Source of the DNA: an uncultured Verrucomicrobiota bacterium
Lineage (GTDB): Bacteria > Verrucomicrobiota > Verrucomicrobiia > Limisphaerales > UBA9464
Assembly: GCA_903907925.1 (NCBI GenBank)
Contig: CAIVQB010000056.1
Span: 1 to 50,591 of the forward strand
Length of the DNA stretch: 50,591 nucleotides
Direction of reading: 5' to 3'
Within the stretch, counting starts at the first letter, position 1, and every line of letters begins with the position of its first letter. The position numbers and the translations under genes are program-made. The notes beneath the pieces are model-generated. The model did no database searches. It was not told the DNA's origin and worked only from the letters and a program-made list of their open reading frames with translations. Positions 1 through 50,591 of this stretch are shown piece by piece.

Positions 1-708
1 CACGAGGCCGGCCACGCGATCGATAGTGCCTACCGCCTGCGCTACCGGCGTCGCTGGCGCGAAGTCTTCGGGCCGGCGTCATTGCCCTATCCGGAGCGCT
101 ACCGGGCGCGCCCCGGCAGTCGCCGCTACGTGCACCATCTGGGCGACTGGTACGCGCAGAGTCATCCTACGGAGGACTTCGCCGAAACCTTCGCCGTCTG
201 GCTGAAGCCCAACTCCGATTGGCGGCGCTCCTACGAGGACTGGCCAGCGCTGGACAAGCTCTCCTTCGTCGAGGAGTTGATGCAGCAGGTGCGCGAGCAG
301 CCACCTCTGGTCCGCACGCGCGTGCACATCGAGCCATTGGCGCAGAACCGGCGCACACTAGCCGAGCACTATGCGGCGAAGCTGGCGCGCTACCGGCATT
401 TCCTGCGTAGCGATGCCGATGAGATGCTCCTCAAGGTCTTTACGCCACGTCCGCGGCGCTCGGCTGCGCCCCGCGCCAGCGTGATGCTGCGCGAGGGCAA
501 GCCGCTGTTGGTAGCGTCGGTGGCGCGCGAGGCGGAAGTAGACCGGTATGCGGTCTACCAGGTGCTGCGGCGGGCCATCGCGCGCGCCGCGGAACTGGAT
601 CTGTATCTGCGCGGCTCGCGCCGCGAGGCGCTGCGGCATGCGCGCTGGATGCTGATACGGTTGGTCAAGCTCTATGGCAAGGGCACTAGCCCGCAGATTC
701 ATTTATGA
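1..708 (+). CDS. Zinc-binding metallopeptidase (Peptidase_Mx-like), 5' partial
   Basis: The reading frame is open from base 1, so the true start lies outside the window. The first five residues visible are HEAGH, an HExxH zinc-metallopeptidase motif, followed about 50 residues later by the segment EDFAETFAVWLKP, which probably supplies the third zinc ligand. This arrangement fits the putative zinc-binding metallopeptidase family (PF15887 type) of proteobacteria. No signal peptide can be judged because the N-terminus is missing. The C-terminal half is basic and rich in Arg and Ala. The stop overlaps the start of the next gene by 4 bases (ATGA), so the two are probably translationally coupled. 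Substrate unknown. Codon use favours C/G third positions and looks more gammaproteobacterial than the genes beyond 2.2 kb. Confidence 0.75.
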   Translation, partial: HEAGHAIDSAYRLRYRRRWREVFGPASLPYPERYRARPGSRRYVHHLGDWYAQSHPTEDFAETFAVWLKPNSDWRRSYEDWPALDKLSFVEELMQQVREQPPLVRTRVHIEPLAQNRRTLAEHYAAKLARYRHFLRSDADEMLLKVFTPRPRRSAAPRASVMLREGKPLLVASVAREAEVDRYAVYQVLRRAIARAAELDLYLRGSRREALRHARWMLIRLVKLYGKGTSPQIHL

Positions 709-1739
709 AGAAACGTAAAGTACTCGTCGTCCTGCACGTAAGCCTCATGCCGCCAGACAGCTTGGAGGGCTACGACCCCAAGGTGATCCAGGACTGGCGT
801 GCCGAATACGACGTGATCTCCACGCTTCGCGCCTCCGGCCATGACGTGCGCGTGCTGGGCGTCCTGGATAGCCTGGTGGAGCTGCGCAGCCTGATCTCCG
901 AATGGCAGCCGGATATCGTCTTCAACCTGCTGGAGGAGTTCGACGGCATCGTCGCCTACGACCAGCACGTCATTGCCTTCCTGGAGATGCTGCGGCAGCC
1001 GTACACCGGCTGCAATCCGCGCGGCCTGCTGATCTCCCGCGACAAGGCGCTGTGCAAGCAGGTATTCGCCTTCCACCGTATCCCGACGCCGCAGTTCGCG
1101 ATATTCCGCCGTGGCGCGCGCCTGCGCGTGCCGCGCAACCTGCGCTATCCGCTGTTTGTGAAGTCCTCAACCGACGACGCCTCCCTGGGCATCGCGCAGG
1201 CTTCGGTCGTTGAAGACGCGGCGCGCCTGCAGGAGCGCATCGAGTTCGTGTTCGAGCAGAACAAGTCCGACGTGCTCGTGGAGGAATACATCGAGGGGCG
1301 CGAGTGCTACGTGGGGGTCATCGGCAACGAGCGCCTGACGCGCCTGCCGGTCTGGGAGCTGGACTTCGGCACCATGCCGGCGAACCAGAGCGCCATCGCC
1401 ACGCGCAAGGTCAAGTGGGACCTGGACTACCGCAGCCGCTACGGTATCGGCAGCCATCCGGCGGCGGACCTGCCGGTCGGTGTTGAGGCGCAGCTGGACC
1501 GCCTGTCCCGGCGCATCTATCGATCGCTGGGCCTGTCGGGGTTCGCGCGCATGGATTTTCGCATACGTGCCGATGGCAGTGTGTTCGTGCTGGAGGCCAA
1601 CGCCAATCCGCACCTGGCCGCGCACGAAGACTTCGCACGCTCCGCGGCCACCGCGGGACTGCAGTATCCGGCGCTCATTGAGCGCATCCTTGCCTTGGGT
1701 CTGGCTTACCGTTCGGAGTGGCGCATCCTTTATGGCTGA
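705..1739 (+). CDS. ATP-grasp ligase, D-alanine--D-alanine ligase-like
   Basis: A 344-residue protein of the ATP-grasp superfamily. The central part has the nucleotide-binding strand FVKSSTDDASLGI (about residues 150-165) and the hinge VLVEEYIEGRECYVGV (about 195-210). The C-terminal catalytic segment FARMDFRIRADGSVFVLEAN followed by NPHL (about 280-305) carries the Mg-binding acidic and Asn residues typical of D-Ala-D-Ala ligases. The N-terminal domain is not that of a standard Ddl, so a carboxylate-amine ligase acting on another peptide or amino acid is more likely than cell-wall Ddl. The start ATG overlaps the stop of the metallopeptidase by 4 bases, and its end overlaps the next gene by 8 bases. 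The trio therefore looks like one transcript. Substrate is unknown. Confidence 0.82.
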   Translation: MKKRKVLVVLHVSLMPPDSLEGYDPKVIQDWRAEYDVISTLRASGHDVRVLGVLDSLVELRSLISEWQPDIVFNLLEEFDGIVAYDQHVIAFLEMLRQPYTGCNPRGLLISRDKALCKQVFAFHRIPTPQFAIFRRGARLRVPRNLRYPLFVKSSTDDASLGIAQASVVEDAARLQERIEFVFEQNKSDVLVEEYIEGRECYVGVIGNERLTRLPVWELDFGTMPANQSAIATRKVKWDLDYRSRYGIGSHPAADLPVGVEAQLDRLSRRIYRSLGLSGFARMDFRIRADGSVFVLEANANPHLAAHEDFARSAATAGLQYPALIERILALGLAYRSEWRILYG

Positions 1740-2160
1740 AAGAATCTTCTCCCGCCCGCGGGCCCTGCGCAGCGCCGGCGCGGCGTTGCTCGCCCTTGCC
1801 TTGGGCGGCTGCGCCGATCAGGCCCGTCATCGCGAAGTGGAGCTGCAGGAGCTGGTGGGCATGTTCGCCGGCCAGTACGACAACATCGCCCAGGTGCGGC
1901 AGCTCAACGCCCAGGGCAACGGGGAACGCGAGGCACTGGTGATGCTGATCGTGCCGGTCCACGCTCCGCTGATCGGCGACAACGTCTTCCTGGTGCAGGA
2001 GAGCGCGGCCAACGATCCGCGGCGCCTGATCTCGCAGCAATGGCGAGGCGCGAGGAGGGAGCAGCCCTTTTGGGGCTGTGACCGAGGAGCAACGAAGCCA
2101 GCCGGCCTTTTCCCCGACAACCCTCCGGGCGGCAGTGCTTTTGTCTTCCGCCTTCGTTGA
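1732..2160 (+). CDS. CpcT/CpeT-like lipoprotein, 3'-truncated at a repeat
   Basis: The ATG lies inside the end of the ATP-grasp gene (8-base overlap). The N-terminus is a lipoprotein signal: basic MAERIFSRPR, a hydrophobic stretch and the lipobox LGGC at about residue 24. The next ~80 residues (ELVGMFAGQYDNIAQ, later VFLVQESAANDPRRL) match the start of the CpcT/CpeT-like chromophore-lyase family, which in non-phototrophic proteobacteria occurs as an uncharacterised lipoprotein. Similarity stops near base 2040 (after ISQQ). From there the frame runs through a REP-like repeat and ends at 2160 with sequence of no family character. The family is usually about twice as long, so this is a broken gene: either a real disruption or an assembly join. 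Confidence 0.55.
   Translation: MAERIFSRPRALRSAGAALLALALGGCADQARHREVELQELVGMFAGQYDNIAQVRQLNAQGNGEREALVMLIVPVHAPLIGDNVFLVQESAANDPRRLISQQWRGARREQPFWGCDRGATKPAGLFPDNPPGGSAFVFRLR
2041..2100. repeat. REP-like palindromic repeat at the composition boundary
   Basis: GC-rich repeat-like sequence containing a 6-bp stem (CAGCCC at 2062-2067, GGGCTG at 2073-2078) around a TTTTG loop, flanked by purine-rich GAGGAG-type motifs at 2052-2060 and 2084-2089. It interrupts the CpcT-like reading frame and separates proteobacterial-looking genes from verrucomicrobial ones. No second copy was found in this window by eye. From memory, elements of this style recur in verrucomicrobial intergenic regions; that part is recollection, not something shown here. 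Confidence 0.45.
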
Positions 2161-2261
2161 CCCGGCCCTTACAGCCCACGTTGGGAATGCTCGGGCCTCG
2201 TCGCCTCGGCAGAAGACAAAATCCCTTGCCGCAGGACCCTTTCCCATTTTCAGACAGGCTC

Positions 2262-2978
2262 TCAATGGAGCGGCAGAATCCGAAGGTTCCGGAAGAAAAT
2301 CTCATCGCCGTGATCCTGGAGCAGGATCGGTGTCGGGAACTTCGTGCCCCAACGCGCCTCGTTCTTGAATTTGCTGGCCGCCTTGGCCGTGATCATTTCG
2401 GCCGAACCCAGTTCATAGGAAAGGATCTGGTGACCGTTCAACCAGTGTTCCACATGGTTTCCGCGGACGATCACCGCTGAGGTGTTCACCGTTCCAGGCG
2501 GATGCAGTTCGCGTTCACCCGGGGGCAGCGCGTCGTAGAGGGACCCGGTCTGGCGTTTGGGTCCGACCAACGCGTCGGGATGCAGGGCATCGTCGATGAG
2601 CTGGTACTCATGACCGATCGGCGCGCCGCGTTTTTCATCGATAAAATACTTCACGCCGCTGTTGGCACCCGGTGCCACCCGCCAGTCCCAGCGCAGTTCA
2701 AAATCCACAAACAACTCGGTGGTGATGATGTCGCCACCTCCTCCTTTCGCGGTATGCTTCAACCACCCGTCCTCCACGACCCAACCCTGCGCGGGCATGG
2801 CCGGTTTTCCGAATCCCTTCCAGCCCGAGGTGGTCCGGCCATCGAACAACAGGTGCCAGCCCGCCTTGCGGTCCGCGTCACTGAGTTGATTGGGGACATC
2901 AGGTCCGGCGGCACAGACCGGGCGGGCCGAAAGCAGTGCCAGCCAGAGCAGGGAAAGGAACAGGGGGCGAGCGTTCAT
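2262..2978 (-). CDS. DUF1080 (3-keto-disaccharide hydrolase fold) secreted protein
   Basis: A 238-residue exported protein. The signal peptide covers residues 1-24 (LFLSLLWLALLSARPVCAAG). The remainder is a single concanavalin-like DUF1080 domain with its hallmark segments LLFDGRTTSGWKGFG, FELRWDWRVAPGANSGVKYF, EYQLIDD and the terminal ILLQDHGDEIFFRNLRILP. In Planctomycetes and Verrucomicrobia such proteins act on glycosides in the periplasm or outside the cell, and some members cleave 3-keto-glycosides. It is last in a minus-strand run after a glycosyltransferase, with a gap of about 36 bases, but need not share its function. The ATG is placed directly before the signal peptide. Substrate unknown. 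Confidence 0.88.
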   Translation of the reverse strand: MNARPLFLSLLWLALLSARPVCAAGPDVPNQLSDADRKAGWHLLFDGRTTSGWKGFGKPAMPAQGWVVEDGWLKHTAKGGGGDIITTELFVDFELRWDWRVAPGANSGVKYFIDEKRGAPIGHEYQLIDDALHPDALVGPKRQTGSLYDALPPGERELHPPGTVNTSAVIVRGNHVEHWLNGHQILSYELGSAEMITAKAASKFKNEARWGTKFPTPILLQDHGDEIFFRNLRILPLH

Positions 2979-3014
2979 GGAAGGCGATCAGTCAGGCGGT
3001 TCCATTCGGCCCAG

Positions 3015-4163
3015 TCAAGCGGGTCCTCGGACCGACGCTCCGGGGTCCAGCAGGGGCAGCAATCGGCGCACGATGACCGGCCAGGAAAACTCGCGTTCAC
3101 TGGCGGCCCTGCCATCCGCGGCGAGTTGATGCCGGCGTGCGTCATCCTTCAACAGCGAGTGGATCAATTGAACGAATCCCCGTTCGTCGCGGGCATGGCA
3201 GAGGCCGAGGTAGGGTGCCTTGGCGAGCGCGGTTCCGGTGCCATGTCCCACGGTGGTTGCCACCGCCACGCCGTGGGCCAGCCCGGCCATCAGCGTCGTC
3301 CGCCGCTCGGAAACGCCGTCACTGAACGGTAGTGCCAGCAGGTCCGAAGCGTGCAGTGCGGCGGAAACCTCGGGCGCGGGAAGATACCCCAGCGGACGGT
3401 ACAGGGCCTTGAGTTCCGCCGGCAGATTCGGATCGGGCGCGCCGCCGATCACCGCGAGCGCCACCGGAATGCCGGCGGCGCGGGCAGCCCGCCAGGCGTC
3501 CAGAATCCAGTAGAACTGTTTGTTCGGACCGAGGGTCCCGAAATAGGAGAGCACCCGCACCTCCGGATCAAGGCCGTGCTCTTTCCGCCAGGCGCGGGCG
3601 TGATCGGGACCCACCGGCTGGGGTTCGATGCTGGTCGGCGAGGGAAGCAGCGAAAACAACGGGGCCGCGTCGGGCCGCAATCGGGACCAGTCTTCCAACC
3701 ATCGACTGGTGGAAATCGCCACGGCATCGGCGGAAGCGAGAAGCGCCTTCCATTGGCGGCGGTGTTGCAGCGCAAACCAGAAGCGGGACGGCTTCCAGCT
3801 CATGTCCGCCATGATCTCGTGCGCAATGAACACCTGCCGGTTGCCGGAACGGCGGAGGTCCCGCCAAAACCGTGGCAGACGCAGGTTGACGCCGCCGCGG
3901 CCATACATGTGGGGCACGTACTGCCACAACAGGACCGAATCGTTGGCGAATTCCGACAGCTCGGCGACGATCCAATCGAGGTCCTGCCAGTCTCCGATGC
4001 TCGGTCGGACTTGAAATCGTTCCGACGGCGAAGCTCCGGGCGAGGTCAGCACCGTGACCGGATGGGTGTGGGACAACTCGGTGGCGAGACGGTGGGTGTG
4101 ATCGGCAAGGCCGCCCCGCTTGGGGGGCAACAGGTCCGACACAATGATAATGCGGCGCGCCAC
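3015..4163 (-). CDS. Glycosyltransferase, GT-B fold (GT4-like)
   Basis: A 382-residue cytoplasmic glycosyltransferase starting with GTG. The N-terminal Rossmann half begins RRIIIVSDLLPPKRGGLADH, with the glycine-rich acceptor loop seen in GT-B enzymes. The C-terminal half has the nucleotide-sugar region: YFGTLGPNKQFYWILDAW (about 207-225), VIGGAPDPNLP, and LALPFSDGVSERRTTLMAGL, where the Glu probably corresponds to the EX7E site. It lies 15 bases after waaF in the htrA-lpxK-lpxL-waaF run, so it most likely adds a sugar to the LPS core or a related glycan. Donor and acceptor cannot be read from sequence. Confidence 0.82.
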   Translation of the reverse strand: MARRIIIVSDLLPPKRGGLADHTHRLATELSHTHPVTVLTSPGASPSERFQVRPSIGDWQDLDWIVAELSEFANDSVLLWQYVPHMYGRGGVNLRLPRFWRDLRRSGNRQVFIAHEIMADMSWKPSRFWFALQHRRQWKALLASADAVAISTSRWLEDWSRLRPDAAPLFSLLPSPTSIEPQPVGPDHARAWRKEHGLDPEVRVLSYFGTLGPNKQFYWILDAWRAARAAGIPVALAVIGGAPDPNLPAELKALYRPLGYLPAPEVSAALHASDLLALPFSDGVSERRTTLMAGLAHGVAVATTVGHGTGTALAKAPYLGLCHARDERGFVQLIHSLLKDDARRHQLAADGRAASEREFSWPVIVRRLLPLLDPGASVRGPA

Positions 4164-4178
4164 TGCGGGTTCGGAATA

Positions 4179-5354
4179 TCAGGATTGCTGCGGTCGTTCC
4201 ATCCTGCGGATCGAAATTTCTTGTGACAAGACTTCGGAAACCATTGCCGCGACGTGATCCACCGAATGTCCGGTCATACAGCGAAAGTCCACCGGACAAG
4301 TGCGAAGAAAACAGGGGGCGCAGACAGCGTTCGATCGCAGCAGACGATGCCGAGAATCCCCGGGAAGACCAGGGCCGGTGAGCTCGGCCGAGGTGCTGCC
4401 AAAGGGCACCACCACCGGCGTCCCCACCGCCGCGGCCACGTGCATCGGTCCGGTGTCGTTGGTCAACAACACCGCGCAGGCCGAAAGACCGGCGCAGAGT
4501 TCGCGCAGGGACGTTTCCCCGGCGAGGATTCGCACCGGCGCGGTGGCTCCAATTCCAGAGGCAATCGTTTCCGCCAGACCGCGATCCGCCGGTCCGCCAA
4601 AAAGCACAAACCCCACGCCGGTGCGGCTCGCCAGCCGATGGATGACCGCTTGAAATCGATCCACCGGCCAGCGTTTCGCCGGTCCGTATTCCGCCCCGGG
4701 ATTGATGCCGATCCAGGTGATCGCGGGATCCAGGTTCCATCGCTGCCGAACCGTCGCCATCTCGTCGAGAGCAACGTGGAGATACGGCACCACCGATGCC
4801 GGATCCGCTTCCAGCGCGGCGACCAGCCGAAGGTAGAGGTGCGTGTGATGCGATTCCGGACCCGGCCGCAGCGGGGTGTTTCGGCGGCTGCCGATCTTCT
4901 CTTCGCGGGCCAGCAGCGCGCGGATTTCATCCGGTCGCCGTTTTTTGAGGTTCACGATGCCGTCCGGGATTCCAACTACATCAGTCAGAAGCCAGTCGCG
5001 CCAACGTCGGGAGGTTCCCACACGGCGGGGAATTCCGGCCAGGCGCACCTCCAATGCGGCCCGGTGTGAATTGGGGAACAACACCGCGAGGTCATGTCGA
5101 CCTTCCCGCAGCCGCCGGGCGACGGTGAACACACCCTCCTTCGCCGAAAACGGAATGACACCATCCACAGTCGGATGCCCGGTCCACAGGCCCGTCAGCT
5201 TTTCGTGGGTGAGCAGTTGAATCGACGCCGTAGGGAACCGCTCGCGGAGACGGTGAAGCGCCGGCGTCGTCATCACCGCGTCGCCGAGCCAGTTGACCCC
5301 GCGGACAACGATGCGCCGGGGTTCAAAGGAAGAAGGCAATGCAGCGGAGGACAC
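4179..5354 (-). CDS. waaF: Lipopolysaccharide heptosyltransferase II-type (GT9)
   Basis: A 391-residue GT9 enzyme that transfers heptose from ADP-heptose to the LPS inner core at the cytoplasmic face of the inner membrane. Characteristic segments are VVRGVNWLGDAVMTTPAL near the N-terminus (the GDAVMTTP acceptor loop), INPGAEYGPAKRWP in the middle and LLTNDTGPMHVAAAVGTPVV in the C-terminal domain, which binds the nucleotide-sugar. A short Arg-rich tail follows. The GTG start is 4 bases past the stop of the LpxL-like gene, so the two are probably one operon. WaaF is the best family match, but WaaC- or WaaQ-like specificity cannot be excluded from sequence alone. Confidence 0.86.
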   Translation of the reverse strand: MSSAALPSSFEPRRIVVRGVNWLGDAVMTTPALHRLRERFPTASIQLLTHEKLTGLWTGHPTVDGVIPFSAKEGVFTVARRLREGRHDLAVLFPNSHRAALEVRLAGIPRRVGTSRRWRDWLLTDVVGIPDGIVNLKKRRPDEIRALLAREEKIGSRRNTPLRPGPESHHTHLYLRLVAALEADPASVVPYLHVALDEMATVRQRWNLDPAITWIGINPGAEYGPAKRWPVDRFQAVIHRLASRTGVGFVLFGGPADRGLAETIASGIGATAPVRILAGETSLRELCAGLSACAVLLTNDTGPMHVAAAVGTPVVVPFGSTSAELTGPGLPGDSRHRLLRSNAVCAPCFLRTCPVDFRCMTGHSVDHVAAMVSEVLSQEISIRRMERPQQS

Positions 5355-5358
5355 GGGT

Positions 5359-6285
5359 TCAGTCGGCCGGAGGCGGCGAAACCTCGGTTGCGTTCATCCG
5401 CGCCTGCTGCCAGGCGGAAGGGGGTTTCCAGCGGCGATGAACCCAAAACCAGTTGGCCGGATCCCGGCGGATGGCGGCCTCCAGGCGTGAATTGATGTCG
5501 CCTTGAATGTCTTCCACGGGACGGGTGTTTCCCGAGGCATCGCGGGTTGGAATCTCCGGCTCGATCTCGATACGCCAGCGGGCGAGTCCTGTCCGGTAAC
5601 ACACCGCGGATCGCAGTGCCGCTTCGTAACGGACCGCCAGAAGTGCGGCGGCCGGATTGCAGGAACAGGGATGACCGAGGAAGGGGAGCCAGAGACCGCG
5701 ATCCCCACCATGCTGATCGGAGAGCAACGCGAGCAGCATGCGGCCCGCCTGCATCGCGCGGCGCAGCGGTTCGGCACCGGACCGACGTTCAAAGAAGCGG
5801 ACGCCGCTGCGTTCCCGGAGATCGAGTAGGATGCGGTTGAGGCCGGGTTGCCGCAACGCCCGGTAGGTGGTTCCCACCGTCCACCCCGGCAGACGATCCT
5901 TGATGCGGGCGTAGACCTCGAAATTGGCGAAATGACCAACGACACCCACGATGCACCGGGTTTCCGCAACGAGCGTGTCATCGAGCCCCACCCATTCCAG
6001 ATGGCCATCCAGCTGTTCGCGGCTCATCGAGGCGGTCTTGACGGCGCAGGCATAATTCTCGCCGAGCCGGCGGAAGTTTTCACGGGCGATCGCGTGGCGC
6101 TGACCGGCGTCCAGTTCATTCCCGAACACCCGTTCGAGATTGGAAAGCGCCACGCGCCGATGGCGGCGGTCGAGCACGAAGGCGATGGCGCCCGCACCCC
6201 GACCCAGACGGGCAACCAGTATCAGGGGCAGGGACTGGATGAGCCGGATGAACACCCGCGCCAGACCTGCGAGCAGGGAGTTCAT
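5359..6285 (-). CDS. Lipid A biosynthesis acyltransferase (LpxL/HtrB family)
   Basis: A 308-residue inner-membrane acyltransferase of the lysophospholipid/lipid A acyltransferase family, which adds secondary acyl chains to Kdo-lipid A. A hydrophobic N-terminus (VFIRLIQSLPLILVARLGRG) anchors it. The catalytic HX4E motif is GHFANFE, His118 to Glu123. Further family marks are RRHRRVALSNLERVFG, LLALLSDQHGG and WFWVHRRWK near the end. The open frame reaches upstream to 6669, but the conserved protein starts at the ATG at 6285, which overlaps the lpxK stop as ATGA. Coupled translation with lpxK is therefore likely and supports the start. Confidence 0.87.
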   Translation of the reverse strand: MNSLLAGLARVFIRLIQSLPLILVARLGRGAGAIAFVLDRRHRRVALSNLERVFGNELDAGQRHAIARENFRRLGENYACAVKTASMSREQLDGHLEWVGLDDTLVAETRCIVGVVGHFANFEVYARIKDRLPGWTVGTTYRALRQPGLNRILLDLRERSGVRFFERRSGAEPLRRAMQAGRMLLALLSDQHGGDRGLWLPFLGHPCSCNPAAALLAVRYEAALRSAVCYRTGLARWRIEIEPEIPTRDASGNTRPVEDIQGDINSRLEAAIRRDPANWFWVHRRWKPPSAWQQARMNATEVSPPPAD

Positions 6286-7475
6286 TTGAAGCAGATGCGG
6301 CGGACCGCTTCGTCGAATCCATCCGCCCCCGCGGTGATTTTGATTTCGACCCGCATGAAGTAGATCGGCAGGTCGCGGCGATCGAGTTTGGGAAACCGCA
6401 CGGCATCCTTCTGAGTGGTCACCACCATGTCGGCGCGCCGCTTTTTCCCGCGATTGATGGCGTCGAGGACCTCTTGCTGACTGAACCGGTGGTGATCGGC
6501 AAACCGCCGGGCGAGGACGATGTCGGCACCGAGTTCGGTCAGTTTCAGCTCGAAGCTTTCCGGCTGCGCGATGCCGCTGAGACTGGCGACCTTCCGTCCC
6601 CGCAGCAGGTCCAGGCCGAATTGTTCGCCGGTGAACACGTCTTCGAAATACAGCGGGTGATGGACGCATTCGACGACCTCGGCGCGGGTGTTGAGGCGGG
6701 CAACGCGGACACGAAGATCGTCGATGCGCCGGCTGAGGGCGGGGGTGCTGCGATCAACCTTGGTGAGAAACACAACACTGGCGCGGGAGAGGTGCGAAGG
6801 CGGTTCCCGGAGCGTTCCGCGCGGCAGCAGGTATTCGTTTCCGAATGGCTGTTGGGCGTCGACCAACACCACATCGGTCCGGCGGCCGCGGAGTTTCCAG
6901 TATTGAAACCCGTCGTCGAGCAGGAGCGTGTCGCAGCCGAAATGTTCCACCGCATAGCGCCCGGCCTTGACGCGGTCCTTGTCCACCAGGACGACGACAT
7001 CCTTGAGGTTGGAGGCGAGCATGTAGGGCTCGTCGCCGGCCGTTTCGGAATCCAGCAGGAGCGAACTTCCGTCACTCACGACCCGCGGAGGCGTGGTGTC
7101 CTCGCGCAGCAGCACCTTGTCGAGGAGACGTTCGGCGAGCGGCTTTGGACGGGAGCGATAGCCGCGCGAAAGAATGGCCACCCGGCGTCCGGCATCCTGA
7201 AGGGCGCGGGCAAATTTCTCGACGACCGGGGTCTTGCCCGTGCCGCCCACGGTCAGGTTTCCAATGGCGATGACCTGAACCCCGAGGGTGGAATCCCGGA
7301 GAATGCGGGCATTGTAGAGGATGCGCCGAACCTTGACGGCGAGCGCGAACACCCGGCTGAGGACGAGTAGGAGGAAGCGCACCGCCGCGGCTTTTTTGCC
7401 CGGCTGTTGTTGGAAGATGACCGCCAGCAGCCACGTCTCGGCCTGCTCAGTGAATTCGCGCCAGCGTTCGCGCAC
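6282..7475 (-). CDS. lpxK: Tetraacyldisaccharide 4'-kinase
   Basis: A 397-residue kinase that phosphorylates the 4' position of the lipid A disaccharide at the inner membrane. It has a hydrophobic segment at residues 33-48, the P-loop GNLTVGGTGKT at 72-82 and the DDGFQ motif near residue 190. Other family segments are VAILSRGYRS and LLPRGTLREPPSHL. The start codon is GTG. The stop overlaps the start of the LpxL-like gene by 4 bases, and the gene follows htrA with about 57 bases between. At ~397 residues it is longer than E. coli LpxK (328), with extra sequence at the N-terminus and around residues 110-130. Presence of this gene supports a lipid A-containing outer membrane. Confidence 0.93.
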   Translation of the reverse strand: MRERWREFTEQAETWLLAVIFQQQPGKKAAAVRFLLLVLSRVFALAVKVRRILYNARILRDSTLGVQVIAIGNLTVGGTGKTPVVEKFARALQDAGRRVAILSRGYRSRPKPLAERLLDKVLLREDTTPPRVVSDGSSLLLDSETAGDEPYMLASNLKDVVVLVDKDRVKAGRYAVEHFGCDTLLLDDGFQYWKLRGRRTDVVLVDAQQPFGNEYLLPRGTLREPPSHLSRASVVFLTKVDRSTPALSRRIDDLRVRVARLNTRAEVVECVHHPLYFEDVFTGEQFGLDLLRGRKVASLSGIAQPESFELKLTELGADIVLARRFADHHRFSQQEVLDAINRGKKRRADMVVTTQKDAVRFPKLDRRDLPIYFMRVEIKITAGADGFDEAVRRICFK

Positions 7476-7532
7476 AGCGCCCGCACCTTGCCAAGCCGCG
7501 GTGGCACTGAGGAAGGCTGAACTGCAATGGGA

Positions 7533-8921
7533 TCAGCGACTCTTCAGGCTGACCTCCGCGGCGTAGCGGTTGACGAGGAAGCCGGAACGTTCCACCACCA
7601 GGACTTGGAGGGGAACCGGGTCGCCGTGGGCCTTGGCGTAAATCAGTTTGGCGGCGGCCACCAGGTCATCGGCCTGCTGGCCGTCGATGGTGGCCACGAA
7701 ATGGCCCGGTTGCAGCCGCGCGGCGGCCGCCGGACCACCCCGCTCGACGGTCTGTACAACAAACCCGCCCTCGGCCGGCCGCAGGGTCAGACCCAGACGA
7801 CGACGCAGGAGTTCGTTGTTGAAGAACGCCCGTTCGTCGACAAGTCGAAGATGCGCGGTCCGGCTTTCCCCGGAATGCCGCAGGGTCAACTCCACTTCAC
7901 GATCCTTGGCGGCAGCGACCAGGCTCCGGTTGAAATCAATCACACTGCCGGCCGGTTTTCCATCCAGGCTCAGGATGGCATCTCCAACCTCGATTCCGGC
8001 TTTGTCCGCCGGGCTTCCAGGCTGAACGCTCTGAACCGTCAGCGGACGCAGACCCGGCTTCAAACGCGCTCCAAACCAGAAGTGGTCCACGGATTCGCCA
8101 GTCAGCGTTTCCGCCAGGGCCTGGTTCACCCGGCGAATCGGAATGGCGAATCCGATGCCCTGGGCACCGATCTCAGGACGGAGCACCGCGACGTTGAGAC
8201 CGATGAGTTCACCACGAAGATTGACCAGCGGTCCCCCGGAATTGCCCGGATTGATGGCCGCATCCGTTTGCAACCAGTCGCTGATGTCGAGGCGTTCGCC
8301 CAAGCCTGGCGTTTCGGACGAACGTCGGGATTTTGAACTGAGAATCCCGCGGGACACCGAGCCACGCAAACCGAAGGGGTACCCGAGGGCGATCACCGTT
8401 TCGCCGAGCAGCAGGTCGTCGTCCTTGGCGAACTTGACCGCCCTGAACTTGCGCGGCTTCGCAGGTTTCAACCGGAGCAGCGCCACGTCCTTGTCCTGCG
8501 ACAATGCGATCCGTTCCGCCGGGATCGGTTCCGAGTCGTCATTGAACTGGACCCAGATGTCATCGACCCCGCTCACCACGTGGACATTGGTGAGGACATA
8601 GCCGTCGTCGCTGATCACCACGCCCGAGCCACGACTGTAGTTGGCGGAGGGTTCGCGACGGTAACCATAGAATTCGCGCAGCATCCGTTCGTAGGCGGTT
8701 TCGTTGCTGACCCAGGTGCGGGTGGCGATGTTGACGACACTGGGCATCACCCGTTCGACCGCCATCACCGTGGCATCGCGACGAATGTCCAGAGCCCCTT
8801 CCGGCGCGAGACCGGTGGGAGGCGGTGCCGAGGCGTCCTCGTCTGCAGCGCGAACAGAGAACGTCAGCGCGCTGACCGTCAGCATCAGCAGGGCGCGTGG
8901 AAGAGCGGTACGAAGAGTCAT
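7533..8921 (-). CDS. Periplasmic HtrA/DegP-family serine protease with two PDZ domains
   Basis: A 462-residue secreted protease/chaperone for misfolded envelope proteins. Residues 1-25 are a signal peptide. The trypsin-like domain carries the full catalytic triad: His114 in LTNVHVV, Asp145 in DKDVALL and Ser228 in NPGNSGGPL. Two PDZ-like segments follow (SVQPGSPADKAGIEVGDAIL and VERGGPAAAARLQPGHFVAT), as in DegP/DegQ. It is the first gene of the minus-strand run leading into lpxK, lpxL-like and waaF, so envelope stress protease and LPS genes may be co-transcribed. The region upstream (8922-9030) is shared with the divergent DUF2851 gene and should hold both promoters. Whether it is DegP, DegQ or DegS-like in role cannot be decided. 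Confidence 0.93.
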   Translation of the reverse strand: MTLRTALPRALLMLTVSALTFSVRAADEDASAPPPTGLAPEGALDIRRDATVMAVERVMPSVVNIATRTWVSNETAYERMLREFYGYRREPSANYSRGSGVVISDDGYVLTNVHVVSGVDDIWVQFNDDSEPIPAERIALSQDKDVALLRLKPAKPRKFRAVKFAKDDDLLLGETVIALGYPFGLRGSVSRGILSSKSRRSSETPGLGERLDISDWLQTDAAINPGNSGGPLVNLRGELIGLNVAVLRPEIGAQGIGFAIPIRRVNQALAETLTGESVDHFWFGARLKPGLRPLTVQSVQPGSPADKAGIEVGDAILSLDGKPAGSVIDFNRSLVAAAKDREVELTLRHSGESRTAHLRLVDERAFFNNELLRRRLGLTLRPAEGGFVVQTVERGGPAAAARLQPGHFVATIDGQQADDLVAAAKLIYAKAHGDPVPLQVLVVERSGFLVNRYAAEVSLKSR

Positions 8922-9030
8922 GGCAGGAGACAGGTCGGAAAAGACAACTCAGGCTAACAGATGTTCATTTCGCGCACACCGGAACGCCACTTGACTTACC
9001 CCGGCCAGCCCGGGAAATCCATGGTGACGT

Positions 9031-10527
9031 ATGCCAGGGATTTCCGCCGGACTGTATGCGCGTTGGCGTTCCGCCGCCGGGTCGGTGCCTGACCCTGCGG
9101 TTCACGAGGGTGGATCACCGCCGGAACGTTGGCTGCAACAGATCTGGCGTCACCAACGAATCCGTCGCGATGCCTTGATGACTTCCGATGGACGCCCGAT
9201 TCATGTCCTGCATCCCGGATTCTGGAATCAGGAACCCGGACCGGATTTTCGCGACGCGGTCCTCCAATTGGGCGGTGGAACACCGTCGGTCGGCGACGTG
9301 GAAATCGATGTCAACGCCGGCGGCTGGGAAGGTCACGGTCACGCGGGTAATCCCGCGTATGCGCGCGTCGTCCTGCAGGTGATCTGGGAAACCGGGAGCC
9401 GTCGGGTCGACCGCCCGGTGCTCGCGTTGAAATCAGTCCTCGACTCCCCGCTCGGTGAACTGGGGCCCTGGCTGGACGACGAGGCGGCCGAGACCCTACC
9501 GAGTTCGACTCCGGGCCGTTGCTGCGGCCCTCTGCGATCGGTGCCTGCGGATGCAACGACTGGGTTGCTGGATCAGGCGGCCGCCTGCCGGTTGGAACGA
9601 AAGGTAGCCGAATTCACCGCGCGTGCCCGGCATCTGGGATGGGAACCGGTGTTGTGGGAGGCCTTGTTTTCCGCGCTGGGCTACAAGCACAACGTCTGGC
9701 CGATGCGCCGGCTTGCCGAGCTGATGAGGCCGGCCAGTGCTCCCGGACGCGAGGCGGTCGATGTCCTGGAAGCCCGGCTCCTCGGTCTCGCCGGATTATT
9801 GCCGGCAGATCTGCCCCCGGGTCCTGCGGCACGACACGCCCGTTTGCTTTGGGACATCTGGTGGCGGGAGCGGGATGCCTGGAGCGAATTGATCCTGCCG
9901 CCGACGGTTTGGCGCAGGGCAGGAATCCGTCCGGCCAACCATCCCCAACGCCGGCTCGCGCTCGCGGCACGCTGGCTGGCCTCGGGCGACCTGGTCGACC
10001 GGTTGGAACGAAGCTTTCTCCGCAATGACGACGACCCGATCAGTCCGGCGAAACTGGCCCGTCAACTGATGCCGGAGGACGGCGGCGGAAATGAAAGCGG
10101 CGGATTCTGGTGCCACCATTGGACCTTTCGTTCGGCCATCCCGTTCCATCCCGTGCCGCTCCTCGGTCCGGCCCGGGCCACCGACCTTGCGATCAATGCC
10201 ATTCTCCCCTGGCTGATCGCCCGGGCCCGGACGGGTCGTGATCCCGACCTCGCCGGGCGTCTCGAACAGCAGTGGTTTGAATGGCCGACCGGACAGGACA
10301 ATGCCGATCTTCGATTTGCCCGGCGACGGCTCTGGGCGGGCAATCCCAACGGCATCCGCTGGACCGCCGCACGTCAGCAGGGATTGCTTCAGATACGCCG
10401 CGATTTCTGCCAGCCCGCAGGCGCGTTGTGCTCCGACTGCCGGTTTCCCGACCTGGTGGAAAACGTCCGGCTTGAGAACCACTCCGGTGATTCGAAAGAA
10501 TCCCGTGGCGGCAAAAATCGGGAGTGA
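9031..10527 (+). CDS. DUF2851 family protein
   Basis: A 498-residue soluble protein of the uncharacterised DUF2851 family. The recognisable N-terminal segments are IHVLHPGFWNQEPGPDFRDA (about 55-75) and GDVEIDVNAGGWEGHGHAGN (about 85-105). A four-cysteine cluster is likely: one CC near residue 165 and C-x-x-C pairs near the end (ALCSDCRFPDLV). The latter resembles zinc or iron-sulphur ligands in nucleic-acid enzymes and follows an Arg-rich IRRDFCQP segment. No signal peptide or membrane span. It is divergent from htrA and 79 bases upstream of a TPR-like gene. Function unknown; the Asp/Glu/His-rich VEIDVN segment recalls nuclease-type folds, but that is only inference. Confidence 0.8.
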   Translation: MPGISAGLYARWRSAAGSVPDPAVHEGGSPPERWLQQIWRHQRIRRDALMTSDGRPIHVLHPGFWNQEPGPDFRDAVLQLGGGTPSVGDVEIDVNAGGWEGHGHAGNPAYARVVLQVIWETGSRRVDRPVLALKSVLDSPLGELGPWLDDEAAETLPSSTPGRCCGPLRSVPADATTGLLDQAAACRLERKVAEFTARARHLGWEPVLWEALFSALGYKHNVWPMRRLAELMRPASAPGREAVDVLEARLLGLAGLLPADLPPGPAARHARLLWDIWWRERDAWSELILPPTVWRRAGIRPANHPQRRLALAARWLASGDLVDRLERSFLRNDDDPISPAKLARQLMPEDGGGNESGGFWCHHWTFRSAIPFHPVPLLGPARATDLAINAILPWLIARARTGRDPDLAGRLEQQWFEWPTGQDNADLRFARRRLWAGNPNGIRWTAARQQGLLQIRRDFCQPAGALCSDCRFPDLVENVRLENHSGDSKESRGGKNRE

Positions 10528-10606
10528 ACCCGTCGAATTCGTGGCACGACAGGAGCCGGCGTCCACCTTGACGCCGCCGGCCGGGCCGACGAGGTTGGTT
10601 CCCGCA

Positions 10607-11026
10607 ATGGCCACGACCTCCCGACGCAAACTCGGACGCCGCCAGGCACGCGATCTCGACATTGAGATCGGGTTTCTGGAGGCGCTGCTCCGCCGCGATC
10701 CGGACTACGTCGAGGCCTTGCAGGTCCTCGGGGATGATTACTCGGATGGAGGCCGGTTTGACGATGGACTGCGTGTGGATCTGAAGCTGGTGGCCTTGCG
10801 TCCCGAAGATCCGAATGTGCGCTTCAACTACGCGTGCAGCCTCGCGCTGACCGGGCAGTTGGACTGCGCCTGTTTTGAACTCGAACGGTCGTTCGATCTG
10901 GGCTATCGCGACATCCAATGGCTTCAGCAGGATCCCGATCTCGCGGCCCTGCGGAAGCATCCGGGATTCCGCAAAATTCGCGCCCGGATCCGGGCCCTGA
11001 AATCCGATCCCATCACCGGAAACTGA
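10607..11026 (+). CDS. TPR-like protein
   Basis: A 139-residue helical protein made almost wholly of tetratricopeptide-like helix pairs: FLEALLRRDPDYVEALQVLG, then GLRVDLKLVALRPEDPNVRF with NYACSLALTGQLDCAC, ending in DPDLAALRKHPGFRKIRARI. The closing segment is common at the end of short bacterial TPR proteins. It has a very basic N-terminus (MATTSRRKLGRRQARD). The open frame extends upstream to 10238, but that part overlaps DUF2851 and is not TPR-like, so the ATG at 10607 is preferred; a GTG near 10541 is an alternative. Probably co-transcribed with DUF2851. It should mediate protein-protein contact; the partner is unknown. Confidence 0.75.
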   Translation: MATTSRRKLGRRQARDLDIEIGFLEALLRRDPDYVEALQVLGDDYSDGGRFDDGLRVDLKLVALRPEDPNVRFNYACSLALTGQLDCACFELERSFDLGYRDIQWLQQDPDLAALRKHPGFRKIRARIRALKSDPITGN

Positions 11027-11035
11027 CCCGGTGCG

Positions 11036-11881
11036 TCAACGGGAGGAGGTGCCGTCGGCCGATGGGATTGCAGGTCCCGTTTCAACCGAACGAAACCGGT
11101 CCTGTTCAATGCGGGAGCGGATGCGGAATGGGGAAAACAGCTTCCGCCCCTCGGCGTAGCTTCCGAAGTGGGCGTTGAACCAAAATCCATCGGGGTTCCG
11201 TTCACGTTCGACCTCAAAATCCAGTCGCTCGATCGTGGCCACAATACCGCCGAACAAGGAGAGCGGCTGGTCGAGATGTGCCTCGACCCGCACCAGTTCG
11301 AATTCCTCTGCATCAATCCAAAGCCGGCCGGCGAGCTGGTTCATGGCCCGTTCCGCGGTTTCCTTGGCCTCCAATCCCGGCAGTGGCCGGAACTTTAACA
11401 CGTAGGCTTTCCGGCCGCGCACGGTCTCGACGCCGTTCGTCACAAAGCTGTACCGGCGAATGATTTTTTCGTCGATGAAGTCGGGGCCGCGCGGCCGGGC
11501 TTTTTCCGAACGCTCGGCGTACTTGCGCTTCATCTCCGCATCCTTGCTGAGTTCGCGGCGCGATTCGCGGTCACTGGGTGTTTTGCCATCGAGTTTCAGC
11601 AGCTTGAGATGCTGGACGTCACCGAGGAATTCCACTTCAAATTCCCGGAGCTTTTGCTCCTTCACCCTGCCGTCGGCGCCGAGTTCCTCGGTCACTGAAT
11701 GTCGGAAGCAAAGATGGCGTTGTTCCGCCACCCGATCGGGGGTGGTTCGGCTGCGTTCCAGAAACCGCTCCAGAATCGTCTTAGCCGTGGACGGCGGTTC
11801 AGGCAACGTTTCACCCGCAAGTCGGAGCACCAGCGCCGTGGACAACCACAGCAACGGGAGCCGGGGGAGGCGAAACGGCAT
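11036..11881 (-). CDS. Exported protein of LolA/outer-membrane lipoprotein-sorting type
   Basis: A 281-residue secreted protein. After removing a non-conserved extension, the ATG at 11881 gives a clean signal peptide (RLPRLPLLWLSTALVLRLAG). The mature part is charged, with a Lys/Arg-rich region around residues 100-135. The second half has the beta-rich RKAYVLKFRPLPG, GRLWIDAEEFELVRVEAHLD and IERLDFEVERERNPDGFWF pattern seen in LolA-fold proteins that predict lipoprotein or lipid contact. Similar verrucomicrobial proteins are annotated only as hypothetical. It lies about 70 bases after the two paralogous membrane proteins on the same strand and may belong to that transcript. Function not established. 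Confidence 0.68.
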   Translation of the reverse strand: MPFRLPRLPLLWLSTALVLRLAGETLPEPPSTAKTILERFLERSRTTPDRVAEQRHLCFRHSVTEELGADGRVKEQKLREFEVEFLGDVQHLKLLKLDGKTPSDRESRRELSKDAEMKRKYAERSEKARPRGPDFIDEKIIRRYSFVTNGVETVRGRKAYVLKFRPLPGLEAKETAERAMNQLAGRLWIDAEEFELVRVEAHLDQPLSLFGGIVATIERLDFEVERERNPDGFWFNAHFGSYAEGRKLFSPFRIRSRIEQDRFRSVETGPAIPSADGTSSR

Positions 11882-11950
11882 GCGGCAACCCGTAGCTGGT
11901 GGGGATGTGGCCGTCAAACAACGTCGCAGCGACCGTCGGGCCATCACCGG

Positions 11951-13168
11951 TTATGGTTTGGCACCAAGACCGGCAAGAGGATCCTCGGGCGGCGCGCTAA
12001 AGGTGTTTTGCAGCCAGCCCTTCTGCTGAGACATCCACGCCGACTGCCCGCGCGCCCCAAGAATCTGCGCCGCTCGCGCCTGAAGCGCTTCCTTCAGTTC
12101 GGAAAGTTTCGCCGCTCGGTCTCCCGCGGCCATCGCGGTGTCATCGACCATTGACTTGGCCTGCCGCTCGACCCGCTGCTGTTCTTCCCAAAGCAGGACC
12201 GCGGTCTCGGGCGAAGCGTCCAGTCGCTGGCTCAACCGGAGGAGTTCCTGATATCCGGGCTGCTGCGCCCGCTCCAGCTCCGCAAACCGGCTGGGTCCCA
12301 GGAGCCCGCTCAATTCCCGGGTGAGCTCTGGCGGTGACAGTTTGTTTTCCTCCTTCAGCCGGATGATCTCGGCCAGTTCTTTCTCGCTCAAAGTGACACC
12401 CTCCACCGAACGCAACTCGGCGTGCTGCGAATTCCGGCGCTGGTATTCCGCCCATTGTTCCGGTGATAGAAGACCCGCCAGTTCCTGATCCAACTCCTGC
12501 TGCATGGCCCGCACCGCAGCGTCCCGTTTTGGCATATCCGGCGGGGCCGTCTTCGAGAATTCCTGGAGACGTCCCTGATGGCGCACCTGGGCCGCGGCGA
12601 CCTCCTCGCGCAGCGACGCCGGAAGGAAACCCAGCCGGGGATCATCGTCGTCCGCGGACGGCGGGGGCGTCGGCGCATCAGCGCTCCCGAACAGGCTCTT
12701 GAGCGCCTCCTTCTCCTTTTCCGCCAGCGCTCCGACCGCCTCGGTGAGCTGCTTCATCCCCTTGTCCGACTTGCCGGACACAAATTCCCAGTACCGGTTG
12801 GCCATGGGCATCGTTAAATCTCGGACCTTGTCGGCATAGTTCCGATACACCAGCGGTTCCAGGACTTCGTGCACCTTAAACTCCGGGCACCCAATCCGGC
12901 GAAGTCCGTCCCGATACATCGGCCAGTCATGGACATTCAACTGCGACCAGGCGAATGCCGGAACCGCGCCGCCGCTGATGGCGGGCGACGAAGCCGTCGA
13001 ATTGCCGGATTCCTGAAGGCCGGCCCCCCGCTCGATGACCGGCCTGGTGCGGTGTTCAAACTCCATCCAGCGACCGGCGACCCGCGGTTGCCACCGCCAG
13101 CCCACCGCCAGCAGCAACAGTGCGTTCAACACCAGCGACGGCATGAGCCAGCATGAGAAACGGTTCAT
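11951..13168 (-). CDS. GCPE-motif membrane-anchored helical protein, paralog B
   Basis: A 405-residue protein of unknown function. Residues 5-24 are one membrane span, leaving the rest in the periplasm. The mature part opens with WSQLNVHDWPMYRDGLRRIG followed by CPE, then long charged helices resembling Spy/CpxP-type repeats: LLSPEQWAEYQRRNSQHAEL near 235 and LLGPSRFAELERAQQPGYQE near 290. It shares this architecture with the gene immediately upstream, with which it overlaps by 4 bases (ATGA), indicating tandem duplication and coupled translation. The C-terminal tail is Gln- and Pro-rich. A periplasmic sensor or structural role is possible; nothing in the sequence points to an enzyme. Confidence 0.72.
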   Translation of the reverse strand: MNRFSCWLMPSLVLNALLLLAVGWRWQPRVAGRWMEFEHRTRPVIERGAGLQESGNSTASSPAISGGAVPAFAWSQLNVHDWPMYRDGLRRIGCPEFKVHEVLEPLVYRNYADKVRDLTMPMANRYWEFVSGKSDKGMKQLTEAVGALAEKEKEALKSLFGSADAPTPPPSADDDDPRLGFLPASLREEVAAAQVRHQGRLQEFSKTAPPDMPKRDAAVRAMQQELDQELAGLLSPEQWAEYQRRNSQHAELRSVEGVTLSEKELAEIIRLKEENKLSPPELTRELSGLLGPSRFAELERAQQPGYQELLRLSQRLDASPETAVLLWEEQQRVERQAKSMVDDTAMAAGDRAAKLSELKEALQARAAQILGARGQSAWMSQQKGWLQNTFSAPPEDPLAGLGAKP

Positions 13169-14466
13169 GGCGCGCGCCAGAATTGCTGGATGGCCTGATC
13201 CACCCAGCGGTTAAGAAGGTCTTGGCGATCCTTCTGCGGGACGCCGGCGAGGACGGCGTCCAATCGCGTCCGAATCTCTTCACGTTGTTCGAGAAGGGAC
13301 TGGAGCGCCGTCGCGCGATCGGTCTTCCATGCCTCGCGAATGGGAGCGAGATCCGCCCGGAATTGTTCCATCGCCTGATACACCTCCACGGGGATCTCCG
13401 GCGCCAGTTTGTGCTCGGTGAGAAGCTGTTCGGCTCCGCGATACGCATCGTCCTGTTGACGCCGGTACTCGGCATAGCGTTCCTCACCCAGCAGCGTCTG
13501 GAGATGGGTTTTGGACTCCGCCTCGGTCATCAGCGGGGGTGGTTCCTCAAGGAGCGAGGACAGGCTGAGCATCTTGGCGAGCGGACTGACCTCGGTTGCG
13601 GAAGCGATGCGAACGAACTCGCGCAATTCACCGGGGGTCAGGTTCAACGATTTCAACCGCTCGTCGTCGACACCAAACTGTCGGTTGGCGAACGACGAAA
13701 TCCGAAGATCAATCTCCTGCCGTTCGTGTTCCGTCAGCAGGCCGTACAACCGCTGTTGCAAGGCGGCGCGCTCTGTCTCCAGGGCCTCGACGTCTTCTGG
13801 GAGCAGAATTGCCCCTGTCTTTTGCCGCCAGCGTTGTTCGATCTGTTCGAATTCCGAAATCAGTTGGATCAGCTTCCGTTGGGTCGCGGGATTCAAGAAC
13901 CCGGTCACGACGTTGACCATGCCGACGGTTGTGATGTCGCGGTCTTTGTCGATCAGGTTCGACGGGCAGGTCAGTTCCGTGAGCAAATGATCCTGCTCTT
14001 CGCTCAAGGCGAGCTTGGCGAGCTCGGTTCGCGTCCGAAGCGCGCGTCGCGCCGGGCCGGTCGCCCAGAAGTTGCCGTCCTGTTCCAGCCGTCTCTGGCG
14101 GGATGCGAACGCTCGCTCAATCTCCGGACGGAGGATGTCGCAGATCGTTTCCTCGGGGCAGCCCACGGCGCGGAGATGGTTCGCAAATTCCCGGAAATCG
14201 TCGGACTCGAGCTGCGACCAGACGGATCCGGGACGGGATTGGTAACCCGAACGTCTCGTCGCGGAGGTGGAGTTCGCGGACGCCGGAGCGTTGCGTGTTC
14301 CGGGGGCACCCGAACCTCCGCGGACGGCAGACCAGGAATTGACACCCGCCGCCGGCCAGACCAGCAACACTAGGAAAACGACGTTGATCGCAACGCTGCC
14401 CACCACAAGCCGCCGCCGCATCGGACGGGCCGGTGCGTCCTGAAGGACGGTTGGGGCGGCAGGCAT
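13165..14466 (-). CDS. GCPE-motif membrane-anchored helical protein, paralog A
   Basis: A 433-residue paralog of the following gene. A short basic N-terminus precedes one membrane span ([20 protein letters not shown], about 21-40), then a low-complexity Ser/Ala/Gly linker to about residue 80. The [20 protein letters not shown] plus CPE motif follows, and the rest is helical with two repeat-like segments, [20 protein letters not shown] and [20 protein letters not shown]. An internal ATG at 14421 would remove 15 residues and is an alternative start. No ECF sigma factor is adjacent, although in related genomes I recall such proteins near sigma factors. Function unknown. Confidence 0.72.
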
Positions 14467-14639
14467 CAGCCCCTGCCATGCCAGCGAAGCACGGCCCTGA
14501 CAAGGGTGGATTGCACCTCATTCGTGCGATTCGGATGTGCCGGGTCGGAGGCCTGCTTTCGCGATTGAAGCGGCCGGCCGGGAGTGCGCATTCTCGGAAA
14601 CCGTTGGCAACTGCCGAACACACCCATCCCTCTCCCGTC

Positions 14640-15605
14640 ATGGCCGATCTCCTTTCCCAGCTCAAACAGTTCAGCGTCGTCGTCGCCGACACCGGTGATT
14701 TCGCCGCGATGCGCAAGTACCAGCCGCGGGACGCCACGACCAATCCCAGCCTGCTGCTGAAGGCCGCCACCATGCCGGAATACGCGGCGCTGGTGGAAAA
14801 GGCGGTGACCGAATCGAAGGCCGAGGCGCCAAATGCCGCGGCCGCATTGACCCTCACCATGGACAAGCTGGCGGTGGCCTTCGGATTGGAGATCCTCAAG
14901 ATCGTTCCCAACCGGGTCTCGACCGAGGTGGATGCGCGGTTGTCGTTCAACTTCACCGCGAGCCTCGCCAAGGCCCGTCAGTTGATCGCCCGTTACGAGG
15001 CCGCTGGAGTGCCGCGCGAACGCATCCTCATCAAGCTCGCCTCGACCTGGGAAGGCATTAAGGCCGCGGCGGAACTCAAGAAGGACGGGATACATTGCAA
15101 CCTCACCCTCCTGTTTTCCTTCGCCCAGGCCGTCGCCTGCGCCGAGGCGGGGGTGCAACTGATCTCCCCCTTCGTCGGCCGCATTCTCGACTGGCACAAG
15201 AAGGCCACCGGCGTCGCCAGTTATGCGCCCGCCGAGGATCCCGGCGTCCGCTCGGTGACCCGGATCTACGGCTACTACAAGAAATTCGGTTACGCCACCG
15301 AGGTCATGGGCGCGTCGTTCCGCAACAAGGAGGAGATCCTCGAACTGGCCGGCTGCGATCTGTTGACCATCGCCCCGGCGCTGTTGGAAGAGCTGCAATC
15401 CACCGAGGGAACCGTGGCCGCCAAGCTCACTCCGTCACTCGTCTCGGCGGTGGAATCCGAGAAGCTCGCGCTCAATGAAGGTGCCTTCCGCTGGCTCCAT
15501 AACGAGGATCAGATGGCGACCGAGAAGTTGAGCGAAGGCATCCGATTGTTCGCCGCTGATTCGATCAAGCTGGAGAAGTTCCTGATCGGCAAACTCGCGG
15601 CCTGA
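14640..15605 (+). CDS. tal: Transaldolase
   Basis: A 321-residue enzyme of the non-oxidative pentose phosphate pathway that moves a dihydroxyacetone unit between sedoheptulose-7-phosphate and glyceraldehyde-3-phosphate. It matches the TalB length and order: [16 protein letters not shown] at the start, [37 protein letters not shown], and the Schiff-base lysine Lys132 in [12 protein letters not shown]. The segment [15 protein letters not shown] is also diagnostic. The frame is open upstream to 14433, but homology starts at the ATG at 14640. It is divergent from the membrane-protein pair (gap about 170 bases) and 12 bases upstream of a GNAT gene. Cytoplasmic, constitutive housekeeping role. Confidence 0.95.
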
Positions 15606-15617
15606 CCCCTGGCGACA

Positions 15618-16235
15618 GTGAACGCCCCCGGAACCTCCGACCTGAATCCGTTGACGATCCGGCTGGCGGACGCCGGACTCGTCCTGACTCCGTTTGTTCC
15701 CGAAGACGCTCCAGACCTTCTGGATCTGGCGTTGGAATCCGCAGCTGAAATCCGGCCGTGGATGCGGTGGACCGATTCAATCGCTGGTCTCGACGGGGCG
15801 CTGACGATGATCTCGGAGTGGGAACGGCAATGGTTTTCCGAGGAGGGATTCACGTTCGGCGCGCGGGACGCTGCGTCCGGCCGGATGGTGGGGGGCGGAA
15901 GCCTCAACCAGTTCAACCGTAAAAACGCCTTTGCCAATCTGGCCTATTGGGTTCGAACCGGAGAACGAGGTCGGGGCATCGCCCCACGTCTGGCCCGGAT
16001 GCTTTCCCGGTTTGGATTCGAACATCTCGGCCTGAATCGCGTGGAAATCCTCATGGAACCGGCCAACACCGCGAGCCTGCGGGTTGCGGAAAAGGCCGGT
16101 GCGGTGCGCGAGGGGCTGTTGCGGCATCGCATCCTCAATCGTGGTGAGCCGCGCACGGCCGTGGTGTTTTCGCTGATCCCATCCGATCTGGGACTGGGAA
16201 CCGAAGCGGGTGGCAGCGTGAAGCCGGCCGGTTGA
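15618..16235 (+). CDS. GNAT family N-acetyltransferase (RimJ/RimL-like)
   Basis: A 205-residue acetyltransferase starting with GTG 12 bases after tal. The GNAT fold is visible in order: acceptor side LVLTPFVPEDAPDLLDLALE; core LAYWVRTGERGRGIAPRLAR, where RGRGIA is the acetyl-CoA pyrophosphate loop; and LGLNRVEILMEPANTASLRV with EKAG, the typical N-x-x-S-x-x-V-x-E-K-x-G ending of RimJ/RimL-type proteins. These acetylate N-terminal or side-chain amines of proteins or small molecules. Substrate cannot be told. It is probably co-transcribed with tal, without an obvious functional link. Confidence 0.87.
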   Translation: MNAPGTSDLNPLTIRLADAGLVLTPFVPEDAPDLLDLALESAAEIRPWMRWTDSIAGLDGALTMISEWERQWFSEEGFTFGARDAASGRMVGGGSLNQFNRKNAFANLAYWVRTGERGRGIAPRLARMLSRFGFEHLGLNRVEILMEPANTASLRVAEKAGAVREGLLRHRILNRGEPRTAVVFSLIPSDLGLGTEAGGSVKPAG

Positions 16236-16238
16236 CAG

Positions 16239-18662
16239 CTATTTCGGGACCACCGTGGCGGGCGTGGTTGCGGAGACCGGTGCGTTGGTCGCGGCCGATG
16301 CGACCGGGATCTCTTTCTCGGGCGCCGCGACCTGCAGGGTGATTTTCTGTGTCCGTTGATGCCAGATCCGGTCGCCCGCGGTGAAGGTGCCTACGACCGT
16401 GAACGTGTGTTCCTTCGCCGCCGTTTTCTCCGACGCCGCCAGCCGGATTGTGGCGAGTTTCGCATTCTCACCCAGCGGTTCGATGGTGGCATTGGCACCC
16501 TCGGGCAGATCTTCAATGCGCAAGGGGATCGCTCCGTTGAAAGAACGCCGATCAGCCTTGATGACGAACTCGGTCGTGCGTGCCGGCGATTCCGATGCTG
16601 CCGGGAGTGCCACGACGGACAGTTTGACCCCGTCGGTCCGGAAGAACGGCGACCCTGGAAGCATCGCGGTCAGAAAGACCGGAATACCACCAACGGCGAC
16701 CGGCACCGCCGAGGGCGCGTGCGCGGTGATTGTTGAACCGTCGACGGAGGCTTCTCCGCGGACCATCAACGAGCGGATGGAAGCCTCGGCGGTATAGGCG
16801 GCGGACAACTGAAGCGTGGCGCGCGATTGATCCCCGGGCACGGTAACGGTCGGAATCGAAATCCCGGAGAGATCCTCGGCATTCAGTTTCACTTCGCCGG
16901 TGAAGCCCGGTTGGCGGAGGACGAGGACCTCGACCGGAGCGCCGGCGTTTTGCTCCACGGCGGCGGACGGCGTGATTATCCCAATCGAAAACGGAGCCGA
17001 CGGAAGTACGGTGAGGAATCCCTGTGACGGCAACACCGCGGCGTGAACCACCCGCCGCCCGCCCACCATCGCCTCCGCCTGGGGAGCGAATGAATGGTGT
17101 CCGGGAACCGAGTCTGGAGCGGCTGCCAGCACCAGCCATCCATTCTGCGGGCCTTCCGGACCGAGGATCAGCGTGTTGGCACTCACGCCGGCGGGAAGCA
17201 TTCCGCCGGCAACTCGCACGGCTCCGTTGAACCCATTCTTGCGTTCCACTTCGCACCGCACGACGGCCGAACCACCCGCATGAACGCGAATCCGTTCCTG
17301 CGCGAGGCGTACCGTGAAATCGGGTGCGACATCCGGCGGTTGGATCGAGAGGCGGTAACCAAATCGATCGCCACCGCGGTCGGTGAGATCGCGAAGGGAG
17401 ACAAAATACTCCGCGTCCTTTTTCGCATCGAACTCGATTCGGGCGTCCGGTCCTCCCGCGTCGTCATTGCGCTGCAACACCGCGCCCTTCGCATCGCTCA
17501 AGGTGAGCAACGCATCCAGCGGCGATCCCAGGCGTCGCGCCCGGACTTCGATGACCAGTTTCTGATCCTCCGCGGCCTTCAAACGGAAGGTGTCGATGTC
17601 CCGCGCGGTACCGATCTTTCCATTGATCACGACCGGCGTAGTGATGGGTGTGGCGTTGGTTGTGGAATCGTTGGGCTCGGTTTCGGAAAGCTCGGGAAGA
17701 TCGCCCGACTCGAACTGCAAAGGATTCGACGAACCGCGCGGCGTACGGATCCGAATCTCCTGCGAACCCTGCGGCGCCGCCGGATCGATGGCGATGGTGA
17801 GCTTGTCGCGGCCGTCGAGATTGATGCCATTCAACGTCACATCGACGGAACTGCCACGTCTACCACCGAACGGATACCGACCGTCGAGATAGGGCAATGC
17901 CCCGGCCACCAAGCGGTACCGATAATCCGCGCCCCCTTGGAAACGGAGATCGAAAATCTTGAGCAGATACTCCCCTTCGGTGGGCGGAACAAATTCCAGG
18001 AACGGGTCCAATCCGTGGGCATCCTCGCTGCGGGCGAGCTCCTTCCCCGTCGCATCCAGAAGCAGGAGCGTCGCATCGAGCGGCGATCCGGTACGGTTCG
18101 CCTGCACGTCAAAAATGAGGTGCTCGCCGGGATGCCCCTGAAACCGGAACAGATCGGTCTCGGTGGAGGTGCGGATCACACCCGAGATGGCCACCGGCAG
18201 CGTGATCCGCTGCGCTTCGGCCGGCGTGTGGTTGGGTTCCTGTTCGGCGATTTCCGGGAGATCGCTGACATTCACCGTCACCGGATTCGAGATGCCATTG
18301 GTGGTCGCCACCCGCACCTCGCGAGCACCGAGCGGTGCGTCGGATGCGAACATCAATTGAAGGACAACCGTCTTGGCATCGCCGACCGACGGTGTTCCCG
18401 CCGACAAGCCGCCGCGCGACGATTCGATCACGATGTCCGCCGGTCCTTTGGCCGCCATTGCTCCGAGGATTCCGGCGACGCCCTTGCCGTTGACAAAGAC
18501 CTGCCGCGCGCCCAGCAGAGCCTCGCCACTCAGCGTCACCTGCTGGGTGGTGCCGCGCTGGAACCAGGCCATCGTCGGTGGATCGAGTCGGGGCACCGGC
18601 TGGCCGATGACGCGGATCAGACCAATGGCCAACACCGTGGCGAAAAGAAGGGATCGCACCAT
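16239..18662 (-). CDS. Secreted protein with two pre-peptidase C-terminal (PPC) domains
   Basis: An 807-residue exported protein with a signal peptide (residues 1-21). An Ig/IPT-like N-terminal part (WFQRGTTQQVTLSGEALLGA) is followed by two PPC domains, each opening with an EPN signature: EQEPNHTPAEAQRITLP and ETEPNDSTTNATPITTP, with the repeated F-D and GSPLDA segments. Further beta-sandwich domains make up the C-terminal half, ending in an Ala/Val/Thr-rich tail. Such proteins accompany DUF1501 and DUF1549/DUF1553 genes in Planctomycetes and Verrucomicrobia, and likely bind or present proteins or glycans at the cell surface. It is the last gene of that cluster, 41 bases after DUF1501. No catalytic residues recognised. 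Confidence 0.82.
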   Translation of the reverse strand: MVRSLLFATVLAIGLIRVIGQPVPRLDPPTMAWFQRGTTQQVTLSGEALLGARQVFVNGKGVAGILGAMAAKGPADIVIESSRGGLSAGTPSVGDAKTVVLQLMFASDAPLGAREVRVATTNGISNPVTVNVSDLPEIAEQEPNHTPAEAQRITLPVAISGVIRTSTETDLFRFQGHPGEHLIFDVQANRTGSPLDATLLLLDATGKELARSEDAHGLDPFLEFVPPTEGEYLLKIFDLRFQGGADYRYRLVAGALPYLDGRYPFGGRRGSSVDVTLNGINLDGRDKLTIAIDPAAPQGSQEIRIRTPRGSSNPLQFESGDLPELSETEPNDSTTNATPITTPVVINGKIGTARDIDTFRLKAAEDQKLVIEVRARRLGSPLDALLTLSDAKGAVLQRNDDAGGPDARIEFDAKKDAEYFVSLRDLTDRGGDRFGYRLSIQPPDVAPDFTVRLAQERIRVHAGGSAVVRCEVERKNGFNGAVRVAGGMLPAGVSANTLILGPEGPQNGWLVLAAAPDSVPGHHSFAPQAEAMVGGRRVVHAAVLPSQGFLTVLPSAPFSIGIITPSAAVEQNAGAPVEVLVLRQPGFTGEVKLNAEDLSGISIPTVTVPGDQSRATLQLSAAYTAEASIRSLMVRGEASVDGSTITAHAPSAVPVAVGGIPVFLTAMLPGSPFFRTDGVKLSVVALPAASESPARTTEFVIKADRRSFNGAIPLRIEDLPEGANATIEPLGENAKLATIRLAASEKTAAKEHTFTVVGTFTAGDRIWHQRTQKITLQVAAPEKEIPVASAATNAPVSATTPATVVPK

Positions 18663-18703
18663 GGAACGGAAGGGAACGCGGAGCTGTGAGAAACGGGACG
18701 CGA

Positions 18704-20158
18704 TCAGGAAAACAGTCCGAGAACCGGTTCCGCCTGCACCAATTCGCGCGGCTGGTTGAGGTGGTTCATCACCATCGTATGCGGATCAATCCCCATCGCA
18801 TGATAGATCGTGGCCACGATCTGCGTTGGATGAACCGCATTCTCCGCCGGACTGCTCGCGGTGGCATCGGATTTTCCGTAAAGCGCGCCGCGGCTGACAC
18901 CCGCGCCGGCAATGAAGGCGGTGTAACAATACGGCCAGTGATCCCGGCCATCGGGCGAATTGGAGTTGCCGCTGGTGCTGACACCGAGGCGCGGACTGCG
19001 GCCAAATTCACCGAGCGCCACCACCAGGGTTTCCTTGAGCAAGCCCCGTTGGTCCATGTCTTCGATCAGCGCGCTCAAACCGGAATCCAATTTCGGACAA
19101 TGAAGATTCCGCAGCGGACCGAAATTCGCGGCGTGGGTGTCCCAGGCATCGACGGTGGGATCGCCATTAGCCACCGCGGGCCAGTTCATTTGAACCACGC
19201 GGGTTCCGGCCTCAATGAGCCGGCGCGCCAGGAGGCAACCTTGTCCAAAGGTATGCCGACCGTACTTGTCGCGCAGGGCATCGGGCTCTTTCGAAAGATC
19301 GAAGGCATCGCGGGCGCGTCCGCTGCTGACCAGGTCGAACGCCTTCTGATAATAGGTGTCGAGAGCGTATTTTCCGACCGCCTTTTCCATGTCGGGCATG
19401 GCGGCGTCGACCTGCTTGAGCAGCGTGGCGCGGCGTCCGAGACGTTCCTTGGAGACTTCCTTGCGCAGCGTCAGGTCGGCCAGATTGATCTCCTTCGCCG
19501 GGTCCTGGTAGAAATAATAGGGGTCGTAGGCCGCGCCGAGGAATCCCGCAGTGCCGCCCTTGCCGATCACATTGGATTCCTGCAATGGCCGAGGCAGCAT
19601 GACGAACGGCAGCATCGGAACCTCCGGCGGACGGAGCCGGGAAATCTGCGAGCCGAGGTGCGGGAAATCGTTTGGCGCGGGCGGTTCGAGCTGGCCGGAA
19701 GGCGACACCCGGTCGGGGGTGTAGCCGGTCATGATCTGGTAAATGGCCGCGGTATGGTTGAAAAGCCCGACCGGTGTGTAGCTCATCGAACGGATGAGCG
19801 TGGCCTTGTCGATCTGCTGCGCGAGCTTGGGCATCACCTCGCTGAGTTGGATGCCAGCGACCTTGGTGCGGATCGGTTTGAAATCACCACGGACATTGGA
19901 GGGTGCATCGGGTTTCGGATCCCAGATGTCGATGTGGCTGGGTCCGCCCTGAAGATAAAGAATGATGACCGACTTGGCCTTGCCCCAACCGTTCTTGGCC
20001 GCGCCCGGCGCGGGACCGGTACCCGGCGCCTGGCCCGCCTGCAAGCGGAGGATGTCGGCGAGGCTCACCCCGACGATGCCGGCCCCACCGAGTCGGAGGA
20101 ATTCACGGCGGCTGTAACCGTCACAGGTGGCACCGTACTGGCCGGGGAAGGAGATCAT
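18704..20158 (-). CDS. DUF1501 Tat-exported protein (sulfatase/alkaline phosphatase-like)
   Basis: A 484-residue DUF1501 protein. The N-terminus has a twin-arginine signal ([20 protein letters not shown]), so it is exported folded. Family segments include [60 protein letters not shown], and [15 protein letters not shown] with [10 protein letters not shown] near 390-430, which resemble the alkaline-phosphatase-like metal-site pattern. In Planctomycetes-Verrucomicrobia it nearly always sits beside a DUF1549/DUF1553 gene. Here the ATG overlaps the stop of a DUF3368 toxin gene as ATGA, so the usual neighbour is displaced by about 1.3 kb. Role unknown; hydrolysis of sulfated or phosphorylated polymers is often suggested. 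Confidence 0.9.
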
Positions 20159-20670
20159 GGGATTGCGGTTTTTTTGTAAGGATTCTCACCGACACTATGC
20201 AGAACTTCCTCAATGAGATGGGGAGATAGGAAATGGCCAACGTTCAGGAGCGTCTGGATCTCGTTTGAAAGTGATTCAATCAGTCCCGCGCGTTTTGCCT
20301 CCCGCAGAAGGCCGAGCGTTCCAATGACGCGAACACCAAGTCGTCTGGCTTCGCGACGCCCCATCCGCTCATCCATCAGCAACACACAGTCGGAAAAACG
20401 CGATGCAAGCGCGATGGCCTCCGCCTCTCCGAGGTCCACATCGATCGACAGGTTTCCCGCTTCCAACTCGGTCACGCTTTGAACTTCAAGCCAAGGGGCC
20501 TCCGAGAGCGCCTGCGAATCGAATGACGCCGGCTTGTTCATGACAACCTCCCTCCAGACCGCCGTCGGAACAACAATCCGGGTCGACAGTTTCGGAAGAA
20601 GCCCCAAACGTCCGATCTTTGCCAAAACGATGAGCGGACTGCTATCGGCGATGAGGAGGGTCTCATGCAT
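20155..20670 (-). CDS. DUF3368 PIN-like toxin of a UPF0175/DUF3368 module
   Basis: A 171-residue predicted PIN-fold RNase. It starts [20 protein letters not shown], where the Asp of ADSSP is the first acidic site, then has [15 protein letters not shown] and [20 protein letters not shown], supplying the further acidic residues (Glu, Asp-Glu). DUF3368 proteins are VapC-like toxins paired with UPF0175 antitoxins. The ATG at 20670 lies within the end of the antitoxin gene (8-base overlap); an in-frame ATG at 20688 is an alternative. The stop overlaps the DUF1501 start as ATGA. Local sequence is more A/T-rich than the flanks, which suggests insertion into an older operon. Confidence 0.85.
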
Positions 20671-20932
20671 TGCGGGGGCCGAATTCAAGGCGGATCTCGT
20701 CCTCGTCCCAGTTGATCACCGAAACCTTGCGGCGACCCAGTTCGTTCATGAAGTCCGCCTTGTGCATCCCGGCCATTTCGGCCGAACGACCGAGCGACAG
20801 CCTCCCTTCTTCAAACAGGCGCACCGCCAGGGTAACGCGAAAATCTGCTGCCAGCATCTCGTCCGAGTCGAACCCAAGCTGCCGGGCGAATCCCTCGGGG
20901 ACTTCAAGCGGCACTGACATTTTCGTTGTCAT
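20663..20932 (-). CDS. UPF0175 family antitoxin
   Basis: An 89-residue antitoxin that should bind both the DUF3368 toxin and its own operator. The conserved core is visible: FRVTLAVRLFEEGRLSLGRS followed by AEMAGMHKADFMNELGRRKV, a helix-turn-helix-like segment, then the acidic SVINWDEDEIRLE, which is the usual toxin-contact region. It is a typical length for the family. It precedes and overlaps the toxin gene, as expected for autoregulated modules. An internal ATG five codons in is a possible alternative start. Confidence 0.88.
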   Translation of the reverse strand: MTTKMSVPLEVPEGFARQLGFDSDEMLAADFRVTLAVRLFEEGRLSLGRSAEMAGMHKADFMNELGRRKVSVINWDEDEIRLEFGPRNA

Positions 20933-21076
20933 GATTGCACTCTATCCGATGAACCCAGGCGATCCAACCCACTTCCAAAACGATGCCGTCCGAACCTCGA
21001 AGGCGGCGAAATAATCGAGGGCTTAAAGGTGCGGATCTTGTCCTCTACCTGCCCATATCGGTGATCATTGGAGCCG

Positions 21077-21454
21077 CTAACTACCAGACGGATTGTTCCA
21101 CTGCTTCTCCTTGTCCGCCTCAATCCTGTCTTGCTGATCTCGCCACCGCTGTTCGACGCGGACTGCCATACCTTTTGATCGATAATAGACGTAGTCCAAG
21201 GGATAAAAAAGGTAGTTGAGGAACGATGTCCGGCCACAGGGAATTGAAAGCATCCATCCTCTGGGATTCCGCCATTCTCCGATCCTCGCAGAGCTATTGA
21301 ATTCGTAATACCCATTGGAATCGATGGACGGATGGTCTCGAAGCATCAAGATCCAGTAGCCTCCGAGGAAGAGACCGAAAACGAACAACGCCTGGAGTGG
21401 AAATCCAGACTTAGAATTGGATTTGGGAGGTTCACTGTTTGTGGCGGATTCCAT
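21077..21454 (-). CDS. Small single-span membrane protein, unknown
   Basis: A 125-residue protein with a Ser/Lys-rich cytoplasmic tail (MESATNSEPPKSNSKSG), one clear membrane span (ALFVFGLFLGGYWILM, about 22-38) and an aromatic C-terminal half (LNYLFYPLDYVYYRSKGMAV) ending in a charged helix rich in Arg, Gln, Asp and Glu. No family recognised. It starts 10 bases after the DUF1549/DUF1553 stop and is followed by about 140 bases without a gene before the antitoxin. The aromatic and span composition makes a chance frame unlikely. Codon use is less GC-biased than neighbours, in line with it being part of the inserted segment. Confidence 0.6.
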   Translation of the reverse strand: MESATNSEPPKSNSKSGFPLQALFVFGLFLGGYWILMLRDHPSIDSNGYYEFNSSARIGEWRNPRGWMLSIPCGRTSFLNYLFYPLDYVYYRSKGMAVRVEQRWRDQQDRIEADKEKQWNNPSGS

Positions 21455-21464
21455 TTCATCCTGA

Positions 21465-23981
21465 TCAGCGGTTGAACAGGAACGACGGGCTGTTGAGCAG
21501 CGCCCAGGCGAGGTCTTGCGCGCTTTCGAGGCGTTTGTCGCCGTCGCCCAGTTTGATTTCGGCGAGTTCCTTGTCGGTCGGCGGCCGGCTGAGGCAGCTC
21601 AGATAAACTTCCTCCACCACCTTGCGGTCATCCTTTTCATGGGTGATCAGGGAGGCAAACCGGTTTTCCGCGCTGGTTACGCTGTCGCCCAGGGTCGGGC
21701 CGTTGATGAGGTTCAGGGCATGCGAGAGGGTCACGTTGCTGGAGCGTTCGCATTCGCACGCGCTCTGGCGTTTCGGCCGGCCGAACAGGGTGAGGAAATC
21801 ATTCCCGCCCACCATGCCGTCGGGAATCTCAACCGCGCGCAATCCTGCCGGCAGATCCTTGAACTGCGGCCGGTGTCCGGTGGCGATGGCGACGGCGTCC
21901 AGCATTTGCTCGGCGCTGAGCCGGCGCGGACTAGCGTGGGAAAAATTGATCGTGTCGTCTTCGTTCCAGCGGTTCGGAACGATGCTCAATTGATAGGTCT
22001 GCGACCGGCAAATGTTCCGCATCAGATGACGCAAATCATGGCCGCTCTTCACAAACTCCACCGTGAGGGCGTCGAGAAGCGCCGGGTTGCTGGCCGGATT
22101 GCCGGCGCGGATGTCATCCACCGGATCGATGATGCCACGTCCGAAGAAATAGCTCCAAAACCGGTTCACCGTGGACTTCGCAAAGTACGGATTGTTGGTC
22201 GAGGTCAGCCATTCGGCGAAGGCGGCGCGGCGATCCTCACCGGCAGCGATGTCCCGTGCCTCGCCATACGGAACCTTGGGCGCGACGGGTTGATCGGTCT
22301 TGGGATGGCGGACTTCGCCGCCGTTGAAATTCTGGTAAACGATGTCCTCCGACACCTGCTCGGAGGCGTAAGTTTCGTTCGGTCGGATCAAGGTGTCGCG
22401 TCCGAGCGTGCCTCGCTTGAAAGCCACCTGGGCGAAATAGGCGCCGAACGCGTAGTACTGATTCTGGGTCCAGCGCTCGAACGGATGATCGTGGCACTTG
22501 TTGCAGTTGAAACGAACGCCCAGAAAGGTCTGCGAGACATCCTCGGTCATTTTGCCTGGATCACGAAGCGCGCGGAGATAGTTGCCGGCCGGGTTTTCGA
22601 AGGTGCTGCCCTTGGCGAGAATGAGGTCGCGCACCAGTTGGTCATACGGACGATTGGCGGCGAGTTGTTCCTGGATCCAGCGGCGGAAAACCCAAACGCC
22701 CTTCTTGCCGAGGTTCTCCGAATTGCACTGGAGCAGGTCGGCGAATTTGTTGGCCCAGAACCCGGCGAAGGCAGGCGAACCGATTAATTCATCGATCAAG
22801 GCTTCGCGTTTCTTTTGTGAGGGCGCCGGGTCGGCGAGGAAGGCCCGCACTCGATCCGACGTGGGCGGCTGCCCCGAGAGATCAAGGTGCACCCGCCGGA
22901 CGAATTCGGCATCGGTGCAGAGCGCGGACGGATTGATCTTCATCCGTTGCAGCTTGGCGTTGACCAGGTGATCGATCTCTCCGCGTTCCGGCATGCCCGC
23001 GAACTGGAACCCGGTGCGATCGCCCATGATCATCACTTCGCGTGCCGAATAGAGCCCTTCGTAGCGGACCAGCACCGCCATTTCGCCGCGTCGAAGCGCG
23101 GTCAGCGTGCTGTCCTTCACCAGGCCGACCTCTTCGTTGTTGCTGGACAGGATGGCCTCGCGGGTCACGTCCCGGGTCGATCCGTCGGGATAAGTGGCAA
23201 GAATCAGGAATTGCTGTTGGCGACCGGGCAGATCGATCTCAACCCGTTCCGGCAGGATGGTGATTCGGGTGGCGCGTGCGGTGGCCGGCGCTTCAAACGG
23301 GGCACCTTCCGAGATCCATTGGCGCAACAGCGTGTGGTATCGCGAACCGGGGACGACTGCCTGCCGGCCTTCGTGAGGCACATCGCCGAGCGGCTTCTGC
23401 AACATCAGGGAATCATCGACATTCACCCGGTTGAACCGGCGTCCGCTGAGATCGTTGACCAACGCTTGGTAGTCGACCTCGGGATCGTATCCGCGCAAGG
23501 ACAGCTTGAATCCATTCTTGCCCTTGGCCGAGCCGTGGCAGGTGCCCTGGTTGCAACCGGTCCGCGCCAGGATGGGCTCGATTTCGCGGACGAACCCGAC
23601 TGGCGGATTCGCGAGTCCTGCGACCGTCACGGGCAGGCGCGCGGAGGCTCCTGCGACGGTCACGGTCACAGTGGTCGAACCAACAGCCTTGGGATTGAAG
23701 TAGGCGTCCTCGCCCGGTGCGATTTCTTTCCCGGAGACCTGAAACTGGGCCTCGGCGGTGAGATCAATGCGGGTTCCATCGGCGCGTTCACCGGAAACCA
23801 GCACTTTTCGGGAATCCCGGGCGTCCTGAAGCGTGAGCGTTGCGGGCTCGACGTGGAGACGTTTGATGGACGGTAGCGGAGGCTTGGGCGGGATGACCTT
23901 GTCGGGTGCCTTGTCCGCGAGGGCGGTGGCTGCGGCCGATAACAGCGCAACACAGGCGGCGGAGCGAAAGAGCTGGTTCAT
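21465..23981 (-). CDS. DUF1549/DUF1553 cytochrome-type protein with Ig-like domain
   Basis: An 838-residue secreted protein (signal peptide residues 1-22). Order of parts: BIG2-like Ig domain (about 40-125); cytochrome-like region with CNQGTCH at 143-149; a second Ig-like region (240-320); DUF1549 (about 335-540), which contains a CNKCH haem-c-type motif at 493-497; and DUF1553 (about 580-830) with STVNRFWSYFFGRGI, NPALLDALTVEFVKSGHDLR and RSQTYQLS. These proteins pair with DUF1501 across Planctomycetes and Verrucomicrobia and are thought to act in periplasmic redox or polymer breakdown. The start ATG was chosen ahead of the signal peptide rather than at 24008. It is the head of the minus-strand cluster. 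Confidence 0.92.
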   Translation of the reverse strand: MNQLFRSAACVALLSAAATALADKAPDKVIPPKPPLPSIKRLHVEPATLTLQDARDSRKVLVSGERADGTRIDLTAEAQFQVSGKEIAPGEDAYFNPKAVGSTTVTVTVAGASARLPVTVAGLANPPVGFVREIEPILARTGCNQGTCHGSAKGKNGFKLSLRGYDPEVDYQALVNDLSGRRFNRVNVDDSLMLQKPLGDVPHEGRQAVVPGSRYHTLLRQWISEGAPFEAPATARATRITILPERVEIDLPGRQQQFLILATYPDGSTRDVTREAILSSNNEEVGLVKDSTLTALRRGEMAVLVRYEGLYSAREVMIMGDRTGFQFAGMPERGEIDHLVNAKLQRMKINPSALCTDAEFVRRVHLDLSGQPPTSDRVRAFLADPAPSQKKREALIDELIGSPAFAGFWANKFADLLQCNSENLGKKGVWVFRRWIQEQLAANRPYDQLVRDLILAKGSTFENPAGNYLRALRDPGKMTEDVSQTFLGVRFNCNKCHDHPFERWTQNQYYAFGAYFAQVAFKRGTLGRDTLIRPNETYASEQVSEDIVYQNFNGGEVRHPKTDQPVAPKVPYGEARDIAAGEDRRAAFAEWLTSTNNPYFAKSTVNRFWSYFFGRGIIDPVDDIRAGNPASNPALLDALTVEFVKSGHDLRHLMRNICRSQTYQLSIVPNRWNEDDTINFSHASPRRLSAEQMLDAVAIATGHRPQFKDLPAGLRAVEIPDGMVGGNDFLTLFGRPKRQSACECERSSNVTLSHALNLINGPTLGDSVTSAENRFASLITHEKDDRKVVEEVYLSCLSRPPTDKELAEIKLGDGDKRLESAQDLAWALLNSPSFLFNR

Positions 23982-24257
23982 GGCGGTCGCGGACATTGCA
24001 GAACCCAAAAGGGGAATTGATCGACACGCTAGGCCTCGCCGCAGCCTCTGGACAAGGGGGAATTCATGGGGAAGCCATCTGTTTCGGCAGGAACACTACC
24101 TCAAAGGCACCGTCGGACGACGGGTTGAAGAGTTGAAGAGGGACCGTGCTCCACGGTGGGGATAGGCTCCCGCCGATCCGGGCGCGTGGTACGACGTGGG
24201 ACTCCACCGGGCAGGGTTAAATCCGTCCGTCCATTCGGCATCGCGGGAGCGTCGGCC
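23982..24257. other. Intergenic, repeat-like fragments
   Basis: A 276-base stretch with no credible gene. It holds a GTTGAAGAGTTGAAGAGG motif near 24123-24141 that recurs, with small changes, in the inverted repeat at 43295-43315. Farther on (about 24215-24260) is a GCGGGAGCGTCGGCCCTACC-type segment resembling short verrucomicrobial intergenic repeats. A promoter for the DUF1549/DUF1553 operon should lie near 23990-24060, but no clear -35/-10 pair is visible. Confidence 0.4.
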
Positions 24258-25124
24258 CTACCGGGCGAGCGCGGGGTCAGAGACGCGGAAGGAAATGGGA
24301 ACTGCCGTGGATGCAGGCTGGCCGTTGGTGCTGCCGCGGCGGTAGCCGGCCAGATCCAGGGTCACCTGCTGGTAGCCGAGCGACCGAAACTGTTCGGCGA
24401 TTCGCGATGAACTTCCCGAAGCAATCAACCGGCCGAGTTCCTCCGGTCCGACTTCAATGCGGGCCAGATGGCCACCCGTGATTTCGTGGTGGCGGACCCG
24501 AACGTCATGGAATCCCAGATCGCGGAGATGGTATTCCGCCTCCTCGATCATCCGGAGCTTTTGCACGGTGACCGCTTCGCCGGTGGGAATCCGGGAACTG
24601 AGGCAGGCTAGTTGAGGCTTATCCGCCGTGGGCAGGTTGAGGCGGGCGCTGAGTTCACGGATCTCGGCCTTGGTCAGGCCCACTTCCTTCAGCGGTGCGC
24701 GGATTTGAAACTCTGCGGCGGCCTGGGCACCCGGCCGGTGTTCGCCGACATCCGAGGCGTTTTCACCGTAGGCGATCACTGCAAAACCTCCCGCGCGGGC
24801 AAGGGGAATCAACTCGGTGAACAGCGCGTGTTTGCAGAAGTAACAACGATTTCCGGGATTCGCCAGGTACCGTTCGTCCGCGAACTCCGCGGTGGTGGCG
24901 ACGCAGACCGGGAATTGAAACTGCTCGGCAATCTCCAGTGCCTCGCGGAGTTCCCGGCGCGGCAGACTGGGGGAATCCGCAATGACAGCCAACGACCGGT
25001 CGCCGAGGATTTCATGAGCCACGGCCGCCAGGAAAACCGAGTCGACCCCGCCGGAATAGGCGATCACGCAGGATCCGAATCCGCGCAGCATCTCGCGGAG
25101 CTGGGAGTATTTGGCGTCGATCAC
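24258..25124 (-). CDS. larE: LarE family ATP-dependent sulfur transferase
   Basis: A 288-residue PP-loop enzyme. The ATP pyrophosphatase motif SGGVDS is at 24-29. LarE adenylates and sulfurates pyridinium-3,5-biscarboxylic acid mononucleotide while building the nickel-pincer cofactor of lactate racemase-like enzymes. Cys94 and Cys97 (GNRCYFCKH) and Cys174 (QLACLSSRIPTGE) form a three-cysteine set, as in LarE proteins reported to hold a [4Fe-4S] cluster rather than a single sacrificial cysteine. The frame is open upstream to 25964, but the conserved protein begins around the GTG at 25124. No larA, larB or larC lies in the window, so partners must be elsewhere. Confidence 0.87.
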   Translation of the reverse strand: MIDAKYSQLREMLRGFGSCVIAYSGGVDSVFLAAVAHEILGDRSLAVIADSPSLPRRELREALEIAEQFQFPVCVATTAEFADERYLANPGNRCYFCKHALFTELIPLARAGGFAVIAYGENASDVGEHRPGAQAAAEFQIRAPLKEVGLTKAEIRELSARLNLPTADKPQLACLSSRIPTGEAVTVQKLRMIEEAEYHLRDLGFHDVRVRHHEITGGHLARIEVGPEELGRLIASGSSSRIAEQFRSLGYQQVTLDLAGYRRGSTNGQPASTAVPISFRVSDPALAR

Positions 25125-25253
25125 CCGAACAGCATGCCCCGGCCGGCCCGCTTGTCCAGTCGCCGGGGCGGGTTCAACAAAGGAGGGTTGAACCGCCGCC
25201 GGGTTTTGTAGCTTGGGTTTCGACCGGGAGTTGCGCCATCCTTGGCCGGTCGC

Positions 25254-26762
25254 ATGGAACGGAGCCAGAATCGGACCCCAGAAGCCTACAAGCAGTTGGA
25301 GAACGCCAGCGCGGTGGTCTTGATCTTCATGACCGTCTGGGCTCCGTGGGCGTTTGGCTCGACGTCGCTGTTTAACCGGACGGTCCTGGCCCTCGCCGGC
25401 TACGTCGCCGGACTTCTTCTGGCCGGAAAATGGTGGGTTCGACGCTCCACCGGTTACAAACCCGCGCGGTGGGGCGAACCGACTCCCCGGGGAGAGACGC
25501 TGGTTCGATGCCTGGCTGCGTTGACTGTCGTTTTCCTGGTGTACGTGTTGATCGGCGTCCTTAACGCGCGGGCGGTGGGTGAGTATATCTCCTCGGGACC
25601 CACCCAGGGGGTCAATCTCAACTATCTGGACCGCACCCCGATTTCGTGGCTTCCCGCCAGCTACGACCGGCCGGTTTCGCTGGAGGCATTCTTTCGATGG
25701 ACGAGTCTGGCGCTTGCGTTCTGGGCGGCGCGGGACTGGTTCCTGGGCAAAACGCGTTCCGAACGGCGAGAAACGGATCCGGAGCTGATGTTTTTTCCCG
25801 GCGATCGACTGAACCTCTGGCTCTGGATGCTGATGGGCAGCAGCTTTCTGCTCGCGGTGGTGAGCATCATTCAGCGGATGGACGGCACGGAGAAGCTGTT
25901 GTGGCTGGTGACGCCCCGGGTGCGGGATCCGAATTCGCAATGGGGCTATCCGCCGAACTTTCATTTCGGTCCCTACAACTACCGCGGCAATGCGGCACAG
26001 TATTTCAATCTGATCTGGCCGGTGGCGGTTGGGTTTTGGTGGACCTCACGGGAAATCGAACGCCGGACCCGGGGAATCGCCTCGCGGGCCGGTCAGGGAC
26101 CCGATGTCCTGTTGCTGCCCTGGGCGATTATTTTGGGCGCAGCCCCGATCGCCTCGACCAGCCGTGGCGGAGCCCTTGTCTCGGTCATTCTCGCTGCCGG
26201 CACCGGTGTGGTCCTGTCCTCGTCCCGCTCTATTCGCTCGCTGAAGGGTCGGTTCTCGGCCCTGGGAATCGTCGCACTGGTATTGGCTGTTGGGGCGTGG
26301 ATCGGCGGCAGTGAACTCGTCGGCCGGATCCAATCCTCGCAGACGAATCCCTACAACAGCCGTCTGTCGGTGTATGACGCCGCCCTGAAGATGGAGGCGG
26401 ATTTCCGCTGGCTGGGTTCGGGTGCCGACACCTTCGCCTCGGTGCACCCGTTTTATCGCAACGCGCCCACCGACGAGTGGGTCGGCTACGCCCACAACGA
26501 CTGGCTCGAGTCGGTGATCACCCTGGGCGTCGTCGGGACCACGGTTCTCGTCTTGATGCTCGTCCTGGCCGTGCTCATTCCGTGGATGAACCGTAGACCC
26601 GGCGTCCCAAGGGAGTTCGCCGCGTTGCTCGGGCTCGGACTGGGAGGCATGCTGCTGCACGCGACCTGGGATTTCCCGTTCCAGATCATGTCACTCCAGT
26701 TGGAATTCTTGTTTGTTTTGGCGGCATTGACCACGTTCGGCCGCAAGGGATCGGCAGGCTGA
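25254..26762 (+). CDS. O-antigen ligase/polymerase family protein (Wzy_C type)
   Basis: A 502-residue inner-membrane protein with about ten to twelve predicted spans. The family hallmark is the periplasmic loop between about 370 and 425 (LKMEADFRWLGSGADTFASV, then VGYAHNDWLESVITLGVVG), preceded by APIASTSRGG. Such proteins polymerise O-antigen/exopolysaccharide repeats or ligate glycan to lipid A or proteins. WaaL and Wzy cannot be separated by sequence alone. The start is the ATG at 25254, with an in-frame TTG upstream at 25242. It is followed by a sugar-phosphate transferase on the same strand after about 85 bases, which supports an exopolysaccharide or O-antigen role. Confidence 0.85.
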   Translation: MERSQNRTPEAYKQLENASAVVLIFMTVWAPWAFGSTSLFNRTVLALAGYVAGLLLAGKWWVRRSTGYKPARWGEPTPRGETLVRCLAALTVVFLVYVLIGVLNARAVGEYISSGPTQGVNLNYLDRTPISWLPASYDRPVSLEAFFRWTSLALAFWAARDWFLGKTRSERRETDPELMFFPGDRLNLWLWMLMGSSFLLAVVSIIQRMDGTEKLLWLVTPRVRDPNSQWGYPPNFHFGPYNYRGNAAQYFNLIWPVAVGFWWTSREIERRTRGIASRAGQGPDVLLLPWAIILGAAPIASTSRGGALVSVILAAGTGVVLSSSRSIRSLKGRFSALGIVALVLAVGAWIGGSELVGRIQSSQTNPYNSRLSVYDAALKMEADFRWLGSGADTFASVHPFYRNAPTDEWVGYAHNDWLESVITLGVVGTTVLVLMLVLAVLIPWMNRRPGVPREFAALLGLGLGGMLLHATWDFPFQIMSLQLEFLFVLAALTTFGRKGSAG

Positions 26763-26848
26763 ACATCGGGTGAACCGAGCATGATGCCCGCAGGGGATCA
26801 CCGGTGCGGAAACCCTCCTTCGAACCCAGGCCTTCAGCGAGATTCGAG

Positions 26849-28360
26849 ATGGATTCATCGGACACGTCACCAACACCCGCACCCGGTTCACCGGCTGGCT
26901 GGGAACACTCCCTCATGGTCCGGTCGAGTCCACGGGATGTCGTGGCCGAGGGGTTGAACATGCTGGCGGTGATGGGTGACCTGGCAATGATCCTTCTCGG
27001 CCTCGTTCTGGGCTATTGGTTTCGATTCAAGTCCGGCTGGGTTCCCGCCCGGGCCGGCTGGTGGACCTCCGATGAATTCCAGCTCCCCCAGTTCCACGAA
27101 TACATCGGCCTGATCGTGGTCGGTGCGATCTTCCTGTTCCTGACCTATCTGTATCTGGATCTTTATCAGGTCCAGAATCTCCTCCGGATCCGACGGGTGG
27201 CCAACCAGGTGGTGAAGGGGGCCGTGTTCTGGCTGTTCGCCTACCTCAGCCTCAGTCTGGTGCTGCGCTTCTCGCCGCCGATATCGCGCATCTACGTCGC
27301 GGGTTCGTTTTTCTCGGTGGTCACCTGCATGCTCATCTGGCGAGCCTTGCTGTATCGCGTCCTCCGTCTCGGTCAGATCGCGGAAGCTCTGCGATTCAAC
27401 GTGCTGTTCGTCGGCTGGAATTCCGAGGCCACGCGGGTTGCCGAACTTCTCCAGGGAGATCCGCATCAGCCGTATCGTTTGATCGGCTGCGTTCCGGCAC
27501 CCGGCGGACGGTTTCAAAACCTTCCCAACGTCGCGATCCGTCAATTTGCAGCCTACGAAAACCTTTCCGCGGTCATCCAGACCGAGGCGATCGACATGGT
27601 GGTCCTCGCCGACGTTGAAACCTCAATGCAGGACATCGTCAGCCTTTCCAACCAGTGCGAGCGGGACCTCGTCCAATTCAAGATCATCCCGTCCTACTTC
27701 CAAATCCTGGTCTCCGGGCTGAAACTCGATTCGATCGCCGGGGTTCCCATCATGGGGGTCACCGAGCTGCCTCTGGATCGGATCCTCAACCGGTTCCTCA
27801 AACGTACCGTCGACATCCTCGGCGCCTTGGTGGGCCTGCTGCTGGCTACGCCGATCATGGTGGTACTGGGAATCGCCATTTTCGCGGAATCCCCCGGACC
27901 CATCCTGTTCTTCCAGGAACGGGTGGGACGCGCGGGCCGGGTGTTCCGTATGTTGAAATTGCGCAGCATGCGACTGGGGGCAGATCGCACCGATCACATC
28001 CAGCAATCGACCGGACGCGAGGATCCCCGCCTGCTCCGGATCGGGGCGTTCATCCGGCGCTGGAATCTCGACGAGGTCCCGCAGTTCTGGAACGTCCTTC
28101 TGGGCGACATGAGCCTCGTTGGTCCCCGACCGGAACGCACCTATCATTCGGAACAACTCAGCTTCCGGATCCCCCACTACAACGCCCGGCTGGCCAGCAA
28201 ACCCGGCATGACCGGCTGGGCCCAGGTCAACGGCCTCCGTGGCGACACCGATCTTGTCGAACGCGTCCGCTACGATCTGCACTACCTGGAGAATTGGTCC
28301 CTCTGGCTCGACTTCCAAATCATGGTTCAGACGTTCTTCAAGCGGGAGAACGCCTATTAA
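26849..28360 (+). CDS. Undecaprenyl-phosphate sugar phosphotransferase (WcaJ/WbaP type)
   Basis: A 503-residue polyprenol-phosphate hexose-1-phosphate transferase that starts glycan assembly on undecaprenyl phosphate. The N-terminal third has four to five membrane spans, then a Rossmann-like CoA-binding domain ([20 protein letters not shown]). The C-terminal bacterial sugar transferase domain contains [60 protein letters not shown] and LVGPRPER, all diagnostic. A GTG at 26804 would add 15 residues; the ATG at 26849 is chosen but not decisive. Linked to the O-antigen ligase/polymerase upstream. Sugar (glucose or galactose) not determined. Confidence 0.92.
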
Positions 28361-28377
28361 GCCGGATTCACTGATGG

Positions 28378-28549
28378 AGACGGAATGAACAGAATGAGTC
28401 GGACCGGGTCTTCTGGAATCGGTGACAATTCGAGCCGTCCGTACGGCCTTTCTCAATTCCAGACCGGCGATGAAATGACCTTCATCGATGGAACTCGCTC
28501 AAGGTTCTGATGAACGGATCGGATTCCGTCCATTCGGTTCATTCCGTCT
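28378..28549. repeat. Imperfect inverted repeat between convergent genes
   Basis: The arms at 28378-28396 and 28531-28549 are complementary over 18 of 19 positions (left arm AGACGGAATGAACAGAATG). Shorter internal palindromes lie between, for example CGATGAA/TTCATCG at 28468-28487. It sits in the 244-base gap between a sugar transferase gene and mlaD, which converge here, so it could act as a bidirectional terminator or be a mobile REP/MITE-like copy. The left-arm core GAACAGAATGA recurs at 31490-31500. Confidence 0.65.
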
Positions 28550-28604
28550 GAATCGGAGGTCAATCCCCTTTCGATCGGGTGGATTGGGAAGCGGTCGACG
28601 GGAA

Positions 28605-29780
28605 TCATTGCCTGCTTCGCGAGTCGGGTCGCGAACCGCTGGTCCCCGTCGGACCGCCCGTCGGGGCATTGGTCTTGAACGCGGATCGGAACAGCCAGTG
28701 GCGGCGCAACAGTGTGTCGGTGGTGTCGGAGAGTTGAGCCGCCTTGTCGGCCAGTCGGCTGACGTTGGCGAGGAGATTGGTGTCGGTGACCTTCGTCTGG
28801 AGGACGGTCACCATCTCCTGAACACTCGCAACGGCCCGACGGATGTCGTCCAGCAGCGGGCCGGCGCGTTGTGACGTTTCCTGCGCGGTATCGAGGGTCT
28901 TGTTGACGCGATCAAACACCGGACCCAGACGCTCGGATTGCTGGTGGACATCCGCCAGTACGGTGTCGAGCCGCTGATTCAGATTGGTGGGAATCAACAG
29001 TGCTCCCATGCCGCCGGGTCGTTCCAGGACGGGCTGCAGTTCGGTGGTGATCAGGCGCAGGTTTCTGAGGACGGTCTGAAGTTCATTGGTCATCCCCGGC
29101 AACGCGACGTCTATGACACCACTCACCCGGTCCACCTTGGCCATAATCCGCTGCGCCTGCGCCGTGAGGGTCTCGGATTGATCCAGACTGAGGTAGTATC
29201 CCTGGTTGCCCTTGGACAACGGGCTGTATTTCAGGAAGCGGTTGGTGCGCTCCAACGATGGCAACTTGTAGGCGAATTGATCCCACAACACTCCAGTCCG
29301 GCCGCCCGGCAGGTTGGTGGTGGTGACGATGCCTTCCGGAGTCCCAACCGAGATTTCCAGGACAATGCCGCCGGCAATGTCGACCGGAAATCCGCCGATG
29401 GTGACCCGGGAATCGGTGTTGATGTATCCGGGATACTCACCGCGCACGGTGAAACCGACAAAGACGTTGAAATTATTGGACGCGTAATAGTCCCAGCTCC
29501 GCCGCTGCTCCAGATTGATGGGATCGACCCGGGTGACTTGCCCGACCTTGAATCCCATGAGTTGAACCGGTGTTCCGGTATGGATGCCCGTCGCCTGCGG
29601 CACGAAGGTGTAGTAGGGCACCTCCGTGACCCACCAGCCCCGCGCCTCGCCGGTGGTGCGGATGAACCAGGCGAACAGCGCGACTGCCACCGCGACCGCG
29701 CCAACAAGGAACAGCATCACGAGCCATTCCACCTTGTGAAGGCGGGTGCGGAGCTGGGGGGTGAGATCTTGGAGAGCCAT
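28605..29780 (-). CDS. MCE-domain (MlaD-like) lipid transport protein
   Basis: A 391-residue inner-membrane protein exposed to the periplasm. One N-terminal span (VEWLVMLFLVGAVAVAVALF, about 18-38) is followed by a single MCE/MlaD domain (about 50-150) with TGIHTGTPVQLMGFKVGQVT and the long GYINTDSRVTIGGFPVDIAG part. The C-terminal ~180 residues are amphipathic helices rich in Leu, Asp and Thr, which probably form a tube or bundle like PqiB/LetB tails but with only one MCE ring. Ends in a disordered Gly/Ser/Arg tail. It follows the ATPase by 6 bases. With MlaE and MlaF it should move phospholipids across the envelope. Confidence 0.88.
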   Translation of the reverse strand: MALQDLTPQLRTRLHKVEWLVMLFLVGAVAVAVALFAWFIRTTGEARGWWVTEVPYYTFVPQATGIHTGTPVQLMGFKVGQVTRVDPINLEQRRSWDYYASNNFNVFVGFTVRGEYPGYINTDSRVTIGGFPVDIAGGIVLEISVGTPEGIVTTTNLPGGRTGVLWDQFAYKLPSLERTNRFLKYSPLSKGNQGYYLSLDQSETLTAQAQRIMAKVDRVSGVIDVALPGMTNELQTVLRNLRLITTELQPVLERPGGMGALLIPTNLNQRLDTVLADVHQQSERLGPVFDRVNKTLDTAQETSQRAGPLLDDIRRAVASVQEMVTVLQTKVTDTNLLANVSRLADKAAQLSDTTDTLLRRHWLFRSAFKTNAPTGGPTGTSGSRPDSRSRQ

Positions 29781-29786
29781 GGGATT

Positions 29787-30557
29787 TCAGGAGGGATCAC
29801 CGAGCACTTCGCGGAGGCCGGATTCTTCACAGGCGAGAACGTTTTGACGGTCGCCCAGGACCCGCCAGGCACCGCGATCAATCAAGGCGAACCGGTGCCC
29901 CAAGCCCAACAGCGGACGGAGCGTGTCGGTGCCAATCACGACCGTCGCCGGCCTGCCCAGCAACCACGGATGCCCGGACGCCACCGATTCAATCAGGGTT
30001 CGCCACCAGCGGAATTGTCCTGAATCGAGACCGGAGAACGGGTCGTCGAGCAAAAGCAGTTCGGGCCGCAAGGCCAGCGACCGCGCCAGCGCCACCCGCA
30101 ACGTCCAACTCCTCCCGAGGTGAGCCGGAAACGACGCGGACACCGATTCGATGCCGAGTGCCTCCAGCAGCGGAGCCACGATTTCCGCGGCCGCGGACAA
30201 CGACAAATCCTCGTGATATCGCAGGGGCAGGGTCACGTTTTCCATCACCGTCAGGGATGAAAACAAACGGCCGGTGCCCGAAAACAATACGCCGATCCGC
30301 TTCCGGATGCCGGTCAGTTCATCGCCCCGAAGCGGAGCCAGGGATTCGCCAAAGAGCTTCAATTCGCCCGCCGCCACCGGCCGGAGTCCGGCCGCAGTTT
30401 CCAACAGGCCTGAGATCCCCGACCCTTGCAGCCCGCTGACCACCCAGCATTCGCCGCGGGCCACCGACCAGTCCACTCCAGCGAGAGGACCGCGACCCGG
30501 CCGGCGCGAGTCGGCAACCTCCACACCCACCATTTCGATCACGTCGGAGGTATTCAC
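29787..30557 (-). CDS. MlaF-like ABC ATPase with degenerate nucleotide-binding motifs
   Basis: A 256-residue ABC-type subunit between MlaE and MlaD, in the position of MlaF. It departs from active ATPases in several motifs. The Walker A is GLQGSGIS (42-49), with Ile48 in place of Lys. The Q-loop reads LFS (Gln to Ser93). The signature is LGRSW (147-151) instead of LSGGQ, and the H-loop is GTD (His to Thr210). Walker B LLLLDD (167-172) and D-loop SGLDS remain. The reading frame is intact, so it is under selection. It may bind nucleotide weakly or play a structural role. The GTG at 30557, 4 bases after mlaE, is chosen; the frame opens from 30596. Confidence 0.82.
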   Translation of the reverse strand: MNTSDVIEMVGVEVADSRRPGRGPLAGVDWSVARGECWVVSGLQGSGISGLLETAAGLRPVAAGELKLFGESLAPLRGDELTGIRKRIGVLFSGTGRLFSSLTVMENVTLPLRYHEDLSLSAAAEIVAPLLEALGIESVSASFPAHLGRSWTLRVALARSLALRPELLLLDDPFSGLDSGQFRWWRTLIESVASGHPWLLGRPATVVIGTDTLRPLLGLGHRFALIDRGAWRVLGDRQNVLACEESGLREVLGDPS

Positions 30558-30561
30558 GGGG

Positions 30562-31377
30562 TCACAACAGCAGGTAGATCGGAACAAACGCCGCATCCAC
30601 CAGGAGGCAGCCGATCCCGCAGATCGCCACAGTCCGGGTGGTGGCCATTCCCACCTCTTCCAGCCGGATCGGATGAGCGAGGCCCTGATAGCAGATGACC
30701 ATGCCGGTCAGGCTTCCGAAGATCGCGGTCTTCACCATCATCAACGGGAAATCGATCCAACTCAGCGCGGCGGCGATTCCACTCAGGTAGTTCGGAAAGG
30801 TCAGCGGCAGACCCCGGGCGAATGCGAATCCGTAGCCACTGAACAGGGTGACCAGCATCAGATAAACCGTCAGTCCCATGACCGCGATCGTGAAACCGAC
30901 GACCCGAGGTACGACACAATAGTGGATCGGATCGATGCCCAGCGCTTCCAAGGCTTCCACCTCACCCATAGCGCGTGCGGTTCCCAGATCGACCACCGTG
31001 GCCGTACCCACCCGCGCCAGCACCACCAACGCCGCGACCAGCGGTGACAGTTCGCGGACCACCACGGTCACCAGCAATACCCCCGTCAGGTTTCCGGCTC
31101 CCACCTGTTGGAGAACCGCGACCGCCTGACCCACGATCACCACTCCCAGAATAAGACCGAGAAAACAAACCATCGGCACCAGCCGGGCACCGGCCCGGAA
31201 CACCTGCTGGCGGATCAGGGGGCGAATCACCGCGCGGGAATGGCCGGTCTTGGTGAGGACAGTACCGAGTGTGATCAGCGTGAAGGCGGTCAGTCGGGGA
31301 AGTGTCTCGGTCAGATCACGCAACAATCCCGCCGTCGCCACGATCAGCGACGAGGAGGGAGCGCGGTCTGAATCCAC
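30562..31377 (-). CDS. MlaE family ABC permease
   Basis: A 271-residue integral membrane protein of the MlaE/YrbE permease family (GTG start). The N-terminal amphipathic helix is followed by five to six spans. The family core is VVRELSPLVAALVVLARVGT, then GTARAMGEVEALEALGIDPI and HYCVVPRVVGFTIAVMGL, where the E-x-x-A-L-x-x-x-G-I-D-P segment couples to the ATPase. The next span set ends with KTAIFGSLTGMVICYQGLAH. It is first in the operon, followed by the MlaF-like and MlaD-like genes, so the set forms a phospholipid transporter of the inner membrane. MlaA, MlaB and MlaC are absent from the window. Confidence 0.9.
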   Translation of the reverse strand: MDSDRAPSSSLIVATAGLLRDLTETLPRLTAFTLITLGTVLTKTGHSRAVIRPLIRQQVFRAGARLVPMVCFLGLILGVVIVGQAVAVLQQVGAGNLTGVLLVTVVVRELSPLVAALVVLARVGTATVVDLGTARAMGEVEALEALGIDPIHYCVVPRVVGFTIAVMGLTVYLMLVTLFSGYGFAFARGLPLTFPNYLSGIAAALSWIDFPLMMVKTAIFGSLTGMVICYQGLAHPIRLEEVGMATTRTVAICGIGCLLVDAAFVPIYLLL

Positions 31378-31489
31378 ACGGCAACGCTAACGGATACCCT
31401 CGGGTCTCCGCAACCCGGCATGATCCCCACTCGTCATTCCATTTTGCCCGGCCGGTCCATCACCCTTCGCCCGACCGATTCAAGGATTT

Positions 31490-31543
31490 GAACAGAATGA
31501 ACCGGCTCCTATTCGCCAATCAGGAATCCGTGAAATCACTGTC
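31490..31543. repeat. Dispersed repeat fragments
   Basis: Within the 180-base gap between mlaE and the acyltransferase gene lie two pieces also seen elsewhere in the window. GAACAGAATGAACC at 31490-31503 resembles the arm at 28378-28396. GAATCCGTGAAATCACTGTC at 31524-31543 matches 42041-42060 in 19 of 20 positions. The rest of the gap shows no gene. Confidence 0.55.
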
Positions 31544-31558
31544 GCTCCGTGGCTTCGG

Positions 31559-32773
31559 CTAGGGGCCTGCGTTTGGAGTTCCAACCCGCGCCCGCACCCA
31601 ACGCCAGAGCCTCCCCGGCCAGGTCGGATCCATGCAGGGCCGTTCGACGAACCGGAAGAAAATGAGCGCGGCACCCACCACCAGTCCGCTTAGTATCACG
31701 AACTGGAGGGCAAAAAAGGCGAGGTAGGGAAGCGATCGCCCGTACTTGGCCGTTTGGTTGGCAGCCATCTCGAGGAACGGCAGATGAATCAGGTAGATCG
31801 AGTAACACATCCCACCGATCACCGCCACCCACGGCGTCGCCAGTCCCTTCCGGATCCGGTTTCCATTGAGAACGCCCAATACAAAGCAGCCGGACGTCAC
31901 CACGTTCATCAACCCAAAGGCACCCACGAGGCCCAACTGCTTCTGGAAGACCAGTAGTGCGAGCGAGCCCAGCGCGAGCCCGTCCATCAGTGATCCCAGG
32001 GACTTTTGATTCGACGGGACCCGGTTCAACAACCGCGTCAGGTCCACTACCACAAATCCGACCAGGAAGAACGGCATGAATCCCAGGAGACTGTTGATGG
32101 TGTGGGAATTGTCGTTGGCTGCGGCCGTCACCGTGAACCACCACAGTGTCACGCAAGCCCCCAGGCCGATCACCCGGCGGGCCGATCGGAACCGGGTCAA
32201 GATCCACGCCAGGAATGGCGCCAGCAGATAGAATTGGACCTCCACTTCGAGCGACCAGGCAGGCGGGTTCAACTTGGGCAGCGTGCCATAGATGATTCCA
32301 TAGCTGTAGAGTGCGCTGGCGATCAGGGCGTCGGTCAGAGTCGAAGCGCCCTCATTGAGGGAACGCGAGAAACTGCTGTGGAATCCGGAGATCGTCAGAA
32401 ACAGAAAGATTCCAAACAGGACCAGTAGGTACGGGGGCTCCAAGCGGGTCAGGCGGCGCGAATAAAAAGTGACCACCGACACCGGTGCCCCGGAATCCAT
32501 CCGTGAAATGAGAGATTTGCCCAGGATGTAACCGCTCAACGAAAAAAAGATCCAAACCCCGGCATCGCCCTGCATCAGGAGGTGATCCAGCCAGCTCGAA
32601 TGCACCTCCGGATAGACATCGCCTGCCCTCCGCAGGACCCGCTCATGGATATGCTGGAGCAGGACCAGCGTGATCGCCACGAACCGGATGCCATCCACCT
32701 CGGGAACCCACGGGCCCGAGGAGGTGATACGTCGAAGCGATGAGAGTCGGTTCGCAGGGGGCGTCACTTCCAC
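31559..32773 (-). CDS. Acyltransferase family 3 (OafA/YrhL-like) membrane protein
   Basis: A 404-residue membrane-bound O-acyltransferase with about ten spans. The family segments are VDGIRFVAITLVLLQHIHER near the N-terminus (conserved R and H), GDAGVWIFFSLSGYILGKSL, and SRRLTRLEPPYLLVLFGIFL. These enzymes acetylate or succinylate sugars of O-antigen, peptidoglycan or exopolysaccharide from the cytoplasmic face. The start appears to be GTG, with a second GTG two codons in. It stands alone between mlaE and cinA on the same strand. Acceptor unknown, but the many glycan genes in the window make a surface polysaccharide the natural guess. Confidence 0.88.
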   Translation of the reverse strand: MEVTPPANRLSSLRRITSSGPWVPEVDGIRFVAITLVLLQHIHERVLRRAGDVYPEVHSSWLDHLLMQGDAGVWIFFSLSGYILGKSLISRMDSGAPVSVVTFYSRRLTRLEPPYLLVLFGIFLFLTISGFHSSFSRSLNEGASTLTDALIASALYSYGIIYGTLPKLNPPAWSLEVEVQFYLLAPFLAWILTRFRSARRVIGLGACVTLWWFTVTAAANDNSHTINSLLGFMPFFLVGFVVVDLTRLLNRVPSNQKSLGSLMDGLALGSLALLVFQKQLGLVGAFGLMNVVTSGCFVLGVLNGNRIRKGLATPWVAVIGGMCYSIYLIHLPFLEMAANQTAKYGRSLPYLAFFALQFVILSGLVVGAALIFFRFVERPCMDPTWPGRLWRWVRARVGTPNAGP

Positions 32774-32819
32774 CGCGCGACCCTACGCAGCGACAGGCCG
32801 ACGCTGCAACTGGTCATCA

Positions 32820-34100
32820 TCAGGAAGGCGAACCCGGGACCCCCCGGACCATTGTCCACAGCAACATCAACGCCTGTTGCGCCGTCAGGTACTTGAACGT
32901 TTCACGATCGAAGCGGTTCACCTGGCGACGGACCATCACCCCGGCCGGACCGGCGACCGCGATGAACACCAGGCCGACCGGTTTTTCAGCGCTTCCACCC
33001 GAAGGTCCCGCGATGCCCGTGACGGCAATCGCATAGTCGGCCCCCGTCGCCCGTTGTGCGCCGACGACCATTTCCCGCACGGTTTCTTCGCTGACCGCTC
33101 CGTGGACTTCCAGAGTGGCCGGAAGAACACCGAGGTCATGGATCTTGGCCGCGTTGGAATAGGTGACATATCCGGCCAGCAACACCTTTGAAGCCCCGGG
33201 AATGTTAGTGATTCGATTGGCGATATGTCCGCCGGTGCACGATTCAGCCAGGGCCAGCGAGAGACCCCGGCGTTCGAACTCGCCCACGATCACCGATTCC
33301 AGCGTCTCATCCTCCACGCCGAAAACAGAAGCGCCCACCCGGTCGCGAGTGATGGCCTCGGCTTTAGCGATCTGCTGCGCCGCGTGTTCGCCACGGGCGG
33401 CAAACCGAACGTCGACCTCGCCGACCCGCGCACAAAATCCGAGATCCATTCCCGCGTCCGTCAATCCTTTCAACGGCCCGGAAATGCGTTCTTCCATCGC
33501 GGATTCGCCAATGCCGGTGGTCTTCAGCGTGCGACACTGGAATCCGTTGGCATCAGGAAACCATTGAGTGAGCAACGGCACGAGTTGGCGATCGAACATC
33601 GGGCGCAACTCGCGGGGCGGGCCGGGGAGCATGACGAGCCGCGAACAAGTGCCACCAGCGCGAAATGGGTTCGGCGTCACTTCGATCGCGAGTCCCGGAG
33701 CGGTGCCGTGGCGGTTGTCGAGCACGGTGGCACCCTCCGGCACCAGGGTCTCCACCTGGGTCCGGGCAGGAACCGCCAAGCCACGACCAGCGAAATAGCG
33801 CGCGATGTTGTCGGCCACGGTCGAATCGGGATGAAGCGGCCGGTTCAACAGGGCCGCGATCCGCTCCCGCGTAAGGTCGTCACAGGTCGGTCCGAGTCCG
33901 CCGGTGGTGATCACCAGGTCGGCGCGCGAAAGTCCCTCGCGAACCGCCGCCTCGATGGCGGGCCCGGTGTCGGGCACCGCGACCTGGCGATCCACCGTGA
34001 ATCCCAGGTCGGAAAGCCGCCGACACAGCCACTGTTGATGGGTGTTGAGAATCCGCCCGAGCAGCAATTCCGAACCGGTGTTGATCAATTCGATCGTCAC
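32820..34100 (-). CDS. cinA: CinA-like protein, MoCF plus nicotinamide-nucleotide amidohydrolase domains
   Basis: A 426-residue two-domain protein. The N-terminal molybdopterin-binding-like domain begins IELINTGSELLLGRILNTHQ and has LVITTGGLGPTCDDLTRERI. The C-terminal PncC-type domain (from about 265) has LALAESCTGGHIANRITNIP and YAIAVTGIAGPSGGSAEKPV, which deamidates nicotinamide mononucleotide for NAD recycling. The domain order and length fit full CinA. The GTG at 34100 aligns with family starts; an ATG at 34124 would add eight residues. Cytoplasmic. It has no competence neighbour here (no recA). Confidence 0.93.
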   Translation of the reverse strand: MTIELINTGSELLLGRILNTHQQWLCRRLSDLGFTVDRQVAVPDTGPAIEAAVREGLSRADLVITTGGLGPTCDDLTRERIAALLNRPLHPDSTVADNIARYFAGRGLAVPARTQVETLVPEGATVLDNRHGTAPGLAIEVTPNPFRAGGTCSRLVMLPGPPRELRPMFDRQLVPLLTQWFPDANGFQCRTLKTTGIGESAMEERISGPLKGLTDAGMDLGFCARVGEVDVRFAARGEHAAQQIAKAEAITRDRVGASVFGVEDETLESVIVGEFERRGLSLALAESCTGGHIANRITNIPGASKVLLAGYVTYSNAAKIHDLGVLPATLEVHGAVSEETVREMVVGAQRATGADYAIAVTGIAGPSGGSAEKPVGLVFIAVAGPAGVMVRRQVNRFDRETFKYLTAQQALMLLWTMVRGVPGSPS

Positions 34101-34158
34101 CCATCCATCGTAGGCCGCCGGCATCGATTGGCAATCAACGGGGACCGGATCGCTGTAG

Positions 34159-35310
34159 CTACTGGAAAGGAATCAACGATGGAGTTTTCGACTCAGCCCG
34201 GCTTCGACGCACCTTCTGCCAGTGGCGCACTGCCGCGAGAATCGCAAGACCGGCTCCGGTGGCAGCCGCGGTTTCGCCGGGCTCCGGAATCGGCGCGAAC
34301 TCCAGGCCCCTCCATTCGAGATTGGCCGCAGCCGTCGCCAGCACGGTCGGAACGGCACCTCCACCGGTATCCACCAGCCGAATTAATTCGTTTTGAGTCG
34401 TGGTGGCGAAGACCGTTGGATTGAGTCCGGAAAAATCCACTGCCAAACCGCGCGCGCCGCGGCCCGATCCCGCGTTGAGGGTGTAGCTAAGGCTCCAGAC
34501 GCCGCCTGACTTGGTCCATTTTTGAACGCCACCGCCCGTCGTCCGTTCATCGGAGACATAGGCAATGGTGGCGTCGGCGCTGAATGAGAAATCGACCGGC
34601 TTGGCCGACGAATCCTCCACAATGATCTGAACGGGCGTACTGGATGCCGTCGGCAATCCGTTGAACTGGTAGATGCCGCGCGTAGTGGTTCCGGATTGGG
34701 AGCTGAAGGTCAGATCGCCATTGGCAATGTTGGCGACCCGCAGAGTTGTCAGGGAGTTGTAGATGCTGCCGGGAGTGGCACTCGTGAGGGCCACGACGCC
34801 ACCTGAAGAGCCAACTGCCCAGGCATCGGATCCACTGATCACGCCCGAACGAATGTTTTGACCGCTGAACAACGAGGCCGACGAAACCATCCGGCTGATC
34901 ACACCGGTGGAAGTAATTTTGTCCAACACCCGGTTGGCGGCGGACGCAGTGGTCGACGCGATACCGGCGGTGCCCGGCGATGCGTCGTAGCCCACCACGG
35001 CCAGGGATGCGCCGTCCGCCGAAAGTGAAAGGTAACCCTCGCTGGTGGATGAACCCGCCTGGGTCAGTCGGGCAAGGGATCCGGCCGTGCTGGGCAGCGC
35101 CAGGGATTGCCGCAAGTGGCCGGTCACGTCATATTCGACCAATGAAACTGCGGTCGCGGCGGAGGTCAGTGCCGCACTGCCGTCGCCGACTTGAAGCACC
35201 ACGAGATCGCCCTGACCAAACCCTTGGGCAATCGCTGGGTTGAAAATGAGTGGACTCGAAACAGCAAGCAGGATGGGGACAATACGATGGAAGGTTCGAT
35301 GGGGTTTCAT
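34159..35310 (-). CDS. PEP-CTERM-like exported beta-propeller protein
   Basis: A 383-residue secreted protein. The signal peptide covers residues 1-28. The body is low-complexity Ser/Thr/Ala/Gly-rich with propeller-like strands (YLSLSADGASLAVVGYDA, then GVVALTSATPGSIYNSL). Near the C-terminus is PIPEPGETAAATGAGLAI followed by a hydrophobic stretch and RHWQKVRRSR. That is the PEP motif plus span plus basic cluster of a PEP-CTERM sorting signal. An unusual extra 11 residues (ESKTPSLIPFQ) follow the basic cluster. Such proteins are exported and processed by exosortase, often together with exopolysaccharide genes. No exosortase is in the window. Confidence 0.8.
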   Translation of the reverse strand: MKPHRTFHRIVPILLAVSSPLIFNPAIAQGFGQGDLVVLQVGDGSAALTSAATAVSLVEYDVTGHLRQSLALPSTAGSLARLTQAGSSTSEGYLSLSADGASLAVVGYDASPGTAGIASTTASAANRVLDKITSTGVISRMVSSASLFSGQNIRSGVISGSDAWAVGSSGGVVALTSATPGSIYNSLTTLRVANIANGDLTFSSQSGTTTRGIYQFNGLPTASSTPVQIIVEDSSAKPVDFSFSADATIAYVSDERTTGGGVQKWTKSGGVWSLSYTLNAGSGRGARGLAVDFSGLNPTVFATTTQNELIRLVDTGGGAVPTVLATAAANLEWRGLEFAPIPEPGETAAATGAGLAILAAVRHWQKVRRSRAESKTPSLIPFQ

Positions 35311-35467
35311 GGGAATTCAGGCTCCTTTGTGAACGCCTGCTCCACCGCGACGGCGGTGAAATCACAGGCTACACCTATTCCCTACCCGTTGCCCCAATCG
35401 CGTGACAACTGTGCACTACCGGCACGAATTGAGCCGTGCTCCGGATGTCGATTCGCCGTCCACTAAA

Positions 35468-36709
35468 TCAAGGCTGGCCGATGCGAAACAGATGCTCAGC
35501 GGTCCGGATGAACAACGCGCCGTCGGTCACCGCGTAACTCGCCAGAGAACGTTCACCGAGATCGTTCCGGGCCAGGACCTCGAATTTGCGGCCCGGCTTC
35601 ACCACGAAACCCATTCCCACCTCGTTCTGAAAATAGATGCGTCCATCGGCGAAAATCGGCGAGGCCGAGAAATCGCCTCCCAATCGCTCGCTCCAATGCA
35701 CCGTCCCGGTCCGAGCATCCACGCAACTCGCAATCCCGGCGTCGGACACGAAATACAACTCGTCACCAATCACCAGCAACGACGGCGTATTCGGAGCGCC
35801 CTTCGTCAGCGACCAGGCGACGTTGTTCGTGGTGAGATCGCCCGAGCCGCCGGGTTTCACCGCATAGACCAGCGGACGATCATACCCGGTTCCGAAGAAG
35901 AGCAGCCCGTGCGCGTACACCGGTTGCGGAATCACCGAGTAGCCCTCGCCATAACGGACGCGCCACAACTCACGACCATCCGCCGGATCGTAGGCGCACA
36001 CCGCACCGCTTCCCGGACTGATGATCTGTTGATGGCCGTCAACAGTGATTAACTGCGCCGTGCTGAAGGAAAACTTCCGACTGGCTGGCGTCACGCGGGC
36101 GGTCTTCCAAACGACCTCGCCGGACTTGCGATTCAGCGCGACCACGAACGGATCCGCCGCGCCATCACAACTGAAGAAGAGCAGATCGTTCACTAGCAAC
36201 GGCGACCCGCCATTCCCATGGATCGGCGTGTACTTCAACGTCTCCTGCCGCCACAGGATCGAGCCCTTCAAATCCAGGGCCGCCGTTCCCATATGGCCGA
36301 AGTGCACATAGACGACCCCATCCGCGACCACCGGCGTCGGGCTGGCATGACCGTTCTTGGAATGGATCCGCGGGGAGCTGCCTGCCTCTTCCTTGAACAC
36401 TTCCACGTTCCAATCGATGGCTCCGGTTTTCGCGTCGACCCGCAGTGCCCGAAGCGAAAGATCCTTCGAGTCCCCAATCGGAACCGCCGTGGTCAGATAA
36501 ATCTTTCCCTGGGCCAGGGAAGGCGATGACCAGCCGGATCCCGGAATGCCGACCTTCCACACGACATTGCTCGTTGCCGACCATTCAATGGGAACGTTCT
36601 TGGCCGGTGAATGAGCGTCACGGGTGGGTCCGCGGAACTCCGGCCATTCGGCACCCCAGCACCCGAATCCGACAACCACCCCAACGAGAGCCCACACGCA
36701 GGAACGCAT
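35468..36709 (-). CDS. PQQ-like beta-propeller repeat secreted protein
   Basis: A 413-residue exported protein of the PQQ-binding-like propeller family. The signal peptide is residues 1-19 (MRSCVWALVGVVVGFGCWG). The mature part starts EWPEFRGPTRDAHSPAKNVP, a common opening of planctomycete-verrucomicrobial outer-membrane propeller proteins. About six to seven blades follow, each with a strand ending in a W or Y (NVVWKVGIPGSGWSSPSLAQ, GSILWRQETLKYTPIHGNGG, GEVVWKTARVTP). It has no obvious dehydrogenase active site, so it is more likely a BamB-like or binding scaffold than a PQQ enzyme. The start was moved to the ATG at 36709. Confidence 0.88.
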   Translation of the reverse strand: MRSCVWALVGVVVGFGCWGAEWPEFRGPTRDAHSPAKNVPIEWSATSNVVWKVGIPGSGWSSPSLAQGKIYLTTAVPIGDSKDLSLRALRVDAKTGAIDWNVEVFKEEAGSSPRIHSKNGHASPTPVVADGVVYVHFGHMGTAALDLKGSILWRQETLKYTPIHGNGGSPLLVNDLLFFSCDGAADPFVVALNRKSGEVVWKTARVTPASRKFSFSTAQLITVDGHQQIISPGSGAVCAYDPADGRELWRVRYGEGYSVIPQPVYAHGLLFFGTGYDRPLVYAVKPGGSGDLTTNNVAWSLTKGAPNTPSLLVIGDELYFVSDAGIASCVDARTGTVHWSERLGGDFSASPIFADGRIYFQNEVGMGFVVKPGRKFEVLARNDLGERSLASYAVTDGALFIRTAEHLFRIGQP

Positions 36710-36888
36710 GGGAATAGAATGTCCAACGACGGCCAATGCGGCCAGCAAAGAAGGCGGGTCAGCCAGCCATCCAGGTCGCGGCCGTGCCGGGGAGGATCGG
36801 ATCCCGTCGAACGATCCGATGGTTTCGATTCATCGCCGGACACCGAATGCCATTGCGTCGGAGCGGCAGGACCGCTTACGCAGTGTGG

Positions 36889-38193
36889 GTGAACAGTTCT
36901 GACTCAGGCCGGTTTCCGGCACGGCCGTATCGTGGCGGTGGCCCTCCCCGCCCGCCCGTCCGATACCATGCCCAGCCCCTTCGGCCTCCCACCAAGCCGA
37001 AGGAGGCCCCGGTCGGCAGCGAAACCTGGAACCAACCCTGGGTCCAAATGCGGACCTTCAGTTATCAGCCGTCGATCTATCCCGCCATGATGGGTGACGT
37101 GTCGCCGGAAGCCCGGCCGGGCGATCTGGTCCATGTCTACGACAAGAACGGCCGCCCGTTCGGCGCCGGCTTGTACAATCCGAATTCCCGCGTCCCGCTG
37201 CGTGTATTGCACCACGGCGAGGATCCGGTCGACGAAACGCTTTTCGAACGGTGGATCGACCGCGCATTGGATCTCCGCTTGAACCTGCTGGAGTTGCCGG
37301 TGACGGCGGACGCCTTCCGGGTGATCCATTCCGATGCCGACGGCCTCAGTGGCCTCATTGTCGATCGTTTCAACGAGGTCCTCAGCGTCCAGGTCCATTC
37401 GCTCGGCATCTGGAAGCGCCTGCCCACCCTGCTGGCTCGAATTCATGCGCGGTTGGGTACCACCAAGACCATGATCGACGTGGATCCGGGTGTGGCCCGG
37501 AACGAAGGAATTCGCGTCGACGAACACCGGTCCGACCGGGTGACCAGCACCAAGATTCGTGAGCACGGGATTCGCTACGAGGTGAATTTCGATACCGGCC
37601 ACAAGACCGGTTTCTTCTGCGATCAACGGGAGAACCGGCGTCGCTTGGGCAGTTGGGTTCGCGGAAAAACCGTGCTCGATCTCTGCTGCTATTCCGGCGG
37701 TTTCTCCATCACCGCCAAGCAACTCGGTGGCGCGACGGAAGTGACCGGCGTGGACCTCGACGAGGCCGCCATCGCCGCCGCCAAGCGCAATGCGAATCTC
37801 AACCAGGCCCGCGTCGAATGGGTGCATTGCGATGCCTACGCCTATGCCCGCCAGATGCGGAAGGACGGGAAACAATTCGGCGTCGTGGTGCTGGACCCGC
37901 CCAAGATGATCGAAGGTCGCGAAGAGGAAGACCACGCCGCCGGCGTCGCAAAATACGAGGATCTCAACAGCCTCGGCATCGTCATCACCGAACCCGCCGG
38001 ACTGCTGGTGACCTGTTCCTGTTCCGGCCAATTGACCGCCGAAGACTTCGAGCGATTGGTGATCCGCAGCGCTCATCGGGTGGGCCGGAAACTCCAGTTT
38101 CTCGACCGGACCGGCGCGGGTGCGGATCATCCGGTGATGTCGAATTGCCCCGAAAGCCGCTACCTCAAGGTGCTGTGGGCGCGAGTGTTTTAG
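36889..38193 (+). CDS. Class I SAM-dependent rRNA methyltransferase (RlmI-like)
   Basis: A 434-residue enzyme of the RlmI/YwbD family, which methylates cytosine in 23S rRNA. A Pro/Arg-rich N-terminus precedes the PUA-like domain (MMGDVSPEARPGDLVHVYDK) and an EEHD-type central domain (FRVIHSDADGLSGLIVDRFN). The Rossmann domain has TVLDLCCYSGGFSITAKQLG (SAM motif I), TGVDLDEAAIAAAKRNANLN and VVLDPPKM, and LLVTCSCSGQL, whose Cys fits RlmI-type catalysis. A GTG at 36889 is chosen (36883 is also possible), since the part before it has no family similarity. It converges on the flippase gene and overlaps it by 29 bases. Confidence 0.85.
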   Translation: MNSSDSGRFPARPYRGGGPPRPPVRYHAQPLRPPTKPKEAPVGSETWNQPWVQMRTFSYQPSIYPAMMGDVSPEARPGDLVHVYDKNGRPFGAGLYNPNSRVPLRVLHHGEDPVDETLFERWIDRALDLRLNLLELPVTADAFRVIHSDADGLSGLIVDRFNEVLSVQVHSLGIWKRLPTLLARIHARLGTTKTMIDVDPGVARNEGIRVDEHRSDRVTSTKIREHGIRYEVNFDTGHKTGFFCDQRENRRRLGSWVRGKTVLDLCCYSGGFSITAKQLGGATEVTGVDLDEAAIAAAKRNANLNQARVEWVHCDAYAYARQMRKDGKQFGVVVLDPPKMIEGREEEDHAAGVAKYEDLNSLGIVITEPAGLLVTCSCSGQLTAEDFERLVIRSAHRVGRKLQFLDRTGAGADHPVMSNCPESRYLKVLWARVF

Positions 38194-39472
38194 AGCCTGT
38201 CTGAGACCCACCCCAGGTGATCCACGCCGCCAGCCCGAGCAGCATCAAGTTACACGAGCCGATGATCTGAACCACCAACCGGCAGGCGTCGGTCGGCGGT
38301 AGGGCGAGCAGATGGTCGCGCAGGAACCACAGCGTCCCGACATAGGCGACGGCGAGGCCGATCATCCACGGGACGAAGGTGAACCGGGCCTGCGCGAGCA
38401 GATTGCTAAGGAGCACGTTGGCCAGGGTGAAGAACAACATCGCCCACGCGAACCACGGCACCAGCGGCGTCGCAACGGCCAGATCCGCCTTGGAAAACAG
38501 GATCTGCACTGGCAGCCAAGGAATCAGCGTGCAACCGATGGCGGCGAGGGACCCCATAACCAGCGTGCTGATGAAGGTGATCTGGACCGCATCGGATTTC
38601 TCCGACCGGGCCGCGCTGCGCGCGATCCGCGGGAACATCACCAGGGCCAGCGGCACGGTGAATTGGGTGAGTGCAAACCCGATCTGGGCCGCCGGTGAAT
38701 AGCGGTCCCACAACTTAAATTCGGCGATCCGATTCTCGGGAATCAGGATTTGAAGGAAGACATTGTCGAATTGGGTGAGCACCTGGAGCGCTCCGGCAGC
38801 CAGCGTCAGCGGCACCAATCGCGCCACCCACGAATTCCAGGGAACGGGTCCCGATTGACCTTGGAACGCCGCGCGACCGGCCCATCCACCGACCGCGAGC
38901 GCGACCATGTTTCCGATCAACGCCCCGGCGATGGCTCCCGCGGCCTGGCCGTGAAAGAAGATCAGAATCACCGCCACGCCGGCGCAGCGCCCAACGCCAT
39001 CGAGGATCGTAACCCAACCCAAACCCGCGAAGTTGTGCTGCCCCTGCAGAATGCCACGCAGGATCGAAAGTTGCAGCGTGGCCAGGGCGAGACCGAGCGT
39101 CGCCCACAATGCGGCCGGCCCAGGCAGCTTCACCATCGCGGTAAGGGTCGGAGCTGTGAATTGCAGCAACACTCCCAACACCAAACCGAAGATTCCGATT
39201 GCCGCTGAGACACGCCGCGCCGAACTGGCGACGGCCGCGTGCTGGGCCGGAGTTACTGCGGACGCGGTTTGTTGTGCGAACAGATTCCACAATCCGCCCG
39301 AGGCCGCCCCCACCAGATAGAAAATGCCGAGCAACGCCTTGAACTGCGAGTAGGCTTCGTGGGCGTACCGCTGGACCACGATGTGGACTGCGGTCATGCC
39401 GACGCCGCCGGCGAGGGTCGCCGCGACCATCCACGCGCCCTGGCGGAAAAAGCTGCGTTTCGAATCGCTCAT
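38165..39472 (-). CDS. Polysaccharide/lipid-linked sugar flippase (MATE-like, Wzx type)
   Basis: A 435-residue inner-membrane protein with about twelve spans and a basic cytoplasmic N-terminus (SDSKRSFFRQGAWMVAATLA). Its span layout and segments such as GALIGNMVALAVGGWAGRAA, DNVFLQILIPENRIAEFKLW and LALVMFPRIARSA fit the polysaccharide biosynthesis/Wzx branch of the MOP exporter superfamily, which flips lipid-linked glycans to the periplasm. The open frame upstream to 39580 is not conserved. The last 29 bases overlap the convergent RlmI-like gene. It follows a glycosyltransferase gene by 23 bases, so a shared glycan pathway is plausible. Confidence 0.8.
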   Translation of the reverse strand: MSDSKRSFFRQGAWMVAATLAGGVGMTAVHIVVQRYAHEAYSQFKALLGIFYLVGAASGGLWNLFAQQTASAVTPAQHAAVASSARRVSAAIGIFGLVLGVLLQFTAPTLTAMVKLPGPAALWATLGLALATLQLSILRGILQGQHNFAGLGWVTILDGVGRCAGVAVILIFFHGQAAGAIAGALIGNMVALAVGGWAGRAAFQGQSGPVPWNSWVARLVPLTLAAGALQVLTQFDNVFLQILIPENRIAEFKLWDRYSPAAQIGFALTQFTVPLALVMFPRIARSAARSEKSDAVQITFISTLVMGSLAAIGCTLIPWLPVQILFSKADLAVATPLVPWFAWAMLFFTLANVLLSNLLAQARFTFVPWMIGLAVAYVGTLWFLRDHLLALPPTDACRLVVQIIGSCNLMLLGLAAWITWGGSQTGSKTLAPTAP

Positions 39473-39495
39473 CGAGGCCGTCTTGGATGTCAGGT

Positions 39496-40755
39496 TCAAT
39501 GAGCGGAACCAAGTTTGTTTCGTTTTTCCCGCGCCACCCGTTCCACAAAATCGACGGCCGAACCGGTCACCTGGCTCCAATCGAGTTCCCGGGCGACGCG
39601 AACACTGGCAGCGAGTCCAGCTCGCGTCCGTTCGGTCTTCGGCTGTTGGAGGATTTCAAGAATCGTTCGCGCGAAGGACTCGCCATCGAACCCGGAAAAC
39701 CGAATCGCCGGTTCATCAGCAAAATAGCGCCGGAGATTCTCCAGCGGCGTGCTCGCCACCGGAATTCCGCAGCCCAGGTATTCCACCGCCTTGGCCACAA
39801 ACGCGCAGTGGGTGCCATTGGACTCTTCGTACGGGACCATCCCAACATCGGCGTTGATCAGATGAGCGGGAACCGATTCGTACGGCACAAAACCCGTGAG
39901 CTCGATCCGGATGCCGGGAATTTTGGTTCGCAACGCTGAGATGAAGTGGCGCAGGGCCGGTGTCTCCCGACCGACGAATCGAAAAACCGCGTTCGGAATG
40001 GTCTTTACCACCCGCTGGATCGCGACCGCTGCGATCGGCCCGAGATGATGTTGATCGAAGGATCCGTGCATCACGATCACGGGGTTGCGGGCCGCGTCGG
40101 AACGGGTCTCTGCGGAGGTCGCAGGTGCCGGCTTGAACAGTGTCGCGTCATAGCCGTACTGGATCGCCCGGATTCGTTCGGCCGGGAAACCCGTGGCGGC
40201 GAACCGTTCTGCCAACGGGGTTGAGACCGTGAGAATTCCATCGGCGGAAAACCGTTTCGGCATGCCCAGTTCAAATCGAGTCAGGGCGCGAACCACCGGA
40301 CCCGGCATCACCCACGCCGGCCACGTCTCCATGAAGCCGGTGAGGTAATCGAGGAAGTTGAAGACGGCGGGAATTCCCAACCGCGACCGCAGCCGGCCAG
40401 CGGCCACCGCTGAAATGGTGTGTTGCGCGAAGAGAAGATCGAAGGCGCCCGTGGTCGTGGATCCGGCGGCGGCAAGGTCGCGGTCGACCTTCAACACCTG
40501 AGCGGCCAGGGCCGATGGATAGAGGAGATACTTGAGGTTTCGCAGCCGCGTGTAGCGTCCCATCTTCCATCGCGTGAAGGGATGAAGCGTGACGCCAAAC
40601 CGCTCCGCTACCGCCTCCCGGTCTGGAAAATCAGGGCAAAACAAATGGACCGAATGGCCGCGCGCCACGAATTCCCGAACCAAATAGATCGCCTCCGCTG
40701 ATCCACCCCCGCTGGGCGGATGGAAGGGTTCGTGGGTCAGGAAGGCAACGCGCAC
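39496..40755 (-). CDS. Glycosyltransferase family 4
   Basis: A 419-residue GT-B enzyme. The start is GTG at 40755, giving VRVAFLTHEPFHPPSGGGSA, with the Gly-rich loop that contacts the donor phosphate. The C-terminal domain has VIVMHGSFDQHHLGP, NAVFRFVGRETPALRHFISA and VPYEESNGTHCAFVAKAVEY, where the Glu residues are the nucleotide-sugar contact sites. It lies between an M20 peptidase gene (18 bases) and a flippase gene (23 bases). Probably builds part of a cell-surface glycan. Donor sugar unknown. Confidence 0.86.
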   Translation of the reverse strand: MRVAFLTHEPFHPPSGGGSAEAIYLVREFVARGHSVHLFCPDFPDREAVAERFGVTLHPFTRWKMGRYTRLRNLKYLLYPSALAAQVLKVDRDLAAAGSTTTGAFDLLFAQHTISAVAAGRLRSRLGIPAVFNFLDYLTGFMETWPAWVMPGPVVRALTRFELGMPKRFSADGILTVSTPLAERFAATGFPAERIRAIQYGYDATLFKPAPATSAETRSDAARNPVIVMHGSFDQHHLGPIAAVAIQRVVKTIPNAVFRFVGRETPALRHFISALRTKIPGIRIELTGFVPYESVPAHLINADVGMVPYEESNGTHCAFVAKAVEYLGCGIPVASTPLENLRRYFADEPAIRFSGFDGESFARTILEILQQPKTERTRAGLAASVRVARELDWSQVTGSAVDFVERVAREKRNKLGSAH

Positions 40756-40772
40756 GGGACCGCGGATGGGGT

Positions 40773-41915
40773 TCAATCGAGACCGCGCAGGAACCGTTCC
40801 AGGATGGCCGTGCCCCGGCGCAGGCTTTCCACGGCGATCCATTCGGTCGACGTGTGGGCCTGGGCGATGTCGCCCGGGCCAAAAACCACACTGGGAATGC
40901 CACCGGCCGAGAGCGGTGCCGCATCGCAAAAATAATGGACCCCCAGCGTGCGACGTCGACCGGCCGCACGACACAAAGCCTGAACGCCCGGCAGATCGGC
41001 CGGCGTCTCCAGCGGATCGCAGGGAGCCAGTCGGAGATTGTCGAAGGCAGCCGACAACCCTTCGGCCTTCAACAGCGCCCGGATGTCCCGCTTGACCCCG
41101 GCCTCGTTCTCGCCCGGCAGAGTGCGGCGATCAATCGAGATAACGCACTCATTGGGAACAATGTTGGGCTGGGTGCCACCCCGGATGGATCCGACGTTGA
41201 TCGTGGCCGAACCGAGCAGCGGATGCTTTCGCCGGCGCAACGAGAGGGCATAACGGGTCTCCAACACTTCCACCACCCGAGCCATTTCCAGAACCGCATT
41301 CCGGCCGAGATGAGGTGTCGCCCCATGCGCGCTGCGTCCCTGGGTTTTCAATTGCAGCCACAGGTCGCCTTTGTGGGCGGTGATCACTTCCAGTCGGGTC
41401 GGCTCACCCACCACGGCGAGATCGGCTTTGTCGCCATGCACGGCGTAATGACGCGAACCGCCCTGCCCGTTTTCCTCGTCCACCAGCCCGACGAAGATGA
41501 TTTCGGTGTGGACCGGCCGTCGACCCGACCGCGCCACGGCCAGCACGGCGGTGAACATGGCTGCCACACAGCCCTTGGTGTCGCAGGCGCCGCGGCCGGT
41601 GATTCGCCCGTTCTTCAACTGCGGCACCAGAAGGGCGTCGAGTGCGGGAAATCCGACGGTGTCGAGATGCGGCGCGAGAAGGACCCGATGCCGCGCCGTG
41701 CCGGTCGGGGCCAGTCGTGCGATGACATTGGGACGGCCCTCCGAGACCGGTTGCAGGGAAACATCGAGTCCGGCACGGCGGGCGGTTTCGACCAGAAAAG
41801 TGGCCACGCCGAGCTCGCCCGCGCGGGGATCGCCCGGCGGCAGAAAGGCAGGATTCACGCTCGGCAGCGCGATCAATTCCTGGAGCAGACGGACTTCGGG
41901 GGCGGGGGCGGCCAC
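40773..41915 (-). CDS. M20 family metallopeptidase, ArgE/DapE-like
   Basis: A 380-residue dinuclear zinc hydrolase. Metal-site motifs are in order: APHLDTVG (His, Asp), GRGACDTKGCVAAM (Asp), VDEENGQGGSRH (Glu-Glu) and VVGEPTRLE. The dimerisation or lid domain is residues 180-290 and the C-terminal His in AQAHTSTEWI completes the site. This is closest to acetylornithine deacetylase or succinyl-diaminopimelate desuccinylase, so a role in arginine or lysine synthesis is likely, but the family is broad. The start is GTG. It is separated by 224 bases from a divergent glycosyltransferase gene. Confidence 0.87.
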   Translation of the reverse strand: MAAPAPEVRLLQELIALPSVNPAFLPPGDPRAGELGVATFLVETARRAGLDVSLQPVSEGRPNVIARLAPTGTARHRVLLAPHLDTVGFPALDALLVPQLKNGRITGRGACDTKGCVAAMFTAVLAVARSGRRPVHTEIIFVGLVDEENGQGGSRHYAVHGDKADLAVVGEPTRLEVITAHKGDLWLQLKTQGRSAHGATPHLGRNAVLEMARVVEVLETRYALSLRRRKHPLLGSATINVGSIRGGTQPNIVPNECVISIDRRTLPGENEAGVKRDIRALLKAEGLSAAFDNLRLAPCDPLETPADLPGVQALCRAAGRRRTLGVHYFCDAAPLSAGGIPSVVFGPGDIAQAHTSTEWIAVESLRRGTAILERFLRGLD

Positions 41916-42030
41916 GATTCGGTCAAACTACCAGAGACACCGACGAAATGCAGGAAAAAGGCGGTGACGATGTAGGCCGGTGACGATCCGGGGATCGCAA
42001 CCGATCGACCTGAATGGATCGGAACTTCCG

Positions 42031-42060
42031 AAATCCGTGAGAATCCGTGAAATCAGTGTC
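42031..42060. repeat. Tandem and dispersed short repeat
   Basis: AAATCCGTGA and GAATCCGTGA lie side by side at 42031-42050, and the second unit continues into a 20-mer that matches 31524-31543 with one difference. It lies in the gap between the M20 peptidase gene and the plus-strand glycosyltransferase. The adjacent GTGTCCTC segment recurs at 49291-49298. No gene is seen in 41916-42139. Confidence 0.55.
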
Positions 42061-42139
42061 CTCTTCTCAAATCAGCAATCCGACCCGCCCGATTCGCATT
42101 TTCATTTTGCGTGCGAACAGGCCCAATGGCGGCCGCTTG

Positions 42140-43303
42140 ATGAAGCTGCTCGTCTTCGCCCACCAGCCTCCCCCGCTCCACGGGCAAAGCCAGATGGTGC
42201 AGTACCTCGTGGAGGGTTTCCGGGCGGATCCGAGCCTCGGCGTCGAGGTGTTCCACGTCGACGCCCGACTGTCGGACTCGCTGGAGGATGTGGGATCGGC
42301 CCGGGGCGGGAAGCTGTCGCTCCTTCTGACGTATTGTTTTCAGGCCCTCCGGCTGCGGTTCCGCCATGGGATCCACGATCTCTACTACGTTCCGACGCCG
42401 CCCAAGCGCAATTCGCTGTATCGCGATTGGGTGGTGATGGCCCTGCTTCGACCGTGGTTCAAACGGGTGATCTTCCACTGGCACGCGGTCGGATTGGGCG
42501 AATGGCTGGAAACGGAAGGCCGCCCGTGGGAACGGTGGATTTCCCGTCGCCTGCTCGGGAACGTGTCGCTGGCGCTGATCCTTTCCGAATTCAACCGCGC
42601 CGATGCCGCCCGACTCCATCCCCGAAGAATCGCCGTGGTTGGCAATGGCATCGCCGATCCCTGTCCGGATTTCGGGTCCTCGTTGTCGCCCACGCGCGCG
42701 CAACGGTTTCGTGAACGCATCGAGAACGGTGGCGAGGTTCGCGTCCTCTTTCTCGCCTTGTGTTCCCGCGACAAAGGCGTGTTCGACGCGCTCGAAGCCG
42801 TGGCCCTGGCCAACGCCGCCGGCACCGCGGGAGAACATCGATTACGATTCCGACTCGCCGTGGCCGGCACCTTTCCAACGCCCGAATTGGAACGGGAATT
42901 CGACGAACAATGCCGGGATCCACGACTTCGGGAGGCCGTAACGAAGTTGGGATTTCAGAAGGGCTCGGACAAGGCGGCCGCACTCCGCGATGCCGATCTC
43001 TTCCTGTTCCCGACCTACTACGCCGCCGAGGGACAGCCACTCAACGTGATGGAAGCGATGGCCCACGGATTGCCGGTGGTGACCACACACTGGCGCGCCA
43101 TCCCTGACATGTTGCCAACGGACTACGGCGGGCTGGTGGAACCGCGAAGCCCGGCCCAAGCCGGGACCGCGCTGGCATCCATAGCCCTTGCCTCCGATGG
43201 CACCAAGGAACGGCAGGAATTCGAGAGGAGGTTTTCCCTGGACGCCCATTTACGGACGCTGGCGGGGGCGGTGCGGGCCGGGGTTGAAAAGTTAAAGGGA
43301 TGA
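42140..43303 (+). CDS. Glycosyltransferase family 4 (RfaB-like)
   Basis: A 387-residue GT-B glycosyltransferase. N-terminal domain: KLLVFAHQPPPLHGQSQMVQ and a Gly-rich donor-site region. C-terminal domain: LFLALCSRDKGVFDALEAVA, LRFRLAVAGTFPTPE, and DLFLFPTYYAAEGQPLNVME followed by AMAHGLPVVTT, with EGQPLNVMEAM as the E-x7-E-type site. The frame reaches back to 42047, but similarity begins at the ATG at 42140. The stop lies inside a long inverted repeat that may end transcription. Probably assembles surface glycan; acceptor unknown. Confidence 0.87.
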   Translation: MKLLVFAHQPPPLHGQSQMVQYLVEGFRADPSLGVEVFHVDARLSDSLEDVGSARGGKLSLLLTYCFQALRLRFRHGIHDLYYVPTPPKRNSLYRDWVVMALLRPWFKRVIFHWHAVGLGEWLETEGRPWERWISRRLLGNVSLALILSEFNRADAARLHPRRIAVVGNGIADPCPDFGSSLSPTRAQRFRERIENGGEVRVLFLALCSRDKGVFDALEAVALANAAGTAGEHRLRFRLAVAGTFPTPELEREFDEQCRDPRLREAVTKLGFQKGSDKAAALRDADLFLFPTYYAAEGQPLNVMEAMAHGLPVVTTHWRAIPDMLPTDYGGLVEPRSPAQAGTALASIALASDGTKERQEFERRFSLDAHLRTLAGAVRAGVEKLKG

Positions 43304-43361
43304 AGAGTTGAAGAGGCGCGGCGAACGGACCGGACCTGCACTCTTCAACTCTTCATCCCTT
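43295..43361. repeat. Perfect 21-bp inverted repeat overlapping a stop codon
   Basis: Two 21-base arms at 43295-43315 and 43341-43361 are exactly complementary and separated by 25 bases. The glycosyltransferase stop codon (43301-43303) is inside the left arm. The structure could be a terminator, although no run of T follows directly. A related sequence (GTTGAAGAGTTGAAGAGG) occurs at about 24123-24141, so it is more likely a member of a dispersed repeat family. Confidence 0.75.
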
Positions 43362-43379
43362 CAACTGTTTCTATACCTT

Positions 43380-43503
43380 CCATAGCGGCGTGGCGCTCCG
43401 CTTCCCGCCGCGCTCCACAAGTCCGGCTGCCTTCAACAACGGGTGACGATCCCCCCACTTATGGACTGCGCCGGCAGAGCAGAGCGACGACGGCGCTATT
43501 GGG
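43380..43503. repeat. Facing pair of interspersed GC-rich repeats
   Basis: The segment 43380-43424 read on the minus strand, and 43463-43503 read on the plus strand, are diverged versions of one GC-rich motif: GGACT, then GGCGGGAAGCGGAGCG or GGCAGAGCAGAGCG, then CGCTAT. Together they form a head-to-head pair upstream of the AbrB-type gene. The pattern resembles the interspersed repeats that I recall from verrucomicrobial intergenic regions. Confidence 0.5.
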
Positions 43504-43568
43504 GTGTACCAGCCGAGACCCGCGCTTGCGTCCGTAAGAGGCTCGTCCTACGAAAGGGGGGTGTCGAT

Positions 43569-43775
43569 ATGAATACCGTGACGCTTTCACGCTCGTTTCG
43601 AGTGGTCATTCCCAAGGCCATTCGTGAGGAGTTGCAACTCTCTGTGGGCGATAAACTCCGAGTTTTGTGCCACGCCGGACGGGTGGAATTCATTCCCGTT
43701 CGTCCGATTCAGCAGATGCGCGGCTTCCTCCGCGGCATGGATACCACCGTCGAACGGGAGGCTGATCGACTCTGA
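43569..43775 (+). CDS. AbrB/MazE-type (VapB-like) antitoxin, orphan
   Basis: A 68-residue antitoxin with a swapped-hairpin AbrB DNA-binding domain at the N-terminus (NTVTLSRSFRVVIPKAIREE, then LQLSVGDKLRVL) and a C-terminal toxin-contact tail (RGFLRGMDTTVEREADRL). The ATG is preceded by a G-rich ribosome-binding stretch at about 43555-43562. Upstream in-frame sequence (from 43443) is repeat DNA and unlikely to be coding. The expected VapC gene is missing, but its 3' end lies immediately downstream, so this was a VapBC pair whose toxin was deleted. The antitoxin may still act as a repressor of other loci. Confidence 0.85.
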   Translation: MNTVTLSRSFRVVIPKAIREELQLSVGDKLRVLCHAGRVEFIPVRPIQQMRGFLRGMDTTVEREADRL

Positions 43776-43777
43776 GT

Positions 43778-43861
43778 GCAGCCAGCGGCAGTTACGCAAC
43801 CCTTTGGACTCAGGACGAACACTTCAAAGGCCTTCCCAGTGTGCGCTTTTTCGCGAAGTAG
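43778..43861 (+). pseudogene. VapC PIN-domain toxin remnant (C-terminus only)
   Basis: From 43778 the frame reads AASGSYATLWTQDEHFKGLP then SVRFFAK and stops at 43859-43861. LWTQDxHFKGLPxVRxF is the final strand-helix portion of many VapC PIN toxins, including the acidic Asp of TQD. The preceding ~100 residues that hold the other active-site acids are absent. The remnant begins directly after the antitoxin stop (43773-43775), so a deletion fused the end of the toxin to the end of the antitoxin gene. Non-functional as an RNase. Confidence 0.7.
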
Positions 43862-43918
43862 CCATCAGCCCAATCGTGATCGGACGGGAATCAGTACAAC
43901 TTTCTGCGTTCGATCCCG

Positions 43919-44767
43919 TTACTTCCCCTCAGTCCCACCCTCCCGCCGCAGCGCGCGGGCTTCGACGTAGTTGCCGAGGCCGTGGGCGATGCTGCTCTTG
44001 GCGCCCTGCCAGTCGGTTCGACCGAGGGCTGCGTACAGGAGGAGCTTGGCGATGCGGATGGCCAGGCCGGCGGCGGAGGGGATGTGGGGTTCGATCCAGC
44101 GGGCCGCGGCGCGATAATCGACCCTGCCTTTTCGGTAAAACGCCTTCATCGGCTGGCGCGAAATATAGAGCACCGAGGCGGCGTGGACCGCGGCCACGAT
44201 GGCGCCCTGCCGGAGGGAGCGGACGTACCACTCCAGGTCTTCGCCGCCGCCAGTCAGCTCGTCGAAGGGGAGTTCTTCCCAACAACTCCGGCGGTACAAC
44301 GCATTCGGATTGCCGGCGCCGAACCCGAATCCCTGGAGAAAATCGTCCGCTTCGAACAGCGTGATACCTCCCGGCAATGGACGGTCCAGCTCGCTCAACA
44401 GCAGCGGCCCGACCGCCGCCGAAACCTGTTCGGGAAACCGGCGGGCGATCCCCTCGCGGTAGAGATCGAGAAAATCTCGCCGGGTCGGCACGGCGTGGGC
44501 GCTGAGGGCGAGGACCCATTCGTGACGGGCGGCGCGGAAGCCGAGGTTCAGGCTGCGTCCGTAGGTGAATTCAGCCGCCGTGAGCTCGACGATCCGCGCG
44601 CCGGCACGGCGGGCGATCTCCAGGGTTCCGTCGCTCGATCCGGAATCCACCAGGATGATTTCATCCGCGGGAAGCCGGTCAAAGGCGTCGAGAACCCGGG
44701 GCAGCGTGGACGCCACGTTCAGCGAACGAATGACAATCGACAGCGGTGGGCCGGTCAGTGGATCCAT
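43919..44767 (-). CDS. Glycosyltransferase family 2
   Basis: A 282-residue GT-A enzyme. The N-terminal segment LSIVIRSLNVASTLPRVLDA and EIILVDSGSSDGTLEIARRA form the nucleotide-binding part, with DSGS as the first Asp motif. SLNLGFRAARHEWVLALSAH holds the family's second part, and a GGGEDLEWYVRSLRQG segment carries the E-D catalytic-base region. A C-terminal helix follows (RIAKLLLYAALGRTDWQG). Residues upstream of the ATG at 44767 are not conserved. It is divergent from the Nif3-like gene. Transfers a sugar, possibly rhamnose-type, to an undetermined acceptor; consistent with the other glycan genes here. Confidence 0.86.
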   Translation of the reverse strand: MDPLTGPPLSIVIRSLNVASTLPRVLDAFDRLPADEIILVDSGSSDGTLEIARRAGARIVELTAAEFTYGRSLNLGFRAARHEWVLALSAHAVPTRRDFLDLYREGIARRFPEQVSAAVGPLLLSELDRPLPGGITLFEADDFLQGFGFGAGNPNALYRRSCWEELPFDELTGGGEDLEWYVRSLRQGAIVAAVHAASVLYISRQPMKAFYRKGRVDYRAAARWIEPHIPSAAGLAIRIAKLLLYAALGRTDWQGAKSSIAHGLGNYVEARALRREGGTEGK

Positions 44768-44894
44768 GCGGCCCCGGCATTGAGGCGGCGCGCGACAACT
44801 TTTGCAACCGGCGACCACGCGGGGATTCAGTACGGAGGTCAGACGCGCTCTAGGCCTCATTTACTCCACTCCGCGCTCGTGACAGCCTTCGGCC

Positions 44895-45662
44895 ATGGCA
44901 TCCGTCTCCCTCGATCGAATCGTACGGCACTGCGACTTGTTGCTCCAACCGGAGCGATTTGCCGACTACGAGCGGGCCTGGAACGGCCTTCAGGTGGCCA
45001 ATCGCGGCACGGTGCGTCGGATTGCCGCGTGTGTGGATGCGACGCTGGCGACTGTCGAAATGGCGGCAGCCGCGGGAGCCGATTTGATGGTAGTCCATCA
45101 CGGTTTGTTCTGGGCGCAGACCACTCCGTGGACGGGACGTCGCTACGAACTCATCCGGCGTCTTGTTGAAGCAGACATCGCCATTTATTCCCAGCATCTG
45201 CCGTTGGACGGGCATCCTCGGCTCGGAAACGCCGCCCGCCTCGCCGCCGCGCTCCAGCTGGGCCGCTGCAAACCGTTCTTTTCGCGGAAGGGCGTCACGC
45301 TTGGTGTTCAGGCAACACTTCAACGGCCGCTCCGCCGCGAGGCTCTTGCCGCGCGTCTTGCCGTAGTGTTGGGCGCCGCTCCGACCGTGCTGCCCGGCGG
45401 CGGGCCGGATTGCAGACGCATCGGGATTTGCACCGGCGGAGCAGGTGCGGAACTGGAACAGGCCGCGGCCGAGGGCGTGGATACCTTCATCACTGGCGAG
45501 GGACCCCACTGGACCTTTGCATTGGCCGAGGAAGCCGGAATCAACGTTTTCTACGGCGGCCACTACGCGACCGAAACCTTCGGCGTCAAAGCCCTCGCCG
45601 AAAACATCGCGAAACGTTTCCGTCTCCCCTGGCTCTTCCTCGACCGCCCCACCGGTTTGTAA
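44895..45662 (+). CDS. Nif3-like dinuclear metal-centre protein
   Basis: A 255-residue protein of the Nif3/YbgI family, which forms hexamers with a two-metal site in each subunit. The metal-binding pattern is clear: LMVVHHGLFW (His-His) at about 75-84, YSQHLPLDGHPRLGNAARLA (His, Asp) at about 98-115, and TGEGPHWTFALAEEAGINVF with GGHYATETFGVKAL near the C-terminus. Length equals the single-domain bacterial form. Molecular function is unsettled; GTP cyclohydrolase-like and phosphoesterase roles have been proposed. Convergent with the MFS gene on the minus strand; 90 bases of repeat-like DNA lie between. Confidence 0.9.
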   Translation: MASVSLDRIVRHCDLLLQPERFADYERAWNGLQVANRGTVRRIAACVDATLATVEMAAAAGADLMVVHHGLFWAQTTPWTGRRYELIRRLVEADIAIYSQHLPLDGHPRLGNAARLAAALQLGRCKPFFSRKGVTLGVQATLQRPLRREALAARLAVVLGAAPTVLPGGGPDCRRIGICTGGAGAELEQAAAEGVDTFITGEGPHWTFALAEEAGINVFYGGHYATETFGVKALAENIAKRFRLPWLFLDRPTGL

Positions 45663-45683
45663 CCCGCACGTTCTCACTCACTC

Positions 45684-45730
45684 GTCTTCCCGTTTTCCCG
45701 TCTTCAATCCGTCCTGCTTTCCTGCTTTCC
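45684..45730. repeat. Pyrimidine-rich micro-repeats between convergent genes
   Basis: A polypyrimidine stretch with local direct repeats (CTTCCCG/TTTCCCG at about 45686-45700, and CCTGCTTT twice at 45713-45728). It fills most of the 90-base gap between the Nif3-like and MFS stops. Origin unclear: possible slippage product or a degraded short repeat. Confidence 0.45.
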
Positions 45731-45752
45731 AGATTCGATCTCTCCGCTCCGA

Positions 45753-47114
45753 TCATCTCCCGGTAACGAGGCTCCACCACCGGCGCGGTTCGTCCACCAA
45801 CAGTTCCCGGACCAACGCGTGGACTTCGGCGGCCCGGTGTTCCTCGAGGCGGCGGCACATCAGGAAGGCAACGGCGTAGGCCACGCTGACCAGTCCAAAG
45901 TAGATGCTGTAGCGATTCCAGTTGAGGCCGAAGGCCATTCCGGATCGGTCGCCGATGCCGTCCAGCAGGAGTCCCCAGATCACTGGCGAAAGTCCCAGCG
46001 TGATCTGCCAGACCACCATGAACAGCGCGAAGAAATGGTTCCGGCCCATCCGCGGAACGATCTGCATGGCGAGACGATTGTTGGCCGCGGAGAACAGGGC
46101 GTTCATCAATCCCAGCAGGACCATCAACGGTACCGACACGCCCCATCCCGGGTGCACAACGCCGCCAGCCGCCAGGAGCCAACCCACTCCGATCAACAGG
46201 CCCATGGCCATCGTCAAGCCGAGCATGGGTTTGCTGCCGAGGCGGTCGAGACGCGGCCCTGCGAGCCACGGCGAAGCCAGCCCGCCCACGAAGGAAACCG
46301 ACATGAAGTACAGGATGAGATCGGCACGCAGACCAGCGCCGTCCTTCAGGTATTTCACCACGAACGTCGTGAGACCGCCGTAGGCCAGCGACCATGCGCA
46401 GTTCACCCAGAGCAGTTTTCGGAACGGCGGATGCGCGGACAATTCCAACCAGGGAACCGGTCCGGCGCCGCCGTCGGCTTCCGGCGGGGGAACCACATCG
46501 GGAATGGCCTTGAGCACCGGAAGGCTGATGGCGCCCGCCACACCGGCGACGAGGAAAACCACCGCGAATTCCCAGGGTTTGCCGTGTTCTCCCAGCAACA
46601 GACCGGCAAAGGCGAAGGCCAGAACACTGGCACCGTTCATGCAGAATTGGTCGCGGGCGAAATGCCGGCCGCGCGCGGGCCCGGGAATCAATTCGGTGAT
46701 CCAGGGCAACCAGGCACAACTGGAGACCCCCCGTGACACGTTGAAGACGAAGAGCAGGGCCAGGATCAGTATCAGGCGGGTGACCGGATCGAGGAATTCG
46801 CAGATCGGAACGATGGCGATCAGGAAGATGGTGGCCACCCGCAGCGTCCAGCCGCTGACCACAAACCGCCGATAGCCCACGCGATTGACGAAGCGCGCCG
46901 CGGGAAGCTGGGTGATCACCAGCAGCGGCATCATGCCCGCGAGCATTCCCAGCACCGTGGCACTCGCACCGAGCGATTTCGCGTAGAGTACCATCGGGCT
47001 GCTGAGCACCGGTTGGAACGACAGGGCGTTCAGCGCGGAAAACCAGTACAACGACGCCAATCCACGCGGAAGATCTCCGGGAGGAGTTGAGGTTGCCGGG
47101 TCAGGGTGGCTCAC
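45753..47114 (-). CDS. MFS transporter
   Basis: A 453-residue inner-membrane protein with about twelve spans. The N-terminal half shows LSFQPVLSSPMVLYAKSLGA and a loop at PAARFVNRVGYRRFVVSGWT, matching the MFS A-like segment between spans 2 and 3. The second half has an equivalent segment at GPRLDRLGSKPMLGLTMAMG. A 15-residue cytoplasmic tail is charged. The GTG at 47114 is preferred; the open frame upstream to 47330 overlaps the divergent DUF3472 region and is not conserved. Substrate cannot be assigned. Confidence 0.82.
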   Translation of the reverse strand: MSHPDPATSTPPGDLPRGLASLYWFSALNALSFQPVLSSPMVLYAKSLGASATVLGMLAGMMPLLVITQLPAARFVNRVGYRRFVVSGWTLRVATIFLIAIVPICEFLDPVTRLILILALLFVFNVSRGVSSCAWLPWITELIPGPARGRHFARDQFCMNGASVLAFAFAGLLLGEHGKPWEFAVVFLVAGVAGAISLPVLKAIPDVVPPPEADGGAGPVPWLELSAHPPFRKLLWVNCAWSLAYGGLTTFVVKYLKDGAGLRADLILYFMSVSFVGGLASPWLAGPRLDRLGSKPMLGLTMAMGLLIGVGWLLAAGGVVHPGWGVSVPLMVLLGLMNALFSAANNRLAMQIVPRMGRNHFFALFMVVWQITLGLSPVIWGLLLDGIGDRSGMAFGLNWNRYSIYFGLVSVAYAVAFLMCRRLEEHRAAEVHALVRELLVDEPRRWWSLVTGR

Positions 47115-47210
47115 AACGCCGGACTGTGGCCCGCATTTCCGCCGCTGACAATCCGCCCGTCCGGGATGGCACCGGCGGAGACGACATGATAGGACGATGC
47201 TCAACGTTTC

Positions 47211-48089
47211 ATGAACCGCCTTTGCGTCCCACTGCTTCGCCTCCTGGCCTTTGCCGGTCTCGCCGTCCTCACGCTGGTAGCCCAGGGTCCGTCTCCCAAG
47301 GAATCTCCCCAAGCCGCCCGATCCGTTCATCTCGGATGGCAGGCACCGAAGGGCGATTTGTTCTACAACGAAGTCCGCATCCTGGAATCAACGACCAACA
47401 CCTACTTCTGCGTTGGTGGCTTCAATCACGGGTATTTCGGTCTGCAGGATTTCGGCGGGCGCAAACCCAAGGTGGTGATCTTTTCCGTGTGGGATCCGGG
47501 TAAGCAGGATGATCCCGCGTCGGTGGCGAAGACCAACCGCGTGGAATTGCTCTACAAGGATCCGGCGGTCCGCGTCGGCCGATTCGGCGGCGAGGGAACC
47601 GGCGGACAAAGCTTTCTCGATTTCGATTGGAAGATCGGTGTCGTGTACCGGTTGCTCGTTCAATCCACGGTGGAAGACAACCGCACTGCGTTTGCCGGCT
47701 ATCTTTACGACGACGCCAAACAAAGTTGGCGGCATCTGGTCACCTTTCGAACACCCACTGGCGGTGTTCCGCTCAACGGCTACTACAGTTTCATCGAGGA
47801 TTTTCGCCGAGACGGCCGCAGCCCATCCGAACGGCGGGTTGCCGAGTTCGGCAACGGCTGGGTGAGGACCGTCGACGGGCGTTGGACCGAACTGACGCGG
47901 GCGCGGTTCACTGCCGATCCCACGCCGCTGATGAACATCGATTCCGGCGCGGCAAAAACTCCCGGCTGGTTCTTTCTTCAAACCGGGGGTGCCTCCACCA
48001 ACCGGACGGTCGAACTGTGGAAGACAGCCGAACGCCCGCCGGTCGACGGGCCCCCCGAGATGTTGAAGGCGTTCCTTGGGGGACACTGA
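47211..48089 (+). CDS. DUF3472 exported protein
   Basis: A 292-residue secreted protein with a signal peptide (RLLAFAGLAVLTLVAQG, cleaved near residue 26). The DUF3472 domain fills most of it: LFYNEVRILESTTNTYFCVG, GFNHGYFGLQDFGGRKPKVV, IFSVWDPGKQDDPASVAKTN and VGRFGGEGTGGQSFLDFDWK, followed by a second beta-rich part. These proteins are predicted glycan-binding or -modifying surface proteins of unknown function. It is divergent from the MFS gene and 91 bases upstream of an ABC ATPase gene. No enzymatic residues known for the family. Confidence 0.85.
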   Translation: MNRLCVPLLRLLAFAGLAVLTLVAQGPSPKESPQAARSVHLGWQAPKGDLFYNEVRILESTTNTYFCVGGFNHGYFGLQDFGGRKPKVVIFSVWDPGKQDDPASVAKTNRVELLYKDPAVRVGRFGGEGTGGQSFLDFDWKIGVVYRLLVQSTVEDNRTAFAGYLYDDAKQSWRHLVTFRTPTGGVPLNGYYSFIEDFRRDGRSPSERRVAEFGNGWVRTVDGRWTELTRARFTADPTPLMNIDSGAAKTPGWFFLQTGGASTNRTVELWKTAERPPVDGPPEMLKAFLGGH

Positions 48090-48180
48090 GACACGGGAAT
48101 CCCGATGCTGGGTTCGGTCGGGTCAGTGGACGCTTCGATTTTGAATTGGTCCTGTTCCGGCGCTCCGGCAAGGTGCTGGC

Positions 48181-49176
48181 ATGTCGCTGATCGAGGTGAC
48201 CGGATTGACCAAGTCGTTTCGGACGGCGAAGAAGGATCCGGGTTTGAAGGGGGCCTTCCGTGGCCTTTTCCGGCGGGAATACGAGACCGTGTTCGCCGTG
48301 AAGGACGTCAGTTTCCGGATTGAGGAGGGCGAATTCGTCGGGTTCCTCGGACCGAACGGTGCCGGCAAGACCACCACGCTCAAAATCCTCAGCGGTCTGC
48401 TGCATCCGACGGCCGGAACGGCATCCGTCCTCGGCTACACGCCCTGGGAACGGCGCGACGGCTACCGTCGTCAATTCGCCCTGTTGCTCGGTCAAAAGAA
48501 CCAGCTGTGGTGGGATCTGCCGGCCCGGGAATCCCTCGAATTGAACGCGCGGATTTATGGCCTGACACCCGTCGAGTTCGAGAAGACCACTTCCGAACTG
48601 GCGGAGTTGCTCGGCGTCCGGGAGAAGCTGGGCACGGCCGTGCGCGAGTTGTCGCTCGGCGAACGCATGAAGTGCGAGTTGATCGCCTCGCTCCTGCACG
48701 CGCCCAAGGTGCTCTTCCTCGACGAACCCACCATCGGCCTGGACGTCGTGTCATCGAAGGTTGTCCGCGAATTTCTGCGCCGCCACAATCGCACCCGCCG
48801 GACCACCATCATCCTCACCAGCCACTACATGGCGGACATCCAGGAACTCTGCGAACGGGTCATCATCATCGATCGCGGCCAGGTGTTCTTCGATGGACGT
48901 TTGGAGGAGGTCTTGGACCGGTTTGCCGATCACAAGCTGGTGACGCTCCGGTTCGATCATCCCGACAAATGCGAAGCGTGCGATCCGTCGCGCCATGGTG
49001 AAATCGTGGAACGCGACGAAATGGGAATCCGGCTGAAGGTCAAACGGGACCGGGTCATCCCGGTGGTCAAGGCGTTGCTCGACGAACTGCCGGTGAAGGA
49101 TTTCAGCGTCGAGGAAGTGCCGATCGAAGACGTGATCCGGCAGGTGTTTCAGTCGAACGTCAAAGCGCCCGCCTGA
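48181..49176 (+). CDS. ABC-2-type transporter ATP-binding protein
   Basis: A 331-residue ATPase with a complete set of motifs: Walker A GPNGAGKT at 57-64, signature LSLGERMKCELIASL (LSLGE instead of LSGGQ) near 158, Walker B KVLFLDEPTIGLD near 180 and switch His in ILTSHYMADI near 215. The C-terminal ~85 residues form the accessory domain seen in ABC-2 exporters of lipids, glycans or drugs. Such ATPases are normally followed by one or two ABC-2 permease genes; here the next gene is a rhomboid protease and no permease is near. Either the permease lies elsewhere or the operon was broken at the inverted repeat at 49206-49295. Confidence 0.9.
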   Translation: MSLIEVTGLTKSFRTAKKDPGLKGAFRGLFRREYETVFAVKDVSFRIEEGEFVGFLGPNGAGKTTTLKILSGLLHPTAGTASVLGYTPWERRDGYRRQFALLLGQKNQLWWDLPARESLELNARIYGLTPVEFEKTTSELAELLGVREKLGTAVRELSLGERMKCELIASLLHAPKVLFLDEPTIGLDVVSSKVVREFLRRHNRTRRTTIILTSHYMADIQELCERVIIIDRGQVFFDGRLEEVLDRFADHKLVTLRFDHPDKCEACDPSRHGEIVERDEMGIRLKVKRDRVIPVVKALLDELPVKDFSVEEVPIEDVIRQVFQSNVKAPA

Positions 49177-49205
49177 GCCGGGACCTTCTTGGAAACCGAA
49201 GACAT

Positions 49206-49295
49206 GACACGGATTGCACGAATTATCACGGACTGAGAGTGAGACCGATCCAATCGACTCTTCAGGAATTCGTGTAAATTCGTGCAATCCGTGTC
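49206..49295. repeat. Inverted repeat with 19-bp perfect arms
   Basis: Arms at 49206-49224 (GACACGGATTGCACGAATT) and 49277-49295 are exactly complementary, and pairing continues imperfectly inwards. The whole ~90-base hairpin lies 30 bases after the ABC ATPase stop and 85 bases before the rhomboid gene. The right arm shares AATCCGTG/GTGTCCTC words with the repeats at 31524 and 42041, so it belongs to the same dispersed family or a sister one. It may also end transcription. Confidence 0.7.
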
Positions 49296-49379
49296 CTCTC
49301 AGCGGCTTCTTTTGAATCACCTCTGGAATCTTCGAACCCCGGGGGTTGCCAACCTTCACTGATCTACGACGCTGGAAAA

Positions 49380-50264
49380 ATGGACCCTGTTGAATCCGCC
49401 TCCGAAGCGGCTTCCGGCCCGGATGTGGGCGAGATCCGGACCGCGCTCCAACGTCGCGCGATGGATTGGACCCTGGTGCTCGTGAGCCAGGGGATTCCGG
49501 TTTCCCTGGATCGTGCAGGCGGGAAGGGCTGGATTCTGACCGTGGCTTCAGCCGACCTGGAACGGGCGCGATTGGCCATCGGGCAATTCCGCCGCGAGAA
49601 TCGTGGATTCGGCTGGCGCCGGGAACTTCCGGGTTCAGGTCTTCTGTTTCATCGTGGTGTCCTGCTCTGGGTGACGGCCGTCGCGTTTTTATTCTCGTTT
49701 CAGGGTTACTTGGGCGGCGGTCTGTTCGACAGCCGCCAGGTGCGCTCGGGCGAGTGGTGGCGGGCTTTCACCGCCGAGTGGTTGCATGCGGATCTCGGCC
49801 ATCTGGCGTCCAACGCGGTGATCGGCACCGTCGTGCTCGGGTTGGCGATGGCTCGTCATGGACCGGGATGGGCTCTGTTGCTGGCAGGACTCGCCGGGGC
49901 TGCTGCGAATGGGGTTGGCTTGATGTTCCGACCTGGTGCCTATGTCGGTCTCGGGGCATCCGGTATGGTGATGGCCGGCTTGGGACTGCTCGTGCCGCAG
50001 GCGATGCCCTGGTGGCGGGCGGGTCGGCGGGAGACGCGTCTGGCCCTCGGCAGCATCGGAGCCGGCGCGTTTCTCTTCCTGCTGCTGGGAACCGATCCGG
50101 CCGGTGACGTCCTGGTTCACGCGGCGGGATTTTTGTTTGGGCTGATCGGGGGAGTAATCCTGGCGCTGGTCCCTGACGCGTTTCGACGGCGTTCAGATTT
50201 GGCGGCCGCGCTGGTGTTCGCCGCGGTCAACCTCGCTGCCTGGATCTGCGTGCAGGGAACATAG
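49380..50264 (+). CDS. Rhomboid intramembrane serine protease with N-terminal cytosolic domain
   Basis: A 294-residue membrane protease. The first ~80 residues form a soluble domain (ALQRRAMDWTLVLVSQGIPV, then VASADLERARLAIGQFRREN) like the N-terminal domain of GlpG-type or DUF2007-like proteins. Six or seven spans follow. The rhomboid pattern is complete: EWLHADLGHLASNAV with His136/His141/Asn145, catalytic Ser194 in GASGMVMAG and catalytic His247 in VLVHAAGFLFG. Cleaves transmembrane helices of unknown substrates. It follows a repeat-bearing gap of about 200 bases and is probably transcribed on its own. Confidence 0.92.
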   Translation: MDPVESASEAASGPDVGEIRTALQRRAMDWTLVLVSQGIPVSLDRAGGKGWILTVASADLERARLAIGQFRRENRGFGWRRELPGSGLLFHRGVLLWVTAVAFLFSFQGYLGGGLFDSRQVRSGEWWRAFTAEWLHADLGHLASNAVIGTVVLGLAMARHGPGWALLLAGLAGAAANGVGLMFRPGAYVGLGASGMVMAGLGLLVPQAMPWWRAGRRETRLALGSIGAGAFLFLLLGTDPAGDVLVHAAGFLFGLIGGVILALVPDAFRRRSDLAAALVFAAVNLAAWICVQGT

Positions 50265-50370
50265 CGGAGAGGAATCAGAATCTGGAAAGCACGAAAGCCG
50301 GAGGGGACCGAGATTCGCGATGCCAAAGGGAAATCGAGTTCTACGCTCCGTTTACTGGATTCTCATCCTT

Positions 50371-50591
50371 CTAAGAAACTGCGAGAGTGGATGGCGGTTG
50401 GGGAGTAAGCATGAAGCCGAGATTGGCGGCGGTTTTGTTGAGGTGATGGAGCATTCTTTCGCGGTATTTGCGCTCGTAGTCTTCGAGGCCTTGTCTGACG
50501 TAGAGTTCGCCGTGTTTGAGGAGGCGATAGATAAGGCGGGCGAGTTTGTGGGCGGTGGCCGTGATGGCCGAGGGGCTCCCCAATCGGCCCC
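50371..50591 (-). CDS. IS110-type transposase, C-terminal fragment (window edge)
   Basis: The minus-strand frame enters from the right edge and ends at 50371. It reads GSPSAITATAHKLARLIYRL followed by a charged helix (VRQGLEDYERKYRERMLHHL) and a short LGFMLTP tail. That is the closing helix region of Transposase_20-containing IS110-family enzymes. The N-terminal RuvC-like DEDD part lies beyond the window. The 106 bases between the rhomboid stop and this gene probably include the right end of the insertion element; no terminal repeat was recognised, as expected for IS110. Confidence 0.78.
   Translation of the reverse strand, partial: GRLGSPSAITATAHKLARLIYRLLKHGELYVRQGLEDYERKYRERMLHHLNKTAANLGFMLTPQPPSTLAVS

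Follow-up and report, generated by a model that had tools for sequence, protein, structure and literature searches.

Locus and catalytic motifs

What is left for the ATPase of a lipid transporter to do when the residues expected to hydrolyze ATP are gone? The question is raised by an mlaE/MlaF-like/mlaD gene cluster in the window, by which we mean the whole 50,591-nucleotide contig analyzed here, part of a 4.6 Mb draft genome (G000, 96% complete) of an uncultured Verrucomicrobiota bacterium of the Limisphaerales. The three genes all lie on the minus strand with gaps of 4–6 bases (Table 1). The MlaF-like frame is unbroken, as had been described, from a GTG start at 30557 to a stop at 29787, and residues are numbered here from that GTG; a start at the in-frame ATG at 30596 would overlap MlaE. 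The surrounding genes (25242–28360 and 31559–34124) presumably encode, by their look, O-antigen-ligase-like, undecaprenyl-phosphate sugar transferase, acyltransferase and CinA-like proteins. Counterparts of the stretch 21468–26759 adjoin the operon in the three relatives that also lack the Walker A lysine.

Table 1. Positions of the operon genes and of the motifs discussed in the text (window coordinates)
Feature	Position	Strand	Evidence
MlaE permease, divergent (P0002, 271 aa)	30562..31377	-	PF02405 160.5 bits, cut-off 22.5
MlaE coupling-helix region (RAMGEVEALEALGIDPIHY...VPRVVG), predicted to dock on MlaF	30895..30978	-	a single residue reaches at least 90% in the majority of columns (119 divergent MlaE)
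MlaF-like putative pseudo-ATPase, 256 aa from GTG	29787..30557	-	PF00005 61.4 bits, cut-off 25
A-loop hairpin without aromatic residue	30489..30521	-	no F/Y/W in 140/169 orthologues vs 2/37 canonical paralogues
Walker A GLQGSGIS	30411..30434	-	Ile48 at the Lys site, codon ATC at 30414-30416
Q-loop position, Ser93	30279..30281	-	Gln in 8/169 orthologues, Glu/Asp in 124/169
Signature region LGRSW	30105..30119	-	intact SGG in 0/169 orthologues
Walker B Asp171 retained, catalytic Glu replaced by Asp172	30042..30047	-	Asp171 in 168/169 orthologues, Glu172 in 4/169
H-loop position, Asp211	29925..29927	-	His in 6/169 orthologues, Asp/Glu in 128/169
MlaD, divergent (P0003, 391 aa): TM helix, MCE region, long helices	28605..29780	-	PF02470 29.7 bits, cut-off 25.1
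Conserved MlaD N-terminal stretch before the TM helix (DLTPQLRTRLHKVEW)	29724..29768	-	D5 L6 P8 Q9 R11 T12 R13 E18 invariant in 48 aligned divergent MlaD

The middle gene lies, as is expected of MlaF, between MlaE and MlaD, and its product scores above the Pfam gathering threshold for ABC_tran. The NCBIfam equivalog NF008809 (PRK11831), which has a cut-off of 441 bits, scored it at 82.2 bits; of the genome's MlaF proteins, this model was run on the MlaF-like one only. An AlphaFold2 model (mean pLDDT 95.0) returned MlaF chains as its top three VIA-align rows (Z 30.4, 30.2 and 29.8), the best being 7ch8_J (rmsd 1.9 over 242 residues, 27% identity). Foldseek ranked MceG of Mce1 (8fed) first (E 7.5e-21), followed by MlaF of E. 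coli; since other ABC ATPases, like MceG, rank almost as high, the fold alone does not single out MlaF.

The protein lacks the catalytic ABC motif set (Walker A Lys, Q-loop Gln, LSGG, catalytic Glu and H-loop His). A preliminary description had reported Ile in place of the Walker A Lys, Ser at the Q-loop and LGRSW as the signature, all of which were borne out. It had also assigned a Thr to the position of the H-loop His, which proved to be Asp211, Thr210 being aligned with the Thr that precedes the His in canonical MlaF. The statement that Walker B and the D-loop remain was correct for Asp171 and Asp178, both present, and incorrect for the catalytic Glu that follows Walker B. A further missing element, the A-loop aromatic residue, had been overlooked. 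The expectation that ATP would be hydrolyzed poorly or not at all is supported by these losses together with the E. coli data described in PMC7367683, in which Lys47Ala and Glu170Gln in MlaF singly abolish complementation. The sequence strongly indicates that canonical catalysis has been lost.

Distribution, motif losses and constraint

The features had been presented as a peculiarity of one ATPase, but nearly all of the losses are common to an orthologous family across an order, and only the lysine loss is special to the window's subclade. Orthologues were found in 52 of 58 related genomes (the copy in one genome being a fragment at a contig edge) and, at E 1e-55, in 217 of 293 genomes of the window's order (127 of the 154 better ones). 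When 286 genomes of the class were drawn, 59 matched with 212 bits or more (48 from the window's order and 11 from two other families), and the next row scored 181 bits. A search of 387 genomes of the phylum yielded only two above 180 bits, both of the window's order. Two weak-scoring rows of the order were degenerate as well. A still wider spread of the family was considered and rejected: 15 of the 23 weaker phylum rows from outside the order and four weaker class rows were fetched, and all 19 were canonical at nine columns, while a twentieth fetched stretch, whose placement was guessed, held no match within it. On these comparisons, the view holds that the degenerate MlaF is a conserved orthologous family over one order and two families of the same class, not a singleton. 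A full-text literature search, in which few subscription papers were covered, found no description of a catalytically degenerate MlaF family. One paper (PMC10665443) treats MCE proteins, MlaF and Verrucomicrobia together, and in its relevant text MlaF is mapped by synteny and its residues go unmentioned.

In a scan of GTDB genome contigs, the best 80 of 256 relatives all resembled the MlaF-like protein by sequence; the titles among these 80 loci were mostly Verrucomicrobia, Pedosphaera or Limisphaerales, with some other names. This Verrucomicrobiota operon also stands in several public MAG records whose titles read Akkermansia muciniphila, Klebsiella pneumoniae or Proteobacteria; one of these records is tied to a genome of the window's order, so the titles look wrong.

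Motif residues were counted over 169 distinct orthologues (121 gathered first, then 48 more from 80 fetched stretches). Controls were 37 canonical MlaF paralogues of the same genomes, taken at the same alignment columns and remaining from 42 intended loci after three gave no hit, one proved to be a divergent gene and one was cut short. Lys48 is retained in 164 orthologues, Gly47 in all 169 and Ser/Thr49 in 167, and the Walker A Gly45 in 78 of the first 121. In addition to the residues in Table 1, Ser148, Gly149 and Gly150 of the signature are rare (31, 2 and 23 sequences, respectively). None of Gln93, Gly149, Glu172 and His211 is present in 149 orthologues, and the other 20 retain one. An aromatic residue occupies the aligned A-loop column in 4/169 divergent versus 35/37 canonical sequences, and the divergent sequences carry three extra residues there. 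These losses are more than chance, given that Lys, Gln, Ser, Gly, Gly, Asp, Glu and His are all retained in 37/37 canonical paralogues.

The lost residues have a consensus of replacements, comprising Arg149 (115 of 169), Trp151 (114) and Asn172 (130) besides the acids at 93 and 211 (Table 1), and Trp30, Trp38, Pro111, Tyr114, Trp184 and Trp185 are among the columns nearly fixed in the divergent family only. The signature Arg was associated with the acid at 93 (p 0.008) and with the D-loop Asp178 (p 5e-9) in Fisher tests that, being run on related sequences, are no evidence alone. A salt bridge of this Arg with the acids at 93 or 211 was rejected (p 0.33 for acid 211, in Fisher tests that ignore kinship).

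The Walker A lysine was lost later, within a single subclade of the window's genus, and changed once separately to Arg. Within the genus, Lys48 is absent from four species (Ile in G000; Val in G001, G006 and G007) and retained in four others (G002–G005), and the four Lys-less species form one group (support 98, quick tree of 58 rows). The fifth Lys-less sequence belongs to another family and has Arg at the Walker A Lys and Ser at the Q-loop; two changes are needed for Lys loss on the tree of 169 rows. Ser93 occurs in 5/5 sequences without Lys48 versus 2/164 with it, a link for which two independent events cannot reach significance in a paired test. The preliminary description had allowed that the missing lysine might be a singleton error. 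Sequencing error at Ile48 was rejected, because ATC is two base changes away from either Lys codon and the three Val relatives are public MAGs from separate assemblies.

The MlaF-like gene is under purifying selection, and its constraint is weaker than in the canonical paralogues. Its dN/dS (Nei-Gojobori) was 0.07–0.30 over nine pairs, some of them saturated, and that of canonical MlaF was 0.02–0.12 over five pairs. In matched species pairs the MlaF-like ratio was two to more than four times the canonical one: 0.095 versus 0.021 and 0.052 for G005/G003, 0.21 versus 0.12 for G004/G002, and 0.24 versus 0.07 and 0.10 for G000/G007, where synonymous sites were near saturation. The two nearest Lys-less relatives gave 0.14. 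A pseudogene was rejected, since dN/dS was well below 1 in 9/9 pairs and the flagged in-frame stops inspected in nine rows were natural C-terminal ends; the stop check also covered a tenth row, in which the C-terminus differs, and one further genome with a flagged TGA lay outside it.

Transport partners and the other Mla systems

The neighbors of the MlaF-like gene had been said to look normal, but by their profile scores both are divergent. MlaE and MlaD pass their Pfam gathering scores (Table 1); MlaE reaches 160.6 bits, where the other two MlaE of the genome score 251.6 and 243.8, and misses the TIGR00056 cut-off (108.3 versus 212.2 bits). Of 121 loci, 119 have the divergent MlaE upstream of the MlaF-like gene, 111 have MlaD downstream and 109 have both, and at least one of the twelve loci missing a partner (99 bases) lies at a contig end. 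In the six related genomes that have no MlaF-like gene, a search for divergent MlaE gave at best 85 bits, versus 242 for the positive control; this co-absence check covered those six genomes. For comparison, 20 canonical MlaE were used, namely those above 150 bits.

The coupling-helix stretch is among the best-retained parts of the 119 divergent MlaE, and a role of this helix in docking on MlaF is described in PMC7790496. The conserved N-terminal stretch of the divergent MlaD was not seen in the genome's two canonical MlaD, and it may contact the pseudo-MlaF. The C-terminal KRHWLFRSAFKT of the divergent MlaD is also strongly retained.

The second MlaF that the preliminary description proposed seeking in this genome turned out to be two, both canonical and each in its own operon with its own MlaE and MlaD, so that G000 has three MlaD. 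Most genomes of the family have three MlaE, two canonical and one divergent, in a steady three-system set, and in G000 the canonical systems are on two other contigs. No match to MlaA (PF04333) or MlaC (PF05494) was found in this 96% complete draft at E 0.001.

Candidate roles and comparison with known systems

The reading that we favor, and to which we give about an even chance, is that the pseudo-ATPase holds MlaE and MlaD as an ATP-independent lipid conduit, the mode of transport being what we infer. A subunit of MlaF type would still fold and dock on MlaE and would be unable to run the ATP cycle, as the losses strike the adenine grip (A-loop), the sensing and positioning of the gamma-phosphate (Q-loop, signature and H-loop) and the activation of water (catalytic Glu). 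It may act as a structural cap, holding the MlaE dimer together in an outward-open state free of nucleotide. MlaE and an MlaD ring with long helices would then provide a phospholipid path from the inner membrane toward the outer one, and the genome's two canonical Mla systems would carry out the ATP-driven work. Nucleotide-free MlaFEDB is described as outward-open, with lipid in an MlaE pocket continuous with MlaD (PMC7790496), and PMC11289387 reports that transfer from the membrane to MlaC (anterograde) proceeds without ATP and that ATP drives the retrograde direction. From these two observations, a complex whose MlaF cannot use ATP should sit lipid-open, with lipids presumably following their own gradient. 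The A. baumannii and E. coli literature is noted in PMC7790496 to disagree on the direction of Mla transport. Three MlaD with no match to MlaA or MlaC would fit a bridge better than a shuttle. A claim of a tunnel through MlaD was dropped, as its model (mean pLDDT 72.7) is too weak outside the MCE region.

The motif counts, the A-loop loss, the Lys-less group, purifying selection, the MlaE coupling helix, the co-absence of divergent MlaE and the MlaF fold all speak for a conduit. Against it stand a dN/dS above that of canonical MlaF, the 20 orthologues that retain one of Gln, the first signature Gly, Glu and His, and Lys48, Gly47, Ser/Thr49 and Asp171, whose near-universal retention is an ATP- or phosphate-binding pattern. 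The retained P-loop and Asp171 are unexplained by pure scaffolding; in most family members they may serve as a nucleotide switch, which the window's subclade would have given up.

Taken further, this retention would suit a switch that binds ATP and does not hydrolyze it, a possibility that deserves weight without being probable. Most of the family would bind nucleotide through the P-loop and the Walker B Asp, binding would set the state of MlaE, and the window's subclade, having lost that too, would be fixed in one state. The Asn that replaces the catalytic Glu in most orthologues is reminiscent of the Glu-to-Gln traps, in which ATP is bound and not hydrolyzed, and degenerate sites of human ABC proteins are described as retaining ATP for minutes (PMC7756269). 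However, the A-loop aromatic is gone, Gly45 is often missing, the signature is lost in 169/169 sequences, which would make the usual ATP sandwich impossible, and the gene has been retained although Lys was lost at least twice.

A doubtful further proposal is that the motor of a whole MCE transporter family was converted into a nucleotide-free clamp, in which the acids at 93 and 211 and the signature Arg would replace the nucleotide and Lys48 would be retained as the partner of acid 93, not for ATP. The clamped dimer would hold MlaE outward-open permanently and so form a bridge that carries phospholipids in the anterograde direction without ATP, next to two MlaF systems driven by it. A pairing of Lys48 with acid 93 would explain the distribution of Ser93 between Lys-less and Lys-bearing sequences over two independent losses.

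It is unlikely that a canonical MlaF of the same genome powers the divergent MlaE, whether by joining the pseudo-MlaF in a heterodimer or by exchange. The mycobacterial MceG, which has canonical motifs, is shared by several Mce loci and would be the model for such borrowing; two canonical MlaF are available in the window's genome, and among the MlaE rows listed no genome has the divergent MlaE alone. In a mixed dimer, however, the canonical signature would meet a degenerate Walker site and the degenerate signature a canonical one, leaving both sites incomplete; moreover, the canonical MlaF sit in operons with their own partners, and the pseudo-MlaF almost always sits beside its own MlaE. Slow or unconventional catalysis through Asp172 or Asn172, with acids in place of the Q-loop Gln and H-loop His, is more unlikely still: the conservation of these replacements suggests that they may be functional, but the signature and the A-loop are lost too, and Lys48 and an acid at 93 are both absent from the window's subclade. 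That the gene reflects a sequencing or assembly error, or is on its way to loss, is hardly credible, as the draft status of the genomes and the raised dN/dS are set against Ile or Val from separate assemblies, ratios well below 1 and open frames in the examined loci.

The conduit reading bears on how phospholipids reach the outer membrane and on the direction and ATPase purpose of MlaFEDB, the role of its ATPase activity being stated as unclear in PMC11289387. A natural MlaE-MlaF-MlaD system with an apparently dead motor, selected beside canonical systems, would amount to an experiment already set up by nature: lipid movement by it would mean that at least one direction needs no ATP. MlaF of MlaFEDB (E. 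coli, P. aeruginosa and A. baumannii) is similar in fold, in its MlaE and MlaD neighbors and in docking on MlaE with its coupling helix. In contrast to it, the protein described here has lost the A-loop aromatic, Q-loop Gln, LSGG, catalytic Glu and H-loop His, as well as the Lys in the window's subclade, and, unlike in MlaFEDB, no MlaB was seen beside its gene. MceG of mycobacterial Mce1, the first Foldseek match, is likewise the ATPase of an MCE lipid transporter.

The Mla system of Veillonella parvula, as described in PMC10665443, also consists of three genes, MlaE-MlaF-MlaD, without MlaA, MlaB and MlaC, and its long helical MlaD, like the long MlaD here, is proposed to bridge the envelope. 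Its MlaF, unlike the degenerate one here, is said in the same source to closely resemble that of model diderms, and its MlaD ends in a beta-barrel, an element reported there as absent in PVC bacteria. Finally, CFTR, TAP and SUR have also lost catalytic residues and retained function, but one of their two sites is canonical (as described in PMC7756269), whereas the sole encoded partner here is the same degenerate subunit. A homodimer would consequently have two dead sites, and an ABC transporter built in this way would be an unusual pseudoenzyme.
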